Source of the DNA: Candidatus Methylopumilus universalis
Lineage (GTDB): Bacteria > Pseudomonadota > Gammaproteobacteria > Burkholderiales > Methylophilaceae
Length of the DNA stretch: 64,000 nt
Reading direction: 5' to 3'
NCBI RefSeq assembly: GCF_006365315.1
Contig: NZ_CP040968.1
Location: 620,001 to 684,000 of the forward strand
The translations under genes were made by a program, and so were the position numbers. This document shows, piece by piece, positions 1 through 64,000 of the stretch. The first letter of the stretch is position 1; the number at the start of each line of letters is the position of its first letter. The notes below the pieces were generated by a model, which searched no databases, had not been told where the DNA came from, and saw nothing but the letters and a program-made list of their open reading frames with translations.

Positions 1-258
1 TCTGTTATTTATAAAATGAATCTTTATTCTACTGGTGGTGCTAGAGATAATTTAAAATCAGGTAAAAAAGGCTCCCTGAGAAAAGCGATATTTCATGGCC
101 TATGGGCTTTTTTTCGAACTTATTTTATTAGGGCGGGATTCTTGGATGGTAGGGAGGGAGTAATGCTTGCAATTGCAAACGCAGAGGTAACCTATTATCG
201 TTATTTAAAGCTTTATTACATTTCTCAAAAAAACTTAAAATCAAAAATTAATTTTTAA
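1..258 (+). CDS. Glycosyltransferase family 2, C-terminal part (cut by window start)
   Basis: Only the last 85 codons are in the window; the frame is open from base 1. The visible tail, with the GFLDGREG motif preceded by an aromatic and basic stretch (LWAFFRTYFIRA) and ending in a Tyr/Lys-rich segment, resembles the C-terminal end of family 2 glycosyltransferases of the WaaE/KdtX type, which add a sugar to the LPS core at the inner membrane. The catalytic domain lies outside the window, so donor and acceptor cannot be named. Its stop codon overlaps the next ATG by one base (TAATG), so it heads the glycosyltransferase operon seen here. Confidence 0.7.
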   Translation, partial: SVIYKMNLYSTGGARDNLKSGKKGSLRKAIFHGLWAFFRTYFIRAGFLDGREGVMLAIANAEVTYYRYLKLYYISQKNLKSKINF

Positions 259-1184
259 TGATTAGACATTCTAATTTTATTCAAAAAACACCCGAAATTA
301 CTTTCTTTAAAAGTAAGAAGCATAAGAAACCAATTTTTTCAATTTTGATACCAACTTGGAATAATCTTAATTTCTTGAAATTATGTATTAATAGCCTTGA
401 AAAAAATTCACGCTATCAGCACCAAATTATTTTACATATTAATGATGGCACTGATGGAACAATTGACTGGGTTAAGAAAAATGGATTTGATTTTTCTCAT
501 TCAAAGGAAAATATAGGCATTTGTTTAGCTTTAAATGCGTCAAGCACGCTAGCTAATACTGATTATATTGTTTATTTTAATGATGATATGTACGCCTGCC
601 CTGATTGGGATTATTGGCTTCTTAGAGAGGTTAAGCGTCAGCCTTCAGATTATTTTTTTCTGTCATCGACTATGATTGAACCAAGGGATAGCAATAATTC
701 GTGTGTGATTGCACCATATGATTTTGGTGATCATCCAAACCAATTTAAAGAAAAAGAGCTTCTGAACAGCTTTAAGCAATTTAAAAAGAATGATTGGACA
801 GGAGCTACATGGCCACCTAATTTGGTCCCTAAAAAGCTTTGGGATCTTGTAGGTGGATATAGCACTGAATTTTCTCCTGGAATGTATTCTGACCCAGATT
901 TTTCGATGAAGCTATGGAATGTTGGGGTGAGAAACTTTAAAGGGGTGAGCAAAAGTCGCATTTACCATTTTATGTCTAAATCAACTAAAAAAATAAATTT
1001 TAAGAAATTTGACGGGAGAAGTGTTTTTTTTAGGAAATGGGGTATTAGTTCAAACGTATTTACAACTTACTATCTTAAAAGAGGTAGCAATTGGTCTGGG
1101 TCTTTAGGTGAGCCAATTATCAATCTCCGTATTCGGCTTAAGATTTTTTTAACTCGCATGAAATTACTCTTTCAGCAATTATAA
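258..1184 (+). CDS. Glycosyltransferase family 2
   Basis: A 308-residue GT-A type glycosyltransferase. The N-terminal half shows the usual nucleotide-sugar fold start (FSILIPTWNN, residues 27-36) and an NDD metal-binding motif at 108-110 (YFNDDMYACP). The middle carries the acceptor-side segment GGYSTEFSPGMYSDPDFSMKL. No signal peptide or membrane segment is evident, so it probably works at the cytoplasmic face of the inner membrane. It overlaps its upstream neighbour by one base and the next gene by one base, so the four glycosyltransferases are very likely co-translated. Role in LPS core or other surface glycan is inferred from context; the sugar is unknown. Confidence 0.85.
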   Translation: MIRHSNFIQKTPEITFFKSKKHKKPIFSILIPTWNNLNFLKLCINSLEKNSRYQHQIILHINDGTDGTIDWVKKNGFDFSHSKENIGICLALNASSTLANTDYIVYFNDDMYACPDWDYWLLREVKRQPSDYFFLSSTMIEPRDSNNSCVIAPYDFGDHPNQFKEKELLNSFKQFKKNDWTGATWPPNLVPKKLWDLVGGYSTEFSPGMYSDPDFSMKLWNVGVRNFKGVSKSRIYHFMSKSTKKINFKKFDGRSVFFRKWGISSNVFTTYYLKRGSNWSGSLGEPIINLRIRLKIFLTRMKLLFQQL

Positions 1185-2209
1185 TGACTCAAAAAAATGA
1201 AAAGATATTGGCAATACAATTTCAATATCTAGGCGATATAATTTTTTTGCTTCCCGCTCTCAAAGCTTTAAAAATTAAATTTCCCAAAGCTGAGCTACAT
1301 GTTTTAGTTGCAAAAGAAATGAAAGACTTGCTAAATCATGTTAGCTTCATTGATAGGCTTTGGATGGTTTCCAGGGTTAGAGGAAAAATAAATTTTTTTA
1401 CAAATTTACCTTTAATTTTACGACTTAGAAGAGAGTCTTTTACTAGATCTGTTGATTTTGGCGGTAATGATCGTGGAGCAATTTATAGCTTCCTAAGCGG
1501 TGCTAAGATTCGTTTGGGCATGATTAATAAGCCTAATCATATCCTTCATAATTTATGCTACAACCAAAAAATTGCTGCTTCTAATTTATCAAAAGTATAT
1601 ATTCAAAAAAATCTAGATTTATTAAACCTATGGGATATTGACGCGCCATCTAAATCTGTCCCGAAAATTGATTTTGATAAGTCCCATTTGGCGGAAGCTA
1701 AAAAACTATTAAAAGGGACGGTGATTCTCTGTCATATAGGAACCTCACAGCTAAAAAAAGAATGGCCTATTTATCGATGGTTAGAATTAAATAAATTGTT
1801 TAAGCGTGCAGGACTTAAGGTTGTTTATACTTCAGGTTTAAGCTTAAGAGAGCGTTCCTTACTTGATCAGCTAAAAAGTAAAGATAAATTGATTCACACT
1901 CTAGAGCCCACTAAGAATTTAAATGTCTTTTTAGCGGTTTTAAGTCTCACAAAGATTGTGGTATCTGGTGATACGGGACCTTTACATTTTGCTAATGCTT
2001 TAGGTACTAAAATTGTTGGGCTTTATGCTGTGGAAGGTTCTGTTGTTCATGCTGCCCCTAATTATAAAAGTAATCAAAAAATTATTGGTAGCAAATGCAC
2101 GTGCACAAAATCACTTCAGCATTATGAAACGTGCCAGAGTTCTGTATCTTGTATGTCATCTATTCAGCCAGTAAATGTTTTCAAAAGAGTGAAATTTTTA
2201 TTGAGTTAA
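1184..2209 (+). CDS. Glycosyltransferase family 9 (heptosyltransferase-like)
   Basis: 341 residues with the two-Rossmann-domain layout of GT9 ADP-heptose:LPS heptosyltransferases (WaaC/WaaF). The N-terminus has the family's GD-containing loop (IQFQYLGDIIFLLPAL, residues 11-26) and the C-terminal half has SGDTGPLHFANALG (from about 261), the donor-binding region. A four-cysteine tail (about residues 305-323) followed by an I-x-P-x-x-V segment is common in this family. Overlaps the previous gene by one base and is separated by four bases from the next. Heptosyl transfer to the inner core is the likely role; exact acceptor is not readable from the sequence. Confidence 0.85.
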   Translation: MTQKNEKILAIQFQYLGDIIFLLPALKALKIKFPKAELHVLVAKEMKDLLNHVSFIDRLWMVSRVRGKINFFTNLPLILRLRRESFTRSVDFGGNDRGAIYSFLSGAKIRLGMINKPNHILHNLCYNQKIAASNLSKVYIQKNLDLLNLWDIDAPSKSVPKIDFDKSHLAEAKKLLKGTVILCHIGTSQLKKEWPIYRWLELNKLFKRAGLKVVYTSGLSLRERSLLDQLKSKDKLIHTLEPTKNLNVFLAVLSLTKIVVSGDTGPLHFANALGTKIVGLYAVEGSVVHAAPNYKSNQKIIGSKCTCTKSLQHYETCQSSVSCMSSIQPVNVFKRVKFLLS

Positions 2210-2213
2210 ATTT

Positions 2214-3053
2214 ATGAAATTAATTAATCAAATTACACCAATTGTAGTTACATATAATAGTGCTGATCTTTATAACAGGCTTTTTGAAACTTTAAGTATT
2301 TTTGAGAGCTTTGTTATTGTCGATAATGATTCAGAAAAATCTGATGAACTTATTATGAATTTAAAAAGATCCTTTCCTAACCAAACTTACATTGCATCAA
2401 AAAATATTGGCTATGGGCCAGGTAATAACCTTGGTATTTCTTTTGCTAAAACAGAATTTGCTCTGATATTAAATCCAGATGTAAAGATCGACAGAGATGC
2501 AGTTATTTCTATGCTTAATTGCGCAGAAAAATTCCCCAACGCCTTGGCGATAGGTGCTCAGGTGTTTGATGAGCAGCAAAATAAAAAAGTCGTTTCTTAT
2601 AATTGGTCCTGGCCTGCGCATCCTGTTGACATCAATCCAGAAGGCGATTTGTCAGCAAAATTTTTACCCGGATGCTGTTTGCTACTTAGAATTCCTCTTT
2701 TTTTAAAAGTTGGCGGATTTGATAAGGACCTCTTCATGTATTACGAAGAATACGACCTTTGTCATCGGGCTATAAAAGCGGGCTATGATTGTGTTTTAGC
2801 TCATGAAGCTGTTTGTTCTCATTTTCCTCATTCATCATCTAAGCCTTCTATTCGATCTGAATATCTAAAAAGTCGCCATTGGTACAGATCTAAGCGAATT
2901 TTTACTAGCAAAAATGGATTTTATAAAATAAGTTATTTAGATAGGTTAGGAATGGCTATTGCTAATTTTTTATTGGCGATTCTAATGCTATGTCTTTTTC
3001 AAAAAAGTCGTATGGTTAAATATTTGGCTAGATGTCATGGCGCCATAAATTAA
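2214..3053 (+). CDS. Glycosyltransferase family 2 (rhamnosyltransferase-like)
   Basis: 279 residues. The start PIVVTYNSADL and the NPDV metal motif (87-90) are typical of the WbbL/rhamnosyltransferase-like branch of GT2, as is the segment GGFDKDLFMYYEEYDLCHR, where EEYDLC holds the probable catalytic acid. A hydrophobic stretch near the C-terminus (about 245-262) suggests membrane attachment. Last gene of the glycosyltransferase run; a hairpin follows at 3073-3095. Precise sugar specificity cannot be assigned. Confidence 0.83.
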   Translation: MKLINQITPIVVTYNSADLYNRLFETLSIFESFVIVDNDSEKSDELIMNLKRSFPNQTYIASKNIGYGPGNNLGISFAKTEFALILNPDVKIDRDAVISMLNCAEKFPNALAIGAQVFDEQQNKKVVSYNWSWPAHPVDINPEGDLSAKFLPGCCLLLRIPLFLKVGGFDKDLFMYYEEYDLCHRAIKAGYDCVLAHEAVCSHFPHSSSKPSIRSEYLKSRHWYRSKRIFTSKNGFYKISYLDRLGMAIANFLLAILMLCLFQKSRMVKYLARCHGAIN

Positions 3054-3070
3054 AGTTTTCTTTGAAATTG

Positions 3071-3096
3071 AAAAGCCCATAGATTTTATGGGCTTA
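3071..3096. terminator. Bidirectional rho-independent terminator
   Basis: A perfect 9-bp inverted repeat, AAGCCCATA at 3073-3081 and TATGGGCTT at 3087-3095, with a 5-base loop. Read on the minus strand it is followed by a short T run and lies directly after tRNA-Asn; read on the plus strand it closes the glycosyltransferase operon with a weaker T tract. Confidence 0.7.
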
Positions 3097-3100
3097 AATT

Positions 3101-3176
3101 TGGCTCCTCGACCTGGGCTCGAACCAGGGACACACGGATTAACAGTCCGTTGCTCTACCAGCTGAGCTATCGAGGA
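3101..3176 (-). tRNA. tRNA-Asn (GUU)
   Basis: 76-nt cloverleaf on the minus strand with encoded CCA (3101-3103). The acceptor stem TCCTCGA pairs with TCGAGGA; the anticodon loop reads CTGTTAA, giving anticodon GTT; the T loop is GGTTCGAGCC. Closely similar to the E. coli tRNA-Asn sequence. A strong promoter lies just upstream and a terminator just downstream, so it is a single-gene unit. Confidence 0.97.
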
Positions 3177-3188
3177 ATTGAGAACGTG

Positions 3189-3218
3189 ATCATAAAACAG
3201 TTATTGCTGTATGGTCAA
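3189..3218 (-). promoter_or_regulatory. Sigma-70 promoter of tRNA-Asn
   Basis: On the minus strand, -35 TTGACC (3213-3218) and -10 TATGAT (3189-3194) are separated by 18 bases. The -10 box ends 12 bases before the mature tRNA start, so the primary transcript would have a very short 5' leader. Confidence 0.65.
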
Positions 3219-3258
3219 CTTAAACAGGCAATAAATTATACTTGAAATGAGCTTGCAT

Positions 3259-4464
3259 TTAAACAGAAAGGGCGCGTTTGATGCGCTTCATTGCCTCAAT
3301 AAGATTTTCCATGGAAGTTGCAAATGAAATTCTGAAATAACCATCTGAACCAAATGCTGATCCTGGCACTACTGCAACACCTTCTTTTTCTAGTAAGTAG
3401 TCAGCTAAAGCGAGATCTGTCTTTTCTTTCAAAACCTTTTGATCAAACAAATGTTCGATCGCTTTTCTTGCGTCAGGGAAAGCATAGAATGCGCCTTCAG
3501 CTTCAATGCAAGATAAACCAGGAATTTCATTAAAGCTTTTTACAACATAAGCATGTCTTTCTCTAAAGGCTTTAATCATAGGATCCATACAGGTCTGATC
3601 TCCTGAAAGTGCAGCTTCAGCTGCAACTTGGGAAATTGAGGTAGGATTAGAAGTCGATTGTGATTGAAGTATTTCCATGGCCTTAATAATATAACTTGGC
3701 CCTGCTGCATAACCTATTCGCCATCCAGTCATCGAATATGCTTTAGATACACCATTCATAACCACACATCGATCTTTTAATGCTGCGTTTACATTTAGAA
3801 TATTATAAAAGGGCATATCTTTTAATTTGACATGCTCATACATATCATCAGTGCCAATTAAAATATTAGGGTGTTTAAAAAGAACGTCAGCAAGTGATGT
3901 CAATTCTTCTTTTGAATAAACAGCACCTGTTGGATTTGAAGGTGAATTTAAAATTACCAATTTTGTTTTCGGTGTAATTGCTTTTTCAAGTTGTGAAGCG
4001 GTCATTTTAAATTTTTGTTCAATGCCACATTCAACAATGATCGGTTTAGCATCAGAAACTAAAGCAATATCAGCATAAGATACCCAGTAAGGTGCTGGAA
4101 TAATAACTTCATCACCTGAATTTAAAACCGCAAGACAAAAATTAAAAACACATTGCTTACCACCCACGCCAATAATTACTTCATTAAGGGTGTATTCGAG
4201 GTTATTGTCACGTTTAAATTTTTCAATAATTGCTTTTTTTAAAGAAGGAATGCCTGAAACTGGGGTGTATTTGGTGAAACCATTGTCGATTGCTTTTTTT
4301 GCTGCGTCTTTAATATGTTGGGGTGTATCAAAATCAGGTTCACCAGCGGCAAGCCCAATAATATCCCTGCCTTCTGATTTATAGCGCGCAGCTTTTGCCG
4401 TAATAGCAAGCGTTGGAGATTCTTTGATACGTCCGACACATTCAGATAACTTGATAGCTGACAA
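3259..4464 (-). CDS. aspC: Aspartate aminotransferase (class I PLP enzyme)
   Basis: 401-residue fold-type I aminotransferase that interconverts aspartate and 2-oxoglutarate with oxaloacetate and glutamate in the cytoplasm. The PLP lysine is K241 in the signature SKAYSMTGWRIGY; N177 lies in SPSNPTG; the PLP-pyridine Asp is in GTDDMYE (204-210); a substrate-carboxylate arginine is in YFRISFATS near the C-terminus. Length and signature match the 1b subgroup (AspC/AatA of Thermus, rhizobia and many betaproteobacteria), some members of which also use prephenate; whether this one does is unknown. The protease gene lies 73 bases upstream on the same strand. Confidence 0.92.
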   Translation of the reverse strand: MSAIKLSECVGRIKESPTLAITAKAARYKSEGRDIIGLAAGEPDFDTPQHIKDAAKKAIDNGFTKYTPVSGIPSLKKAIIEKFKRDNNLEYTLNEVIIGVGGKQCVFNFCLAVLNSGDEVIIPAPYWVSYADIALVSDAKPIIVECGIEQKFKMTASQLEKAITPKTKLVILNSPSNPTGAVYSKEELTSLADVLFKHPNILIGTDDMYEHVKLKDMPFYNILNVNAALKDRCVVMNGVSKAYSMTGWRIGYAAGPSYIIKAMEILQSQSTSNPTSISQVAAEAALSGDQTCMDPMIKAFRERHAYVVKSFNEIPGLSCIEAEGAFYAFPDARKAIEHLFDQKVLKEKTDLALADYLLEKEGVAVVPGSAFGSDGYFRISFATSMENLIEAMKRIKRALSV

Positions 4465-4537
4465 TTTTAATCCAGGGGTGATTAATGAATGCCCTTATTT
4501 TACGCAAAAAGAACTTGAGTTGAAATAGACTTTTAAT

Positions 4538-5566
4538 CTATTCGCACGTCTTAGAGCATCCAACGAGCTTATAATAATCCTCAAGAAGCTCAGGATTAAT
4601 TTTAGAAATTTTTTCTTGAATTGCCTTAATTTCCTTCTTATCGTCTTTAGATTTAGCAATAAATCCTAACCTCAAAAGCGCATCTGTATTTTGGTCATCT
4701 AACATGATGGATCGGCGATATGCTGCTTCAGCTGCAGCAAGATCCCTAAGACGTTCATTTGCTAAACCAAGTTCAAACCAGGCTTCAGCATTATTATTTT
4801 CTTTTTTTGTCCATTCTAAAGAGATATCAAGTAGTCTTTTCCAGTCTTCTTTAATGGTTGGAATTGCTATTTGAAGGAAGAGTGGTTTTTTATCCTCTTC
4901 TTCTTCCCATAAAGCTTTTCCGACAACTGGAAAAGTAGTTTCATTGGGTTTGTTCTTGAGTGCATTGAGCCATTCAATCGGCAGGGCATAGTAAAAAGAG
5001 TTTCGTCCAGAAGTTTTAAAGGTGTTGATGCCGATTAGCCTTCCTTCGGTATCAAATAACCCACTTCCAGAAGCGCCCATTCTGAATTGCGCTGTGCTTA
5101 AAATAATTTTACCTTGATCAAGATCGTAGGTCGATTTCACAACGCCTGCTGAAGTTAAGGGCGCAGGAGCGCCATTAGAATGTCCGATAGCTATGACTCC
5201 TTGACCTTTTTTTAGGTCAGTACTTTTACCTATTAGGACGGGTTTAGTTGCCATGCCAAAAGTTGTAACTAAACATAAATCATGCCAATGATCAGCTTTT
5301 ACGGCTGTCACTGAATACGTCTCTTCACCTTGAGATACCCAGGGCTGTTTTGTTTTTCTTAAAACATGACAGTTGGTTATCACTTGATTGTCGCCTACAA
5401 CAACACCGGATCCATAAGCCAGACCTCCTGCATCGTTATATCCTCTAATCATAACAACACTAAAAAACGAACTCATTAATTGATCTTTATTTAATGACCA
5501 TGCATTTCCGGAGTAAAGAAAGATACTTACGAGTGCAAGGGGTATAAATTTAAATAATGGGTTCAT
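4538..5566 (-). CDS. Secreted trypsin-like serine protease with C-terminal TPRs
   Basis: 342 residues with an N-terminal Sec signal peptide (hydrophobic residues 6-20, probable cleavage after NAWS). The protease domain has a plausible chymotrypsin-fold triad: H67 in TNCHVL, D96 in HDLCLV and S166 in GASGSGLFD, which replaces the common GNSGGPL of HtrA/Deg proteases. Residues about 225-335 form at least two TPR-like helical hairpins (AWFELGLANERLRDLAAAEAAYRRS and the following repeat). No PDZ domain is visible, so it is not a DegP/DegS orthologue. Likely periplasmic; substrate unknown. Divergent from uvrB. Confidence 0.8.
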   Translation of the reverse strand: MNPLFKFIPLALVSIFLYSGNAWSLNKDQLMSSFFSVVMIRGYNDAGGLAYGSGVVVGDNQVITNCHVLRKTKQPWVSQGEETYSVTAVKADHWHDLCLVTTFGMATKPVLIGKSTDLKKGQGVIAIGHSNGAPAPLTSAGVVKSTYDLDQGKIILSTAQFRMGASGSGLFDTEGRLIGINTFKTSGRNSFYYALPIEWLNALKNKPNETTFPVVGKALWEEEEDKKPLFLQIAIPTIKEDWKRLLDISLEWTKKENNNAEAWFELGLANERLRDLAAAEAAYRRSIMLDDQNTDALLRLGFIAKSKDDKKEIKAIQEKISKINPELLEDYYKLVGCSKTCE

Positions 5567-5684
5567 AAGATAAAGTTTCTAAAAAGTATGATATTTACTT
5601 GACTGGGTGCTCCATTAAAAGTTCTTATTAGTTTTGCACATATTTTCTTTTCTAAATCTTTTTTAAAAGTAGAATATCACTATC

Positions 5685-7724
5685 TTGTTACTTTCATTTC
5701 CAAATAGCCCGTATCAGTTATTTCAACCATTCTCCCCTGCGGGCGATCAGCCTCAAGCCATTGATCTTTTAACAAAAGGCATTGTAGATGGAAAGAAATT
5801 TCAAACGCTTTTAGGTGTTACAGGCTCAGGTAAAACATTTACGATTGCAAATGTCATTGCAAGAATAGGTAAGCCTGCCATTGTCATGGCCCCTAATAAA
5901 ACTTTAGCAGCACAACTTTACTCAGAATTTAGAGAGTTTTTCCCACAAAATGCAGTGGAATATTTTGTATCTTATTACGATTATTACCAACCAGAAGCTT
6001 ATGTCCCTGCACGAGATCTTTTTATTGAAAAAGACTCGAGTATTAACGAACATATCGAGCAGATGCGGCTATCCGCGACTAAAGCACTTCTTGAGCGTGA
6101 CGACAGTATTATTGTAGCTACAGTTTCGGCAATCTATGGCATTGGGGATCCTGTCGATTACCAGGGTATGGTCATGCAACTGGTACAGGGCGAAAAATTG
6201 TTACAACGTAATATTATTTTACGGTTAGTTTCCATGCAATATGATCGCAATGATTTTGATTTTTCACGCGGAGCTTTTAGGGTTAGAGGCGATACGATTG
6301 ATATATTCCCCGCTGAAAACTCAGAAACTGCAATTAGAGTCACTTTGTTTGATGACCTCATTGAATCTATTACGCTATTTGATCCTCTAACAGGACAAAT
6401 GTATAAAAAGGTAAGTCATTTTACTGTGTATCCATCAAGTCATTATGTTACCCCTCGAGACACGGTAGTTAGAGCTATCGAAAAAATCAAAAATGAATTG
6501 AGAGAGCGCTCTGATTACTTTGTTAAGGCAAATAAATTAGTTGAGGCACAAAGGATTGAACAGCGGACTCGTTTTGATATTGAGATGTTAAATGAAATAG
6601 GTTTTTGCAAGGGCATTGAAAATTATTCGAGACATTTGTCAGGAAGAAATCCAGGCGACCCACCCCCAACTTTAATTGAGTATTTACCTAAAGATGCTTT
6701 AATGATTATTGATGAAAGCCATGTCACTGTCCCTCAGGTGGGCGGCATGTATAAAGGAGATCGCGCAAGAAAAGAAAATTTAGTGGAGTATGGTTTTAGA
6801 TTGCCTTCAGCCTTGGATAATCGACCTTTAAAGTTTGAAGAGTTTGAAAAAACAATGCGGCAATGTATTTTTGTATCTGCAACACCAGCCGATTATGAGG
6901 CCGCCCATACAGAGCAAATTGTAGAACAGGTCGCAAGGCCTACTGGACTTATTGACCCGGAAATTACTGTGAAACCGGCAGATACCCAAGTGGATGATTT
7001 GTTGAGTGAGATTAATCTTCGTGTTGCTAAAAATGAAAGAGTATTAGCGACTACTTTAACTAAACGTATGGCTGAAGATTTGACTGATTATTTATCTGAA
7101 CACCAAATAAAAGTACGTTATCTACATTCCGATATTGATACCGTTGAACGTGTTGAAATTATCCGCGACTTAAGATTGGGTAAGTTTGATGTTGTCGTAG
7201 GTATTAATTTATTAAGAGAGGGCTTAGATATTCCTGAAGTTTCATTAGTTGCTGTTTTAGATGCTGACAAAGAAGGATTTTTAAGATCCGAACGTTCGCT
7301 TATACAAACAGCTGGGAGAGCAGCTCGGAATCTCAATGGACAAGTGATTTTTTATGCTAATAAGATCACGCGAAGCATGAAGATTGCAATCGATGAGACT
7401 AATCGAAGACGCACTAAGCAAATTGCATTTAACCTCGAGAATGGCATTACGCCAGTGGGGGTGATTAAAAAAATTAAAGACATTATTGAAGGTACTTTTG
7501 ATAAAGAAGAAGTGGACTTTAATCGAGCCCTCAAGAAAGAAGAGGCTCGCTATGACCATCTTAATGAAAAGCAGATGGCCAAAGAAATCCAAAAAATTGA
7601 AAAGGGCATGCAAACGGCGGCTCGTAATTTGGAGTTCGAAAAAGCGGCTCAACTTCGAGATGAGGCCAAATTCCTTAAAGAAAGGCTTTATGGGGCCGGG
7701 CTTAAGGACCGAATTGACCTTTAA
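5685..7724 (+). CDS. uvrB: Excinuclease ABC subunit B
   Basis: 679 residues, normal UvrB length. DNA-damage verification helicase-like subunit of nucleotide excision repair, working with UvrA and UvrC. Walker A GVTGSGKT at 44-51, the beta-hairpin [12 protein letters not shown] at about 97-108, DESH Walker B, helicase motif [11 protein letters not shown] and a C-terminal UVR domain (about 633-668). The start is TTG at 5685: an in-frame stop at 5670-5672 leaves no ATG before the conserved [12 protein letters not shown] region. There is no clear Shine-Dalgarno sequence and no LexA-type box in the 118 bases upstream. Confidence 0.97.
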
Positions 7725-7730
7725 AAATCA

Positions 7731-7758
7731 TTGATTTAATTCAAAAAACACCTATAAT
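7731..7758 (+). promoter_or_regulatory. Promoter of the rpsF operon
   Basis: -35 TTGATT (7731-7736), 16-base spacer and a perfect -10 TATAAT (7753-7758), immediately after uvrB. Predicted start near 7765 leaves a leader of about 63 bases that contains the hairpin described next. Confidence 0.75.
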
Positions 7759-7772
7759 ACTCGATCTTTCTA

Positions 7773-7819
7773 CCTTGCTTTACAGTGAGTTGCATCACTG
7801 AAAGCTTTTAACCATAAGG
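7773..7819 (+). promoter_or_regulatory. Structured rpsF leader, candidate S6:S18 autoregulatory element
   Basis: The leader can form CCTT (7773-7776) plus GCTTT (7777-7781), a bulged A (7782) and CAGTGA (7783-7788), closed by a GTTGCA loop, pairing with TCACTG (7795-7800), AAAGC (7801-7805) and, after a 10-base bulge containing ACCAT (7806-7815), AAGG (7816-7819). AAGG is part of the rpsF Shine-Dalgarno AAGGGG (7816-7821), six bases before ATG. An S6:S18-binding rpsF leader with a bulged CCG is known in other bacteria; here the bulge has CCA, so assignment is tentative. Confidence 0.5.
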
Positions 7820-7827
7820 GGATTTAT

Positions 7828-8205
7828 ATGCGACATTATGAAGTAGTATTTATCGTACATCCTGATCAAAGCGAACAAGTGCCTGGCATGATTGAACGCT
7901 ACAGATCTCTAGTAACATCCAAAGGTGGAAAACTCCACCGCCTCGAAGATTGGGGTCGCAAACAGCTTGCTTACATGATTGAAAAAATTCATAAAGCGCA
8001 TTATGTGCTTATGAATATCGAATGTGACATTGAAACACTTGCAGAATTAGAGCATGCATTTAAGTTTAATGATGCCGTGTTACGTCATTTGATTATGAGC
8101 ACAAAAACAGCCGTGACTGCACCATCGATTATGATGAAAGAAGAAAAATCAAAATCAGTGCTTGATAAAGATGAGCGTGCTGCACCTGAGGTTGCTGTAG
8201 CTTAA
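7828..8205 (+). CDS. rpsF: 30S ribosomal protein S6
   Basis: 125 residues. Binds S18 and the central domain of 16S rRNA. The conserved core begins [20 protein letters not shown] and includes [13 protein letters not shown] and [10 protein letters not shown], typical of bacterial S6. The C-terminal tail after about residue 100 is basic then acidic and variable, as usual. A strong Shine-Dalgarno (AAGGGG) lies six bases before the ATG. First gene of the rpsF-priB-rpsR-rplI operon. Confidence 0.97.
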
Positions 8206-8211
8206 TCTAGA

Positions 8212-8496
8212 TTGAATTGCTTAGAGATTTCTGGGGAAGTGTGCCATGTGGACCCGGTACGTTATACCCCCGCAGGAATACCAGCACTTAATCTTATTTT
8301 AAAACATAGCTCAGAGCAGATTGAGGCAAATTTAAAGCGAACAATCAATTGTGAGTTAAGCGCAAAAATTATGGGTAATGATGCATTGATACCTTTAAAA
8401 ATTGGCGACAGAATTAAAACAAAAGGGTTTATTGGAAATAAAAGCGCAAAAAGTAATCAGCTAATTTTCCATATTAATTTTATAGAATATCTATAG
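8212..8496 (+). CDS. priB: Primosomal replication protein PriB
   Basis: 94-residue OB-fold single-stranded-DNA-binding protein that works with PriA in replication restart. The N-terminus (NCLEISGEV, then RYTPAGIPALNLILKH) matches the PriB consensus, and the position between rpsF and rpsR is diagnostic for beta- and gammaproteobacteria. Start is TTG at 8212, only six bases after the rpsF stop, without a good Shine-Dalgarno, so translation is probably coupled to rpsF. Confidence 0.9.
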   Translation: MNCLEISGEVCHVDPVRYTPAGIPALNLILKHSSEQIEANLKRTINCELSAKIMGNDALIPLKIGDRIKTKGFIGNKSAKSNQLIFHINFIEYL

Positions 8497-8505
8497 GAGT
8501 TTACG

Positions 8506-8733
8506 ATGGCAAGAGAAATGTACAAAAGAAGACGTTACTGCAGATTTAGTGCTGAAGGCATTAAAGAAGTGGATTACAAAGATGTTGATTTATTAAAAGA
8601 CTTTATTACCGAAAATGGAAAACTTATTCCAGCTCGTATTACAGGTACTAAGGCGATTTATCAACGCCAACTCAATATTGCGGTGAAGCGCGCTCGTTTT
8701 TTAGCGCTTTTACCATACACTGATAAGCACTAA
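8506..8733 (+). CDS. rpsR: 30S ribosomal protein S18
   Basis: 75 residues, full length. S18 forms a heterodimer with S6 on the 30S platform. Conserved features: [20 protein letters not shown] near the N-terminus and the basic [15 protein letters not shown] near the C-terminus. Preceded by AGGAG seven bases before the ATG. Nine bases after priB and 12 before rplI, inside the same operon. Confidence 0.97.
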
Positions 8734-8745
8734 GGAGATTACAAG

Positions 8746-9198
8746 ATGCAAGTTATTTTATTAGAGAAAGTAGCTAATTTAGGAAACCTTGGTGACATCG
8801 TTAAAGTTAAGGACGGCTTTGGCCGTAATTTTTTAATTCCACAAGGTAAGGCTAAACGCGCGACAGATTCAAACAAGGCTGAATTTGAGGCAAAACGTGC
8901 AGAGCTTGAAAAACAACAAGTGGTACTTCTTGACGCTGCTAAAGAAAGAGCGAAAGCGCTTGCTGGTTTCACTTTATCTGTCACGCAAAAATCTGGCGTG
9001 GATGGCAAACTTTTTGGGTCAGTTACAAATACAGATATTGCTGAAGGCTTAACTGCAAAAAATATCAAGGTTGTGAAAGCTGAAATTCGTATGCCAAACG
9101 GTCCACTTAAAACAGTGGGTCAACATCAAGTGACTATTGCTTTACATCATGATGTAACAGTTGATATTTCAATTGACGTGATTGGTGAACCTGCTTAA
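8746..9198 (+). CDS. rplI: 50S ribosomal protein L9
   Basis: 150 residues, the normal two-domain L9. N-terminal rRNA-binding domain [19 protein letters not shown] with the conserved [14 protein letters not shown], a long connecting helix and a C-terminal domain. A good Shine-Dalgarno (AAGGAG) precedes the ATG. Last gene of the ribosomal unit; an intrinsic terminator follows 22 bases after the stop. Confidence 0.97.
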
Positions 9199-9219
9199 TA
9201 AAAAGCAATCTATTTTTTT

Positions 9220-9246
9220 AAAGGCTGCCTAGAGCAGCCTTTTTTT
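9220..9246 (+). terminator. Rho-independent terminator after rplI
   Basis: AAGGCTGC (9221-9228) pairs with GCAGCCTT (9234-9241) around a CTAGA loop, followed by a T run to 9246. Separates the ribosomal operon from dnaB. Confidence 0.85.
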
Positions 9247-9253
9247 ATTCCGT

Positions 9254-9259
9254 TATAAT
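9254..9259 (+). promoter_or_regulatory. Candidate -10 box placing the transcript start at the dnaB ATG
   Basis: A perfect TATAAT ends six bases before the dnaB ATG (9266). A normal start 6-8 bases downstream would fall on or next to the ATG, giving a leaderless mRNA. No convincing -35 box is seen (the region is inside the preceding terminator) and no Shine-Dalgarno precedes dnaB. Confidence 0.35.
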
Positions 9260-9265
9260 TAATCC

Positions 9266-10645
9266 ATGGCAGACGATATTCTAAATAATCTTAAATTACC
9301 ACCTCACTCTATAGAGGCAGAGCAGTCCTTATTGGGCGGCTTGCTGATTGAAAATGAAGCGCTCGATAAAATCGCCGATCTTGTATCGCCAAATGATTTT
9401 TATCGTCAAGATCATCGCTTAATTTACCAACATATTATTAAGCTTGTTGAGCAAAATAGCCCAGCCGATATTGTGACGGTTGCCGAATCCTTAGAAAAGA
9501 ATGCTGAATTGGTGACGGTAGGGGGTATAAGCTATTTGGGCTCATTGGCACAGAATACCCCAACTTCTGCAAACATACGTCGATATGCCGAGATTGTTCG
9601 CGAACGTTCAATTATGAGACATTTAGTTGAGGTGGGATCTGATATTGCTGATAGCGCATTTGCTCCTCAAGGACGAGATGCTCAGCAGCTCCTTGATGAG
9701 GCAGAGGCAAAGATCTTCCAAATTGCTGAAAAAGAGAAGCATGATCAATCAGGCTTTAAAGATATTAAAGAGCTTTTACCCCAAGTAGCTCAAAGAATTG
9801 ATGATTTATTCACTGCGGGAGCTAGTGATGTTACAGGTGTTCCTACAGGCTTTTCAGATCTAGATGCCATGACTTCAGGACTTCAGCCTGGTGATCTTGT
9901 GATCGTTGCAGGACGCCCTTCAATGGGTAAGACCTCATTGGCACTTAATATGGCAGAGAATGTAGCATTAGATACAGGGTTGCCGGTTGCAGTATTTTCA
10001 ATGGAAATGGCATCTACTCAATTAACGATGCGTCTTTTAGGTTCCGTTGGTAGGCTGGATCAGCACAAAATGAGAACAGGGCGCCTAGAGGATGATGATT
10101 GGGAAAGATTAACACATGCATTAGGCAGGCTTAATGAGGCGCCTATACATATTGATGAAGGCGCTGGTTTAAACTCTTTTGATATCAGAGCGCGCGCCAG
10201 AAGACTTTCAAGGCAGTGCGGTAAATTAGGCTTGATTGTCATTGATTATCTTCAGTTGATGTCGGCACCTGGTGGTCGACAAAGCGAAAATCGTGCGACA
10301 GAAATTTCTGAAATGTCACGATCGTTAAAAGCATTAGCAAAGGAACTAGATGTACCAGTTGTCGCATTATCTCAGCTTAATCGAAGCGTTGAGCAGCGAC
10401 CTGATAAACGGCCTGTAATGTCAGATTTAAGAGAATCAGGAGCGATTGAGCAAGATGCCGATTTAATACTTTTCATTTATCGAGATGAAGTCTATAACCC
10501 TGATACGCCAGAAAAAGGTGTGGCAGAGATCATTATCGCAAAACAAAGAAATGGCCCTATTGGAAGAGTAAAACTGACATTCTTAGGCGAGTATACGCGC
10601 TTTGAAAATTTTGCTAACCCAGGCTTTCAATCTTACGACGAATAA
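9266..10645 (+). CDS. dnaB: Replicative DNA helicase
   Basis: 459 residues, complete and without an intein. Hexameric 5'-3' helicase of the replication fork. N-terminal DnaG-interacting domain (residues about 10-115), linker, and RecA-like ATPase with Walker A GRPSMGKT at 216-223, Walker B LIVIDYLQLM and the arginine-rich QRPDKRPVMSDLRESG loop. The only upstream signal is a TATAAT immediately before the ATG. Gene order dnaB-alr-radA after the S6/L9 unit is common in betaproteobacteria. Confidence 0.97.
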   Translation: MADDILNNLKLPPHSIEAEQSLLGGLLIENEALDKIADLVSPNDFYRQDHRLIYQHIIKLVEQNSPADIVTVAESLEKNAELVTVGGISYLGSLAQNTPTSANIRRYAEIVRERSIMRHLVEVGSDIADSAFAPQGRDAQQLLDEAEAKIFQIAEKEKHDQSGFKDIKELLPQVAQRIDDLFTAGASDVTGVPTGFSDLDAMTSGLQPGDLVIVAGRPSMGKTSLALNMAENVALDTGLPVAVFSMEMASTQLTMRLLGSVGRLDQHKMRTGRLEDDDWERLTHALGRLNEAPIHIDEGAGLNSFDIRARARRLSRQCGKLGLIVIDYLQLMSAPGGRQSENRATEISEMSRSLKALAKELDVPVVALSQLNRSVEQRPDKRPVMSDLRESGAIEQDADLILFIYRDEVYNPDTPEKGVAEIIIAKQRNGPIGRVKLTFLGEYTRFENFANPGFQSYDE

Positions 10646-10650
10646 ATTAA

Positions 10651-11727
10651 ATGCGTCCTCTTAAGGTATTTGTTGATCAGACTTCGCTGCGACATAATTT
10701 CGCCATTGTTAAGCAATTAGCTCCTAAATCAAAGATCATGTCAGTTGTAAAAGCAAATGGCTATGGACATGGGCTTATTAATGTCGCGCAAGGCTTAAGC
10801 GAGAGCGATGGTTTTGCAGTGCTTAATTTAAATGAAGCTATTGATTTGAGAGAGCATGGTTTTGAGCAAGATATTTTATTGCTAGAGGGTGCATTTGAAT
10901 CTTACGAAATTTCTATTGCAGCAAAAATGCGTTTTAATCTTGTAGTTCATAATCTTCATCAATTACAAATGATTGAAAAATTAAAACTTAATCATCCAAT
11001 CGACATTCATTTTAAGATTAATACGGGTATGAATCGTTTAGGTTTTAATCCTAAAGAAGCAAAAGACATCCTTAAATCCATGAAAAAAACATCTTATTTT
11101 AAATCAATTACATTGATGACTCATTTTGCAACTGCGGATGAGCCTAGAGCTGTTGATTGGCAATTTGACGTTTTTAATGACATTGCTAATGATTTTGATT
11201 TTTCTCGTTCAGTTGCAAATTCTGCATCTATTATAAATTTTAAAAATACTCACCTTGATTGGGTGCGTCCTGGGATTATGCTTTATGGAGCGTCGCCGAT
11301 TGTGGGTCGAAAAAGCAGTGCACTAAACCTTAAACCAGTTATGTATTTGAAAAGCAAAATTATTGCATTACAAAATTTATCTAAAGATGATTCAGTTGGT
11401 TACGGTGAAACTTTTAAAGCTAAAAATGATATGCGGATAGCTGTTGTTGCATGTGGCTACGCTGATGGTTATCCCCGTCATGCACCATCGGGAACGCCTG
11501 TATATGTTGAGGGAAAAAAAACATCGACAGTTGGAAGAGTTTCGATGGACATGCTTTACATTGATGTTACCGACATACCTCATGCATCCATTTCAAGTGA
11601 TGTTGAGTTATGGGGTAAAAATATACCTGTAGATGATGTTGCAGAAAAAGCCGGTACAGTTGGTTACGAACTGCTCTGCGCTATGTCAGCTTCAAAAAGA
11701 GTTCCTATAGAAATAATCCATGGCTAA
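10651..11727 (+). CDS. alr: Alanine racemase
   Basis: 358 residues. PLP enzyme converting L-alanine to D-alanine for peptidoglycan. PLP lysine K34 in VVKANGYGHG; the second catalytic base Tyr is in SVGYGETF; RVSMDM and the metal/substrate region VELWG follow. Starts five bases after dnaB and overlaps radA by eight bases, so it is co-transcribed with both. It is the only alr in the window; catabolic DadX type cannot be excluded but the context favours the biosynthetic gene. Confidence 0.95.
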   Translation: MRPLKVFVDQTSLRHNFAIVKQLAPKSKIMSVVKANGYGHGLINVAQGLSESDGFAVLNLNEAIDLREHGFEQDILLLEGAFESYEISIAAKMRFNLVVHNLHQLQMIEKLKLNHPIDIHFKINTGMNRLGFNPKEAKDILKSMKKTSYFKSITLMTHFATADEPRAVDWQFDVFNDIANDFDFSRSVANSASIINFKNTHLDWVRPGIMLYGASPIVGRKSSALNLKPVMYLKSKIIALQNLSKDDSVGYGETFKAKNDMRIAVVACGYADGYPRHAPSGTPVYVEGKKTSTVGRVSMDMLYIDVTDIPHASISSDVELWGKNIPVDDVAEKAGTVGYELLCAMSASKRVPIEIIHG

Positions 11728-13090
11728 AAATAAAGTTGCCTATGTTTGTACTGAATGTGGCGGCCAATCAACTAAATGGCAAGGTCAATGCCCACATTGT
11801 ATGACATGGAATACAATGGCTGAAAGTATTATTGAAGCCTCTGTTCCCAGTCGATATGCTTCTTTGACACAAACTTCAGAATTAAAAAAACTTAATGAAG
11901 TGAAAATGTCAGCCGTTTATAAAAGAACGACTTGTATCAGTGAATTTGATCGAGTCCTCGGAGGTGGTTTTGTTCCGGGTGGCGTCGTTTTAATTGGCGG
12001 TGATCCAGGTATAGGTAAATCAACACTTCTTATTCAAGCACTTTCTCACATGACGAATGATAAGACTCAAACGCCATGTAAAGTCATTTACGTAAGTGGC
12101 GAAGAATCTCCCCAGCAAATTGCGATGCGAGCAAAACGATTAGAGCTCGAAGTTTCAGATATTTTTATATTGTCTGAAATCAACTTAGAAAAAATTATTC
12201 AGTCAATTGAAAAAAATAAACCAGATGTAGTTGTTATTGACTCCATTCAGACAATATATTCAGAAGAGTTACAGTCTGCTCCAGGTTCAGTCACACAAGT
12301 AAGAGAGTGCTCTGCACAATTAACGCGTATCGCAAAACAATTAGAAGTAAGCATGATATTAGTAGGGCATGTTACAAAGGAAGGTTCCTTAGCAGGACCT
12401 CGCGTGTTGGAGCATATTGTAGATACTGTGCTTTATTTTGAGGGTGATCAAAATTCAAGTTTTAGAATGGTTCGAGCATTTAAGAATCGTTTTGGTGCTG
12501 TGAATGAGCTTGGGGTATTTGCTATGACAGAAAAAGGTTTACGTGAAGTGACAAACCCTTCTGCATTGTTTTTATCACATCACCACGAAGAAGTTTCTGG
12601 ATCATGTATCACAGTGACACAAGAGGGCACAAGACCACTTCTGATAGAAATTCAAGCTCTTGTAGATAACGCCCACGGAGCTTCACCTAAACGCTTAGGC
12701 GTAGGTTTAGAGCAGAATCGACTCTCCATGCTTCTTGCAGTATTAAATCGACATGGTGGTATTGCATGTTTTGATCAGGATGTTTTTGTGAATGCAGTGG
12801 GGGGCGTCAAAATTACTGAGCCAGGTGTGGACCTTGCTATTTTATGTGCCATCGTTTCTTCATTTAAAGATCAGCCCATTAATCAAAAGACAATTATTTT
12901 TGGTGAGGTAGGCTTAGCAGGAGAAGTAAGGCCTATTCAAAGAGGCCAAGAGCGGATCAAGGAAGCCGCAAAATTAGGATTCACACGAGCAATTATTCCC
13001 AAAGCAAATATTGCAAAACAAAAAATTGCAGGTATTGAGGTATTAGGTATCGAATACCTTTCTCAAGCACTTCAGTTACTCAAAGCGTAA
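11720..13090 (+). CDS. radA: DNA repair protein RadA
   Basis: 456 residues, full length. RecA-related ATPase involved in branch migration during recombination. N-terminal C4 zinc finger (C10, C13, C24, C27), Walker A GDPGIGKS at 94-101, the RadA-specific AFKNRFGAVNELG motif and a C-terminal Lon-like domain (from about 290). The ATG lies inside the end of alr (eight-base overlap). Its 3' end overlaps the convergent hpnD by 19 bases. Confidence 0.96.
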   Translation: MAKNKVAYVCTECGGQSTKWQGQCPHCMTWNTMAESIIEASVPSRYASLTQTSELKKLNEVKMSAVYKRTTCISEFDRVLGGGFVPGGVVLIGGDPGIGKSTLLIQALSHMTNDKTQTPCKVIYVSGEESPQQIAMRAKRLELEVSDIFILSEINLEKIIQSIEKNKPDVVVIDSIQTIYSEELQSAPGSVTQVRECSAQLTRIAKQLEVSMILVGHVTKEGSLAGPRVLEHIVDTVLYFEGDQNSSFRMVRAFKNRFGAVNELGVFAMTEKGLREVTNPSALFLSHHHEEVSGSCITVTQEGTRPLLIEIQALVDNAHGASPKRLGVGLEQNRLSMLLAVLNRHGGIACFDQDVFVNAVGGVKITEPGVDLAILCAIVSSFKDQPINQKTIIFGEVGLAGEVRPIQRGQERIKEAAKLGFTRAIIPKANIAKQKIAGIEVLGIEYLSQALQLLKA

Positions 13091-13929
13091 AATTTATTTT
13101 TAAAGAAACATGCAAGTATGACGAGCACTTTTCTAAAAGGGGGCAGTAAGACTTTATGATTGAGTGTTTGTTCTGGCTTGTCTCTCTTAATTTCAAGGAG
13201 TAATGTTTCATAAATTTTACCCATGATCAATCCAGGAATCTGAGGATTAATATCTTCTTTCGGTAGTTTTTGGTAAGCGTTTTTATAAAAAACTTCTGCG
13301 CGTGCAATTTGATGAAACATTAAGTTTGATAGATGATTGCTTTCCTTAAATTTTAGAATTTCATCCTCAGACACACTGAATTCTTTAAGTTCGTCGAGCG
13401 GAATGTAGATTCTATTTTTTCTTGCATCCTCTCCAACATCTCGAATAATATTTGTAAGCTGAAGCGCAATGCCAAGATCATGTGCATATTTTAAAGTCGC
13501 TTGATTTTTAAAGCCTAATATTTTCACGCTGAGTATACCGACCACACCTGCAACTCGATAACAGTATAGTTGAAGCTGTTTAAAGTTTTCGTAGCGGTTA
13601 AATTTTAGATCCATTTCCATACCATCTAACATTTCTATGAAATAGGCTTCATTAAGCTCATAGATGTGGATAAATTTTAAAAGTGATTTCGTCACAGGGT
13701 GCTGAGGTGTTTCATGAAATAAACGATTGATTTCAGCTTTCCACCAATTTATCTTTGCTGTAGCAACCTCAAGTTCTAAAGTCTCATCGACAATGTCATC
13801 AATTTCTCTGCAAAAAGCATACAGTGATATCAGTGCATCTCGCCTATCCTGGCTAATAAAGTAAAAAGCCCAAGTAAAATTTGATTTACTTGTTTTGACT
13901 TTTTCGTAGCAATATTTAATAGGGGTCAT
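13072..13929 (-). CDS. hpnD: Presqualene diphosphate synthase HpnD
   Basis: 285 residues, squalene/phytoene synthase family. In the HpnCDE route HpnD condenses two farnesyl diphosphates to presqualene diphosphate. Both aspartate-rich motifs are intact: DDIVD (44-48, in AFCREIDDIVDE) and RDVGED (163-168), followed by RIYIP. The spacing YRVAGVVGIL matches HpnD rather than CrtB, although a phytoene synthase role cannot be fully excluded from sequence alone. Overlaps hpnC by four bases (ATGA) and radA antiparallel by 19. hpnE is not in the window. Confidence 0.85.
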   Translation of the reverse strand: MTPIKYCYEKVKTSKSNFTWAFYFISQDRRDALISLYAFCREIDDIVDETLELEVATAKINWWKAEINRLFHETPQHPVTKSLLKFIHIYELNEAYFIEMLDGMEMDLKFNRYENFKQLQLYCYRVAGVVGILSVKILGFKNQATLKYAHDLGIALQLTNIIRDVGEDARKNRIYIPLDELKEFSVSEDEILKFKESNHLSNLMFHQIARAEVFYKNAYQKLPKEDINPQIPGLIMGKIYETLLLEIKRDKPEQTLNHKVLLPPFRKVLVILACFFKNKFYALSN

Positions 13930-14783
13930 ATTGAGCGCAGTGCAACTTTAAAAAAAATGAAAATCCAATCTGATGTATTAATTTTAGGTGGGGTAATGAA
14001 TAAATTACAGCTATTTCTTCCCAGTTTTTTTAAAAGCAAGAGTGCTGCACATTCGACCATTTGTATTTCAAAACCTAGTCTACCCTTTATTTTTTTTCCA
14101 AGACCCAGTCCTTTCTTAAGGATTTCATAATTACGCTCGACCCAATATTTTTTATACTTTACCCACTGACTCGTAAAATTTCTTTTTTGGATGTCCTCAA
14201 CCTTTAAATTAAATCTTTTCATTTCGTTTTTAGGTATATAAATTCGGCCTTTCTCAAAATCTTCCACAACACCTTGAGCGAAATTAATAAGGGCTAATGC
14301 TGTGCAAATCGCATCGGATTGGCGAACATTTTCTTTGTTATCTAGCTCTACAAGACTTAAAATAAGTTCGCCTGCAGGATTTGCAGCGTCATCACAATAT
14401 CGCAATAAGTTATTAAATCGAGCGTATTGTTTATGATTAATATCTTCATTAAATGCGTTAATAAATCTTTCTAAATTATTGATTTTAAATCTATATTTTA
14501 AGTGTAATTTATGTAATAAATTAAAATAACTATCATTAGTTTTTTGATTTAATTCAATTTTTTTGAGATGATTTTTGAGATACAGGATTTCTTTAGAACG
14601 TTCTTTTTTTGACTTATTTCCTTCATCCGCAATGTCATCACCAAGTCTAGCAAAAGCATATAGAGTAATAATTGCCTCTCGCATTTCTTTACCTAGCACT
14701 AAAGACCCTACGGTAAAATTTTCGTAATGGTTTTTTGATTGAGCAATTTTGTAACGGCTCATTATCGATTGTGTCGGTTTCAT
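13926..14783 (-). CDS. hpnC: Hydroxysqualene synthase-like HpnC, one metal-binding Asp missing
   Basis: 285 residues, squalene/phytoene synthase family; HpnC normally turns presqualene diphosphate into hydroxysqualene. The N-terminus (SKNHYENFTVGSLVL) and first Asp motif DDIAD (49-53, in FARLGDDIADEG) are typical. The second motif normally reads QDVAVD; here it is QGVVED (170-175), so the first Asp is Gly171 (codon GGT, one base from GAT). The C-terminal part is also rather divergent. Starts at 14783; an alternative ATG is seven codons in. Co-translated with hpnD. Activity is therefore uncertain. Confidence 0.8.
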   Translation of the reverse strand: MKPTQSIMSRYKIAQSKNHYENFTVGSLVLGKEMREAIITLYAFARLGDDIADEGNKSKKERSKEILYLKNHLKKIELNQKTNDSYFNLLHKLHLKYRFKINNLERFINAFNEDINHKQYARFNNLLRYCDDAANPAGELILSLVELDNKENVRQSDAICTALALINFAQGVVEDFEKGRIYIPKNEMKRFNLKVEDIQKRNFTSQWVKYKKYWVERNYEILKKGLGLGKKIKGRLGFEIQMVECAALLLLKKLGRNSCNLFITPPKINTSDWIFIFFKVALRSI

Positions 14784-14834
14784 ATGCGCTAGTATGTTAT
14801 AGAATAGAAATCTTTAATAGATAAGGTGAGTTTC

Positions 14835-15590
14835 ATGTTCGGTATTATTGGTGGTACTGGGTTGGCATCAATCCAGGAACTAAAAGTTTTAAAGCGAGAA
14901 CTTATTAGGACCCCTTACGGAGAACCATCTCAACCCCTTATTTTTGGAACTTTGTCTGGCAAAAGTGTTGTTTTCTTAGCTCGTCACGGCTCAGGTCACA
15001 CGATTCCGCCCCATGAAATTAATTATCGCGCCAATATATGGGCATTACAATCAGTCGGTGTTACAAAAATAATTTCTGTAGCAACAGTTGGCGTGATTGA
15101 CGACAAAGTAAAGCCTGGCACCATTTGTATTCCTGATCAGATCATTGATTACACTTATGGTCGAAAAAATACTTATTTTGATGGCACTGAAATGCCGGTG
15201 AAGCATATTGATTTTACTTACCCTTATGACGAACCTTTAAGAAAAGTTATTATCAATATCGCACAATCTTTTTTAAATACATTAATAGCTGAGGGCGTAT
15301 ATGCTGCAGTTCAGGGGCCAAGATTAGAAACAGCCGCCGAGATTAATCGTCTTGAAAAGGATGGGGTTACTATCGTTGGCATGACTGGAATGCCAGAAGC
15401 TGTCCTAGCAAAAGAACTCAATATAGCTTATGCGGCAATATGTCCTATGGTAAATCACGCTGCAGGAAGAGGGCAGAGTAAAGATGCTATTTCATTTTCT
15501 AGTATCAATGAACTTTGTGATAATGATGTATGTCGCTTAATGATGACGGATGTGGTTAAGTTGATTCAAGAAGTCATCTTAAAAAATTAA
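14835..15590 (+). CDS. S-methyl-5'-thioinosine phosphorylase
   Basis: 251 residues from the ATG at 14835. I prefer this start to the GTG at 14826 because AAGGTGAG (14824-14831), which contains that GTG, is a good Shine-Dalgarno for the ATG. Purine nucleoside phosphorylase fold: FGIIGGTGL, phosphate-binding FLARHGSGHTIPPHEINYRAN, QGPRLET and GMTGMPEAVLA. The sequence runs parallel to the Pseudomonas methylthioinosine phosphorylase, which salvages polyamine-derived methylthioadenosine after deamination; methylthioadenosine itself is the alternative substrate. Followed without a gap by def. Confidence 0.85.
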   Translation: MFGIIGGTGLASIQELKVLKRELIRTPYGEPSQPLIFGTLSGKSVVFLARHGSGHTIPPHEINYRANIWALQSVGVTKIISVATVGVIDDKVKPGTICIPDQIIDYTYGRKNTYFDGTEMPVKHIDFTYPYDEPLRKVIINIAQSFLNTLIAEGVYAAVQGPRLETAAEINRLEKDGVTIVGMTGMPEAVLAKELNIAYAAICPMVNHAAGRGQSKDAISFSSINELCDNDVCRLMMTDVVKLIQEVILKN

Positions 15591-16124
15591 ATGACTATTA
15601 GGCAAGTATTAAAAATGGGAGACCCGTTGCTCTTGAATATTGCAGAGCCGGTTCATGATTTTAAGAGTCAAGCCTTAAAAGTTCTCATTGAAGATATGCA
15701 AGATACGATGTATGCTCTAAATGGCGCAGGTCTTGCAGCACCGCAAATAGGCGTTAGCTTAAGAGTTGTTATCTTTGGTGTAGAAAAAACACCAAGGTAC
15801 CCAGATGCAGAAGAAGTACCCTACACCATTTTAATTAATCCAAAACTTACTTTCCTTGACGATGAAATAGAAGAGGGTTGGGAGGGATGTCTTTCTGTTC
15901 CTGGCATGAGAGGATTAGTGCCAAGATTTAAAAAGCTTCGCTACCAAGGCTATGATTTGAATCACAATCCAATTGATCGCACAGTGAGTGACTTTCATGC
16001 ACGAGTTGTTCAACATGAGTGTGATCATCTGGATGGTGTTCTCTATCCTATGAGAATTGAAGATTTGAGTAATTTTGGATTTTCTGAGGTTTTATTTCCA
16101 GATTCAGACCTTCAAGATGATTAA
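15591..16124 (+). CDS. def: Peptide deformylase
   Basis: 177 residues. Removes the formyl group from nascent N-termini. All three family motifs are present: [10 protein letters not shown] (45-54), EGCLS with the metal-binding C100, and HECDH with H142, E143 and H146. The ATG directly follows the stop of the phosphorylase gene. Genomes often have more than one def; this longer form with a C-terminal tail past residue 160 resembles the second def of beta/gammaproteobacteria, as fmt is not adjacent. Confidence 0.95.
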
Positions 16125-16148
16125 AGGATATGATAGAATTCTCGCTCC

Positions 16149-16239
16149 GGAAGAGTGGCTGAGCGGTTTAAGGCAGCGGTCTTGAAAACCGTCGAGGGTT
16201 CATAGCCCTCCGTGAGTTCGAATCTCACCTCTTCCGCCA
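16149..16239 (+). tRNA. tRNA-Ser (UGA)
   Basis: 91-nt tRNA with encoded CCA (16237-16239) and the long variable arm typical of serine tRNAs (GAGGGTTCATAGCCCTC region). Acceptor GGAAGAG pairs with CTCTTCC; the anticodon loop CTTGAAA gives anticodon TGA. Converges with glnD, whose stop lies five bases beyond. Confidence 0.97.
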
Positions 16240-16243
16240 TTAA

Positions 16244-18802
16244 TTATTTTATTGATGCTTTAAGCATTCTTATCAAGTTATCCTTCTTTATTTTACTTAG
16301 CGATTTATTATTTTTATTTGAAATCAAAAAAGTATCTTCTGCACGAGACCCTAACGTGTTTATTTTTGCATGATTGATTGATATATCTTCTTTTGATAAT
16401 TGATCGGATATAAGACTTAATAAACCATGTCTATCGTCTGTAATCACATCCAATTGGTATATAGGTGATTTTTCAATTTGAGTGATGGTAATTTTTGTGT
16501 CAATAGAGTGGTGAATTGCATGTCTGCTTTTTTCAGAAAGTTTCATGGCTTTATTTTCTTTATTTCTTTCCAATCGAATAATTAATTCATTTTCAATAAA
16601 TTTAAATAAGCCTTCATAGCTAACTGATTTTGGGTTGGCGTCAAGCAAATCAAAAAGATTGAGCGCGTAATTATGTTGGGTTGTAAAAATCTTTGCTGCT
16701 ACTATGTTGTATCCAATTTCATCAAAGAAATGGCAGGTCTTATTAAAAATATACATTGTATTTTTTTGGTAAACAAGAACTTCAATACCTTCGCCATTTG
16801 AGCGATGCCTAACTCGGATGATAGGTTCTTTTGGTGTCGTATGAGAAAACAATAGTCTTGTTTGCCACGCAATTTCTTCTTCTGTATATTTGTAAAAGTA
16901 ATTTTCACCAAAACTCTGCCAAAGATCCTTGTAGTGATGATCTCTTATATCGTATGTATTAAGTATTAATGCTGCTTTTTCTTTTCGTTTTGCAATCGAA
17001 TTCTCATGAGATAAATTGTCTTGCTCTAAATAATTGAGCGTATATTTAAAAAGATTTTTTAGCAGAGTGGCTTTCCACTGGTTCCAAACATGCGGGCTGG
17101 TAGCTCTTATATCTGCGACCGTTAATAAATAAAGTGAAGTCAAATTTTCTTTATTGATAACTTTTCTTGCAAACTCTTCAATAACCCTAGGGTCTGATAA
17201 ATCTAATTTTTGTGCTGTATGTGACATCACCAGATGTGATTTAACTAACCATTTGATCAGCCCTTCATCATGTGATGGTAAATGATTTAATTTTGAAAAT
17301 TCATGAACATCTTTAGCTCCAAGTTCAGAATGATCTCCACCTCTACCTTTTGCAATGTCATGAAATAACGCTGCAAGATAAAGAATATGTTTATGGGGAT
17401 AGTTTTTAAATAAATCATGGCAGTCAGGAAATTCATGTTTCAACTCATCTTTTGCAAATCTTCTTAAATTTTGAATGACATTGAGAATATGTTCATCAAC
17501 TGTATAAATATGAAATAAATCGTGCTGCATTTGACTTACAATTTCTCCAAAGGCAGGAATGTATGATCCAATAAGATTACATTTATTCATGATTCTTAAC
17601 GATCGATTGACCTTCTCATTTGACTTAAGTATCGATAAGAACTTTGCTTGTTGGTTCTTATCTTTTCTAAAAGTGTCATTTATTCTGTTTGCAGCACTTC
17701 CAAGTAGCAAGAGCAAGTTGGGACCTAGAGAATTGAGCTGTTTATATTTTTGAAAGGTCATAAATACATCAAAAATATATGGCGTTATATTTTTATTTTG
17801 AAATTTAGGATTTATTTCAAGATAATTATTTATGATAATTAAGAAATGGCTATCAGTAATTTTAATTATCTTGTCGGACTCGATTGGATTAAGTTTTTTT
17901 AAAAGCACTTCATTAATGAATGTTGTAAAATTAATGGCCTCATAAACATCCTTCATAAATAACTCACTTCTTTTCCTATGAGTAGTTTTTTTATATTTCA
18001 ATAACAATGCCAATTCATTCTGGTAATCAAAAAGTAATCTATCTTCACTTTGTTTTGCTGTGACATGAAGAAGGATTCTCAGGTTTTTAAAAAAGATGTC
18101 AGTTTTAATAAGTTGCTGATAATTTTTCTTATCAAGATATTTTTTTTGATTTAACTTTGCTGATGTAAATCTTTTAATGCAACTTTTGCCTAGCCATTGA
18201 ATCATTTGCAGGTCCCTTAAGCCGCCAGGACTTTCTTTTATATTTGGTTCTAATTGATAGGCAGATTGATTGTATTTTTGATGACGACGATCTTGTTCTT
18301 TTATTTTGCCTTGATAGAACTTTGCAGGAATAAGGGTTTCATTAATAATTTTTATTAGATTTTTATAAAGCACCTTATCGCCATTAAGATACCTGTTCTC
18401 CAAAAGGTTTGTTTGTACCGTAATGTCCTTTTTGATTTCAATTTTCGTTTGATTTATATTTCTAACGCTGTGGCCGACTCGTAAGCCAAGATCCCATACC
18501 AAACTAATAAACTGTTCAATTTTTTGACTTAGAGACTTGTTAAGACTCTTTGGGATTAATATTAGTAAATCAATATCAGAGTAAGGAAAAAGTTCTTGGC
18601 GGCCATAGCCTCCGCAAGCTACAAGAGTTGCCCTATTTCTTAATTCTAGATCTTGCCAAAGTCTGCTTAACGTTTTATCAATAAGCTGTGAGTGATTATG
18701 AAGATAAGAAATGCCATCTCTTTTTTTTAAAAATACTTTAATGAGATTTAACTCATTTAAAGCTAATTCTTTTTTTAATTTTAGTATTTCTTTTTGAATC
18801 AA
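16244..18802 (-). CDS. glnD: [Protein-PII] uridylyltransferase / uridylyl-removing enzyme
   Basis: 852 residues, normal length. Senses glutamine and modifies or demodifies PII (GlnB/GlnK) to control nitrogen assimilation. N-terminal nucleotidyltransferase with GGYGRQELFPYSDIDLL (64-80; D76 and D78 bind metal), a central HD domain (LFHDIAKGRGGDHSELG) for the removing activity and two C-terminal ACT domains (about 690-850) for glutamine binding. Start is TTG at 18802, three bases after the map stop, with no clear Shine-Dalgarno, so translation is likely coupled to map. Confidence 0.95.
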   Translation of the reverse strand: MIQKEILKLKKELALNELNLIKVFLKKRDGISYLHNHSQLIDKTLSRLWQDLELRNRATLVACGGYGRQELFPYSDIDLLILIPKSLNKSLSQKIEQFISLVWDLGLRVGHSVRNINQTKIEIKKDITVQTNLLENRYLNGDKVLYKNLIKIINETLIPAKFYQGKIKEQDRRHQKYNQSAYQLEPNIKESPGGLRDLQMIQWLGKSCIKRFTSAKLNQKKYLDKKNYQQLIKTDIFFKNLRILLHVTAKQSEDRLLFDYQNELALLLKYKKTTHRKRSELFMKDVYEAINFTTFINEVLLKKLNPIESDKIIKITDSHFLIIINNYLEINPKFQNKNITPYIFDVFMTFQKYKQLNSLGPNLLLLLGSAANRINDTFRKDKNQQAKFLSILKSNEKVNRSLRIMNKCNLIGSYIPAFGEIVSQMQHDLFHIYTVDEHILNVIQNLRRFAKDELKHEFPDCHDLFKNYPHKHILYLAALFHDIAKGRGGDHSELGAKDVHEFSKLNHLPSHDEGLIKWLVKSHLVMSHTAQKLDLSDPRVIEEFARKVINKENLTSLYLLTVADIRATSPHVWNQWKATLLKNLFKYTLNYLEQDNLSHENSIAKRKEKAALILNTYDIRDHHYKDLWQSFGENYFYKYTEEEIAWQTRLLFSHTTPKEPIIRVRHRSNGEGIEVLVYQKNTMYIFNKTCHFFDEIGYNIVAAKIFTTQHNYALNLFDLLDANPKSVSYEGLFKFIENELIIRLERNKENKAMKLSEKSRHAIHHSIDTKITITQIEKSPIYQLDVITDDRHGLLSLISDQLSKEDISINHAKINTLGSRAEDTFLISNKNNKSLSKIKKDNLIRMLKASIK

Positions 18803-18805
18803 GAT

Positions 18806-19606
18806 TTAATTAGCAAATGCTGGAGGAGGGGGTGTTTTTTCAGAAACTGTAAGGACTTCATAGCCGCTATCCGTAACTAATATTGTATGTTCCCATTGTG
18901 CTGATAGGCTTCGATCTTTGGTGACGATAGTCCAGCCATCGGGCATTTGTTTTATATCTCTTTTGCCTGCATTAATCATAGGCTCAATCGTAAAAATCAT
19001 ACCCGCTTCTAGAGTAACTCCTGTGCCAGGTTTTCCGTAATGAAGGACTTGAGGCTCTTCATGAAAACGCTTACCAATGCCATGACCACAAAACTCTCTC
19101 ACAACACTAAACCCATTTTTTTCAGCAAAGTCTTGAATGACAAATCCGATATCACCTAATTTTGCACCTGGCTTAACTTTTTGAATACCAAGCCACATAG
19201 CTTCATAGGTGAGTTTACATAAACGCTTAGCTTGAATGGAAGTATCTCCCAAAAGAAACATGCGGCTTGTATCTCCATGGAAACCATCTTTAATAACCGT
19301 AATATCTATATTTACAATATCTCCATCTTTCAGTGCCTTTGGGCCTGGCACACCATGGCAAATTTGATGATTAATGGAAGTGCAAATAGATTTTGGATAT
19401 GGAGTATGTCCATCCGGTGCGTAATTTAAGGGGGCTGGGATTGTTTTTTGTACATTCACCATGAAATCATGACAAAGCTTATCAATTTCTTCAGTGGTAA
19501 TGCCTGGGATAACAAAAGGTGTAATATAATCAAGTACTTGTGATGCTAGCGCACCAGCAATACGCATTTTTTCTATTTCTTGGGAATTTTTGATGTGTAT
19601 TGTCAT
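18806..19606 (-). CDS. map: Methionine aminopeptidase type I
   Basis: 266 residues from the ATG at 19606 (MTIHIKNSQEIEKMRIAGAL). A frame 29 codons longer is open upstream but its extra residues do not belong to the family. Removes the N-terminal methionine after deformylation. Metal-ligand segments are visible: NIDITVIKDGFHGDTSRMF (two Asp), CGHGIG (His), FTIEPM (Glu) and QWEHT (Glu). Divergent from rpsB, as in many proteobacteria; glnD follows directly. Confidence 0.95.
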   Translation of the reverse strand: MTIHIKNSQEIEKMRIAGALASQVLDYITPFVIPGITTEEIDKLCHDFMVNVQKTIPAPLNYAPDGHTPYPKSICTSINHQICHGVPGPKALKDGDIVNIDITVIKDGFHGDTSRMFLLGDTSIQAKRLCKLTYEAMWLGIQKVKPGAKLGDIGFVIQDFAEKNGFSVVREFCGHGIGKRFHEEPQVLHYGKPGTGVTLEAGMIFTIEPMINAGKRDIKQMPDGWTIVTKDRSLSAQWEHTILVTDSGYEVLTVSEKTPPPPAFAN

Positions 19607-19628
19607 GATTACTACGTTTAGATTACGT

Positions 19629-19656
19629 TTGAACTTGTTTTTCGTGCTATTATAGC
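19629..19656 (+). promoter_or_regulatory. Candidate rpsB promoter with GC-rich discriminator
   Basis: -35 TTGAAC (19629-19634), 16-base spacer and -10 TATAGC (19651-19656); an overlapping TATTAT at 19648 is an alternative -10. The next bases are GCGC, unusual in this AT-rich sequence and like the discriminators of growth-rate-controlled (ppGpp-sensitive) translation promoters. Growth-rate control is inference. Confidence 0.5.
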
Positions 19657-19690
19657 GCGCTTCTTCAAGGTTCTTGAGGAAATAATTTTG

Positions 19691-19739
19691 CATTACCTAA
19701 CGTTAGGGTGTCTATGAAAATAGATGTAATTAGGTGATG
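19691..19739 (+). promoter_or_regulatory. Structured rpsB leader, candidate S2 autoregulatory element
   Basis: CATTACCTAA (19691-19700) pairs with TTAGGTGATG (19730-19739) with one G-U pair, enclosing an inner hairpin TCTAT-GAAA-ATAGA (19711-19724) with a GNRA tetraloop. The left arm also belongs to a palindrome CCTAACGTTAGG (19696-19707), so two pairings exclude each other. Structured S2-binding rpsB leaders are known in gammaproteobacteria; homology to these is not shown here. Confidence 0.45.
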
Positions 19740-19769
19740 TTTTTTTAACCCATAACAACGGAGTCAATT

Positions 19770-20522
19770 ATGTCAGTTACTATGCGTCAAATGTTAGAAG
19801 CGGGGGTCCATTTCGGCCACCAAACCCGTTACTGGAATCCAAGAATGGCACCATATATTTTTGGCGACAGGAATAAAATTCATATTGTTAACCTAGAAAA
19901 AACATTACCAATGTTCCAAGAGGCCTTGAAGTATATCCGCACTCTTGCTGCAAACAAAGGACGAATTCTTTTTGTAGGTACGAAAAGACAAGCCCGAGAA
20001 ATTCTTAAAGAAGAAGCTTCTCGCGCTGGTGTTTCTTACGTTAATCATCGCTGGTTAGGCGGTATGCTCACAAATTTTAAAACAGTGAGACAGTCTATTA
20101 AGCGTCTTAATGATTACGAAGCGATGCTTGAAGATGGAAGTTTACTTAAGTTTAATAAAAAAGAAGCGTTAGGCTATAAGCGTGACTATGAAAAATTACA
20201 ACGCTCAATTGGCGGTATTAAAGATATGACAGCACTTCCTGATGCAATTTTTGTAATCGACGTAGGTCATGAGAGTGGCGCTATAGTTGAAGCAAATAAG
20301 CTTGGTATACCTATCATTGGTGTTGTAGACACTAATAATTCACCTGATGACATTTCATATGTGATTCCTGGCAACGACGACTCAAGTAGAGCCATTAGAC
20401 TCTACGCAAGAGGTATGGCTGACGCAGTATTAGAAGGTAAAAGTCAGGCATTAAATGAACTTGCTAAGTCAGTATCGCAAGAAGAAGAATTTGTAGAAGT
20501 GACTGAGGCAGTCGCTGAGTAA
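19770..20522 (+). CDS. rpsB: 30S ribosomal protein S2
   Basis: 250 residues. S2 joins the 30S head late in assembly. Conserved [22 protein letters not shown] start, [22 protein letters not shown] and [11 protein letters not shown]. The C-terminal tail is acidic, as usual. CGGAG precedes the ATG. First gene of the long translation/envelope run; an intrinsic terminator follows, as between rpsB and tsf in E. coli. Confidence 0.97.
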
Positions 20523-20539
20523 TTTTTAAAGCATTATTT

Positions 20540-20564
20540 AAAAGGGGCTTCATGCCCCTTTTTT
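20540..20564 (+). terminator. Rho-independent terminator between rpsB and tsf
   Basis: AAAGGGGC (20541-20548) pairs with GCCCCTTT (20554-20561) around a TTCAT loop, then T residues to 20564. Probably partial, letting some transcription into tsf, since no strong promoter is seen before tsf. Confidence 0.8.
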
Positions 20565-20605
20565 AATAATAAATTTATTCATACAGTTTTTAAGGAGTAA
20601 TCAAA

Positions 20606-21481
20606 GTGGCAGAAATAACAGCAAGCATGGTCAAAGACCTACGTGATCGCACAGACGCACCTATGATGGATTGTAAAAAAGCATTAACTGAAGCTGATGG
20701 TGACAGCGTGCGCGCTGAAGAAATTTTAAGAGTTCGTTTCGGAAATAAAGCAAGTAAAGCTGCCGGAAGATTGGCCGCTGAGGGTATTGTGATTGCTTTT
20801 GTAGCTAAAGACGGCAAAACAGGAACGCTGCTTGAAGTTAACTCAGAGACAGATTTTTGCGCGAAAAATGAAGACTTTTTAAAGTATTCAAACGAACTTG
20901 TAAGCACCATTAATGAAAAGAATCCAGCTAACATCGAGGCTTTAACAAGTTTAAATATGGCTTCTGGTAATGCTGAGGAAGTTCGCACTCAGCTTGTGGG
21001 TAAAATTGGTGAAAATATTACACCGCGTCGATTTGTTCGTTATCAAACAACGGGTCAAATATTTAGTTATATTCACAGCGGAAGAATTGGCGTGCTTTTA
21101 GACCTTCAGGGTGGAGATGAGGCTTTAGGAAAAGATTTAGCCATGCATATTGCAGCAAATAAACCCAAAGCACTTAATGCATCTGGCATTGATGCTGCAT
21201 TAATTGAGGTTGAGAAACGTGTAGCGATTGAAAAAGCAAAAGAGGCTGGAAAACCAGAAGCTATGTTAGAAAAAATTGCAGAAGGCACAGTGCAAAAATT
21301 CCTTAAAGAGGTCACATTACTGAATCAACCTTTTGTGAAAGATGACAAAGTAAGCGTTGAGCAATTATTGAAAGCTAACAACGCAACTGTGAATGCTTTT
21401 AGCATTTATTCTGTAGCTGAAGGCATTGAAAAGGCGGTAGTAGATTACGCCGCAGAAGTTGCAGCGGCAGCAAAGGTTTAG
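20606..21481 (+). CDS. tsf: Elongation factor Ts
   Basis: 291 residues. Nucleotide exchange factor for EF-Tu. The N-terminal UBA-like region TASMVKDLRDRTDAPMMDCK and the core motif EVNSETDFCAKNEDF are typical; two dimer-like core subdomains and a coiled-coil excursion follow. Starts at GTG (20606), with AAGGAG eight bases upstream. Ends before another terminator. Confidence 0.97.
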   Translation: MAEITASMVKDLRDRTDAPMMDCKKALTEADGDSVRAEEILRVRFGNKASKAAGRLAAEGIVIAFVAKDGKTGTLLEVNSETDFCAKNEDFLKYSNELVSTINEKNPANIEALTSLNMASGNAEEVRTQLVGKIGENITPRRFVRYQTTGQIFSYIHSGRIGVLLDLQGGDEALGKDLAMHIAANKPKALNASGIDAALIEVEKRVAIEKAKEAGKPEAMLEKIAEGTVQKFLKEVTLLNQPFVKDDKVSVEQLLKANNATVNAFSIYSVAEGIEKAVVDYAAEVAAAAKV

Positions 21482-21497
21482 TCTTATCAAAGCATTT

Positions 21498-21530
21498 AAA
21501 GGATTGTATGATTTATACAGTCCTTTTTTT
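21498..21530 (+). terminator. Rho-independent terminator after tsf
   Basis: A 12-bp stem with one G-U pair (21498-21509 with 21515-21526), loop GATTT, followed by T residues to 21530. pyrH begins 42 bases later. Confidence 0.85.
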
Positions 21531-21572
21531 ATGCCCCCTGGTTTAAAAATACGTTAAACTTTAAGGAAAATT

Positions 21573-22298
21573 ATGGCCCAATCTGCATACAAAAGAATTA
21601 TGTTGAAAATATCAGGCGAAGCCTTGATGGGCGAAGATCCGTTTGGTATTAATCAGCATACTATTTCAAATATAGTTCATGAGATTAAAGAAGCGCTCGA
21701 TTTAAAAATTCAAATGGGTATTGTGATTGGTGGCGGCAATATTTTTAGAGGTGTAGCTTTAGGCGCTGCAGGTATGGATAGGGCGACTGCAGATTATATG
21801 GGCATGATGGCTACTGTGATGAATGCATTGGCTCTTCAAGATGCCATGAAACATGTAGGAATTGTAGCCCGTGTTCAATCAGCGCTAAATATCGAACAAG
21901 TGGTAGAGCCATATATTCGTGGCAAGGCTATTCGCTATCTTGAAGAGGGTAAAGTGGTTATATTCGCTGCAGGAACAGGTAATCCCTTCTTTACGACTGA
22001 TACAGCAGCAGCATTGCGAGGCGTAGAAATGAATGCAGATATTATGATTAAAGCGACCAAAGTCGATGGTATTTATTCAGAAGACCCTAAAAAAAATCCA
22101 AAGGCAAAGCGATACGAAGTTGTCAGTTTTGATGAAGCCATTCAAAAGGATTTAAAAGTCATGGATGCCACAGCCCTGACTTTATGTCGAGACCAACAAT
22201 TACCGATCGCAGTATTTAATATATTTAAATCAGGGGCATTAAAAAATATTTTATTAGGACAAAATGAAGGTACGCTCGTGATGCCTAATATACATTGA
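21573..22298 (+). CDS. pyrH: UMP kinase
   Basis: 241 residues, amino-acid-kinase fold, phosphorylates UMP to UDP. Conserved [13 protein letters not shown] at the start, GGGNIFRG (phosphate binding), [16 protein letters not shown] and the TD-containing [15 protein letters not shown] precedes the ATG. Order tsf-pyrH-frr is near universal in proteobacteria. Confidence 0.97.
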
Positions 22299-22313
22299 TT
22301 AAAGAGGATGGTC

Positions 22314-22871
22314 ATGACTGAAGCAATTAAAGTAAATGTAAGTGAAAAGATGCAAAAATCTCTAGACTCTTTTAAGTCTGATCTTGCAAAAGTTAGAACA
22401 GGTAGAGCACATACTGGACTTTTGGATCATATTGTCATTGATTATTATGGTTCTATAGTTCCTATTAATCAGGTAGCTGGTGTTAATTTAGGTGATGCAA
22501 AAACAATCAATGTGCAGCCTTATGAGAAGAGTATGGTCGCGAAAATCGAAAAAGCGATTCGCGATAGCGACCTTGGATTAAATCCCGCAACATCTGGTGA
22601 CCTTATTCGCGTCCCTATGCCCACACTGACAGAAGAGCGTAGAAGGGATCTTATAAAAGTTGTTCGAACAGAAGCTGAGTCAGCTAAAGTAGCAATGCGA
22701 AATATTAGGCGCGATGCAAATGACTCCCTAAAAAAATTAATCAAAGAAAAAGAAATCAGTGAAGATGATGAACGAAGATCGCAAGATGAAGTTCAAAAAA
22801 TTACAGATAAGTTTATCGCCGAAATCGATAAACTTCTTCAAACAAAAGAATCTGAATTACTCGCAATTTAG
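22314..22871 (+). CDS. frr: Ribosome recycling factor
   Basis: 185 residues from the ATG at 22314. An in-frame ATG at 22308 directly abuts the Shine-Dalgarno AAAGAGG (22301-22307), while 22314 gives a six-base spacing and the family's usual 185-residue length, so I take the second. Splits post-termination ribosomes with EF-G. Motifs [22 protein letters not shown] and [13 protein letters not shown] are conserved. Stop overlaps the GTG of uppS (TAGTG). Confidence 0.96.
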
Positions 22872-23611
22872 TGTTTAATTTCTTTCGTCCATTACGAGCC
22901 AAAGAAGCGCTATTAGAAAAACCTAAACATATCGCTATTATTATGGACGGTAATGGGAGATGGGCAAAGAAACGACTAATGCCACGCATTTCCGGCCATA
23001 AAAAAGGTTTAGAATCAGTTAGAACAGTCATTACGCAATGCCAAAAATTAAACATACCTTTTCTAACATTATTTGCTTTTAGCACAGAAAATTGGTTGAG
23101 ACCTACACAGGAAGTTAATTTTTTAATGTCATTGTTTCAAGAATCAATTAAAAAAGAATCGTCAGCCCTCATTAAGCATAATGTCAGATTTAAGTTAATT
23201 GGTGACCAAAAACCGTTTCCAAAAAAACTCGTTGATAAAATAAAAGAACTTGAAAAGCTTACTGAAAAAAATACTGGACTAACATTAAGTGTTGCAATAA
23301 ATTATGGTGGAAGATGGGATATTGTGAATGCAGTTAATAAATATCAAAAAGAAACGCTTTCTAAAAAACCATTAACTCAAAAAAATCTCATTCAAAACCT
23401 ATCTTTAAATTACGCACCAGATCCGGACCTCTTAATTAGAACCGGCGGAGAAAAACGTATTAGTAATTTTTTAATTTGGCAGTTTTCATATTCTGAGCTT
23501 TATTTTACAGAGACGTTATGGCCTGATTTTAATGAAAGCGCACTTATGACTGCATTGCTTGAATTTCAAAAAAGAGAGCGCCGGTATGGTAAAACAAGCG
23601 AGCAATTATAA
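22871..23611 (+). CDS. uppS: Undecaprenyl diphosphate synthase
   Basis: 246 residues, cis-prenyltransferase making the C55 lipid carrier for peptidoglycan and LPS. HIAIIMDGNGRWAK holds the catalytic Asp and the phosphate-binding residues; FSTENW and DLLIRTGGEKRISNFL are the other conserved regions. GTG start overlapping the frr stop by one base. Confidence 0.96.
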   Translation: MFNFFRPLRAKEALLEKPKHIAIIMDGNGRWAKKRLMPRISGHKKGLESVRTVITQCQKLNIPFLTLFAFSTENWLRPTQEVNFLMSLFQESIKKESSALIKHNVRFKLIGDQKPFPKKLVDKIKELEKLTEKNTGLTLSVAINYGGRWDIVNAVNKYQKETLSKKPLTQKNLIQNLSLNYAPDPDLLIRTGGEKRISNFLIWQFSYSELYFTETLWPDFNESALMTALLEFQKRERRYGKTSEQL

Positions 23612-24412
23612 ATGTTGATATCAAGAATATTCTCAGCTTTTATTATGCTTTTAGTTTTTTTATCCTCCCTTTTTCTATTTTCAGGAAGTTTTTTTTCATT
23701 TGTCGTCTATATAACTTCACTCTTAGCGCTCTATGAATGGTCAAAACTTTTATATTTCAAATCTCTTGAAAAAAAGATTTTTTTAGCCATCTCGTTATGC
23801 TTCATTTATCTAATTGATAAATTTATCACTTATGATCAGGCTAGATTTATTTTAATAGGCGCCTCCATCTTTTGGATTTTTATAGCACCTTTATTTTTAG
23901 TATTTAAAATACATCTTAAAAATTTCTACTTTAGTTCTTTGATTGGCTGGATGTTGATCATTCCGCTTATTGTTGCTTTAAATTATTTGATTCAATTAAG
24001 TCCTTGGGCTGTGCTTCTCGTTTTAATGACTATTTGGCTCGCAGATTCGGGTGCTTATTTTTTTGGAAAACAATTTGGTAAGAGAAAGCTTGCGCCGTCT
24101 ATTAGCCCCGGTAAAACATGGGAAGGCTTTATAGGAGCTCTATTTGTTGTTTCATTATTTTCGATCACACTGACTTATTTTGGCTTTGTTAATTCTTACG
24201 AATCTATTTTATTTTTTATTTTAATTTTATTGTTAAGTGTTGAAGGCGATTTATTTGAGTCATACATTAAGAGAGTGGCTAAAGTTAAAGATAGTGGAGA
24301 TTTAATCCCTGGTCACGGTGGCGTTCTTGATCGGATTGATAGTTTGTGTTCTAGCCTTCCTCTCGCGACTTTAATGCTTGTTTCACCATCTTTTTTCGGG
24401 CGACTTATTTAA
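23612..24412 (+). CDS. cdsA: Phosphatidate cytidylyltransferase
   Basis: 266 residues, polytopic inner-membrane protein with about seven hydrophobic segments. Makes CDP-diacylglycerol, the precursor of membrane phospholipids. The family signature is clear near the C-terminus: SYIKRVAKVKDSGDLIPGHG continuing into GVLDRID, and SPGKTWEGFIGA earlier. ATG directly follows the uppS stop; dxr follows immediately. Confidence 0.95.
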   Translation: MLISRIFSAFIMLLVFLSSLFLFSGSFFSFVVYITSLLALYEWSKLLYFKSLEKKIFLAISLCFIYLIDKFITYDQARFILIGASIFWIFIAPLFLVFKIHLKNFYFSSLIGWMLIIPLIVALNYLIQLSPWAVLLVLMTIWLADSGAYFFGKQFGKRKLAPSISPGKTWEGFIGALFVVSLFSITLTYFGFVNSYESILFFILILLLSVEGDLFESYIKRVAKVKDSGDLIPGHGGVLDRIDSLCSSLPLATLMLVSPSFFGRLI

Positions 24413-25600
24413 GTGGAAACAATTGTTATCTTAGGCTCAACTGGAAGTATTGGTTGCAATGCACTTCAAGTTATAAAGCTTCATCAAGATAAATATAAGG
24501 TTTTTGCGCTCACAGCAAATGGAAATGTTGATCTATTAACAGAGCAATGTAGGGAATTTGAACCTCAATTTGCCTTTGCTTTAAATCGAGAGGCAAACCA
24601 ACAACTTAAGAAAAATTTACTTGCATTTAATTCAAAAACAATTGTTTTAGATGATGAAAATTCTCTAGATTGGCTTGCTTCTCATAAAGAAACGAACACA
24701 GTTATTTCAGCTATTGTAGGTGCGGCAGGACTTAAGCCTACAATGGCAGCCGCAAATAGTGGAAAAAAGATTTTGTTAGCCAACAAAGAAACGCTTGTCA
24801 TGGCCGGGGAATTGTTTGTTAAAGCTGTAAAACAATCTAATGCCACCTTAATACCTATAGATAGCGAACATAATGCGATTTTACAAGTGCTGCCACAAAG
24901 TAAAAAATTAAACTATAAATCCAATGGCATTAGAAAAATTTTATTGACTGCATCTGGTGGACCTTTTAGGACTTCTACTAAGGAAGAGCTTAAATATGTG
25001 ACACCGAAAGATGCTTTACGTCATCCAAATTGGATTATGGGCAAAAAGATTACGATCGATTCCGCAACGATGATGAATAAAGGTCTAGAAGTAATTGAGG
25101 CTTGTTGGTTATTTAATATTCCATCTTCAGATATTGAAGTGGTTATTCACCCTCAAAGTATTATTCATTCCCTTGTAGAGTATGTTGATGGAAGTACGCT
25201 TGCGCAATTGGGCAATCCCGATATGAGAACGCCTATTGCTTATGCATTAAGTCACCCCGAAAGAATTGAATCCGGAGTTTTGGGGCTTGATCTTATTAAA
25301 ACAAAAAGACTTGATTTTGAAGCACCTGATTTAGATAAATTTCCTTGCCTTGGATTGGCTTACAAAGCGCTTCATATAGGCAATAATGCACCTACTATTC
25401 TCAATGCAGCTAATGAAGTAGCTGTTGAAGCTTTTTTAAACGAATCTATCACTTTTAATCAGATCGCAGAATTGATTGAATTTTGTATGGATGCTGTTGA
25501 GCCTCAAAGCTTAGATTCCATCGAAACAGTTTTAGATGTGGATAGTAAGACACGTCACCTTGCACTTTCTTGGATTGATTGTCATAACTTAACTTCATGA
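24413..25600 (+). CDS. dxr: 1-deoxy-D-xylulose 5-phosphate reductoisomerase
   Basis: 395 residues. Second step of the MEP isoprenoid pathway, NADPH-dependent. NADPH-binding GSTGSIG at 8-14, ANKETLVMAG, metal site DSEHNA, and the flexible-loop/catalytic region HPNWIMGKKITIDSATMMNKGLE contained around 200-222. Starts at GTG (24413) immediately after the cdsA stop; overlaps rseP by four bases. Confidence 0.96.
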   Translation: METIVILGSTGSIGCNALQVIKLHQDKYKVFALTANGNVDLLTEQCREFEPQFAFALNREANQQLKKNLLAFNSKTIVLDDENSLDWLASHKETNTVISAIVGAAGLKPTMAAANSGKKILLANKETLVMAGELFVKAVKQSNATLIPIDSEHNAILQVLPQSKKLNYKSNGIRKILLTASGGPFRTSTKEELKYVTPKDALRHPNWIMGKKITIDSATMMNKGLEVIEACWLFNIPSSDIEVVIHPQSIIHSLVEYVDGSTLAQLGNPDMRTPIAYALSHPERIESGVLGLDLIKTKRLDFEAPDLDKFPCLGLAYKALHIGNNAPTILNAANEVAVEAFLNESITFNQIAELIEFCMDAVEPQSLDSIETVLDVDSKTRHLALSWIDCHNLTS

Positions 25601-26916
25601 CAACTTTTTTTGTCTTTATTCTTACGATTAGTATTGTTGTAGGCATTCATGAATTTGGTCATTTTCAAATGGCACGTTGGTGCAATGTTAAAGTATTAAA
25701 GTTCTCAATTGGATTTGGCAAACCTCTTTTTACTTTTCGTTTTGGCAAAGATAGAACCGAATTTGTTATATCTTCTATCCCCTTAGGTGGCTATGTAAAG
25801 CTTTTAGACGAAAATAATATTGAGACAAGTGAAAAAGTTAACAAAATTGATCTTAAAAGAGCATTTAATCGACAGCCTTTAATCAAACGTTTTCTTATTG
25901 TGGCTGCCGGCCCCTTAATTAATATTATTTTGGGTATTTTGATTTTTTCTTTTATCTTTATGCATGGTTCAAAGCAAATTAAGCCATGCATTAGTGAACT
26001 TCCAATTTCGAGCGAAGCTTACCAGTTAGGACTTAGAGCGGGGGATGAGATCGCATCCCTTGATGGCAGTGAAATCAAATCCTTAGAAGACTTACTTACT
26101 TCCATAAAAGACCAAAAAAAAGTATTTCAAGATGTAGGCTTGAAGCGGAATGGCGAGATCACCCATATTAAAAATCTTTTATGGACCGATGAAATCAAGG
26201 TTTTTCCATACGGACTCCCCATTTTAATTCAATCAGTGGAGGCAGGAAGTATTGCTGAAAAAATAGGGTTACGGACACATGATCAAATGCTTATGGTAGA
26301 TCAAATTCCCATTAAAGACATTCCAGATTTGATCGCTAGTGTGCAAAAAAACTGGTCACAGTCTTATTCTTTAACGATAAAAAGAGAAAATATTATTCAA
26401 TGTATTCATATAGATAAAGAAATATTTGAAAGTAAAGTCGATAAAAAAAGAATTGGGATTGCACTAGGTTATGATGATGTAATTATTAAGACTCATTTAG
26501 TTGAAGTAAAGCGCACATTTGAAGAGTCTATTAAAAAATCATTGGTCCAAACTTATGCTTTTTTCAACCTAACCTTAAAAACATTTAAGAATCTACTTAC
26601 ACAAAAAACCGATTTTAAAGATTTGGGTGGGCCTATAGCAATTGCACATATGGCTTCTTCTTCATTTGTGGAAGGGACTTTCCCTTACATTCAGTTTATT
26701 GGATTGATTAGTTTAAATATTGGGATATTGAATTTATTGCCTATCCCATTATTAGATGGGGGTTATTTACTTTTCTATCTCATTGAGTTTGTTAGAAGGA
26801 AGCCCTTATCAAACAAAAAAATGATGATAAGTCAAAGGGTTGGAATGTTAATTTTGGGTTTACTTACTGGAATAGCGATGTATAATGACGCCTGTCGATA
26901 CCTGTTAGGAAGCTAA
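25597..26916 (+). CDS. rseP: Site-2 protease RseP
   Basis: 439 residues, intramembrane zinc metalloprotease of the envelope stress (sigma-E) pathway. Catalytic HEFGH (18-22) lies in the first membrane segment; the third metal ligand is in LNLLPIPLLDGG near the C-terminus. Two periplasmic PDZ domains occupy about 120-290. Sits between dxr and bamA as in most proteobacteria. Overlaps both neighbours (four bases and one base). Confidence 0.95.
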   Translation: MTTFFVFILTISIVVGIHEFGHFQMARWCNVKVLKFSIGFGKPLFTFRFGKDRTEFVISSIPLGGYVKLLDENNIETSEKVNKIDLKRAFNRQPLIKRFLIVAAGPLINIILGILIFSFIFMHGSKQIKPCISELPISSEAYQLGLRAGDEIASLDGSEIKSLEDLLTSIKDQKKVFQDVGLKRNGEITHIKNLLWTDEIKVFPYGLPILIQSVEAGSIAEKIGLRTHDQMLMVDQIPIKDIPDLIASVQKNWSQSYSLTIKRENIIQCIHIDKEIFESKVDKKRIGIALGYDDVIIKTHLVEVKRTFEESIKKSLVQTYAFFNLTLKTFKNLLTQKTDFKDLGGPIAIAHMASSSFVEGTFPYIQFIGLISLNIGILNLLPIPLLDGGYLLFYLIEFVRRKPLSNKKMMISQRVGMLILGLLTGIAMYNDACRYLLGS

Positions 26917-29243
26917 TGACATTAAGATCTAAACTAGCTTTATTCATTTCACTCCTCCTACTCTCTATAGCAGCCTTTGCTATGGAGCCTTTCGTCATCA
27001 AAGATATTAAAATTGAAGGCCTTCAAAGGACTGAGCCTGGCACCGTTTTTAATTACCTTCCAGTGCAAGTAGGCGATACGATGACTGAGGATAAATCATC
27101 CGAAGCCATTAAATCACTTTATCGCACAGGATTTTTTAAAGACGTGCGTATAGAATCTGATCAAAATATTCTTCTTATTACTGTGCAAGAGCGACCTTCG
27201 ATCGCTGATATTCAATTTTCTGGTAATAAAATGTTTCAAACAGACAAATTAAAAGAAAGCTTAAAATCCATAGGATTGGCTGAAGGCCAAATTTTTGATA
27301 AGACAAAATTGGTGTTTATGGAACAAGAAATAAAAAAACAATATTTATCTCTTGGTAAATATTCAGCCAACGTAAAAACATCCTCATTCCCGCTTGAAAG
27401 GAATAGAGTGGCTATTAGATTTGATATTGAGGAAGGGATTATTTCAAGAATAAAAGAAATTAATATTGTTGGTAATCAAATTTACAGTTCATCTGATATC
27501 ACATCAAGCTTTGAACTTAAAACAACTAATTGGCTTTCATGGTGGTACAAAGATGATCAGTATTCAAAACAAAAACTTACAGCCGATTTGGAATCTCTTA
27601 AATCTTTCTATATGAATCGTGGGTATTTAGAATTTTCAGTTGATTCAACGCAAGTATCTATTACACCAGAAAAAGATGACGTCTATATCACTATTAATAT
27701 TTCAGAGGGTCCGAAATATAAAGTGTCTGATGTAAAGCTTGCGGGTGATCTTCAGCAAGTACCTGAAAGCGAATTGCAAAGATTAATTAAAATTAAAAAA
27801 GATGATATTTTTAGTCGACAAAAAATCACCGAATCAACCAAGGCGATGAATAGTCGCTTGGGTAATGATGGTTTTGCCTTTTCGAATGTCAATGCAATAC
27901 CAGAAATTAATAAAGATGAACAAACTGCATCATTTACTTTCTTTGTAGATCCTGGACGTAAAGTTTATGTTAGGCGTATTGATATTGAAGGTAATCAACG
28001 TACCCGTGATGATGTGGTTAGGCGTGAATTCAGACAAGTTGAGTCTGGCTGGTATGCAGCCGATAAAATAGACCGATCTAAAGTAAGATTAAATCGAACA
28101 CAATTTTTCTCTGACGTAAATACTGAAACGCCAGCTGTTCCTGGAACCACGGACCAAGTAGATATTAAGGTTAAAGTTACCGAAAAAAATACTGGTAGTG
28201 TTATGCTTGGAGCCGGCTTAAGCAGTGCTGAAGGATTGGTCGGCAGTTTTAATGTAACGCAAGCAAATTTTCTTGGTACTGGCGACAGAGTTTCTGCCCA
28301 AGTTAATACCGGATCAATAAATAAAACCTACGCATTGAACGTAACAAAGCCTTTTTTTACCCCTGAAGGTATAGCTTTAAATTACGGAGTATATAGGCGT
28401 GATGTAAACACTTCATCACTTAGAGTAGTTTCTTACAACACTTCCTCTTATGGACTTTCGCTCGGCTTAACAGTGCCTTTATCTGAAAAAAATGCAATAA
28501 GTTACGGGATAATTTTAGATAATACGGAAGTCAGCAATCTTGTAGTTGGAGTCTCTCCTGATAGATACATTGACTTTTGTAATCGTCTCACCGGTACAAA
28601 TAATTCATCAGCTTGCTCAATGACTCAGCTGGGTGCTTCACTTGGTTGGTCTTTAGATACCCGAGATAACTTAATGATGCCTAAGGAAGGTCGTTTAACA
28701 AGAGTGAATGGAGAATTATCTGTTCCCGGATTTGATATTCAAACCTATAAAGTTTTTCTACAAAACTCAGAGTACACTAAAATAAATAATTCTATTACCT
28801 TTGGTTTAAATGGGCAATTTGCTTATACTGATAGCTATGGTGATAAACCGTTCCCCTTCTTTAAAAATCTTTTTGTTGGAGGTGTTAATAGCGTTAGGGG
28901 GTATCGACAGTCTGCAATTGGTCCATATCAAATGAATACGGCTAATGGACAAAATTTATTCTTGGGTGGTAACAAGCAACTTGTTGTCAATGCTGAATTG
29001 TTTATGCCTATGCCGTTTATAAAAAATAATGATCAATTTCGCTTGAGTACTTTCATTGATGCTGGTAATGTTTATACTGAAAATGAAGGGGTTGATTTAG
29101 CCTCTTTAAGGTATTCTGCAGGTGTTGGTGTTATGTGGGTATCGCCCTTTGGACCTCTAAAATTGGTTTATGCTAAGCCTTTTAATAATCAAGCTACTGA
29201 TGTCACTGAAAACATTCAATTTCAAATGGGCCAGCAATTTTAA
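26916..29243 (+). CDS. bamA: Outer membrane protein assembly factor BamA
   Basis: 775 residues. Signal peptide (residues 1-22, cleavage after AAFA), five POTRA domains (about 24-420) and a 16-strand beta-barrel ending in a C-terminal aromatic residue (QMGQQF). The conserved loop-6 VRGYR motif is in NSVRGYRQSA. Central insertase of the BAM complex. Overlaps rseP by one base; skp follows, the standard envelope order. Confidence 0.96.
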   Translation: MTLRSKLALFISLLLLSIAAFAMEPFVIKDIKIEGLQRTEPGTVFNYLPVQVGDTMTEDKSSEAIKSLYRTGFFKDVRIESDQNILLITVQERPSIADIQFSGNKMFQTDKLKESLKSIGLAEGQIFDKTKLVFMEQEIKKQYLSLGKYSANVKTSSFPLERNRVAIRFDIEEGIISRIKEINIVGNQIYSSSDITSSFELKTTNWLSWWYKDDQYSKQKLTADLESLKSFYMNRGYLEFSVDSTQVSITPEKDDVYITINISEGPKYKVSDVKLAGDLQQVPESELQRLIKIKKDDIFSRQKITESTKAMNSRLGNDGFAFSNVNAIPEINKDEQTASFTFFVDPGRKVYVRRIDIEGNQRTRDDVVRREFRQVESGWYAADKIDRSKVRLNRTQFFSDVNTETPAVPGTTDQVDIKVKVTEKNTGSVMLGAGLSSAEGLVGSFNVTQANFLGTGDRVSAQVNTGSINKTYALNVTKPFFTPEGIALNYGVYRRDVNTSSLRVVSYNTSSYGLSLGLTVPLSEKNAISYGIILDNTEVSNLVVGVSPDRYIDFCNRLTGTNNSSACSMTQLGASLGWSLDTRDNLMMPKEGRLTRVNGELSVPGFDIQTYKVFLQNSEYTKINNSITFGLNGQFAYTDSYGDKPFPFFKNLFVGGVNSVRGYRQSAIGPYQMNTANGQNLFLGGNKQLVVNAELFMPMPFIKNNDQFRLSTFIDAGNVYTENEGVDLASLRYSAGVGVMWVSPFGPLKLVYAKPFNNQATDVTENIQFQMGQQF

Positions 29244-29277
29244 TTTTTATCTATAAATATATTAGGAGATAATTTAA

Positions 29278-29772
29278 GTGAAATATAATTTTTTGATTTT
29301 AGCAGTTTTACTTACTGCAAGTATTACTTCCCACGCAGAACTAAAAATAGGTTTTGTACAAGTAGATAAAATCTTACAAGAAGCACCACAAACCATTGAG
29401 AGTAATAAAAAACTTGAAAAAGAATTTAGTTCGCGCACAGATAAATTAAAAGCAGACGTTAAATCTTTAAAAGAAAGAGAATCTTCTTTTTCTAAAGATG
29501 CTTTAACAATGAAAGAATCTGAACGTGACACCAAGGAAAAGTCACTGTCTCAACTCCGCGTTGATGTTCAGCGCAAAGAACGTGAATTAAGGGAAGATAT
29601 TAATATTAGACGAAATGAAGAGCTTGGCGGCCTTCAAGAGCAGATTAATAAAGCTGTTACATCTGTTGCTAAAGCAGAGGGATTTGATCTTGTTCTATAT
29701 AATGGCGTTGCTTATGCTAGTGAAAAAATTGATATTACAGATAAGATCTTAAAATCATTAGGTAAAAAATAA
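29278..29772 (+). CDS. skp: Periplasmic chaperone Skp (OmpH)
   Basis: 164 residues with a signal peptide (cleavage after SHA, about residue 20), then LKIGFVQVDKILQEAP and a long charged coiled-coil tentacle region, closing with a beta segment. Holds unfolded outer-membrane proteins for BamA. GTG start at 29278 with AGGAG 11 bases upstream, so spacing is slightly long. Confidence 0.9.
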   Translation: MKYNFLILAVLLTASITSHAELKIGFVQVDKILQEAPQTIESNKKLEKEFSSRTDKLKADVKSLKERESSFSKDALTMKESERDTKEKSLSQLRVDVQRKERELREDINIRRNEELGGLQEQINKAVTSVAKAEGFDLVLYNGVAYASEKIDITDKILKSLGKK

Positions 29773-29793
29773 TAGCTGGCCTAAATTGTTCTT

Positions 29794-30771
29794 ATGGGCC
29801 AAACAATCACATCTGGTGATCTAGTAAAAAAATTAGGCGGCGAGTTAATAGGCGATTCAAACTTACTTATTAACTCTGTAGGCTCACTTGAGTCAGCTCA
29901 TCAAAATTCAATTTCTTTTTTTAATAATCCGAAATATTCAGATTTATTAAAAAGCACAAAAGCAGCAGTTGTTATAATTAATAGAGTTGACCTCCCTGAT
30001 CGTTCAGGCACCTCCATAGTCATAGATAATCCATATTTGTATTTTGCGAAGGTATCTCAGTTACTAAATCCTAGCAAAACTTTAAAAAAAGAAATTCATA
30101 AATCTGCAATTATTCATTCGAGTTGCAAGTTGGGTCAGGATATATACATTGGCCCCAATGTTGTTATTGAGGAAAATGTTTCTCTTGGTGATGAAGTCGT
30201 TATTCATGCAGGCTCAATAGTTGAGGCTGATAGTGCAATTGGTAATGCTTCAGTTATTCACCCCCATGTTGTCATAAAGGCAAATACAATCATCGGTAAA
30301 AACTGCATCCTTTATGCCGGCTGCATCATTGGCTCAGATGGTTTTGGTTATGCAAAAGATGATAGCAAGTGGCTAGCTATTCCTCAAATAGGAAGAGTGA
30401 TTTTAGGTGATAACGTTGATATTGGCTCAAATTCAACCATAGATCGAGGTGCTTTAGATGATACTATTATCTCTAGCGGCGTTAAAATTGATAATTTAGT
30501 GCAAATTGGTCACAACTGTTTGGTTGGTGAAAATACGATTATTGCAGGATGTGTTGGTATTGCAGGCAGTGCTAAAATCGGCAAAAATTGTGCTATCGGA
30601 GGAGCTGCTATGATCTTAGGGCATTTATCAATTACAGATAATGTGACTATCTCACCTGGCTCAATGATTACAAGATCAATCAAAACTTCCGGAACTTACA
30701 CTGCGCTTATGCCTTTCCAAGATCATGAAAAATGGCTTAAAACAGCAGCAAAAATTAAAAGACTAAAATAA
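29794..30771 (+). CDS. lpxD: UDP-3-O-(3-hydroxyacyl)glucosamine N-acyltransferase
   Basis: 325 residues. Third step of lipid A synthesis. N-terminal uridine-binding domain (1-100), then left-handed beta-helix of hexapeptide repeats with the catalytic His region [14 protein letters not shown], and a C-terminal helix. No good Shine-Dalgarno is seen; 21 bases separate it from skp. Confidence 0.96.
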
Positions 30772-30785
30772 TAGGAATAGTAAAG

Positions 30786-31247
30786 ATGGCTGAAAATACT
30801 GCAATGGACATACATGAAATTTTAAATCACTTACCGCACAGATATCCTTTTGTGCTTATTGATAGAGTAATTTCAATGGAGCTCGGGAAAGAAATTTTCG
30901 CCATAAAAAATGTTTCAATTAACGAACCTTTTTTTCCAGGTCACTTTCCTTACTATCCTGTAATGCCAGGCGTTTTAATTGTAGAAGCAATGGCACAAGC
31001 TGCAGCTATTTTATCTTTTAAAACAATGGATACAAAACCATCAGATGATTCAGTTTATTATTTTGCCGGAATAGATAGCGCACGTTTCAAAAAACCAGTT
31101 TCCCCTGGTGATCAACTTATTATCCATGTAAAGATAGATCGCGTTTTAAAAGGTATATGGAAGTATATTGCAGTTGCCAAAGTTAATGATGAAATCGTGG
31201 CTGAAGCGAGCATGATGTGTATTTTAAAGCCTATCGAAAAAAAATAA
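30786..31247 (+). CDS. fabZ: 3-hydroxyacyl-[ACP] dehydratase FabZ
   Basis: 153 residues, hot-dog fold. Dehydrates 3-hydroxyacyl-ACP in fatty acid elongation and so competes with LpxA for substrate. Catalytic His is in [14 protein letters not shown], catalytic Glu in [22 protein letters not shown] is the N-terminal signature. Located between lpxD and lpxA as usual. Confidence 0.96.
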
Positions 31248-31270
31248 ATTTATAGAGTTGTAATATTATT

Positions 31271-32041
31271 TTGATTCATCCTACCGCAATTGTTAGCCCT
31301 AAAGCCAGTTTAGATTCCAGCGTTAAAGTTGGGCCTTATTCTATTATTGATGCAGAAGTTAAAATTGGAGCAGGTTCAGTTATTGGAAACCATGTAACCA
31401 TAACTGGGAATACTACAATTGGAAAAAATAATCATATCTACCACTACAGCTCAATCGGCGAAGCGCCTCAAGATAAAAAATACAATCAAGAAAAAACATT
31501 CCTAGAAATTGGTGACAATAATACCATTAGAGAATTCTGCACTTTTAATCGAGGCACAGCGCAAGATCATGGAATAACAAAAATAGGTAATGATAATTGG
31601 ATTATGGCCTACGTCCACATAGCCCATGACTGTGAAATTAAAAATCAAATCATACTTGCGAATAACACATCCCTTGCAGGCCACGTGTCGATTGATGATT
31701 ACGCGATACTTGGAGGATTCACTCTTGTTCATCAGTTTTGTAAGATTGGCAGCCATATCATTACAGCAGTCAATACAGTAGTCTTTAAAGACATCCCGCC
31801 TTATGTTATAGCAGCTGGTTATGATGCAAAGCCGAATGGTATTAATGCAGAAGGGCTAAAAAGAAGAGGCTTCGATCCGAAGATTATTGCAAAAATTAAA
31901 GAAGCTTATAAGATTTTATATCGCCAAGGCCTCTCTCTAAACGAGTCTCAAGAAAAAATTAAATTGCTAAGTAAAGATACCGACGCTCTGAATCTTTATA
32001 TCGATTTTATTGCAAAATCTACCCGCGGTATTATTCGTTAA
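31271..32041 (+). CDS. lpxA: UDP-N-acetylglucosamine acyltransferase
   Basis: 256 residues. First step of lipid A synthesis. Starts at TTG (31271): IHPTAIVSPKA follows directly, the conserved N-terminus, and no ATG is available. Hexapeptide beta-helix; catalytic His in YVHIAHDCEI; C-terminal helical domain with GLKRRGF. No strong Shine-Dalgarno (GAG about 13 bases upstream). Confidence 0.96.
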   Translation: MIHPTAIVSPKASLDSSVKVGPYSIIDAEVKIGAGSVIGNHVTITGNTTIGKNNHIYHYSSIGEAPQDKKYNQEKTFLEIGDNNTIREFCTFNRGTAQDHGITKIGNDNWIMAYVHIAHDCEIKNQIILANNTSLAGHVSIDDYAILGGFTLVHQFCKIGSHIITAVNTVVFKDIPPYVIAAGYDAKPNGINAEGLKRRGFDPKIIAKIKEAYKILYRQGLSLNESQEKIKLLSKDTDALNLYIDFIAKSTRGIIR

Positions 32042-32043
32042 TT

Positions 32044-33180
32044 ATGAAAACGATTGCCATAGTTGCCGGAGAATCTTCCGGAGACTTGCTAGGAAGTCAC
32101 TTAATTAAGTCGTTAAAATCAATCCGTTCTGACCTTAAGTTTATAGGTGTCGCTGGACCAAAAATGGTTAAAGAGGGTGCCTTATCATATTTCCCAATGG
32201 AAGAACTTTCAGTAAGGGGTTATTTTGAAGCCATCAAAAAATTATTTCACCTTTTAAAATTAAGAAAAAATCTTTTAAATCAAATTCTCAATGCAAAACC
32301 TGATTTGTTTATTGGCGTTGATGCCCCTGACTTTAATTTTTGGATTGAAAGACAGTTAAAGAAAAAAGGTATTCCTGTGATTCACTACGTTAGTCCATCT
32401 ATATGGGCGTGGAGAGAGGATAGACTTAAAATGATTAAAAAATCGATAGATCATATGCTGACTATATTTCCCTTTGAAAAAAAAATTTATTCAAAAGCTA
32501 ATATCGAAGCAACTTTTGTAGGGCACCCGCTTGCTGAGATGATTCCCCTCAACCCAAACAAAAAGAAAGCTCAAGCTAAACTTAAAATTATTAAAGCTAC
32601 TAGAGTTATAGCGCTTCTTCCTGGAAGTAGGCAAGGGGAAGTGAAATGGCATGCGCAACTCCTTATTGAGTCAGCGATTGAACTTTCAAAAAAAATACGA
32701 GATGTGAAATTTTTGGTACCACTGCCTACCAGGGAGACATATGATATTTTTTCGAGAGCTTTATTTAAGAATACGCATGCAGAGTTAGATATCCAGATTC
32801 TTATTGGCCACGCATCAGATGCAATTAATGCTGCTGACCTTGTTATTGTTGCATCAGGAACTGCAACGCTTGAAACAGCTCTTTATAAAAAGCCTATGGT
32901 AGTTATCTATAAAATGTCATCGATCAGTTGGCAAATTCTTAAGCGCATGCGTTATTTGCCTTATGTAAGCCTTCCAAACATACTTCTAAACAAATTTTTT
33001 GTACCGGAGCTTTTGCAAAAAGAAGCTACACCGGAAAATATCACTTCAAAAGCTATCGAAATTTTAAAAGATGCGCCTTATAGAAAAAATCTTTTAATTC
33101 AATTTACGAAAATACATCATCAACTAAAACAAAATACATCTGAGCGCTTAAATAAAATTATTTTAAAATTCATTAAATAA
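32044..33180 (+). CDS. lpxB: Lipid-A-disaccharide synthase
   Basis: 378 residues, GT19. Joins lipid X and UDP-diacylglucosamine. AGESSGDLLGSHLIKSL at the start, YVSPSIWAWRE, FPFEKKIY, TFVGHPLAE, LLPGSRQGEV and ASGTATLETAL are all family motifs. Two bases after the lpxA stop; rnhB follows. Confidence 0.96.
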   Translation: MKTIAIVAGESSGDLLGSHLIKSLKSIRSDLKFIGVAGPKMVKEGALSYFPMEELSVRGYFEAIKKLFHLLKLRKNLLNQILNAKPDLFIGVDAPDFNFWIERQLKKKGIPVIHYVSPSIWAWREDRLKMIKKSIDHMLTIFPFEKKIYSKANIEATFVGHPLAEMIPLNPNKKKAQAKLKIIKATRVIALLPGSRQGEVKWHAQLLIESAIELSKKIRDVKFLVPLPTRETYDIFSRALFKNTHAELDIQILIGHASDAINAADLVIVASGTATLETALYKKPMVVIYKMSSISWQILKRMRYLPYVSLPNILLNKFFVPELLQKEATPENITSKAIEILKDAPYRKNLLIQFTKIHHQLKQNTSERLNKIILKFIK

Positions 33181-33182
33181 AA

Positions 33183-33758
33183 ATGCATACAAATTTAATT
33201 TGTGGTGTTGATGAAGCGGGAAGAGGACCTTTGGCAGGGCCAGTTTATGCAGCTGCCGTTATTTTGGGCCCTGATTTCGACACCGAAGGTTTGCGTGACT
33301 CTAAAAAAATATCCGAATCTAAAAGATATACTCTTGCAGCACATATAAAGAAAAATGCTTTAGCTTGGTCTTTAGGTATATGTAGCGCATCAGAAATTGA
33401 TAAGCTTAATATCCACCAGGCAACATTATTAGCTATGAAAAGAGCAATTGAAGGTTTAAACGGCTACGTCTCAATCAAAATTGTGGTAGATGGATTATTT
33501 TGTCCTCAAGTAGAGCATCCTTGTGAGGCGATTGTCAAAGGTGACGATAAAGTTGCCGAGATTTCAGCAGCTTCAATTATTGCAAAAACAGAACGTGATC
33601 TTGAAATGATAGAGATTGATAAGATTTATCCTAAGTATCAATTTAAAAAACATAAGGGTTACCCAACAAAATTACATATAGAAATGATTAAATACGAAGG
33701 TCTTTGTGAGTATCACCGAAGAAGTTTCTCACCTATAAAAGAAATGCTAGCATTCTAG
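33183..33758 (+). CDS. rnhB: Ribonuclease HII
   Basis: 191 residues. Removes ribonucleotides from DNA. Catalytic acidic pair D10-E11 in CGVDEAGRGPLAG, further carboxylates in VVDG and in AEISAASIIAK; KHKGYPT close to the C-terminus. The last twelve bases overlap the convergent methyltransferase gene. Confidence 0.95.
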   Translation: MHTNLICGVDEAGRGPLAGPVYAAAVILGPDFDTEGLRDSKKISESKRYTLAAHIKKNALAWSLGICSASEIDKLNIHQATLLAMKRAIEGLNGYVSIKIVVDGLFCPQVEHPCEAIVKGDDKVAEISAASIIAKTERDLEMIEIDKIYPKYQFKKHKGYPTKLHIEMIKYEGLCEYHRRSFSPIKEMLAF

Positions 33759-34466
33759 TAAAAATACACAGGGCTTATTTTTTAAATCTGGCGTCATTTC
33801 TTTTTTCCAGTCTTTTATATTTTTCGTTAAAATAAATTCATTTTCTGATGAGATATCTAATGCAACACAAAGCTTTGTTCTGTCTTGAAGTTTACTTATC
33901 AAATCATTAAAAATATGCTGGTTTCTGTAGGGCGTTTCAATAAAAATCTGAGTCTCATGATTCTTGCTTGAATCATTTTCAATTGAAATAATTTTCTTTA
34001 TTCTGTCTTCTTTTTCTGAAGGAAGGTAGCCATGAAACTTAAATTGCTGCCCATTAAGGCCTGATGCCATAAGGGCTAAAATGATTGACGACGGGCCTAT
34101 CATGGGTATGACCTTAATATTTTTTTGGTGGGCCAAAGCAACCATTTTTGATCCAGGGTCAGCTACTGCTGGGCAGCCTGATTCAGAAATTAAACCAATA
34201 TCAAAACCTTCCAAAAGCGGCCTTAAATAATTTGTAATTTCTGCTTCAATTGTAGATTTATCTAATACTTCAAAATGTAATTGATTAATAGGTTTTTGAA
34301 GATTAAGAGCGCTTAAATGAAAACGTGCTGTTTTCTCATTTTCCACTACAAAATAATCCAGACGTTCGACAATTTTTCGATGGTTTTCTAAAAGAATAGA
34401 TTCCTTAGCATTTTGATCAATCGGAACAGGGATGAGGTACAAACACCCATTTGTCTTATCTGTCAT
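33747..34466 (-). CDS. SAM-dependent methyltransferase, RsmI-like (tetrapyrrole methylase fold)
   Basis: 239 residues, related to RsmI, the 16S rRNA C1402 ribose methyltransferase. It has LYLIPVPI at the start, GLISESGCPAVADPGS, MIGPSSIILALMASGLNGQQF and ETPYRN, but the usual N-terminal signature and C-terminal domain of true RsmI are changed. A paralogue of this kind next to Maf is common in betaproteobacteria. Methylation target unknown. Start overlaps the maf stop by one base; last gene of the pycA-pycB-maf run. Confidence 0.8.
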   Translation of the reverse strand: MTDKTNGCLYLIPVPIDQNAKESILLENHRKIVERLDYFVVENEKTARFHLSALNLQKPINQLHFEVLDKSTIEAEITNYLRPLLEGFDIGLISESGCPAVADPGSKMVALAHQKNIKVIPMIGPSSIILALMASGLNGQQFKFHGYLPSEKEDRIKKIISIENDSSKNHETQIFIETPYRNQHIFNDLISKLQDRTKLCVALDISSENEFILTKNIKDWKKEMTPDLKNKPCVFLLEC

Positions 34467-35041
34467 TACAATGCTAAACCTTCATTTTCAAGCATGTTCG
34501 ATAGCTTAATGAGTGGCAGTCCTATCAATGCTGTAGGATCTTCGCCTTTAATATATTCAAGAAGAGTAATACCCAGGCCTTCAGACATGACGCTTCCTAC
34601 GCAATTATATGGCTGTTCTTTCAGCAAATAAGATTCAATTATTTTCTGATTTAATTTTTTATATTTCACCTCAAAATCAACGACACATTCTTGTACTTGT
34701 TTTGTTTTTGTATTTAACAAACAAAGTGAGGTGTAGAAAGTTGCAATTTTCCCACTTAAAAATTGGAGTTGTTTTACAGCATTTTCATGTGTATTTGGTT
34801 TTTCGATAATTTGATTTTGACATTCTGCTGTTTGGTCGGAGCCGATGATCAATGAATTTGCATAGTGCGGCGCTACTTTAAATGCTTTTTCTCGTGCAAG
34901 TCTGAAGGAGATGTCTTTTGCTTTTTCACCCCTATGAGGTGTTTCATCAATATCGGGACTAAAGACATCAAAAGGTAATTTAAATCGTGATAGTAATTCT
35001 CTTCTATAAGGCGATGATGAGGCCAAAACAATCGTTAACAT
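34466..35041 (-). CDS. Maf-type nucleotide pyrophosphatase (YceF, m7GTP-like)
   Basis: 191 residues. Maf proteins hydrolyse modified or non-canonical nucleoside triphosphates. LASSSPYRRELL at the start, DETPHRGE, LIIGSDQTAE, FYTSLCL and GLPLI near the C-terminus match the YceF branch, whose known substrate is 7-methyl-GTP. Twelve bases downstream of pycB in the same direction. rpmF and plsX, often near yceF in other bacteria, lie beyond the pyc genes here. Confidence 0.88.
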   Translation of the reverse strand: MLTIVLASSSPYRRELLSRFKLPFDVFSPDIDETPHRGEKAKDISFRLAREKAFKVAPHYANSLIIGSDQTAECQNQIIEKPNTHENAVKQLQFLSGKIATFYTSLCLLNTKTKQVQECVVDFEVKYKKLNQKIIESYLLKEQPYNCVGSVMSEGLGITLLEYIKGEDPTALIGLPLIKLSNMLENEGLAL

Positions 35042-35053
35042 GCATTGGTTTCT

Positions 35054-36895
35054 TTATGATTCAGGTTGAATTTCAAGTAGCGTTTCATCTGGGGATACCG
35101 CTTCACCTTTTGCTACATGAATCGCAACTACAATACCCGAAGTAGGGGATTGAATTTCATTCTCCATTTTCATGGCCTCAATCACAATTACACTGCCTCC
35201 AGCCTCAACTCTGTCGCCAATTTTAACTTTAACGTCAATAATTGTTCCTGGCATAGCTGTAGTAATACAGCCCTCGTGATTGGGCCTAGGTCTTGCTGAT
35301 TTAGATGTTTCTTGAGACTGTTTTTTTGAAGATTTTTTTCCATTCGTCACTTCAACTTCATGCAAAGTTTCGACTAACACCTCTTCCGAAATGCCATCTA
35401 CGGATACATAAAATGGCCTTCTTGCTTCACCGGTATAGCCTGATCCCGTTAATTTGATATTGAATGTTTCACCATGAAGCGTGACATTAAATTCACTAGG
35501 TGCGAATTTTTCAGCAGACGAAAATACATTGTCTTTTGGAAGAAGTGGTTCGGGTTTAATGCTACCTGCATTTCTTTCTTGTAAGAATATCTTGGCAACG
35601 TCAGGAAACATGGCATACGTTAAAATATCTTCATCAGATTTTGTAATTTGCTCTGCTTCAATTTTAAGTTTTACAAGTTCAGGCTCCAAAAGATCGGCAG
35701 GTCTGGATGTCAATGGTTTTTTTTCACCGATGGCCATCATTTGAATTTTTTGATTCACTTTGCCGGGTGCTTTTCCATATTCACCCATGAAATAACTTTT
35801 TACCTCATTGGTAATCGATTTATATCTAGCGCCTGTTAAAACATTTAAGACTGCTTGTGTGCCTACAATCTGGGAAGTTGGTGTCACAAGTGGTGGGTAA
35901 CCTAAATCTTCACGTACTCTAGGAATTTCAAGAAGCACTTCGTTCATACGATCAAGTGCACCTTGCTCTTTAAGCTGATTAGACAAATTGGAAATCATAC
36001 CGCCAGGGACTTGATTACTAAGCACCCTTGTATCTACGCCAGTGTAATCAGATTCAAATTGCCAATATTTTTTTCTTACAACCTTTAATTGCTCGCTAAT
36101 CTCTTCAACTTTTTTAATATCAATACCCGTTTCGTAGCCTAAATCCTCTAAGACAGCAATTATAGATTCTGTCGATGGATGACTTGCGCCTTCTGCAAAG
36201 CTTGAATTACATGTATCAATAATGTCCGCACCATTTTGTACAGCAGTTAAAAGATTAATACTTGCTAATCCTGAAGTTGCGTGTGAATGAACGTGAATTG
36301 GTAAAGAGGTAGATTTTTTTAAAGACGTTACAAGCTCTTTAGTGGCTGACGGCGTTAAAAGACCCGCCATATCTTTAATGGCTATTGTGTCACATCCGTA
36401 ACTTTCCATTTCTTTTGCAAGATTAACGAAATAAGGGATGTTATGCACAGGGCTTGTGGTATAGCTTAATGTACCTTCTGCGTGTTTTTTATATTTTTTG
36501 ACTGCTTTTATTGATGTTGTAAGATTTCTTACATCATTCATGGCATCGAAAATTCTAAAAACATCGACACCATTATTGGCTGATTGTTTGACGAATGCGT
36601 CAACAACATCATCTGAATAATGACGATAGCCTAATAAGTTCTGACCTCGAAGTAACATTTGTATACGAGAATTTGGGAGAGCTTTTCTTAAAAGCTTTAA
36701 ACGCTCCCATGGATCTTCTTTTAAAAATCTTACACAAGCATCAAACGTAGCTCCACCCCATGCTTCAATTGACCAAAAGCCAAGTGAATCTAATTGCGGA
36801 CATATGGGAAGCATGTCCTCAGTGCGAAGTCTAGTTGCAATTTGACATTGATGCCCATCTCTTAAAACTAATTCTGTAATATGTATTTTTTTCAT
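35054..36895 (-). CDS. pycB: Pyruvate carboxylase subunit B (carboxyltransferase + biotinyl domain)
   Basis: 613 residues, the oxaloacetate decarboxylase alpha / PYC-B architecture. N-terminal TIM-barrel carboxyltransferase with LVLRDGHQCQIATRLR, KDMAGLLTP and zinc-site HVHSHATSGL; middle PYC/OADA domain; C-terminal biotinyl domain with biotin lysine K576 in EAMKMEN. No beta/gamma sodium-pump genes are nearby and a biotin carboxylase gene is adjacent, so the anaplerotic pyruvate-to-oxaloacetate role is favoured over decarboxylation. Confidence 0.88.
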   Translation of the reverse strand: MKKIHITELVLRDGHQCQIATRLRTEDMLPICPQLDSLGFWSIEAWGGATFDACVRFLKEDPWERLKLLRKALPNSRIQMLLRGQNLLGYRHYSDDVVDAFVKQSANNGVDVFRIFDAMNDVRNLTTSIKAVKKYKKHAEGTLSYTTSPVHNIPYFVNLAKEMESYGCDTIAIKDMAGLLTPSATKELVTSLKKSTSLPIHVHSHATSGLASINLLTAVQNGADIIDTCNSSFAEGASHPSTESIIAVLEDLGYETGIDIKKVEEISEQLKVVRKKYWQFESDYTGVDTRVLSNQVPGGMISNLSNQLKEQGALDRMNEVLLEIPRVREDLGYPPLVTPTSQIVGTQAVLNVLTGARYKSITNEVKSYFMGEYGKAPGKVNQKIQMMAIGEKKPLTSRPADLLEPELVKLKIEAEQITKSDEDILTYAMFPDVAKIFLQERNAGSIKPEPLLPKDNVFSSAEKFAPSEFNVTLHGETFNIKLTGSGYTGEARRPFYVSVDGISEEVLVETLHEVEVTNGKKSSKKQSQETSKSARPRPNHEGCITTAMPGTIIDVKVKIGDRVEAGGSVIVIEAMKMENEIQSPTSGIVVAIHVAKGEAVSPDETLLEIQPES

Positions 36896-36901
36896 AGCTA
36901 T

Positions 36902-38320
36902 TTAAATACCTTCATGTGCTGCAATCGCTGCTGAAATAGCTGCAGCCATTAACTCAGGTGGAAATTGACTTTGATAATTTATAAGCTCCGGATGGTCGTC
37001 CACAAAGCTTGTATTGAAATTCGCTTCTTTAAACTGTTTATTATTCATAATTTCTAAATAATAAGGGATTGTTGTTTTAACTCCAAATACAACAATATCA
37101 TTGAGGGCTCTCTTGCCACGTTGCATCACACTTTCCCAGTTTAACGCCCATACAGTTAGCTTTGCGCACATAGAGTCATAATATGGGGGAATGACATAGC
37201 CAGTATATATTGAAGCATCAATTCTAACGCCGGGTCCGCCAGGTGCATAATAACGCGTAATTTTTCCAAAGGATGGCATGAAGTCATACTTCGGATCTTC
37301 CGCATTAATTCGATATTCAATCGCAAAGCCTCGAAACTGAATTTCTTCTTGTTTGTATTGTAATGATAATCCAAAGGCAATTCTTATTTGCTCTTGAACA
37401 ATATCAATACCGGTAATTGATTCAGTAATTGTATGTTCAACTTGAAGACGGGTATTCATCTCCATAAAGTAAAAATTATTTTCAGCATCCAAAAGGAATT
37501 CTACGGTACCCGCATTCTCGTAATTCACAGCTTTGGCAGCTTTCACTGCAAGTTCACCCACATAATTTCTTTGAGCGTTTGTAAGCTGAGGGGAGGGTGC
37601 GATCTCAATGAGTTTTTGATTGCGCCTTTGAATAGAACAATCCCTTTCAAAAAGATGAACCACATTGCCAGAGCTATCAGCCAGAATTTGAACCTCGATA
37701 TGCTTCGGCGATACGATACATTTCTCAATAAAAACCTCGGGTTTGCCAAAGGCTTTTGTAGCTTCAGAAATCACTCGATCATAATTAGCAATGAGCTCTT
37801 TTTCGTTATTACAACGTCTAATACCTCGTCCACCACCACCGTTAGTCGCTTTAAGCATGATAGGGTAACCAATAGAAGAGGCAAGTTTTTTAGCTTCATC
37901 AAGACTCTCAATATTGCCTTCACTTCCAGGAATAACAGGTATTGCGGCTGCAATCATTGCTGTTCTTGCTTGAATCTTATCTCCCATTTGACGAATAATA
38001 TCGGCATTAGGGCCAATAAATTTGATATCTCGTCTGGCACATATTTCGGCTAATTCTGGGTTTTCAGATAAAAACCCATATCCTGGATGGATTGCATCAC
38101 ATCCGGAAGTAACGGCGATATTCACAATATTATGTGCGTTTAAATAGCCGGCAAGGGGGTCTGCGCCTACATTGTAGGATTCATCGGCTTTTTTGACGTG
38201 AAGCGCATGGCGGTCAGCATCTGAATAAATGGCTACGGAAGTGATATCGAGCTCAGAACAGGCACGAATCAGCCTAACCGCTATTTCACCACGGTTCGCT
38301 ATGAGAATTTTTTTGAACAA
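36902..38320 (-). CDS. pycA: Pyruvate carboxylase subunit A (biotin carboxylase)
   Basis: 472 residues, ATP-grasp biotin carboxylase. FKKILIANRGEIAVRLIRAC at the start, glycine-rich ATP loop NGGGGRGIR, ERDCSIQRRNQK and EMNTRLQVEHTITE. Six bases upstream of pycB. It could in principle be AccC, but accB is not adjacent and the partner gene is pycB. Start is TTG at 38320 with AAGG seven bases upstream; no in-frame ATG precedes the conserved IANRGEIA. An 8-4-8 inverted repeat lies 17-36 bases upstream of it. Confidence 0.88.
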   Translation of the reverse strand: MFKKILIANRGEIAVRLIRACSELDITSVAIYSDADRHALHVKKADESYNVGADPLAGYLNAHNIVNIAVTSGCDAIHPGYGFLSENPELAEICARRDIKFIGPNADIIRQMGDKIQARTAMIAAAIPVIPGSEGNIESLDEAKKLASSIGYPIMLKATNGGGGRGIRRCNNEKELIANYDRVISEATKAFGKPEVFIEKCIVSPKHIEVQILADSSGNVVHLFERDCSIQRRNQKLIEIAPSPQLTNAQRNYVGELAVKAAKAVNYENAGTVEFLLDAENNFYFMEMNTRLQVEHTITESITGIDIVQEQIRIAFGLSLQYKQEEIQFRGFAIEYRINAEDPKYDFMPSFGKITRYYAPGGPGVRIDASIYTGYVIPPYYDSMCAKLTVWALNWESVMQRGKRALNDIVVFGVKTTIPYYLEIMNNKQFKEANFNTSFVDDHPELINYQSQFPPELMAAAISAAIAAHEGI

Positions 38321-38336
38321 TGAAAAGCCTTAAGTT

Positions 38337-38356
38337 TTTAGTGAAATATCACTAAA
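38337..38356. repeat. Perfect inverted repeat before pycA, candidate operator
   Basis: TTTAGTGA (38337-38344) and TCACTAAA (38349-38356) with a 4-base spacer AATA, in the divergent pycA/yceD region. Could be a repressor site or an mRNA hairpin just before the pycA ribosome binding site. Confidence 0.4.
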
Positions 38357-38431
38357 TTAGGGTTAATTTAAGAAAATTATAACATGTCATTTCTTATATA
38401 ATAATGATGTCTTTTACCCCGAAATCTATTG

Positions 38432-38923
38432 ATGGAACAGCATATAGACAATATTGATTTTTCAAGAAAATCGAGAGAAATTCGTGATATAATTCGCCTC
38501 TCTGATTTTGAGCGATTGCAAGATTTATGCTTAAATCTCGAAGACTCAATTGCTTTTGTTTTAAGAGGCTTCGAAAATAAACATAGAGAAGCTTGTTTGG
38601 AACTATTCATCGAAGGTAAATTAGATTTAATTTGCCAAAGATGTTCGGAAAAATTAGAGCATACGATTTTTTTAAAATCAGGATTTTTAATTAAAGAAGA
38701 GACGCAGTTAACTGATTTTCAAGTTGACGATCATGCGGATTACGACTTAATTGAGGGTAGTGCAAAGATGGATGTATTAAGTCTTATTGAAGACGAAATC
38801 TTACTTTCTATGCCTGGTGCACCAAAACATGAAAATGATAAGTGCTACTACAAAAAAACTGATGGTGTGTTAGATCGCATTCATCCGTTTGCTGATTTAA
38901 AACAAAAATTATATAAAAATTAA
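38432..38923 (+). CDS. yceD: YceD (DUF177) protein
   Basis: 163 residues from the ATG at 38432 (a TTG one codon earlier is also possible). DUF177/YceD proteins sit before rpmF in most bacteria and are linked to 23S rRNA accumulation and processing. The conserved C-x-x-C region is [12 protein letters not shown], and the acidic [24 protein letters not shown] matches the family's C-terminal core. A TATAAT at 38397-38402 is a possible -10 box. rpmF follows after 14 bases. Confidence 0.88.
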
Positions 38924-38937
38924 ATTTAGGAGTTGCT

Positions 38938-39117
38938 ATGGCTGTTCAGCAGAATAAAAAATCACCTTCAAAACGTGGAATGCATCGTTCTCACGATTTT
39001 TTATCAAATCCCCCACTTGCTGTAGAACCAACTACTGGCGAAGTTCATTTACGTCATCACGTTAGCCCAACAGGCTACTATAGAGGCAAAAAAGTTATTC
39101 AGAATAAATCAGAATAA
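38938..39117 (+). CDS. rpmF: 50S ribosomal protein L32
   Basis: 59 residues. Starts [20 protein letters not shown], the standard L32 N-terminus, and contains [20 protein letters not shown]. The zinc-binding cysteines found in some L32 proteins are absent (HH and no Cys), so it is a zinc-independent form. TAGGAG precedes the ATG. The stop codon lies inside a 17-bp inverted repeat. Confidence 0.96.
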
Positions 39118-39142
39118 TTCTTCTTAATTATTCTGATTTATT
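39103..39142 (+). repeat. 17-bp perfect inverted repeat at the end of rpmF (terminator or processing hairpin)
   Basis: Bases 39103-39119 pair perfectly with 39126-39142 around a six-base loop CTTCTT. The arm includes the last rpmF codons and its stop. The stem is nearly all A-T and has no long T tract after it, so partial termination or an RNA processing/stability role before plsX are both possible. Confidence 0.55.
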
Positions 39143-39174
39143 ACTTTCATTGCTCTTAAACGTTAAGAGAACAA

Positions 39175-40206
39175 ATGACAATTACCCTAGCAGTTGACGC
39201 AATGGGAGGGGATCATGGTCCCTCAGTCACTATCCCAGCCTCCATAAATGCGTTATCAAAATATGACCAACTTCACATTATTTTAGTTGGCGATCAAGAG
39301 CTTATTCAAACAGAGCTCCAAAAAAATAAATATACCAATACCCGTTTATCTATTCAGCATGCAAGTGAAGTGGTTGAAATGGATGAATCTCCTCAAAGCG
39401 CTTTAAAAAATAAAAAAGATTCTTCCATGCGTGTTGCAATTAATTTAATTAAGGAAGAGAAGGCTCAGGCTTGCGTAAGCGCTGGCAATACCGGTGCACT
39501 TATGGCAACCGCCCGTTATGTATTAAAAATGTTGCCAGGGATTGATAGACCTGCCATCGCATCGAGCTTGCCTAGTCAAAAAGGTACAACTTACATGCTG
39601 GACCTAGGCGCCAATACAGACTGCACGGCCGAGAATTTATTGCAATTTGCAGTCATGGGCGCCATGCTTGTCAGTTCTGTGACGGGCAATCCAAAGCCTT
39701 CCGTAGGGCTTCTCAATATTGGCTCAGAAGATATGAAAGGTAATGAAGTTGTAAGGCAAGCAGGAGAATTACTTCGTCGAAGTCACCTTAACTTTTATGG
39801 TAACGTTGAAGGTAATGACATCTTTAAAGGGACAACTGATGTCGTTGTATGTGATGGGTTTGTGGGGAATGTTGCATTAAAAACAGCTGAAGGTATTGCG
39901 CAGCTTATGGGCCGATTTTTAACACAGGAATTCAAACGTAATTGGATTACAAAATCTATGGCATTTGTTTCTTTGCTTGTACTTAATCGATTCAAAAAAA
40001 GGCTTGATCCTAGAAGATACAATGGCGCTAGCTTTTTAGGTCTTAAAGGTATTGTAGTTAAAAGTCATGGTGGGGCTGATAGTTATTCTTTTTTCTATGC
40101 TATTCGGACGGCCATTGAAGAATCCAAAAATAATGTTTTAGAGAACATACAAAAACAACTTGAATTAGAAATGCCCCTAGATATTTCATCGTCAGAAAAT
40201 TTATGA
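39175..40206 (+). CDS. plsX: Phosphate acyltransferase PlsX
   Basis: 343 residues. Makes acyl-phosphate from acyl-ACP for phospholipid synthesis. [12 protein letters not shown] at the start, [23 protein letters not shown] and [15 protein letters not shown] are conserved. The rpmF-plsX-fabHDG-acpP order is standard. Overlaps fabH by four bases. Confidence 0.97.
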
Positions 40207-41156
40207 TTTATTCAAAAGTTACAGGGACTGGAAGCTATCTTCCCGAAAAAATATTAAGTAATCTTGATCTTGAAAAAATGTTTGAGACGACGGACGAATG
40301 GATTACGACAAGGACAGGTATTAAAGAAAGACATATTGTTTCAGCACATCAATATACAAGCGATTTAGCGACAGAAGCGTCTAAACAAGCAATAAAAGCT
40401 TCTGGTATTGATGCAAATAAAATTGATCTTATCATTGTGGCAACAACTACGCCAGATAAAGTATTTCCAAGTACAGCTTGTATTGTTCAGACAAAGCTTG
40501 GCTTATCTTTATGTCCAGCATTTGATATTCAAGCGGTATGCAGTGGTTTTGTGTATGCGCTATCTGTTGCAGATAGTTTCATTAAAACAGGTGCAGCAAA
40601 ATGTGTGCTAGTGATTGGCGCAGATACTATGTCTCGCATTACAGATTATTCAGATCGAAGCAATGCTATTCTTTGGGGTGATGGCGGGGGTGCTGTTATT
40701 CTTGAAGCATCAGATGAACCGGGTATCTTGTCTACACATATTCATGCGGATGGCGCTTATGAGAAATTACTCCATGTCCCCAGCGGTGTATCTCACCAAA
40801 AAGGTAAATCTACTATAGAAATGCAAGGTAACCAGGTTTTCAAAATAGCCGTGAATACATTAGACTCTATTGTAGATGAAACACTTGAAATGAATCAATT
40901 AGATAAGTCAGACATTGACTGGCTTGTTCCCCACCAAGCCAATATTAGAATTTTAGAAGCAACTGCAAAAAAATTGAATATGAGCATGGATCGCGTCATT
41001 GTTACTATAGACAGACATGGTAATACTTCAGCTGCTTCGATCCCTTTGGCCCTTGATACGGCCATTCGTGAGGGTAAAATAAAAAGAGGGGAAACGCTGT
41101 TGATGGAAGCATTCGGTGGTGGATTTACCTGGGGATCTGCTTTAATAAAGTATTAA
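40203..41156 (+). CDS. fabH: 3-oxoacyl-[ACP] synthase III
   Basis: 317 residues. Starts fatty acid synthesis by condensing acetyl-CoA with malonyl-ACP. Catalytic triad: C113 in [10 protein letters not shown], His in VPHQANIRI and Asn in [13 protein letters not shown] overlap with plsX. Confidence 0.97.
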
Positions 41157-41192
41157 AAATCATATAGTTAATAATAATATATCAAGTAAATT

Positions 41193-42122
41193 ATGAATAA
41201 GTTTTCTTTTATTTTCCCTGGTCAAGGCTCACAAACTGTCGGCATGATGGCGGATTTTAATGGCCATCCATTAATTCAATCAACCTTTAATGAAGCATCT
41301 CAAATTCTTAATATTGATTTTTGGAAAATGGCGACTGAGCCTAATGAAGACATAAACCAAACAGTTCATACGCAACCTATACTTCTTACAGCCGGCATAG
41401 CGACGTGGCGAGTCTGGAAATCTAAAACAGATTTACTCCCGAGTTATCTTGCAGGCCATAGCCTGGGTGAATATACCGCTCTTGTTGCTTCAAATGCGAT
41501 GGAATTTAAAGACGCGTTAAAGCTTGTTAAATATAGAGCTGAAGTCATGCAAAAAGCTGTTCCTGAAGGTGTAGGTGCTATGGCTGCTATTCTTGGTATG
41601 TCTGACTCAGATGTCATGAATGCATGCAAAGAAGCTCAAGGAAATGAGGTTGTAGAAGCAGTCAACTTTAACTCGCCAGGGCAGGTTGTGATTGCTGGAA
41701 ATGTTTTAGCAGTAGAGCGGGCTATTGAAATAGCAAAATCAAAAGGTGCTAAGCGAGCCATTCTACTTCCCGTTAGCGTTCCCTCACACTGCTCTCTTAT
41801 GCAAAAAGCATCTGAAGAATTAAAAGAATATTTAACTAATATTACAATTAAAAAACCAAATATTCCTGTTATCCATAATGTGGATGTTTTGGAACATAAT
41901 GATGCAAATGAAATTAAAGATGCACTTTCAAAACAACTCTGTCATCCAGTAAGATGGGTTGATACCATTGAAAAGATAGCATTCAATAAAATTAGTGATA
42001 TTGCAGAATGCGGCCCAGGCAAAGTTCTTACAGGCCTAACCAAGAGAATCTCTCCTGAATTAAAAGGTGTTGCTCTTGTTAATGAAAGTGCAATAGATGA
42101 ATTTAAAGCACTTATAGAATAA
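41193..42122 (+). CDS. fabD: Malonyl-CoA:ACP transacylase
   Basis: 309 residues. Transfers malonyl from CoA to ACP. Nucleophile S90 in AGHSLGEYTAL; FPGQGSQTVGM at the start; catalytic His in VPSHCSLM; AECGPGKVLTGL near the end. 36 bases after fabH. Confidence 0.97.
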   Translation: MNKFSFIFPGQGSQTVGMMADFNGHPLIQSTFNEASQILNIDFWKMATEPNEDINQTVHTQPILLTAGIATWRVWKSKTDLLPSYLAGHSLGEYTALVASNAMEFKDALKLVKYRAEVMQKAVPEGVGAMAAILGMSDSDVMNACKEAQGNEVVEAVNFNSPGQVVIAGNVLAVERAIEIAKSKGAKRAILLPVSVPSHCSLMQKASEELKEYLTNITIKKPNIPVIHNVDVLEHNDANEIKDALSKQLCHPVRWVDTIEKIAFNKISDIAECGPGKVLTGLTKRISPELKGVALVNESAIDEFKALIE

Positions 42123-42140
42123 AACTATCTAGGGAAAATT

Positions 42141-42890
42141 ATGTTTATTAATCTTGAAAATCAAGTTGCACTTGTCACTGGCGCTAGCCGAGGTATTGGA
42201 CAATCAATTGCTTTAAGTTTAGGAAAACAAAATGCTTTTGTCATTGGCACCGCAACAACGGAAGATGGCGCTCAAAAAATTTCATTATTTCTCAAAGAGC
42301 AAAATGTTTTAGGTAAAGGTATTAAATTAGATGTGAATGATAATGAAGCTATCTTAAAAACTGTTGATGGCATTATTAAGGAGCATGGCGATATATCAAT
42401 CCTTGTAAATAACGCCGGGATTACTAAAGATATGTTACTCATGCGCATGAAAGAAGAAGATTGGGATGATGTTATGTCAACCAATTTAAAATCTATTTTT
42501 CGCATGAGCCAGGCCCTCATTCGCAGCATGATGAAAAGTCGCTACGGTAGAATTATTAATATCACTTCTGTAGTTGGCCATATGGGTAATGCAGGTCAAA
42601 CAAATTACGCTGCCGCAAAAGCTGGCGTAACTGGATTCACAAAATCATTAGCTAAAGAAATTGGTAGTCGAGGTATTACTGTCAATTGTGTTGCGCCTGG
42701 TTTTATTGATACGGATATGACAAGGGGATTGTCAGATGAACATAAAAAGCAGCTTCTCGATCATGTGCCATTAGGACGACTAGGAAGTCCTGAGGATATT
42801 GGTGCTGCAGTAAGCTTTTTAGCTTCAAAAGAAGCTTCTTATATCACAGGTGAGACACTTCATGTCAATGGCGGAATGCTAATGATTTAG
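42141..42890 (+). CDS. fabG: 3-oxoacyl-[ACP] reductase
   Basis: 249 residues, short-chain dehydrogenase. NADPH loop TGASRGIG (13-20), NNAG (90-93), catalytic S143, Y156 and K160, and the C-terminal YITGETLHVNGGMLM typical of FabG. AGGGA precedes the ATG. acpP follows after a 93-base gap with its own regulatory features. Confidence 0.97.
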   Translation: MFINLENQVALVTGASRGIGQSIALSLGKQNAFVIGTATTEDGAQKISLFLKEQNVLGKGIKLDVNDNEAILKTVDGIIKEHGDISILVNNAGITKDMLLMRMKEEDWDDVMSTNLKSIFRMSQALIRSMMKSRYGRIINITSVVGHMGNAGQTNYAAAKAGVTGFTKSLAKEIGSRGITVNCVAPGFIDTDMTRGLSDEHKKQLLDHVPLGRLGSPEDIGAAVSFLASKEASYITGETLHVNGGMLMI

Positions 42891-42918
42891 TTATTTTTTT
42901 AACTTTATTACAAAATTC

Positions 42919-42935
42919 TTAACAAGATTTGTTAA
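42919..42935. repeat. Inverted repeat TTAACA-N5-TGTTAA upstream of acpP
   Basis: A perfect 6-bp inverted repeat with 5-base spacer in the fabG-acpP gap, overlapping the AAAATAACG region where a -10 box would be expected. Could be a regulator site controlling acpP; short AT-rich repeats also arise by chance in such DNA. Confidence 0.3.
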
Positions 42936-42983
42936 AATAACGCATGGCCTGAGGGTCATTTCTTAAATAAAGGGGTATTTTAG

Positions 42984-43220
42984 ATGTCTGACATCGAACA
43001 ACGTGTAAAAAAAATTGTTGCAGAACAACTTGGCACTAAAGAAGCTGATGTAAAAAATACATCATCATTTGTAGATGATTTAGGTGCTGATTCACTTGAT
43101 ACAGTTGAACTCGTAATGGCTTTAGAAGAAGAGTTTGATTGTGAAATTCCTGACGAAGAAGCTGAAAAGATCACCACAGTTCAGCAAGCTGTTGATTACA
43201 TCAACAAAAATCTAAAATAA
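42984..43220 (+). CDS. acpP: Acyl carrier protein
   Basis: 78 residues, strongly acidic. The phosphopantetheine serine is S37 in [25 protein letters not shown] precedes the ATG at 11 bases. The 93-base gap before it and the hairpin after it fit separate, high expression compared with its neighbours. Confidence 0.98.
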
Positions 43221-43234
43221 TTCATATGTTATTT

Positions 43235-43260
43235 AACCTTTTCTAAATATTGAAAGGGTT
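43235..43260 (+). terminator. Hairpin between acpP and fabF, possible weak terminator
   Basis: AACCTTTTC (43235-43243) pairs with GAAAGGGTT (43252-43260) with one G-U pair and an 8-base loop. No proper T run follows, so it may instead protect the acpP 3' end or affect fabF translation, since fabF starts 11 bases later. Confidence 0.35.
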
Positions 43261-43271
43261 GGGTTTATTCC

Positions 43272-44504
43272 ATGACGAAGAGAAGAGTTGTAGTCACCGG
43301 TTTAGGTTTGATTACTCCTGTTGGTATAGGGGTAGCAGAATCATGGGCTAATATCATCAATGGTCAATCAGGTATAGGTAAAATTACCAAATTTGACTGC
43401 TCAGCATTTCCTTCACAAGTTGCAGGTGAGGTCAAAAATTTCGACCCGCTTGCGTACATTCCTCCCAAAGATGCAAGACGCATGGATACCTTTATTCAAT
43501 TTGGTATCGCAGCAGGCATAGAGGCATTTAAAGATTCCGGTATTGAAGTAAATGACAGCAATAGTGAGCGCATTGGCGTATCGGTTGGGTCTGGTATTGG
43601 TGGCATTAATTTGATTGAATCTACAGGTGAAGTATTTGATGAAGGTGGTGCTCGGAAGGTATCGCCATTTTTTATTCCGGGCACGATTATCAATATGATT
43701 TCCGGCAATCTTTCTATTATGCTTAATTTAAAAGGCCCTAATGTTTCTATTGTTACTGCATGTACAACAGGAACTCATTCAATAGGTGATGCGGCACGTA
43801 TGATCGAATATGGCGATGCAGATGTGATGTTAGCTGGGGGTTCGGAAGCTGCTATTACTGAATTATCAGTCGCTGGATTTTCTTCAGCCAAAGCACTTTC
43901 ATCACGCAATGATGATCCAAAAACAGCAAGTCGCCCATGGGACAGAGACCGCGACGGTTTTGTTATTGGCGAAGGTGCTGGAGTAATGGTGCTTGAGGAG
44001 TATGAGCATGCAAAACAAAGAGGCGCTAAAATTTATGCAGAACTATCAGGCTACGGAATGAGTGCTGATGCATATCATATTACCGCGCCCAATATGGACG
44101 GTCCAAGACGCTCAATTGTCAATGCATTGAAAAATGCGCATGTGAATACAGATAATGTGCAATATATTAATGCGCATGGAACATCTACACCTCTTGGCGA
44201 CCTTAATGAAACTAATGCGATTAAAGCCTCATTTGGAAACTACGCAAAAAAACTTGTTGTAAATTCTACAAAATCAATGACAGGGCATTTATTAGGCGGG
44301 GCAGGCGGCATTGAGTCCGTATTCACTGTGCTAGCTATTCATAACCAGATTTCTCCGCCCACTATTAATATTTTCAACCAAGATCCTGAATGTGATCTTG
44401 ATTATTGTGCCAATGAAGCCAGGCCAATGAAAATTGAGGTTGCACTTAAAAATAACTTTGGCTTTGGTGGCACTAACGGAAGCCTTGTATTTAAAAGGCT
44501 ATAG
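43272..44504 (+). CDS. fabF: 3-oxoacyl-[ACP] synthase II
   Basis: 410 residues. Main elongating condensing enzyme. C164 in VTACTTGTHSIG, first His in INAHGTSTPLGD, Lys in STKSMTGHLLGGAG with the second His, and NNFGFGGTNGSLVF at the C-terminus. Full length with no domain changes. Confidence 0.97.
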   Translation: MTKRRVVVTGLGLITPVGIGVAESWANIINGQSGIGKITKFDCSAFPSQVAGEVKNFDPLAYIPPKDARRMDTFIQFGIAAGIEAFKDSGIEVNDSNSERIGVSVGSGIGGINLIESTGEVFDEGGARKVSPFFIPGTIINMISGNLSIMLNLKGPNVSIVTACTTGTHSIGDAARMIEYGDADVMLAGGSEAAITELSVAGFSSAKALSSRNDDPKTASRPWDRDRDGFVIGEGAGVMVLEEYEHAKQRGAKIYAELSGYGMSADAYHITAPNMDGPRRSIVNALKNAHVNTDNVQYINAHGTSTPLGDLNETNAIKASFGNYAKKLVVNSTKSMTGHLLGGAGGIESVFTVLAIHNQISPPTINIFNQDPECDLDYCANEARPMKIEVALKNNFGFGGTNGSLVFKRL

Positions 44505-44567
44505 ATTTTTATAAATGGGTTTAATCCAAAATGAACTCATTGATTAATTCACAACTGGCCGTTTAAC

Positions 44568-45383
44568 TTGTCAAAACAATTCCTCATTAACGGTAAATTT
44601 CAGCATATCAGTCCATTTGACCGTGCATTCCAATATGGCGATGGTATTTTTAGAACTTTTGTAGTGGAAAATAAAAAGCCTCGCCATTGGAAATATCACT
44701 ATAAAAAAATAGCTCAAGATTGTCTTGCGATTAAAATCAAGCCTCCCAAAGAAAAAGAATTGCTTTCTGATATTGCTTCTTTGTTTAGAAGTAATAAAAA
44801 AGCAGTAGGAAAGTTTATTATTTCGAGAGGCCTTAGTGAGCGAGGTTATAAATTCAATAAGGACATCGTTCACAATCGTTTTTTAATTAAAACTAAAATG
44901 CCAAGCTACCCAAAGGCGATCTTTAGGTCAGGCGTCAATCTTTATGTATGCAAGCACAAACTTAATCCTACTGTTCTTTCAGGAGTTAAACATCTAAATA
45001 GACTAGAGAATATTATGGCAAGACAGGAGTGGAAAAGTGATCAGTATGCCGATGGTATTCTTCTTGATAGTGATGGTAATGTCATCGAATGTATTTCAAG
45101 CAACATATTTATGCGCATCGGTAAAGTTATTTACACTCCAAAAATAAGCGACATTGGCATTAAAGGAGTCACAAGAGAATTAATCATTAAAATATCAAGT
45201 CAGTTAGGCTTTAAAGTGAAAGAAGCTATATTTAGTTTAAATAAACTTTTAGAGGCTGATGAGGTCCTAATAACAAACAGTTTATTTGGTGTCTTGCAGG
45301 TTAAAAAAATTAAAAATATATCTTGGAAACATCAAGATTCAGCGTCACTATTTAACCAGTCGCTCGAGAGTTTAAATACATGA
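44568..45383 (+). CDS. pabC: Aminodeoxychorismate lyase
   Basis: 271 residues, class IV PLP aminotransferase fold. Makes 4-aminobenzoate for folate. Features: INGKFQHISPFDRAFQYGDGIFRT, PLP lysine in GVKHLNRLENIMA, NVIECISSNIFM, and GVTRELI. The place between fabF and mltG supports PabC over D-amino acid or branched-chain aminotransferases. Start is TTG (44568); no ATG is available before the conserved start and no Shine-Dalgarno is clear. Overlaps mltG by four bases. Confidence 0.9.
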   Translation: MSKQFLINGKFQHISPFDRAFQYGDGIFRTFVVENKKPRHWKYHYKKIAQDCLAIKIKPPKEKELLSDIASLFRSNKKAVGKFIISRGLSERGYKFNKDIVHNRFLIKTKMPSYPKAIFRSGVNLYVCKHKLNPTVLSGVKHLNRLENIMARQEWKSDQYADGILLDSDGNVIECISSNIFMRIGKVIYTPKISDIGIKGVTRELIIKISSQLGFKVKEAIFSLNKLLEADEVLITNSLFGVLQVKKIKNISWKHQDSASLFNQSLESLNT

Positions 45384-46360
45384 AAAAATGGTTAATTCGA
45401 TTAATGATTATTTTCATACCTTTATTGGTTTGGATCATTCATTTCTTGGTAACACCACTTAATATCAATAAAGCAGATTTAGCTATTGAAATTGAACCTG
45501 GCAGCAGTCTTAAAGCGATAGCCTTTCAACTTGTTGATGAAAAAATACTTAATGAACCATGGCGATTTATTATCCTCGCTAAAGCGTTAGACCAATCTAA
45601 AAAGCTAAGACCAGGCAATTACAACCTTAATCCAAATATTACGCCTTATCAGTTATTAAAATCATTCGCAGAGGGAAGGGCAACCGAAGGATCAATAACT
45701 TTTATAGAAGGACAAGACTTTCAATCAATGTTGGAAAAAATAAAAGCTAACGATAGTATTAAAAAAACAATGAAGCCTTATGATACTAAAGCTATTGCAG
45801 CAGCAGTCGGTATTCCATACGAATCAGTTGAAGGACAATTTTTCCCTGATACTTATTATTTCAGTAGAAATACTTCAGACATTGAAATTTTAAAAAGAGC
45901 TTATAAGGCCATGCAAAAAAAATTAAATTATGAGTGGGCCCGCCGAGCAGAAGAGGTCCCCTATAAGAATAGTTATGAGGCGCTGACGATGGCATCCATT
46001 ATTGAAAAAGAAACAGGAAAATCCATAGAGGCTAATCTTATTTCAGGCGTATTTATACATCGATTAAATATTAAGATGAAACTTCAAAGCGACCCTACAG
46101 TCATTTATGGGCTTGGTAAAAAATTTACGGGTGATATTACAAAAAAAGACTTGCTTACAGACACCCCTTATAATACTTATACAAGAGAAGGATTGCCTCC
46201 AGCTCCTATTACTATGCCAGGTTTAATTTCTATTCGGGCCGCACTTCACCCTACAAAAACTGATGCACTTTATTTTGTGGGAAAAGGTGATGGAACCCAT
46301 TATTTCTCTGCAAGTTTAAATGAACATAATAGCGCTGTTAGAAAGTATCAGATCAAATGA
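45380..46360 (+). CDS. mltG: Endolytic murein transglycosylase MltG
   Basis: 326 residues. Single N-terminal membrane helix (residues 4-24) with a periplasmic LysM-like and YceG catalytic domain. The catalytic Glu is in ASIIEKETG (about E209); LQSDPTVIYGLG and YNTYTREGLPPAPI are family motifs. Cleaves nascent glycan strands to set their length. Overlaps both pabC and tmk by four bases. Confidence 0.95.
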   Translation: MKKWLIRLMIIFIPLLVWIIHFLVTPLNINKADLAIEIEPGSSLKAIAFQLVDEKILNEPWRFIILAKALDQSKKLRPGNYNLNPNITPYQLLKSFAEGRATEGSITFIEGQDFQSMLEKIKANDSIKKTMKPYDTKAIAAAVGIPYESVEGQFFPDTYYFSRNTSDIEILKRAYKAMQKKLNYEWARRAEEVPYKNSYEALTMASIIEKETGKSIEANLISGVFIHRLNIKMKLQSDPTVIYGLGKKFTGDITKKDLLTDTPYNTYTREGLPPAPITMPGLISIRAALHPTKTDALYFVGKGDGTHYFSASLNEHNSAVRKYQIK

Positions 46361-46971
46361 CAATTAAAGGTAAATTTATTACGTTTGAAGGTGTCGATGG
46401 CGCAGGGAAAAGTACACATATAGATGAAGTTATTTCATTCTTTGAGTCACAAAAAATTGCAGTGAAAAGAACAAGGGAGCCTGGTGGAACAAAACTTGGA
46501 GAAAAATTAAGAGAATTGCTTCTTTATGAGGATATGGATCCAGAAACAGAAACGCTTCTTATGTTTGCCGCTAGAAGGCAACACATAGCAGAAATAATTA
46601 AGCCAGCCCTAGATGCAGGAATTTTTGTACTGTCTGATCGATTTACTGATGCAACTTATGCATATCAGTATGGTGGTAAACAAGTGGCCTACTCTAAAAT
46701 ACAAACACTAGAAGCATGGGTTCACCCTGACCTTAAGGCTGACCTTACATTGCTATTCGATTTACCTGTTGAGATAAGTATTGATCGGTTAAAGAGGAAT
46801 AGAACACCTGATAAATTTGAAAAAGAAAGTGAAGCTTTTTTTAACCGGTTGAGAAATGTCTACCTAGATCTTGCAAGGCAAAATCCTATTCGCTATAAAA
46901 TCATTAATGCAAATCAACCCATTGAAGCTGTGTCTCAGGATGTTATTGAGGCTATTAAAACTATCTTATGA
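46357..46971 (+). CDS. tmk: Thymidylate kinase
   Basis: 204 residues. Phosphorylates dTMP. P-loop FEGVDGAGKST (10-20), the DR-type REPGGT motif, DRFTDATYAYQ and the LID region with RNRTPDKFE. ATGA overlaps on both sides tie it to mltG and holB. Confidence 0.97.
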   Translation: MTIKGKFITFEGVDGAGKSTHIDEVISFFESQKIAVKRTREPGGTKLGEKLRELLLYEDMDPETETLLMFAARRQHIAEIIKPALDAGIFVLSDRFTDATYAYQYGGKQVAYSKIQTLEAWVHPDLKADLTLLFDLPVEISIDRLKRNRTPDKFEKESEAFFNRLRNVYLDLARQNPIRYKIINANQPIEAVSQDVIEAIKTIL

Positions 46972-47960
46972 TCGATTCCATTTACCCTTGGTTTCAAGAT
47001 ACTTGGACTGCCATTTATAAAAATGAAAAATTACCGCATGCATTAATTTTTAAAGGCAAAGAGGGAATTGGGAAATACGATTTTGCAATCACATTTGCAA
47101 AGTCTTATTTATGTCAAACTCCTCTTTCTAATCATTTGCCTTGTAAGACATGTTCAAGTTGTGAGTGGTTTCCAGATTCGCATCCAGACTTTAAACATAT
47201 TGCACCTATTGAAAGCGACGATGATACGTCTTCAAAAAGAAAAACTATTCGTAAAAAGAGTATTGTTATTGATCAAATTCGTGAGCTTTCAGAATATTTA
47301 GAACTTTCAGCTCATCAAGAAAAAGGTAGGCGTATTATTTTAATTGAACCAGCAGATTCACTTAACCAGTCTGCGTCGAATGCACTCCTGAAAATTTTGG
47401 AAGAACCACCAGAAAATACTCTATTTATTCTGATAACCAGCCAAGCACAAAAATTAATTGCTACTATTCGTAGTCGCTGCCAATTGCTAGATCTTCGAGG
47501 TCCATCATTAGATGAGGCGAGACTATTTTTGGATGGAAAAAAAATAGCGCATGAGGAAAGTTTGCTTTCATTTACTGGTGGCTCGCCATTCAACGCTATT
47601 AAAGAGTTAGAAAATCAATCCGAGAGAACTGTTATTACACAACTATTATCTCAGGGACATAAGATTGATATTACTAAAATCAATTATACGATTCTGACTC
47701 AAGGATTAGATTGGACAGTAAATATGATTCAAAAATGGGCTTTTGATTTATTGCTTAATTTCCATACACAGCAAAGTTATTATTTTAAAAGCGAAGAAGC
47801 ACGAATCCATTCACAAGCTAAGCAGATTAACTTAGGTGCATTACTTATATTTGCAAATGAATTGAATGAATTAAAAAAAATTGCATCTCACCCCATTAAT
47901 CAAGAACTTCAATTGCAAAATATTTTTATTAAATATAAACAGATTTTCGAGCCGTCATGA
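46968..47960 (+). CDS. holB: DNA polymerase III subunit delta'
   Basis: 330 residues, clamp-loader component. Four-cysteine zinc module (C-x-n-C-x-x-C-x-x-C, including PCKTCSSCEWF), a modified P-loop GKEGIGKYD where the usual Ser/Thr is absent (delta' does not hydrolyse ATP), SNALLKILEEPP and the SRC motif TIRSRCQLLDL. tmk-holB-tatD is a common order, but the pilZ gene often found between holB and tatD in beta- and gammaproteobacteria is missing. Confidence 0.93.
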   Translation: MIDSIYPWFQDTWTAIYKNEKLPHALIFKGKEGIGKYDFAITFAKSYLCQTPLSNHLPCKTCSSCEWFPDSHPDFKHIAPIESDDDTSSKRKTIRKKSIVIDQIRELSEYLELSAHQEKGRRIILIEPADSLNQSASNALLKILEEPPENTLFILITSQAQKLIATIRSRCQLLDLRGPSLDEARLFLDGKKIAHEESLLSFTGGSPFNAIKELENQSERTVITQLLSQGHKIDITKINYTILTQGLDWTVNMIQKWAFDLLLNFHTQQSYYFKSEEARIHSQAKQINLGALLIFANELNELKKIASHPINQELQLQNIFIKYKQIFEPS

Positions 47961-48739
47961 CTAGTTTTGTTGATTCTCATTGCCATATTAATTTCCCAGA
48001 GCTTTACGCAAACATAGATACTATTTTTTCTAAAATGGTGTCTAATAAAGTCACACATGCCTTATGTGTGAGCGTAACCTTAGATAAGTTTCCTGATATT
48101 TTTAAAATAGCGAATACCTACCCACATATTTTTGCTTCCGTAGGTGTCCATCCTGATTATGAGGACATTGTGGAGCCTACCGTTGAAGAGTTATGCCGAT
48201 ACGCTAAAGAGAAAAAGGTGGTAGCTATTGGCGAAACTGGACTTGATTACTTCAGAGTACAGGGTGATCTTACATGGCAAAGAGATCGTTTCAAAACGCA
48301 CATTCAAGCTGCTATTCAATCAAATTTACCCCTTATTATTCATACACGAAATGCTGCAGAAGACACTTTAAAAATTATGAGAGAACAGGGCGCTGATAAA
48401 GTAGGTGGCGTGATGCACTGTTTTACAGAGTCTCTTGATGTAGCCTTAGAAGCTATTAAGCTTAATTTTTATATTTCATTTTCAGGCATTGTGACCTTTA
48501 AAAATGCCACTGAACTGAAGGAGGTTGCAAAATCTATTCCTCTTGATCGCATCCTTATCGAAACTGATTCACCTTATTTAGCGCCCGTGCCTTATCGAGG
48601 AAAAATAAATGATCCATCAAATGTAATTCATGTGGCAGAAGAAATAGCTAGATTAAAAAATATTTCAGTGAAAGAAGTGGGTCAAGCTACAACCAATAAT
48701 TTCTTTAAGCTTTTTTCGAAATGCAGCCAATCGAATTAA
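47957..48739 (+). CDS. tatD: TatD family metal-dependent hydrolase
   Basis: 260 residues, TIM-barrel 3'-5' DNase family. Metal-binding motifs are all present: SHCHINFPEL, GETGLDYF, IHTRNA, MHCFTE and ETDSPYLAP. Overlaps holB by four bases and the next gene by 19. True substrate of this member is not known; the YcfH subgroup usually sits after holB. Confidence 0.92.
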   Translation: MTSFVDSHCHINFPELYANIDTIFSKMVSNKVTHALCVSVTLDKFPDIFKIANTYPHIFASVGVHPDYEDIVEPTVEELCRYAKEKKVVAIGETGLDYFRVQGDLTWQRDRFKTHIQAAIQSNLPLIIHTRNAAEDTLKIMREQGADKVGGVMHCFTESLDVALEAIKLNFYISFSGIVTFKNATELKEVAKSIPLDRILIETDSPYLAPVPYRGKINDPSNVIHVAEEIARLKNISVKEVGQATTNNFFKLFSKCSQSN

Positions 48740-49494
48740 CAATACTCGGCGCTGGTTCAAGTGCAGGCACTCCGGTAGTCGGATGTCATTGTCATACTTG
48801 TATGTCAACTAACCCCAAAAATAAACGTACCCGCTGCTCTTCACTTATTAAATTGGGAACAGGGGAGCATATTCTTATTGATACGAGCCCAGACTTACGT
48901 TTTCAATCTTTACGTGAGTCCATCCCTAAAGTTGACGCAGTCCTTTATACCCATACCCATGCTGATCATCTTCATGGCATTGATGATTTAAGGGCTTTTT
49001 GTCAAATACACAAAATGCAAATACCTATTTACGGAAAGAAAGATGCGCTTGATCATATTGCTTTAAAATTTGGCTATGCTTTGGGAGAGCCTAAGGGCTT
49101 TTGGGAAATGCCCGTTTTAAAAGCTATGCCTATCCAATCGCCATTTCATCTCTTTAGTGAGATTGTTACCCCCATACCCGTCATGCATGGAAAATCAGAA
49201 ATTTATGGTTATCGCATCGGAAACTTTGCTTATTTGACTGATGTATCTCATATCCCTGAAGATTCATTGAAACTTTTAGAGGGGCTAGATATCCTATTAT
49301 TAGACTGTTTGCGCATAAAGGAACATCACACACACATCAATCTTGAACAAAGCTTGATGTTTGCAAATCAAATAAAAGCAAAGAAAACATACTTGATTCA
49401 TATGACACATGATTTAGAATATGAGTCACTAAAAAAAGAATTACCTGATCATATCGATGTGGGGTACGACGGGCTTAAAATTACCATTAATTAA
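48721..49494 (+). CDS. MBL-fold metallo-hydrolase, PhnP-like
   Basis: 257 residues. Metallo-beta-lactamase fold with the HTHADHLHG zinc motif, a DTSPDLRFQ segment and LTDVSHIPEDS. An N-terminal cysteine/histidine cluster (VGCHCHTCMS) resembles the structural zinc site of PhnP, a phosphoribosyl cyclic phosphodiesterase. No phosphonate genes are in the window, so a more general cyclic phosphodiesterase role is more likely; this is inference. The ATG lies within the end of tatD, so translation is coupled. Confidence 0.82.
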   Translation: MQPIELTILGAGSSAGTPVVGCHCHTCMSTNPKNKRTRCSSLIKLGTGEHILIDTSPDLRFQSLRESIPKVDAVLYTHTHADHLHGIDDLRAFCQIHKMQIPIYGKKDALDHIALKFGYALGEPKGFWEMPVLKAMPIQSPFHLFSEIVTPIPVMHGKSEIYGYRIGNFAYLTDVSHIPEDSLKLLEGLDILLLDCLRIKEHHTHINLEQSLMFANQIKAKKTYLIHMTHDLEYESLKKELPDHIDVGYDGLKITIN

Positions 49495-49502
49495 AGGTCA
49501 AT

Positions 49503-49874
49503 ATGTCAAAATTATTTAAAAAATTATTATTTATATTCATAGCTTTAGGATTATCTTTTCAAGTATTAGCTGAAGGAAAGAAACTCTATACTGAAAATGA
49601 ATTTCTCGATGCATTTGGAGCTAAATCTAAAGAAAAAGTGTTGCAAATTCTAGGTGAGCCAGCCAGAAAAGAAATGTCTGTTAAGCCTACAAATGCGAGC
49701 TCTGTTATTGGAAGACCTACAGAGAATCGAGTGGGCTCTAGCAAACGTGTCAATATTGAGATGTGGTATTACAACAATCTTGTGAAATCTGACGATAAAA
49801 ATGTCTGGAAACAAACCGAGCTTACGATTATGGATGGTAAAGTAAATAACATTGGCTTCTTTAATATTCGTTAA
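49503..49874 (+). CDS. Small secreted protein of unknown function, BamE-like in part
   Basis: 123 residues with a clear signal peptide (MSKLFKK, hydrophobic to about 20, cleavage after QVLA). No lipobox Cys. The segment SKEKVLQILGEPARKEM recalls the helix-turn of BamE/SmpA-like domains, and MWYYNN...LTIMDGKVNNIGFF fits the beta-sheet part of the same fold; the resemblance is weak. Eight bases after the metallo-hydrolase and five before the next small gene. A periplasmic location is likely. Confidence 0.65.
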   Translation: MSKLFKKLLFIFIALGLSFQVLAEGKKLYTENEFLDAFGAKSKEKVLQILGEPARKEMSVKPTNASSVIGRPTENRVGSSKRVNIEMWYYNNLVKSDDKNVWKQTELTIMDGKVNNIGFFNIR

Positions 49875-49879
49875 TAGTC

Positions 49880-50128
49880 ATGCGTGGCTCCGAAGATAAA
49901 GAGATCCTTGACCAAGCAATTGTTTTCGCAATCAACGATTCATGGGATGCCTCCCACCAAATTGTTCAGGACCTTCACTCCTCAAAAGCTTACTGGATTC
50001 ATGCAGTGCTTCATAAGATTGAGGGTGATGAATTCAATAGTCGTTATTGGTATGAAAGGGCACAACAATCTTACGATGCTTATAATGACCCAAAGCAAGA
50101 ACTCACCTTCATACAAAACAACTTATAG
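49880..50128 (+). CDS. Conserved small protein of unknown function
   Basis: 82 residues, soluble and acidic, helical by composition. Contains a repeat-like pattern (SWDASHQIVQDL, AYWIHAVLHKIEGDE, SRYWYERAQQSYDAY) that I recognise as a family of small uncharacterised proteobacterial proteins, but no function is known to me. No signal peptide. The ATG at 49880 follows the previous stop by five bases. A different frame here is also open for about 100 codons, but this one has the family pattern. Confidence 0.65.
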   Translation: MRGSEDKEILDQAIVFAINDSWDASHQIVQDLHSSKAYWIHAVLHKIEGDEFNSRYWYERAQQSYDAYNDPKQELTFIQNNL

Positions 50129-50137
50129 GAAGGCTTT

Positions 50138-50362
50138 ATGGACAATCAAGATGCTGTTGACGTTACCTGCACGGATAATGGGAAGAAGGTCACTGGATAT
50201 ATCTTAAATTACAGAGCTAAAGACCAATTAGAAATTTCCTTAAATACAGTTAAGATTCGAATGCAATATAAATCAGGTATTTTTGTAGGCTCTATGGCAG
50301 GAATGGAATTTGTGGTGCAAGAAGAGGCTTTACCAAGGCAATTTAAAGACTTTCATCGATAG
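50138..50362 (+). CDS. Conserved small protein of unknown function
   Basis: 74 residues. Reads like a small all-beta protein: VDVTCTDNGKKVTGYILNYR, then LEISLNTVKIRMQY and GIFVGSMAGMEFVVQE. No signal peptide and no catalytic motif. AAGG is about nine bases before the ATG. Nine bases after its neighbour, so the three small genes are probably co-transcribed with tatD. Converges with the TPR gene. Confidence 0.65.
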   Translation: MDNQDAVDVTCTDNGKKVTGYILNYRAKDQLEISLNTVKIRMQYKSGIFVGSMAGMEFVVQEEALPRQFKDFHR

Positions 50363-50422
50363 ATTTAAACTTACATTACTTCGTATAATGTATATTATGT
50401 AAAATAGAATATACAGTCTTAC

Positions 50423-51283
50423 TTAAAGCGTCTTAAAAAACGTTTTTAAGTCCTCTGCTCCAATATCGTTAGCAATCTTATTTGCTTCATCTAACTTAGA
50501 CTTACTAAGATCCATATTTGATTTCTTTTTGTAATAATTACTTTGGGTGAACAATACTTTAGCAAGATAATACATTCCCCCGTTCTCTCGAGAAAACTTC
50601 TCAAATTTTAAAAGTGTTCTTTCAGCTGAGGCTTGATCATTAGCCTCTGAATAATACAAAGCGAGATTGATACCCGACTCTACATATTCTCCTAACAAAC
50701 CCGTACGATCGAAAGCCATATTAGCCTTTAATTCGTACTCAACAGCTTTTGTGTAATTTTTAAGTAACGCATATGAAAAGGCAGTTCGATCTAAATTAGA
50801 GGCACGTTCTTCATCATTGGCAGCAAATGCGTAAGCCTCAAGGAATGTGTTTACTGCTTCATCATATTTACTAAGGAGCAATAAAGTCTCAGCAATTTCA
50901 ACTAAATAAAGGCGCTTAAAGGTTTTATTAGCTTTAATGAATGAATAAGAATTATTAAGATGTATAAGAGCATCATCTAATCTTCTAGCTTCTTTTAATG
51001 CCATGCCTACAAGTAAATCAGCCATAAAATGATCAGTATCACTTTTGGATAACTTACCCGCTAACTTAAAGTTTTTTATAGCTTCATCGAAATTTTTAAG
51101 CCTTAAATTAACTTGTCCGTGACAAAAGATCGACTTAAATTCACTTTTTTTTGTTTTTAAAGCTTCTTCATATTGGTTATCACTTAATAACTCATCGCAA
51201 GTTTTGATCGCCTCTTTAGAATAAATATTTGTTGAAATAAATAGACTAAGTAGCATCAATAAAAATTGTGTTGTAAATTTCAT
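50423..51283 (-). CDS. Secreted TPR-repeat protein of unknown function
   Basis: 286 residues. Signal peptide (MKFTTQF, hydrophobic to about 18, cleavage near IYS). The rest is helical hairpins of TPR type, e.g. GQVNLRLKNFDEAIKNFKLA, MALKEARRLDDALIHLNNSY, YDEAVNTFLEAYA and LKNYTKAVEYELKANMAF. No enzymatic domain. Probably a periplasmic protein-binding protein. Six bases downstream of ligA on the same strand. Confidence 0.75.
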   Translation of the reverse strand: MKFTTQFLLMLLSLFISTNIYSKEAIKTCDELLSDNQYEEALKTKKSEFKSIFCHGQVNLRLKNFDEAIKNFKLAGKLSKSDTDHFMADLLVGMALKEARRLDDALIHLNNSYSFIKANKTFKRLYLVEIAETLLLLSKYDEAVNTFLEAYAFAANDEERASNLDRTAFSYALLKNYTKAVEYELKANMAFDRTGLLGEYVESGINLALYYSEANDQASAERTLLKFEKFSRENGGMYYLAKVLFTQSNYYKKKSNMDLSKSKLDEANKIANDIGAEDLKTFFKTL

Positions 51284-51288
51284 AGTTT

Positions 51289-53304
<2,016 letters not shown>

Positions 53305-54327
53305 TTAAGAAAATAATCTTCGAGCGCATGAGCTTCCAGGGGGAATATTTTTAGCTACCATTTGATTTTCAATTTTTTCAACTTGATATCTAATGCGTTC
53401 AATATGGTTAATATTTAGTTCTTTTTTGTTGGAATCAACTAGCATACATTCAAGTTCTTTTTGAAAATTAGTAATAGATTCCAACATTGCATCAAACGAA
53501 TCTTTACAACTTAAAGTAAGTGGTAGATCCATTTGAAAAAGAATACCTTGAATGTATGGATCAAGATTAAAGCTTAAGGGCTGTTGATTCAAAGAAGTCA
53601 CTCGAAATAAAGGGTGCTTATCGCGCCCCTTGAAAACATGATAGCCATCTTCATCTACTTTAAAACCATCTACTTTTAATGTTTCAATAAGTTTTTCGTT
53701 ATCGAACATGCCATTATTTTTTGGGATGAGAGTTAAGGTCATCATATGATCAACAAGAGCACAAAATTGATTTAGCTCATTTGCATCTTCTTCAATATTT
53801 GCGTGAGAAAGCCAAATCAGACTACCGTCTAAATCATTCTTGGTTTTCTCTGATAGCATTCTAAATGTTTGTGTGTGTGCTTGTGAAATTGGGCCTTGGC
53901 GATCAACCAGCTGAATAGCTAGAAGTATTTGGTCGAATGAAGCTGAGCCACTTAAGTCACCTGTAGACTGCCATACATCTTCATTTCTACGAATGAAACT
54001 ATGAGCATTTGGAAGCTCAACAAAGTCTCTTAGGCTTAATTTAGAAATAGCATGACTTGGTTTGTTAAGTTTTATAAAAGCAATAGCATCGATATCACGA
54101 TAGATATCTTGAGGTAAATTTGAAAGTAAATATTTTTCTGAGATGCTTAAATCTTGAACGTAAGGATTTTTTTCTTCTGGGCTTAAACCATTTTCATCTC
54201 TATATAAAAAAGAATTTTCTGCATGGTTTTTTTTACGGTACTGGATAAGACGAATCCAGTTAAAAATGATCATAATAAGGATAATTATTACAGCTAGAAT
54301 CGTCAGGGCAAACTGAATGTCAGACAT
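53305..54327 (-). CDS. zipA: Cell division protein ZipA (FtsZ-binding)
   Basis: 340 residues from the ATG at 54327 (MSDIQFALTILAVIIIL). A longer open frame reaches back into smc, but those residues are not ZipA-like. One N-terminal membrane helix (about 6-25), a short charged linker and a C-terminal ZipA FtsZ-binding domain (about 145-275) containing GPISQAHTQTFRMLSEKT-like strands. The linker is shorter than in E. coli ZipA and an extra C-terminal helical tail is present. Anchors FtsZ to the membrane. Directly followed by ligA, one base after its stop. Confidence 0.85.
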   Translation of the reverse strand: MSDIQFALTILAVIIILIMIIFNWIRLIQYRKKNHAENSFLYRDENGLSPEEKNPYVQDLSISEKYLLSNLPQDIYRDIDAIAFIKLNKPSHAISKLSLRDFVELPNAHSFIRRNEDVWQSTGDLSGSASFDQILLAIQLVDRQGPISQAHTQTFRMLSEKTKNDLDGSLIWLSHANIEEDANELNQFCALVDHMMTLTLIPKNNGMFDNEKLIETLKVDGFKVDEDGYHVFKGRDKHPLFRVTSLNQQPLSFNLDPYIQGILFQMDLPLTLSCKDSFDAMLESITNFQKELECMLVDSNKKELNINHIERIRYQVEKIENQMVAKNIPPGSSCARRLFS

Positions 54328-54349
54328 GCTTGTAATAAGTCCTGTTAAC

Positions 54350-57300
54350 TTAATTTGCGAGCTCCATCTTCTCGACTTCCTCCAATGACACCTCAACAAT
54401 TCTTGATACACCAGATTCTTGCATCGTAACACCAATGAGTTGCTGGGCCATTTCCATCGCTATTTTATTATGTGACACGTAAAGAAATTGTGTATTTTTA
54501 GACATCTCTGTAACCATATTTGCAAAGCGAAGTGTATTACTATCATCAAGTGGTGCATCAACCTCATCCATAAGACAGAATGGTGCTGGGTTTAGTTTAA
54601 ATAAGGCAAATACAAGGGCTGTAGCAGTTAATGCTTTTTCTCCACCGGACAATTGACTGATGGTTGTATTCTTCTTGCCTGGGGGCTGGGCTGTAACTTG
54701 AATACCTGTATCTAAAATCTCTTCGCCTAATAGTTCAAGTTTTGCTTGGCCTCCATTAAAGAGCACTTTAAAAAACTCTGTAAAGTTCTTATTTACTTCA
54801 TTAAAAGTTGCGATTAATCTATCCCGCGTTTCTTTATCAATACGTTTTATAGCGTCTTCTAAGGTGTTGCTTGCTGAAGTTAGATCCTCCACTTGACTAT
54901 CAAGATAACCTTTTCTTTCTTTTTCAGAGGTAAGTTCATGAATAGCAGCGAGATTGACAGGACCTAATAAATTAATTTCTTCTTGAAGTTTGTTACAAAA
55001 CTCTTGCACTTCTTTAACGGTTGTTTTGTCTGTGATTGATTCCGAAAGTATCACCTCATCTAATTGCGACTCATTGATCTCATTTTGAAATTGTTCAAAT
55101 AATAATTTTGATTCTTGCTCATTCAAGCGAGATTGTTCGAGTTTGTCGCGAATTGGGTGAACTGCTTGTTCAGTTTGTAAGCGCTTTTGTTCACTTTCAC
55201 GTAGATCAGTTTCTTTTTGAGCAAGATTATCGCGGGATGCAATAAGGACTTTTTCACGCCCATCTTTCACCGTAAGTTTTTCTCCTAAACTAGCTTGCAG
55301 TGTATCAATTTGTTCAGTGTTGATTGAAGCTTTAGCAAGATTTTTTTTATTATTAAGGGAATTATTATCTTCAGATAACAGGGTTACTCTATTATTTAAT
55401 TCGCCAATTTTATTATCAATAATTTTTAAATTGAAATGGCTTTCTTGAAGTTGAATTTCTGCTTCGTTGACTTGCTTTCTAGCGCTTTCGTATTCAAATT
55501 CATGGTTCTTTTTAATCTCTTCAGCAGCAGTTCTTTTCTCCAAAAATCTAAGTAAATCACCTTCTAAATTTTGAATAAGGCTCGATTTAGATGTCTTATC
55601 TATCTCAATTTGAGTCAGTTTCGCCTGCAGTTCATTTTGCTCGCGCGTAATATTGCTATGCTTTTCATTAGCATAAGCAATGCTTTGTTGAATTTTTTCT
55701 ACTTCAATCTCTTTTTGATGAAGCTCATTTAAAGCATCTTTCAATTCTTCACTGTACGAGTCTGCCTGCTCTTCATAGTCACTTAATTGGATTTCGGCTT
55801 CATTGAGCTTATTTAATACATCTTTATAATTATTTTCTATAGACGGAAATTTAACCTGAAGCGCTTTGAGTCTCTCTTGGCGGATAAGAATCCCATTGAG
55901 GGATGCATCTTTGCCGTAGAAAGAAACGCTATTTTTAGTAAAAATATCACCTTGTTGGTTAACTAAGAACTCACCCTGCTCTAAATTACCAATGAAATTT
56001 TTATAACTTTCTCCCTTTGGAATAAGATAACAATCCGATAGCCATTCAGATAAAAGATTCATCAAAAGTGGATCGCTAATTTCAATAGCATCTAGGGCGG
56101 AATTTAATTTATTATTTTTTGGCTTGTAAGCATGAGTAGCATTTAAATTAGCAAGTACCATAGACGCAGGTGGTCTATGAGCTATTGATTCATATTGAGC
56201 TAAGATCGCATTTAATTTTCCGCCCAGTGCAGATTCGATAGCTGTTACCCAGTCTGTTTTAATCTTGAGCTTTTCCCACAAGCGATTTGAAGTATTTATA
56301 TTATGCTGAGAAGTCCAACTTTTAAGACTTTCATTTCCTTGGGTATCATCCTGAATTTGAGCAAGCGTTTTGATCTCTCCCTCAATTTGACTTAATTCCT
56401 TTTGTATTTCAATTTGATGCTGTCTTAAAGTATCAATTTCTTCTTCAAGATCGGATGAGAGTGATTTGTTTTCACTTATCTTTTCTTCAATTTTTTCTGC
56501 ATCTGATCGCTTGTCATTTAAATCAGTTTCTTTATCTTCAAGTTGAGATTTACCAGACAAATCAATATTGATAATCTCATTATTTAGAAATGAGATACGT
56601 GCATTTGTTTCTTCTTCAGTTTTATGAATAAAGTCTATCGTTGCCTTCTCAAGATTTATTTTTTCTTGCGTTGACTGGAATTGATTTACAGTTTGATTAA
56701 ATTGTTCTGACGATGAAAGATATTGTGCTTCTACTGATTGAATAGATGACTTAAGAGTATTAAAGCTCTCTTCTTTCGTCTTAAAGAGTTCGCTTAATGC
56801 ATCTTTCTCAATAACTGCTTCTTCAATTTCTTTTGTAAATTTAAGCTGGTCTTCCGAATTCTTAGCAAGATTAGCTTCAATTTCAACCAACTCTTTTTTA
56901 CTTCGCTCTAAAAGCTCATTTTGATTTCTAATGTTATTTTCAATATTAGAAACTTCAGAATTGATTTCATAAAAGCTTGCTTGGTTCTTATTGATTTCAT
57001 CAGAAGCATTAATATGAGCTTGTCTTAAATTTTCGACCTCAGCTTCTATCTTTCTTAAAGCTGCGGTTTGCTGTTCTAACTCATTTACAAGCTTTTCAAC
57101 TTGAGACTGATGTTTTTTCCAAACGATACTAGCATCACGTTTTTTTAAAACCCAAACTTGTGCTTGATGAAATTTATTTTTCTCGGTTAATTCGTTATAC
57201 TTTGTTGCAATAACTGCTTGAGATTCAAGCTTTGCAATCTGCTGAATAATTTCATTTACAACGTCCTGAATGCGGCTTAAATTTTCTCGCGTGTCTCTGA

Positions 57301-57850
57301 GTCTGAATTCTGTTTCACGACGACGCTCTTTGTATTTACTAACGCCCGCAGCTTCCTCAAGATAATTTCTTAATTCCTCAGGTTTGGCTTCAATAATTTG
57401 TGAGATGGTATTTTGGCCGATGATGGCGTACCCTCTTCCACCTAAGCCTGTTCCTAGAAAAAGATCAGCAATGTCTTTACGTCTTACAGCTAAATTATTG
57501 ATGTAATAGGTCGAACCCTTTTCTCTTTCGATAACTCGCTTTACAGATATTTCTGCATACTGTGCCCATTCTGTAGGGGCTTTCCCCAAAGAGTTATCAA
57601 AAATAAGCTCTACGCTTGCACGAGAAATCGGCTTACGATTTTCTGACCCATTAAAAATAACGGAATCCATATTTTCACTTCGCATCTCCTTAGCTGAAGA
57701 CTCACCGAGAACCCATTTGACAGATTCCATGATGTTGGATTTCCCACACCCGTTAGGGCCTACAATGCCGACTCTTTGACCTTGAAGTTGAATAGTGGTG
57801 GGATCTACGAAAGATTTAAAACCGGCTAATTTAAGTTGTATAAGTCGCAC
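54350..57850 (-). CDS. smc: Chromosome segregation protein SMC
   Basis: 1166 residues. Walker A GPNGCGKSN (31-39) at the N-terminus, coiled coil, hinge (about 480-640), second coiled coil, and C-terminal ABC signature LSGGEKALTATALVF with Walker B CLMDEVDAPLDD. Works with ScpA/ScpB (not in the window) to compact and separate chromosomes. Starts at GTG (57850); in-frame ATG is absent before the conserved KLAGFKSF. Divergent from queF. Confidence 0.96.
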   Translation of the reverse strand: MRLIQLKLAGFKSFVDPTTIQLQGQRVGIVGPNGCGKSNIMESVKWVLGESSAKEMRSENMDSVIFNGSENRKPISRASVELIFDNSLGKAPTEWAQYAEISVKRVIEREKGSTYYINNLAVRRKDIADLFLGTGLGGRGYAIIGQNTISQIIEAKPEELRNYLEEAAGVSKYKERRRETEFRLRDTRENLSRIQDVVNEIIQQIAKLESQAVIATKYNELTEKNKFHQAQVWVLKKRDASIVWKKHQSQVEKLVNELEQQTAALRKIEAEVENLRQAHINASDEINKNQASFYEINSEVSNIENNIRNQNELLERSKKELVEIEANLAKNSEDQLKFTKEIEEAVIEKDALSELFKTKEESFNTLKSSIQSVEAQYLSSSEQFNQTVNQFQSTQEKINLEKATIDFIHKTEEETNARISFLNNEIINIDLSGKSQLEDKETDLNDKRSDAEKIEEKISENKSLSSDLEEEIDTLRQHQIEIQKELSQIEGEIKTLAQIQDDTQGNESLKSWTSQHNINTSNRLWEKLKIKTDWVTAIESALGGKLNAILAQYESIAHRPPASMVLANLNATHAYKPKNNKLNSALDAIEISDPLLMNLLSEWLSDCYLIPKGESYKNFIGNLEQGEFLVNQQGDIFTKNSVSFYGKDASLNGILIRQERLKALQVKFPSIENNYKDVLNKLNEAEIQLSDYEEQADSYSEELKDALNELHQKEIEVEKIQQSIAYANEKHSNITREQNELQAKLTQIEIDKTSKSSLIQNLEGDLLRFLEKRTAAEEIKKNHEFEYESARKQVNEAEIQLQESHFNLKIIDNKIGELNNRVTLLSEDNNSLNNKKNLAKASINTEQIDTLQASLGEKLTVKDGREKVLIASRDNLAQKETDLRESEQKRLQTEQAVHPIRDKLEQSRLNEQESKLLFEQFQNEINESQLDEVILSESITDKTTVKEVQEFCNKLQEEINLLGPVNLAAIHELTSEKERKGYLDSQVEDLTSASNTLEDAIKRIDKETRDRLIATFNEVNKNFTEFFKVLFNGGQAKLELLGEEILDTGIQVTAQPPGKKNTTISQLSGGEKALTATALVFALFKLNPAPFCLMDEVDAPLDDSNTLRFANMVTEMSKNTQFLYVSHNKIAMEMAQQLIGVTMQESGVSRIVEVSLEEVEKMELAN

Positions 57851-57927
57851 AATATTCTTTTATTGAAGTGAAGTAGGTGTTATCTATTAACAGTATAATA
57901 ACTTTTTTTACTTTCTTATTTTAATCT

Positions 57928-58374
57928 ATGAACGCACTTTCTTTGGGAAAAAAACCAAGCGCAAAACCTACTAAAAAGCTTGAAACTTTCGTTAATCCAT
58001 GCCCTTCTCGTGACTTCCATATTCATATGCAAATCCCTGAATTTACGTGTTTATGCCCTAAGACGGGGCAGCCAGACTTTGCGACTTTATATCTTGATTA
58101 CATTCCCAATAAAAAATGTGTTGAGTTAAAAAGTCTTAAGCTTTATATCTGGTCTTTTAGAGATGAAGGCTGCTTCCATGAGGCCGTTACTAATCGAATT
58201 TTAGATGATTTAGTAAAGGCAACAGAGCCTCGATTTATGCGTCTTCGAGCTGAATTCTTTGTACGTGGCGGTGTCTTTACGAACGTTGTAGCTGAACACA
58301 AGAAAAAAGGTTGGAAGCCTGAGCCTACAATTGACTTAACGCAATTTTCAAAACAATCTAACACCCGATCCTAA
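57928..58374 (+). CDS. queF: 7-cyano-7-deazaguanine reductase
   Basis: 148 residues, the short (type I, YkvM-like) QueF. Reduces preQ0 to preQ1 for queuosine in tRNA. Catalytic C43 and D50 lie in [31 protein letters not shown] is the substrate/NADPH-binding region. A 77-base gap separates it from smc. The tRNAs follow; queuosine acts on GUN anticodons, including the tRNA-Asn(GUU) earlier in the window. Confidence 0.95.
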
Positions 58375-58429
58375 AAGGATTGACGCGCCTATCACTAGAA
58401 CCTAAGATGGCGTCTTTGATAAATTACCT

Positions 58430-58505
<76 letters not shown>

Positions 58506-58558
58506 AATACCTTATATCAAACGCTGTTCTATAGTAGAATAGCACCTTCTTTTCTTAG

Positions 58559-58634
58559 GTCCCCATCGTCTAGAGGCCTAGGACACCTCCCTTTCACGGA
58601 GGGAACAGGGGTTCGACTCCCCTTGGGGACGCCA
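58559..58634 (+). tRNA. tRNA-Glu (UUC)
   Basis: 76-nt tRNA with encoded CCA. Acceptor GTCCCCA/TGGGGAC; anticodon loop CTTTCAC gives TTC; T loop GGTTCGACTCC. Close to the E. coli tRNA-Glu sequence. Confidence 0.97.
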
Positions 58635-58714
58635 ATTACCAAGCTAGCTCATCAATTCAGAGATAGCTTCAAACATGCTAGAATCACTTTTTTTAAATTT
58701 TCCCATAAAAACTT

Positions 58715-59245
58715 ATGAGCTTAGATAACGTCCTTCCTGGTAAAGATGTTCCAACACATTTCAACGTCATTATTGAAATTCCCATGAATGCTGATCCAAT
58801 CAAATATGAAGTAGATAAAGAGTCCGGTGCGATCTTTGTAGATCGATTTATGGGTACTGCAATGCACTATCCTACTAACTATGGCTACGTTCCCAAAACA
58901 ATTGCAGGCGATGGTGATCCTGTGGATGTGCTTGTTGTTACACCATTACCTTTAATTCCAGGCATCGTTGTGAGTTGTCGCGCTGTTGGCATATTAGATA
59001 TGGAAGATGAGCAGGGTCAGGACGCAAAAATTTTAGCAGTTCCTGAAGATAGAATTCTTTCAATCTATTCCCACTGGCAAAAACCTGAAGACATGAATCC
59101 TCTGCGCCTCAATCAAATTCAACACTTTTTTGAGCACTATAAGGATTTGGAAAAAGGTAAATGGGTTAAAGTTAAGGGATGGAAAGGTCCTCAGGATGCT
59201 CACAAAGAAATTCTCGAAGGCATAGAAAGATACAAAAAGAGTTAG
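58715..59245 (+). CDS. ppa: Inorganic pyrophosphatase
   Basis: 176 residues, family I soluble PPase, the normal hexameric bacterial length. Hydrolyses pyrophosphate from biosynthesis. Metal-binding signature [10 protein letters not shown] with three Asp; [19 protein letters not shown] and VKGWKG are other conserved parts. An 80-base gap follows tRNA-Glu. Converges with the next gene, three bases between stops. Confidence 0.97.
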
Positions 59246-59248
59246 TTA

Positions 59249-59626
59249 TTAAAATCCATGGCGACCCACAATCTCAGACGGGTCTTCATCTTTAAGAAAT
59301 ACGTATTCGCCTGTGACATCAATTTCTACCCAGTCACATACCAAAGACAAAGTTTCGAAGTTTTCATCAATGACGCAGCAATCCAGCCACTTTTTTTCGC
59401 CATTAATTAAAATAGCTTGAAAGCCAATTTCTCTCCAAGCATTCACTAAATTTTCCATATCAATAGGATTCATAGCGCCATCACGAAAGAGGTATTCATC
59501 GTACCAAACTCTAGTGCCTAGCGAAGAAGCATGGTCAATCAAGCACTGATCCCATCCGCCAGGATATTTATCTTCTATGGTTGATCTTCGAACAATAAAA
59601 TTAAAATGCTCTAATGCAATAGCCAT
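59249..59626 (-). CDS. Conserved hypothetical protein
   Basis: 125 residues, acidic and soluble, no signal peptide. I do not recognise a domain. Features: EDKYPGGWDQCLIDHASSLG, RVWYDEYLFRDGAMNPIDM, KKWLDCCVIDENFETL and CDWVEIDVTGEYVFLKDE. The ATG directly follows the stop of the pseudouridine synthase gene, so the two are co-translated. Function unknown. Confidence 0.65.
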   Translation of the reverse strand: MAIALEHFNFIVRRSTIEDKYPGGWDQCLIDHASSLGTRVWYDEYLFRDGAMNPIDMENLVNAWREIGFQAILINGEKKWLDCCVIDENFETLSLVCDWVEIDVTGEYVFLKDEDPSEIVGRHGF

Positions 59627-60364
59627 TTAAAAATTTTCTTTCTCTTCTAAAAAACGCCACATGCCTGTAGGCAGATCACCAAGTAAAACATTTCCAATTC
59701 TCACCCTTTTTAATCCAGTCACATGAAGCCCAACAAGCTCGCACATTCTTCTAATTTGTCTATTTCGCCCCTCAGTTAAAACAAAGCGCAATTGATCGTC
59801 ATTTTGCCATTCAACTTCAGCATGTTTTAGCTTGTAGCCATCGAGCGAAAGTCCATATCTTAATAACTCCAAACCTTGACTCACTAATTTTCCTTCAACT
59901 CGAACTAAGTATTCTTTTTCGATAGCGCTCTGCTCACCAATAATTGTTTTAGCAATTCTTCCATCCTGTGTAAGCACCAATAATCCGGAAGAATCAATAT
60001 CAAGTCTTCCAGCTGGAGCTAACCCATCAGTATTAAATCTTGGATTTCGAGACGATTTCTGTTTAGAAACTTGAAAATTATCTTGGGTCACTAGACTGGC
60101 GGCAGGCGTAAAAGCTTTATCGTCATCAAGATGTGAAATATAACCCACGGGTTTATTTAAAATAACGGTAGCTTTGGAAGACTGCTGAATAGCTGCTTGC
60201 TTTTTTAATTCAACTTTTTGTGATCGGTAAGCGCGTGTACCTAATTCAGTGACAACCTTACCATCAAGCATGACAAGGCCTTGTTCGATATAAGTGTCAG
60301 CTTCTCTTCTCGAACAAAGGCCAAGCTCAGATAGTATTTTTGAAATACGAACAGCTTCTTCCAT
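59627..60364 (-). CDS. 23S rRNA pseudouridine synthase, RsuA/RluB/E/F family
   Basis: 245 residues. N-terminal S4 RNA-binding domain (residues 5-52: RISKILSELGLCSRREAD) then the RsuA-type catalytic domain with ATVILNKPVGYI, catalytic Asp in GRLDIDSSGLLVLT, and GRNRQIRRMCELVG. The two-domain layout and the VTGLKRVRIGNVLLGDLPTG ending fit RluF-like enzymes (23S U2604), but RluB cannot be excluded. Eighteen bases downstream of the PQQ-lipoprotein gene. Confidence 0.88.
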   Translation of the reverse strand: MEEAVRISKILSELGLCSRREADTYIEQGLVMLDGKVVTELGTRAYRSQKVELKKQAAIQQSSKATVILNKPVGYISHLDDDKAFTPAASLVTQDNFQVSKQKSSRNPRFNTDGLAPAGRLDIDSSGLLVLTQDGRIAKTIIGEQSAIEKEYLVRVEGKLVSQGLELLRYGLSLDGYKLKHAEVEWQNDDQLRFVLTEGRNRQIRRMCELVGLHVTGLKRVRIGNVLLGDLPTGMWRFLEEKENF

Positions 60365-60381
60365 TTATATAAGCTTTATGA

Positions 60382-62208
60382 TTATTTAAGTTTGTAAACC
60401 AGGATGTTGTCACCCTCTTTAAAACCAAAGATAGAATTTCCCCCTGCAGCAACAGCAACATATTGCGCTCCATCAATCTCATAACTAATAGGTGGTGCAT
60501 TAACCCCCGCATCCACTTTATTTGTCCAAAGCAACTTTCCAGTTTTAGCATCGTAAGCATTAAAATTCCCATTACCCTCACCCATGAAAACAAGATTACC
60601 TTCAGTTGCTAATAAGCCCCCTGTTAAAGGTTGAGGTGTCTTAACTTGCCATTTAATTTTCTTAGTATTTAAATCAATAGCAGAAAGTAGCCCCCATCTC
60701 TCATCTTGTGTAGGTTCGGAAGAAGCATATCTAATAGCAGGTAAATCATCACGCGCAGGCTCATCAACTAATGTGTATTTAATAGGAGCATGAATAGCTG
60801 AAACAAATGCAATTTGATTTTTTTCATCTAAAGAAGTTGGGCCCCAATTAGCACCGCCTAAGATACCGGGATACAAAACAGTACCTTCTGTTGTGGCTTT
60901 TGCAAAAAGATTTTTTTGCGGTACAAAGGGTTCTGATTTTGCCAAGAGATCCCCCGTGATACGATTGTGTATATAGTACCAACCAGTTTTACTAGCCTGA
61001 CCTACCGCAGGAATCGTTTTACCATCTTTTTTATATTCAAATAATACTGGAGGGCTTGCAACATCATATCCCCATACATCATGAGGAACCTGCTGATAAA
61101 ACCATTTTAACTTACCTGTGGTTGCATCTAGCGCTACAAGGGAAACTGTATACAGATTGTCCCCAGGTCTTGAAATATCATTCATTTGCGGTGAAGGATT
61201 ACCAGTACCAAAATATAAAGTATTTGCCTCTGCGTCAATAGCTGGGGTGCTCCACGCTGAACCTCCTCCATACTTCCAAGCTTCTTTATTATTTTTAAGG
61301 CTTTCTTTCTCATAAGGAATGTTACGGTTTAGAGAAATGTTCCCTTCAATTGTTTCTCTAAACTGCCCCTCCCATCCTTCTGATGGAATAGTATCGAACT
61401 GCCAAATACGTTTACCTGTTTGAATGTTATATGCTGCCAAAAATCCTGGGCGCCCAAATCGGCCATCCACCCCAATTACGGCACCCATTGGTGCATCTGG
61501 TCTTGGGGTATCGACATGCAATCCATATCCCACGCCTGTAATCCCCACGATCACTAAATCTTTATAAGTCACCGGAGCCATAGCTATACCTACGCCGGTT
61601 TGCCCATAAATATCCTTTTGACTTTTGCTATCGGACTGACTTAGCGAGTTGCTGCTTTCAAATTTATTATCATTATCAGCAACATCAATATCCCAGACTT
61701 TTTTACCTGTTTTAGCGTCTAAAGCAACAAGTCTTGCATCAACGGTACCTATAAAAATTTTATTGCTTGAATATGCCAACCCTCGGTTCGCAGGGCCACA
61801 ACACATTCTCCAGCTATCTCTTTTTTTGTGGTTATAACGCCATAATTCTTTGCCTGTTTTAGCATCCAACGCGACTACATGGTTATGCGGAAGACTTATA
61901 AACATCACATTATTAATAACTAATGGGGATGCTTGAAATGTTGCTGCAACACCCGATTTAAATTTCCAGGCTAGTTCAAGATTTTTAACGTTGTCTTGAT
62001 TGATTTGAGTTAAAGTCGAAAAACGTTGGTTGGTAAGATTTTTGCCATATGAAGGCCATTGTTCGTCTGAGCCAAATTTAAATGACGGGAGCTTGGGTAG
62101 GGAAATCTTATCCAAAGAAAGGGAGTCTAAGGAAATAGAATCCATAGATGCGCAGCTACTTATGATGATAAAAAGGAAGCTTAATGATGCCGCTCGGATA
62201 AATTTCAA
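60382..62208 (-). CDS. PQQ-dependent dehydrogenase-like lipoprotein
   Basis: 608 residues, beta-propeller quinoprotein of the PQQ alcohol dehydrogenase type. Start is taken as TTG at 62208 because AAAGG lies seven bases upstream; another TTG five codons earlier has no ribosome binding site. The signal peptide ends in the lipobox ISSC, and a low-complexity SLDSLSLDK/LPKLP linker follows. Numbering from the earlier TTG: a vicinal cysteine pair (C141-C142, MCCGPANRGLAY), hallmark of this family; GGGSAWSTP; and HDVWGYDVASPP (381-392), where Gly385 stands where methanol/ethanol dehydrogenases have the catalytic Asp and D387 matches the lanthanide-site Asp of XoxF. No cytochrome domain. Probably outer-membrane or periplasmic; substrate unknown. 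Confidence 0.8.
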   Translation of the reverse strand: MKFIRAASLSFLFIIISSCASMDSISLDSLSLDKISLPKLPSFKFGSDEQWPSYGKNLTNQRFSTLTQINQDNVKNLELAWKFKSGVAATFQASPLVINNVMFISLPHNHVVALDAKTGKELWRYNHKKRDSWRMCCGPANRGLAYSSNKIFIGTVDARLVALDAKTGKKVWDIDVADNDNKFESSNSLSQSDSKSQKDIYGQTGVGIAMAPVTYKDLVIVGITGVGYGLHVDTPRPDAPMGAVIGVDGRFGRPGFLAAYNIQTGKRIWQFDTIPSEGWEGQFRETIEGNISLNRNIPYEKESLKNNKEAWKYGGGSAWSTPAIDAEANTLYFGTGNPSPQMNDISRPGDNLYTVSLVALDATTGKLKWFYQQVPHDVWGYDVASPPVLFEYKKDGKTIPAVGQASKTGWYYIHNRITGDLLAKSEPFVPQKNLFAKATTEGTVLYPGILGGANWGPTSLDEKNQIAFVSAIHAPIKYTLVDEPARDDLPAIRYASSEPTQDERWGLLSAIDLNTKKIKWQVKTPQPLTGGLLATEGNLVFMGEGNGNFNAYDAKTGKLLWTNKVDAGVNAPPISYEIDGAQYVAVAAGGNSIFGFKEGDNILVYKLK

Positions 62209-62235
62209 GTTAATACCTTTCAAAACGATAGTATG

Positions 62236-62261
62236 AAAATGCTAGATTAAGAAAGCATTTT
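62236..62261. repeat. Inverted repeat upstream of the PQQ-lipoprotein gene
   Basis: AAAATGCT (62236-62243) and AGCATTTT (62254-62261), perfect with a 10-base spacer, 28-53 bases before the assigned start in the divergent region. Candidate operator; function inferred only from position. Confidence 0.35.
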
Positions 62262-62336
62262 ATAGATAATGCCTAATACTGATATCTTATCTCAAGCAAT
62301 CTTTTTTTAATACCAGATATAGACTGACAACTTTAT

Positions 62337-63539
62337 ATGCAAAAAAAAATATTAATCATTGGAGCAGGCATTGCCGGTTGTTCATTGGCTTATTTTTTAG
62401 CTAACACTGGATGGGATGTGACATTGCTAGAGAGTCAAGAACACATAGCTCAGGGAGGATCAGGAAATCCAGCTGCAGCAATTTACCCTAAATTTACGCT
62501 TAACGATAAAACATACAATGATTTCATGATGAAGAGTTTTATTTTTACAACAAAATGGATAAATCAATTAGGTCTTAATAAAGATGATTATAGTTTTAAT
62601 GGTGCGATTGAAATTTTAGAGGACGCATATGCTCATAAATTAGAAATTAACTTATTAGGGAAAATGTCAGGAAAAGAAAAATTTTTAAGCTTAATAGATG
62701 AGTCTATGCATAAAAAATATCTAATGAAGAAGGATTTGAGTGGTCTTTTCTTTCATCAAGGGGGTTGGGTAAATCCAATTGCTCTATGTAGCCATTTAAC
62801 AAATCATTCGAATATTAAAGTAATCGCAAACCAGGAAATAGTATCAATTGAAAAATTAAATGATCAATGGACGCTTAAAACTAAACACCAAAAGAATTTC
62901 AATGCTTATCATGTTGCTATCTGCAATGCAGAACATCTGCATCAATTCGATTTAACACAACATCTCCATACAGATGCATTCCGAGGACAGATCAATTGGG
63001 TAAATTCAACTTCATTCCAAATGCCGTCAGTCGTGATTTGTGATGAGGGATACTTATCTCCCCTCATTAGAGATAAGCATATTTTTGGTGCAACTTACGC
63101 CATGAATGACTTTAATAAAGACCTAAGAATAAGCGATACAAAAAAGAATATAGCGTCTATTAAAGAAATACATCAAGGGTTTCATAAACATTGTCTAGCG
63201 CAAAAAATAATAGCTGGTAGAGTGGCTTGGCGAGCATCTACAAAAGATAGAAAACCGTATGTAGGTCGTATATTTAATAATCAAATATTTGAAAAAATGC
63301 GCATAAGAGAGCTAGCCCAAGCAGATCGTCTTCCATGGTTAGAAAATTTATATATTGCAAGTGGATTTGGTTCTAGAGGGTTTACATTTGCTCCCTACTG
63401 CAGCTCTGTGCTCGCAAATTTAATTAATGATAATTTATCACTAGAAGATAAAAAAACATTAAATTATACAAATCCAGAAAGATATCGACTTAAAAAAATG
63501 AGTTTAAAAAAAGTGGCGAGCCAAATTTTTAGGGTATAA
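62337..63539 (+). CDS. FAD-dependent oxidoreductase, MnmC oxidase domain alone
   Basis: 400 residues, DAO-like FAD enzyme. IIGAGIAGCSLAYFL (7-21) is the FAD-binding Rossmann start; GSGNPAAAIYPKF and the C-terminal RVAWRASTKDRKPYVG and GFGSRGFTFAPY match the C-terminal half of the bifunctional MnmC, which oxidises cmnm5U to nm5U at the wobble base of some tRNAs. The N-terminal methyltransferase half is absent and the 128 bases upstream do not encode it. No Shine-Dalgarno is clear before the ATG. Confidence 0.8.
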   Translation: MQKKILIIGAGIAGCSLAYFLANTGWDVTLLESQEHIAQGGSGNPAAAIYPKFTLNDKTYNDFMMKSFIFTTKWINQLGLNKDDYSFNGAIEILEDAYAHKLEINLLGKMSGKEKFLSLIDESMHKKYLMKKDLSGLFFHQGGWVNPIALCSHLTNHSNIKVIANQEIVSIEKLNDQWTLKTKHQKNFNAYHVAICNAEHLHQFDLTQHLHTDAFRGQINWVNSTSFQMPSVVICDEGYLSPLIRDKHIFGATYAMNDFNKDLRISDTKKNIASIKEIHQGFHKHCLAQKIIAGRVAWRASTKDRKPYVGRIFNNQIFEKMRIRELAQADRLPWLENLYIASGFGSRGFTFAPYCSSVLANLINDNLSLEDKKTLNYTNPERYRLKKMSLKKVASQIFRV

Positions 63540-63548
63540 ATTTATATC

Positions 63549-64000
63549 ATGTCGAAAATATTGATTCAAGAAGCAAAAAAATACGAAAGCGAAGGAAATA
63601 TTTCTCAAGCTATTATTTCATTTAAGAAAGTCCTGCAATTAGAGCCTGAAAATTACATCATTCAATTGGAATTAGGAAATCTTTGTACTTCTAACAAACA
63701 ATTTGAAGAGGCTGCCGGCTATTTTAGAAGATGTCTGTATCAGTTCAAAGATAATATAGAAATTAAAAATGCACTTTGTTTTTCTCTTACTTCATTCGGT
63801 AACGAATATTATTTAGAATCAAATTTTCAATTATCAGAAGCTTGCTTTGAAGAAGTTTTAGAATACGAAAAAAATAATTGGGTTTACTACTACAATCTTG
63901 CAAATACACAAGATAAGCTTAATAAAATTTCTAAAGCTTATGAGAATTATCAAAAAGCTATCCAACTAAATCCGAATGATGCTGATCTTTGGAATAACAA
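63549..64000 (+). CDS. TPR-repeat protein, N-terminal part (cut by window end)
   Basis: The frame from the ATG at 63549 stays open to the window end (150 codons). TPR hairpins run in series: EAKKYESEGNISQAIISFKK, LELGNLCTSNKQFEEAAGYF, SNFQLSEACFEEVLEYEKNN and YYYNLANTQDKLNKISKAYE. No signal peptide. The full protein, and any C-terminal domain (for example a sulfotransferase or glycosyltransferase, common after such repeats), is outside the window. Nine bases after the MnmC-like gene. Confidence 0.75.
   Translation, partial: MSKILIQEAKKYESEGNISQAIISFKKVLQLEPENYIIQLELGNLCTSNKQFEEAAGYFRRCLYQFKDNIEIKNALCFSLTSFGNEYYLESNFQLSEACFEEVLEYEKNNWVYYYNLANTQDKLNKISKAYENYQKAIQLNPNDADLWNN

Follow-up and report, generated by a model that had tools for sequence, protein, structure and literature searches.

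The operon rpsF-priB-rpsR-rplI in the window, which is the whole stretch of 64,000 nucleotides analysed here (contig positions 620001–684000 of a complete genome of 1.28 Mb), is most likely headed by an autoregulatory leader of the S6:S18 type, to which a pseudoknot with the start codon would add a lock in Burkholderiales. Comparison with other leaders favours reading the element as the S6:S18 rpsF leader in its betaproteobacterial form. This kind of leader is known, the class having reportedly been described by Matelska in 2013 and Fu in 2014; its betaproteobacterial form, in which the loop would pair with the start codon in a pseudoknot, appears, as far as searched, to be undescribed, and no account of it was found in the literature searched, to which the figures of Matelska and Fu did not belong. 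Babina 2015 (PMC4647458) nowhere mentions a pseudoknot for the rpsF leader, and the bS6-bS18 section of the review PMC10931766 names a stem, a hairpin and a CCG bulge only. The element would extend a textbook case of autoregulation to a large bacterial group that the public RNA model misses.

Operon and upstream region

The gene order of the operon is identical to that in E. coli, and the four genes are located on the forward strand. The rpsF gene at positions 7828–8205 encodes ribosomal protein S6 of 125 residues, which aligns over its full length to E. coli S6, and it is followed by a priB-like ORF (8212–8496) that is the second gene, in an E. coli-like position, by rpsR encoding S18 (8506–8733), by rplI encoding L9 (8746–9198), and by a terminator-like hairpin after rplI at 9220–9242. 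The priB-like ORF has a TTG start 6 bases past the stop codon of rpsF, suggesting coupled translation.

A promoter-like sequence is located on the forward strand at 7731–7758, with TTGATT (from 7731) and TATAAT (7753–7758) spaced by 16 nt and agreement with the consensus in 10 of 12 positions. It is the best consensus match of the region, where chance matches of such quality are not rare, and TATAAT or a close variant is present at the same position in most of the relatives' leaders. Since this motif is found upstream of the stem, a transcription start downstream of 7776 is not suggested.

Fold of the rpsF leader

The leader can be folded into two helices on the forward strand. H1 is formed by CCTT at 7773–7776 (CCUU in the RNA) and AAGG at 7816–7819, the latter being part of the Shine-Dalgarno sequence of rpsF, a pairing seen in the sequence, by RNAfold and in the alignments. 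H2 (7777–7805) consists of a lower part where GCTTT (7777–7781) pairs with AAAGC (7801–7805), a bulged A7782, an upper part where CAGTGA (7783–7788) pairs with TCACTG (7795–7800), and the apical loop GTTGCA (7789–7794), and is found by both RNAfold and RNAalifold. Between H2 and AAGG there is a one-sided bulge of 10 bases at 7806–7815, TTTTAACCAT in the DNA and UUUUAACCAU in the RNA, with CC at 7812–7813, and a linker of 8 bases (7820–7827) separates H1 from the ATG of rpsF at 7828. The sequence-only reading had proposed a hairpin of 15 pairs with one bulged A, the last four pairs using AAGG of the Shine-Dalgarno sequence, and a 10-base one-sided bulge with CC where S6:S18 leaders have their CCG; the pairs and the bulged A agree exactly with the sequence and the RNAfold minimum, and the two other points were likewise confirmed.

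This hairpin is the RNAfold minimum for 7760–7840, with −16.8 kcal/mol and a z-score of −1.99, and 6 of 200 shuffles fold as well or better. The folding energy by itself is only mildly unusual, about 2 standard deviations below the shuffles, and such a value would suit an AT-rich intergenic inverted repeat that folds by chance and has no function. With four pairs H1 is weak in the window, and in the ensemble A7816 and A7817 are each paired in only about a quarter of the structures. It is the comparative evidence, and not the folding energy, that places the element above chance.

Conservation in related genomes

Among named organisms, the genome of the window is closest to Candidatus Methylopumilus and other Methylophilaceae. 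A covariance model built from 42 aligned leaders, all from genera other than that of the window, matches positions 7763–7830 at 52 bits with an E value of 7.8e-16 in a search of the window, and the second-best site in the whole 1.28 Mb genome reaches 16.9 bits. In the alignment of the 42 leaders 98.0% of the cells of H1 and H2 are paired and six of the 12 pairs have changed on both sides, with 56 double-changed cells observed against 14.3 in shuffles, and the paired cells drop to 43–68% in control structures slid by 1–3 columns. The same model finds matches in 165 of the 274 genomes of a class-wide sample, and all of the 69 matches inspected run into an rpsF-like start. The 52-bit match and the compensatory changes across the order and the class contradict a chance fold, which is hardly credible as an explanation. 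Pairing of the stem in relatives, which the sequence-only reading had named as a check, is thus kept in close and distant genomes with compensatory changes, and the element is real.

The two helices are supported in different ways. H2 is paired in 97–99% of the cells and has six pairs with changes on both sides. The CCUU/AAGG helix is paired in 99–100% of the cells, and because both strands are nearly invariant no co-variation of H1 is visible in the leader alignments, nor was H1 chosen by RNAalifold; for this helix it is conservation only that argues. H2, the opposition of CCUU and AAGG, and the CC of the bulge can all be read directly from the aligned leaders, as can the co-variation of loop and start described below.

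Three rpsF leaders of family f209 (L354, L357 and L358) do not have the usual CCUUG hairpin and share the motif GTCCA(T/C)AG...GAAAGG before the start, which may be another leader. One further locus from a draft genome (L277, G389:C21:84778-85137) has an in-frame TAG inside the rpsF match.

Relation to the S6:S18 leaders

The element is located directly 5' of rpsF in an operon containing rpsR, in the window as well as in all relatives inspected. With the S6:S18 rpsF leaders of E. coli and B. subtilis it has in common the site before rpsF, the operon rpsF-priB-rpsR-rplI, an H1 that includes the Shine-Dalgarno sequence, a co-variation-supported H2 on top of it above the bulge, both as the class requires, and a one-sided CC bulge just before the Shine-Dalgarno sequence. 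It differs from these leaders in a bulge triplet that ends in A and not G, and from that of E. coli also in its apical loop, which is short and lacks the inner stem found there. The H1 of the E. coli leader contains the Shine-Dalgarno sequence, S6 and S18 together repress via this leader, and a change of the two conserved bulge cytosines to AA abolishes regulation; these cytosines mimic C719/C720 of 16S rRNA, which are contacted by K60 and R63 of S18 (PMC4647458). The bulge CC of the window matches the cytosines contacted by S18, the aligned rpsR product keeps both contact residues (K60 and R63, counted as in E. coli with the initial Met), and the organism's own 16S rRNA has CC at the S18 contact site. 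The S6:S18 leader described in Chlorobi (PMC7247131) shares the operon and the presumed ligand with the window but its motif is unlike the rRNA site, whereas the motif of the window resembles it.

The fold predicted by RNAfold hides AAGG without any ligand, and the hairpin might therefore be static, setting a low constant translation rate or protecting the 5' end without a protein switch. Such a function gives no role to a one-sided bulge with a nearly constant CC, the operon and architecture are the same as those of a leader whose binding of S6:S18 has been demonstrated for E. coli and B. subtilis, and the S18 contact residues are kept, all of which makes a static hairpin very improbable. The conserved pairing with its compensatory changes and the kept CC support instead the S6:S18 leader that had been proposed from the sequence.

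A search with the Rfam model of this leader, which had been put forward as a check, gave nothing when taken literally: RF02893 (RpsF_leader) has no match in the window either at its gathering threshold of 37 bits or with E values up to 10. The model scores 110 bits on the E. coli control but, with E values up to 10, also missed all of ten further loci from betaproteobacteria, and is therefore too narrow to decide on membership. The skeleton CCUUGCC...GGC...CC...AAGG is common to its E. coli member and the element of the window, and the 42-leader model in turn gives a weak match on E. coli, with 14.7 bits and an E value of 0.002 in a search of 4.5 kb. The element is filed here in the S6:S18 leader class, not under RF02893, and a broader model than RF02893 would recover it in many genomes. 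The sole Rfam match was to rnk_leader on the minus strand, which with 19.8 bits against a threshold of 50 was rejected as a chance match.

The third base of the bulge triplet

The G that is often quoted as the third base of CCG in this class is not present in the window, where the triplet is CCA. All 30 Methylophilaceae loci have CCA, and conservation of the bulge, another check named in the sequence-only reading, is thus found for its CC. In the other Burkholderiales the cytosines corresponding to C7812 and C7813 are kept in 166 of 170 scorable loci, with 153 CCA, 9 CCG and 4 CCT, and outside the order 28 CCA and 22 CCG were found, counts that are biased to CCA as the sample was collected with a CCA-trained model. 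Since CCA is common, and the published mutants probe the cytosine pair, a G in the third position is not taken as defining; the often-quoted CCG triplet is really CC and a freer base. The presence of CCA rather than CCG had been noted correctly, but its interpretation as divergence of the element in an AT-rich genome did not hold, because CCA occurs order-wide, including in GC-rich genomes, and is normal. AT-drift as its cause is ruled out by the GC-rich Rhodocyclaceae-type genomes, which also have CCA.

The S18 site of the 16S rRNA, which in the genome of the window is at contig positions 844755–844795 on the minus strand, reads ACCAAUGG (with CCA) in most Methylophilaceae and ACCGAUGG in four genera. 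The leader and the 16S rRNA thus both have CCA in the present genome. That the third base of the leader copies the organism's own 16S rRNA is ruled out by mismatching genomes: four Methylophilaceae (G016, G017, G025 and G031) have CCG in the 16S rRNA yet CCA in the leader, and in G057 it is the opposite.

Proposed pairing of the apical loop with the start codon

The apical GUUGCAU of the window (7789–7795, forward strand) can form seven pairs, one of them G-U, with AUGCGAC at 7828–7834 on the same strand, which comprises the start codon, codon 2 (Arg CGA) and the first base of codon 3, with an energy of −8.9 kcal/mol. The sequence-only reading does not mention this complementarity. T7795 is shared with H2 as its last base, and T7795–A7828 competes with the top pair of that helix. 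Judged from the window alone this match is too weak, as 4% of shuffled loops match as well or better, and the case for a pseudoknot therefore rests on comparison.

The loops of sister genomes are CCGCAU or UCGCAU, and most betaproteobacterial H2 loops contain CGCAU, the reverse complement of AUGCG, which is the start codon with the first bases of the second, arginine codon. Loops and codons go together also beyond this core: GUCGC is found with CGA as codon 2 (GCGAC), GACGC with CGU (GCGUC), and GCCGCAU with CGG. The loop GCCCAU goes with AUG[N]GGC in two families where codon 2 is AGG or CGG, for example AUG[A]GGC, CUCAU pairs with AUGAG, and in one family GCAC pairs with GUGC immediately 5' of AUG. 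Within a single family (f200) CGCAU is kept where codon 2 is CGA, CGU or CGG, and GCCCAU is found where it is AGG.

The association was scored in 178 non-identical leaders from 48 families, with the genus of the window excluded except for one near relative, as the longest Watson-Crick run between each loop and its own start (−4 to +9). The run averages 5.29 with the own start and 4.68 (sd 0.06) when starts are swapped, the own-start value being reached in none of 5000 permutations, and with one leader per family, relatedness being handled by such sampling and not on a tree, the values are 5.38 and 4.74 (sd 0.115). Shuffling the letters of the loops gives a mean run of 3.36, and swaps within families are moderately worse than the own pairing (85/5000). 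Among the 65 leaders from outside Burkholderiales there is no signal, the own run being 3.34 and the swapped 3.37.

With one leader per family, the synonymous third position of codon 2 and the loop base opposite it are complementary in 22 of 41 families, against an expectation of 11.2 (3/20000 permutations). For A in the codon the loop has U in 34 cases and A in 5, and for U in the codon it has A in 22 and U in 7. GC content is unlikely to lie behind this association, since it distinguishes A from U partners. Over 57 aligned leaders 83.9% of the cells of the pseudoknot helix are paired, and for the wobble pair alone, taken from MAFFT columns, the excess is modest (6/500 for paired cells and 18/500 for the score), partly owing to three misaligned rows.

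The co-variation of loop and start points to a pseudoknot with the start codon. The leader could also be of the known type with no such pairing, and CGCAU be kept for example for protein contact or loop stability. No pseudoknot is needed in E. coli, whose leader regulates using H1, H2 and CC alone (PMC4647458), and neither E. coli nor other gammaproteobacteria have the match of the loop to start codon and codon 2 that is seen in the window, or the corresponding signal. Protein contact, however, explains neither why a loop base should track the synonymous third base of codon 2 nor the matching alternative loops in the AGG lineages and with GUGC before AUG, and a leader without the pseudoknot is thus an unlikely explanation. 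The S6:S18 leader of Burkholderiales probably has a second lock, in which the loop forms a pseudoknot with the start codon and codon 2 of rpsF.

Proposed regulation

In the open state of the RNA, AAGGGG and AUG would be reachable by ribosomes, and in the closed state AAGG would be held by CCUU in H1, below H2. S6:S18 in excess over rRNA is proposed to bind the closed state, with S18 contacting the two bulge cytosines that mimic C719/C720, and to stop translation of the operon. The extra lock of Burkholderiales would be pairing of the H2 loop with the start codon and codon 2 (GUUGCAU/AUGCGAC), covering AUG, so that in the repressed state both the Shine-Dalgarno sequence and AUG would be closed. 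Binding of S6:S18, repression, and the formation of H1 together with the pseudoknot are what we infer from the leader comparisons; for both pairings to form simultaneously, the 8 bases of 7820–7827 would have to bridge the distance between the lower end of H1 and the apex of H2, which looks possible.

Start-site pseudoknots are known from other ribosomal-protein leaders such as the S15 (rpsO) leader of E. coli, where the initiation region is paired with the loop of a hairpin and the ribosomal protein presumably stabilises this state. The present leader is unrelated to the rpsO leader in sequence and ligand, and here it is the start codon that would pair with the loop, the Shine-Dalgarno sequence being already engaged in H1. 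If the pseudoknot is true it would give a purpose to the conserved loop, and the joint change of the loop and a synonymous codon base would be a clean natural experiment. Constraint by a ribosomal-protein leader would then extend to a synonymous position in codon 2. Repression would then be predicted to be tighter than in E. coli, or mechanically different.

A few leaders deviate in the loop or at the start. In two leaders of family f207 (L268 and L278) rpsF is apparently TTG-started, and the loop is CGUAU or CGCAC and not CGCAU. In Methylotenera and relatives (L018, L035–L037, L039, L042, L043 and L046) codon 2 is AGA and the CGCAU loop has been lost, and in several of these leaders the upper hairpin is much longer.
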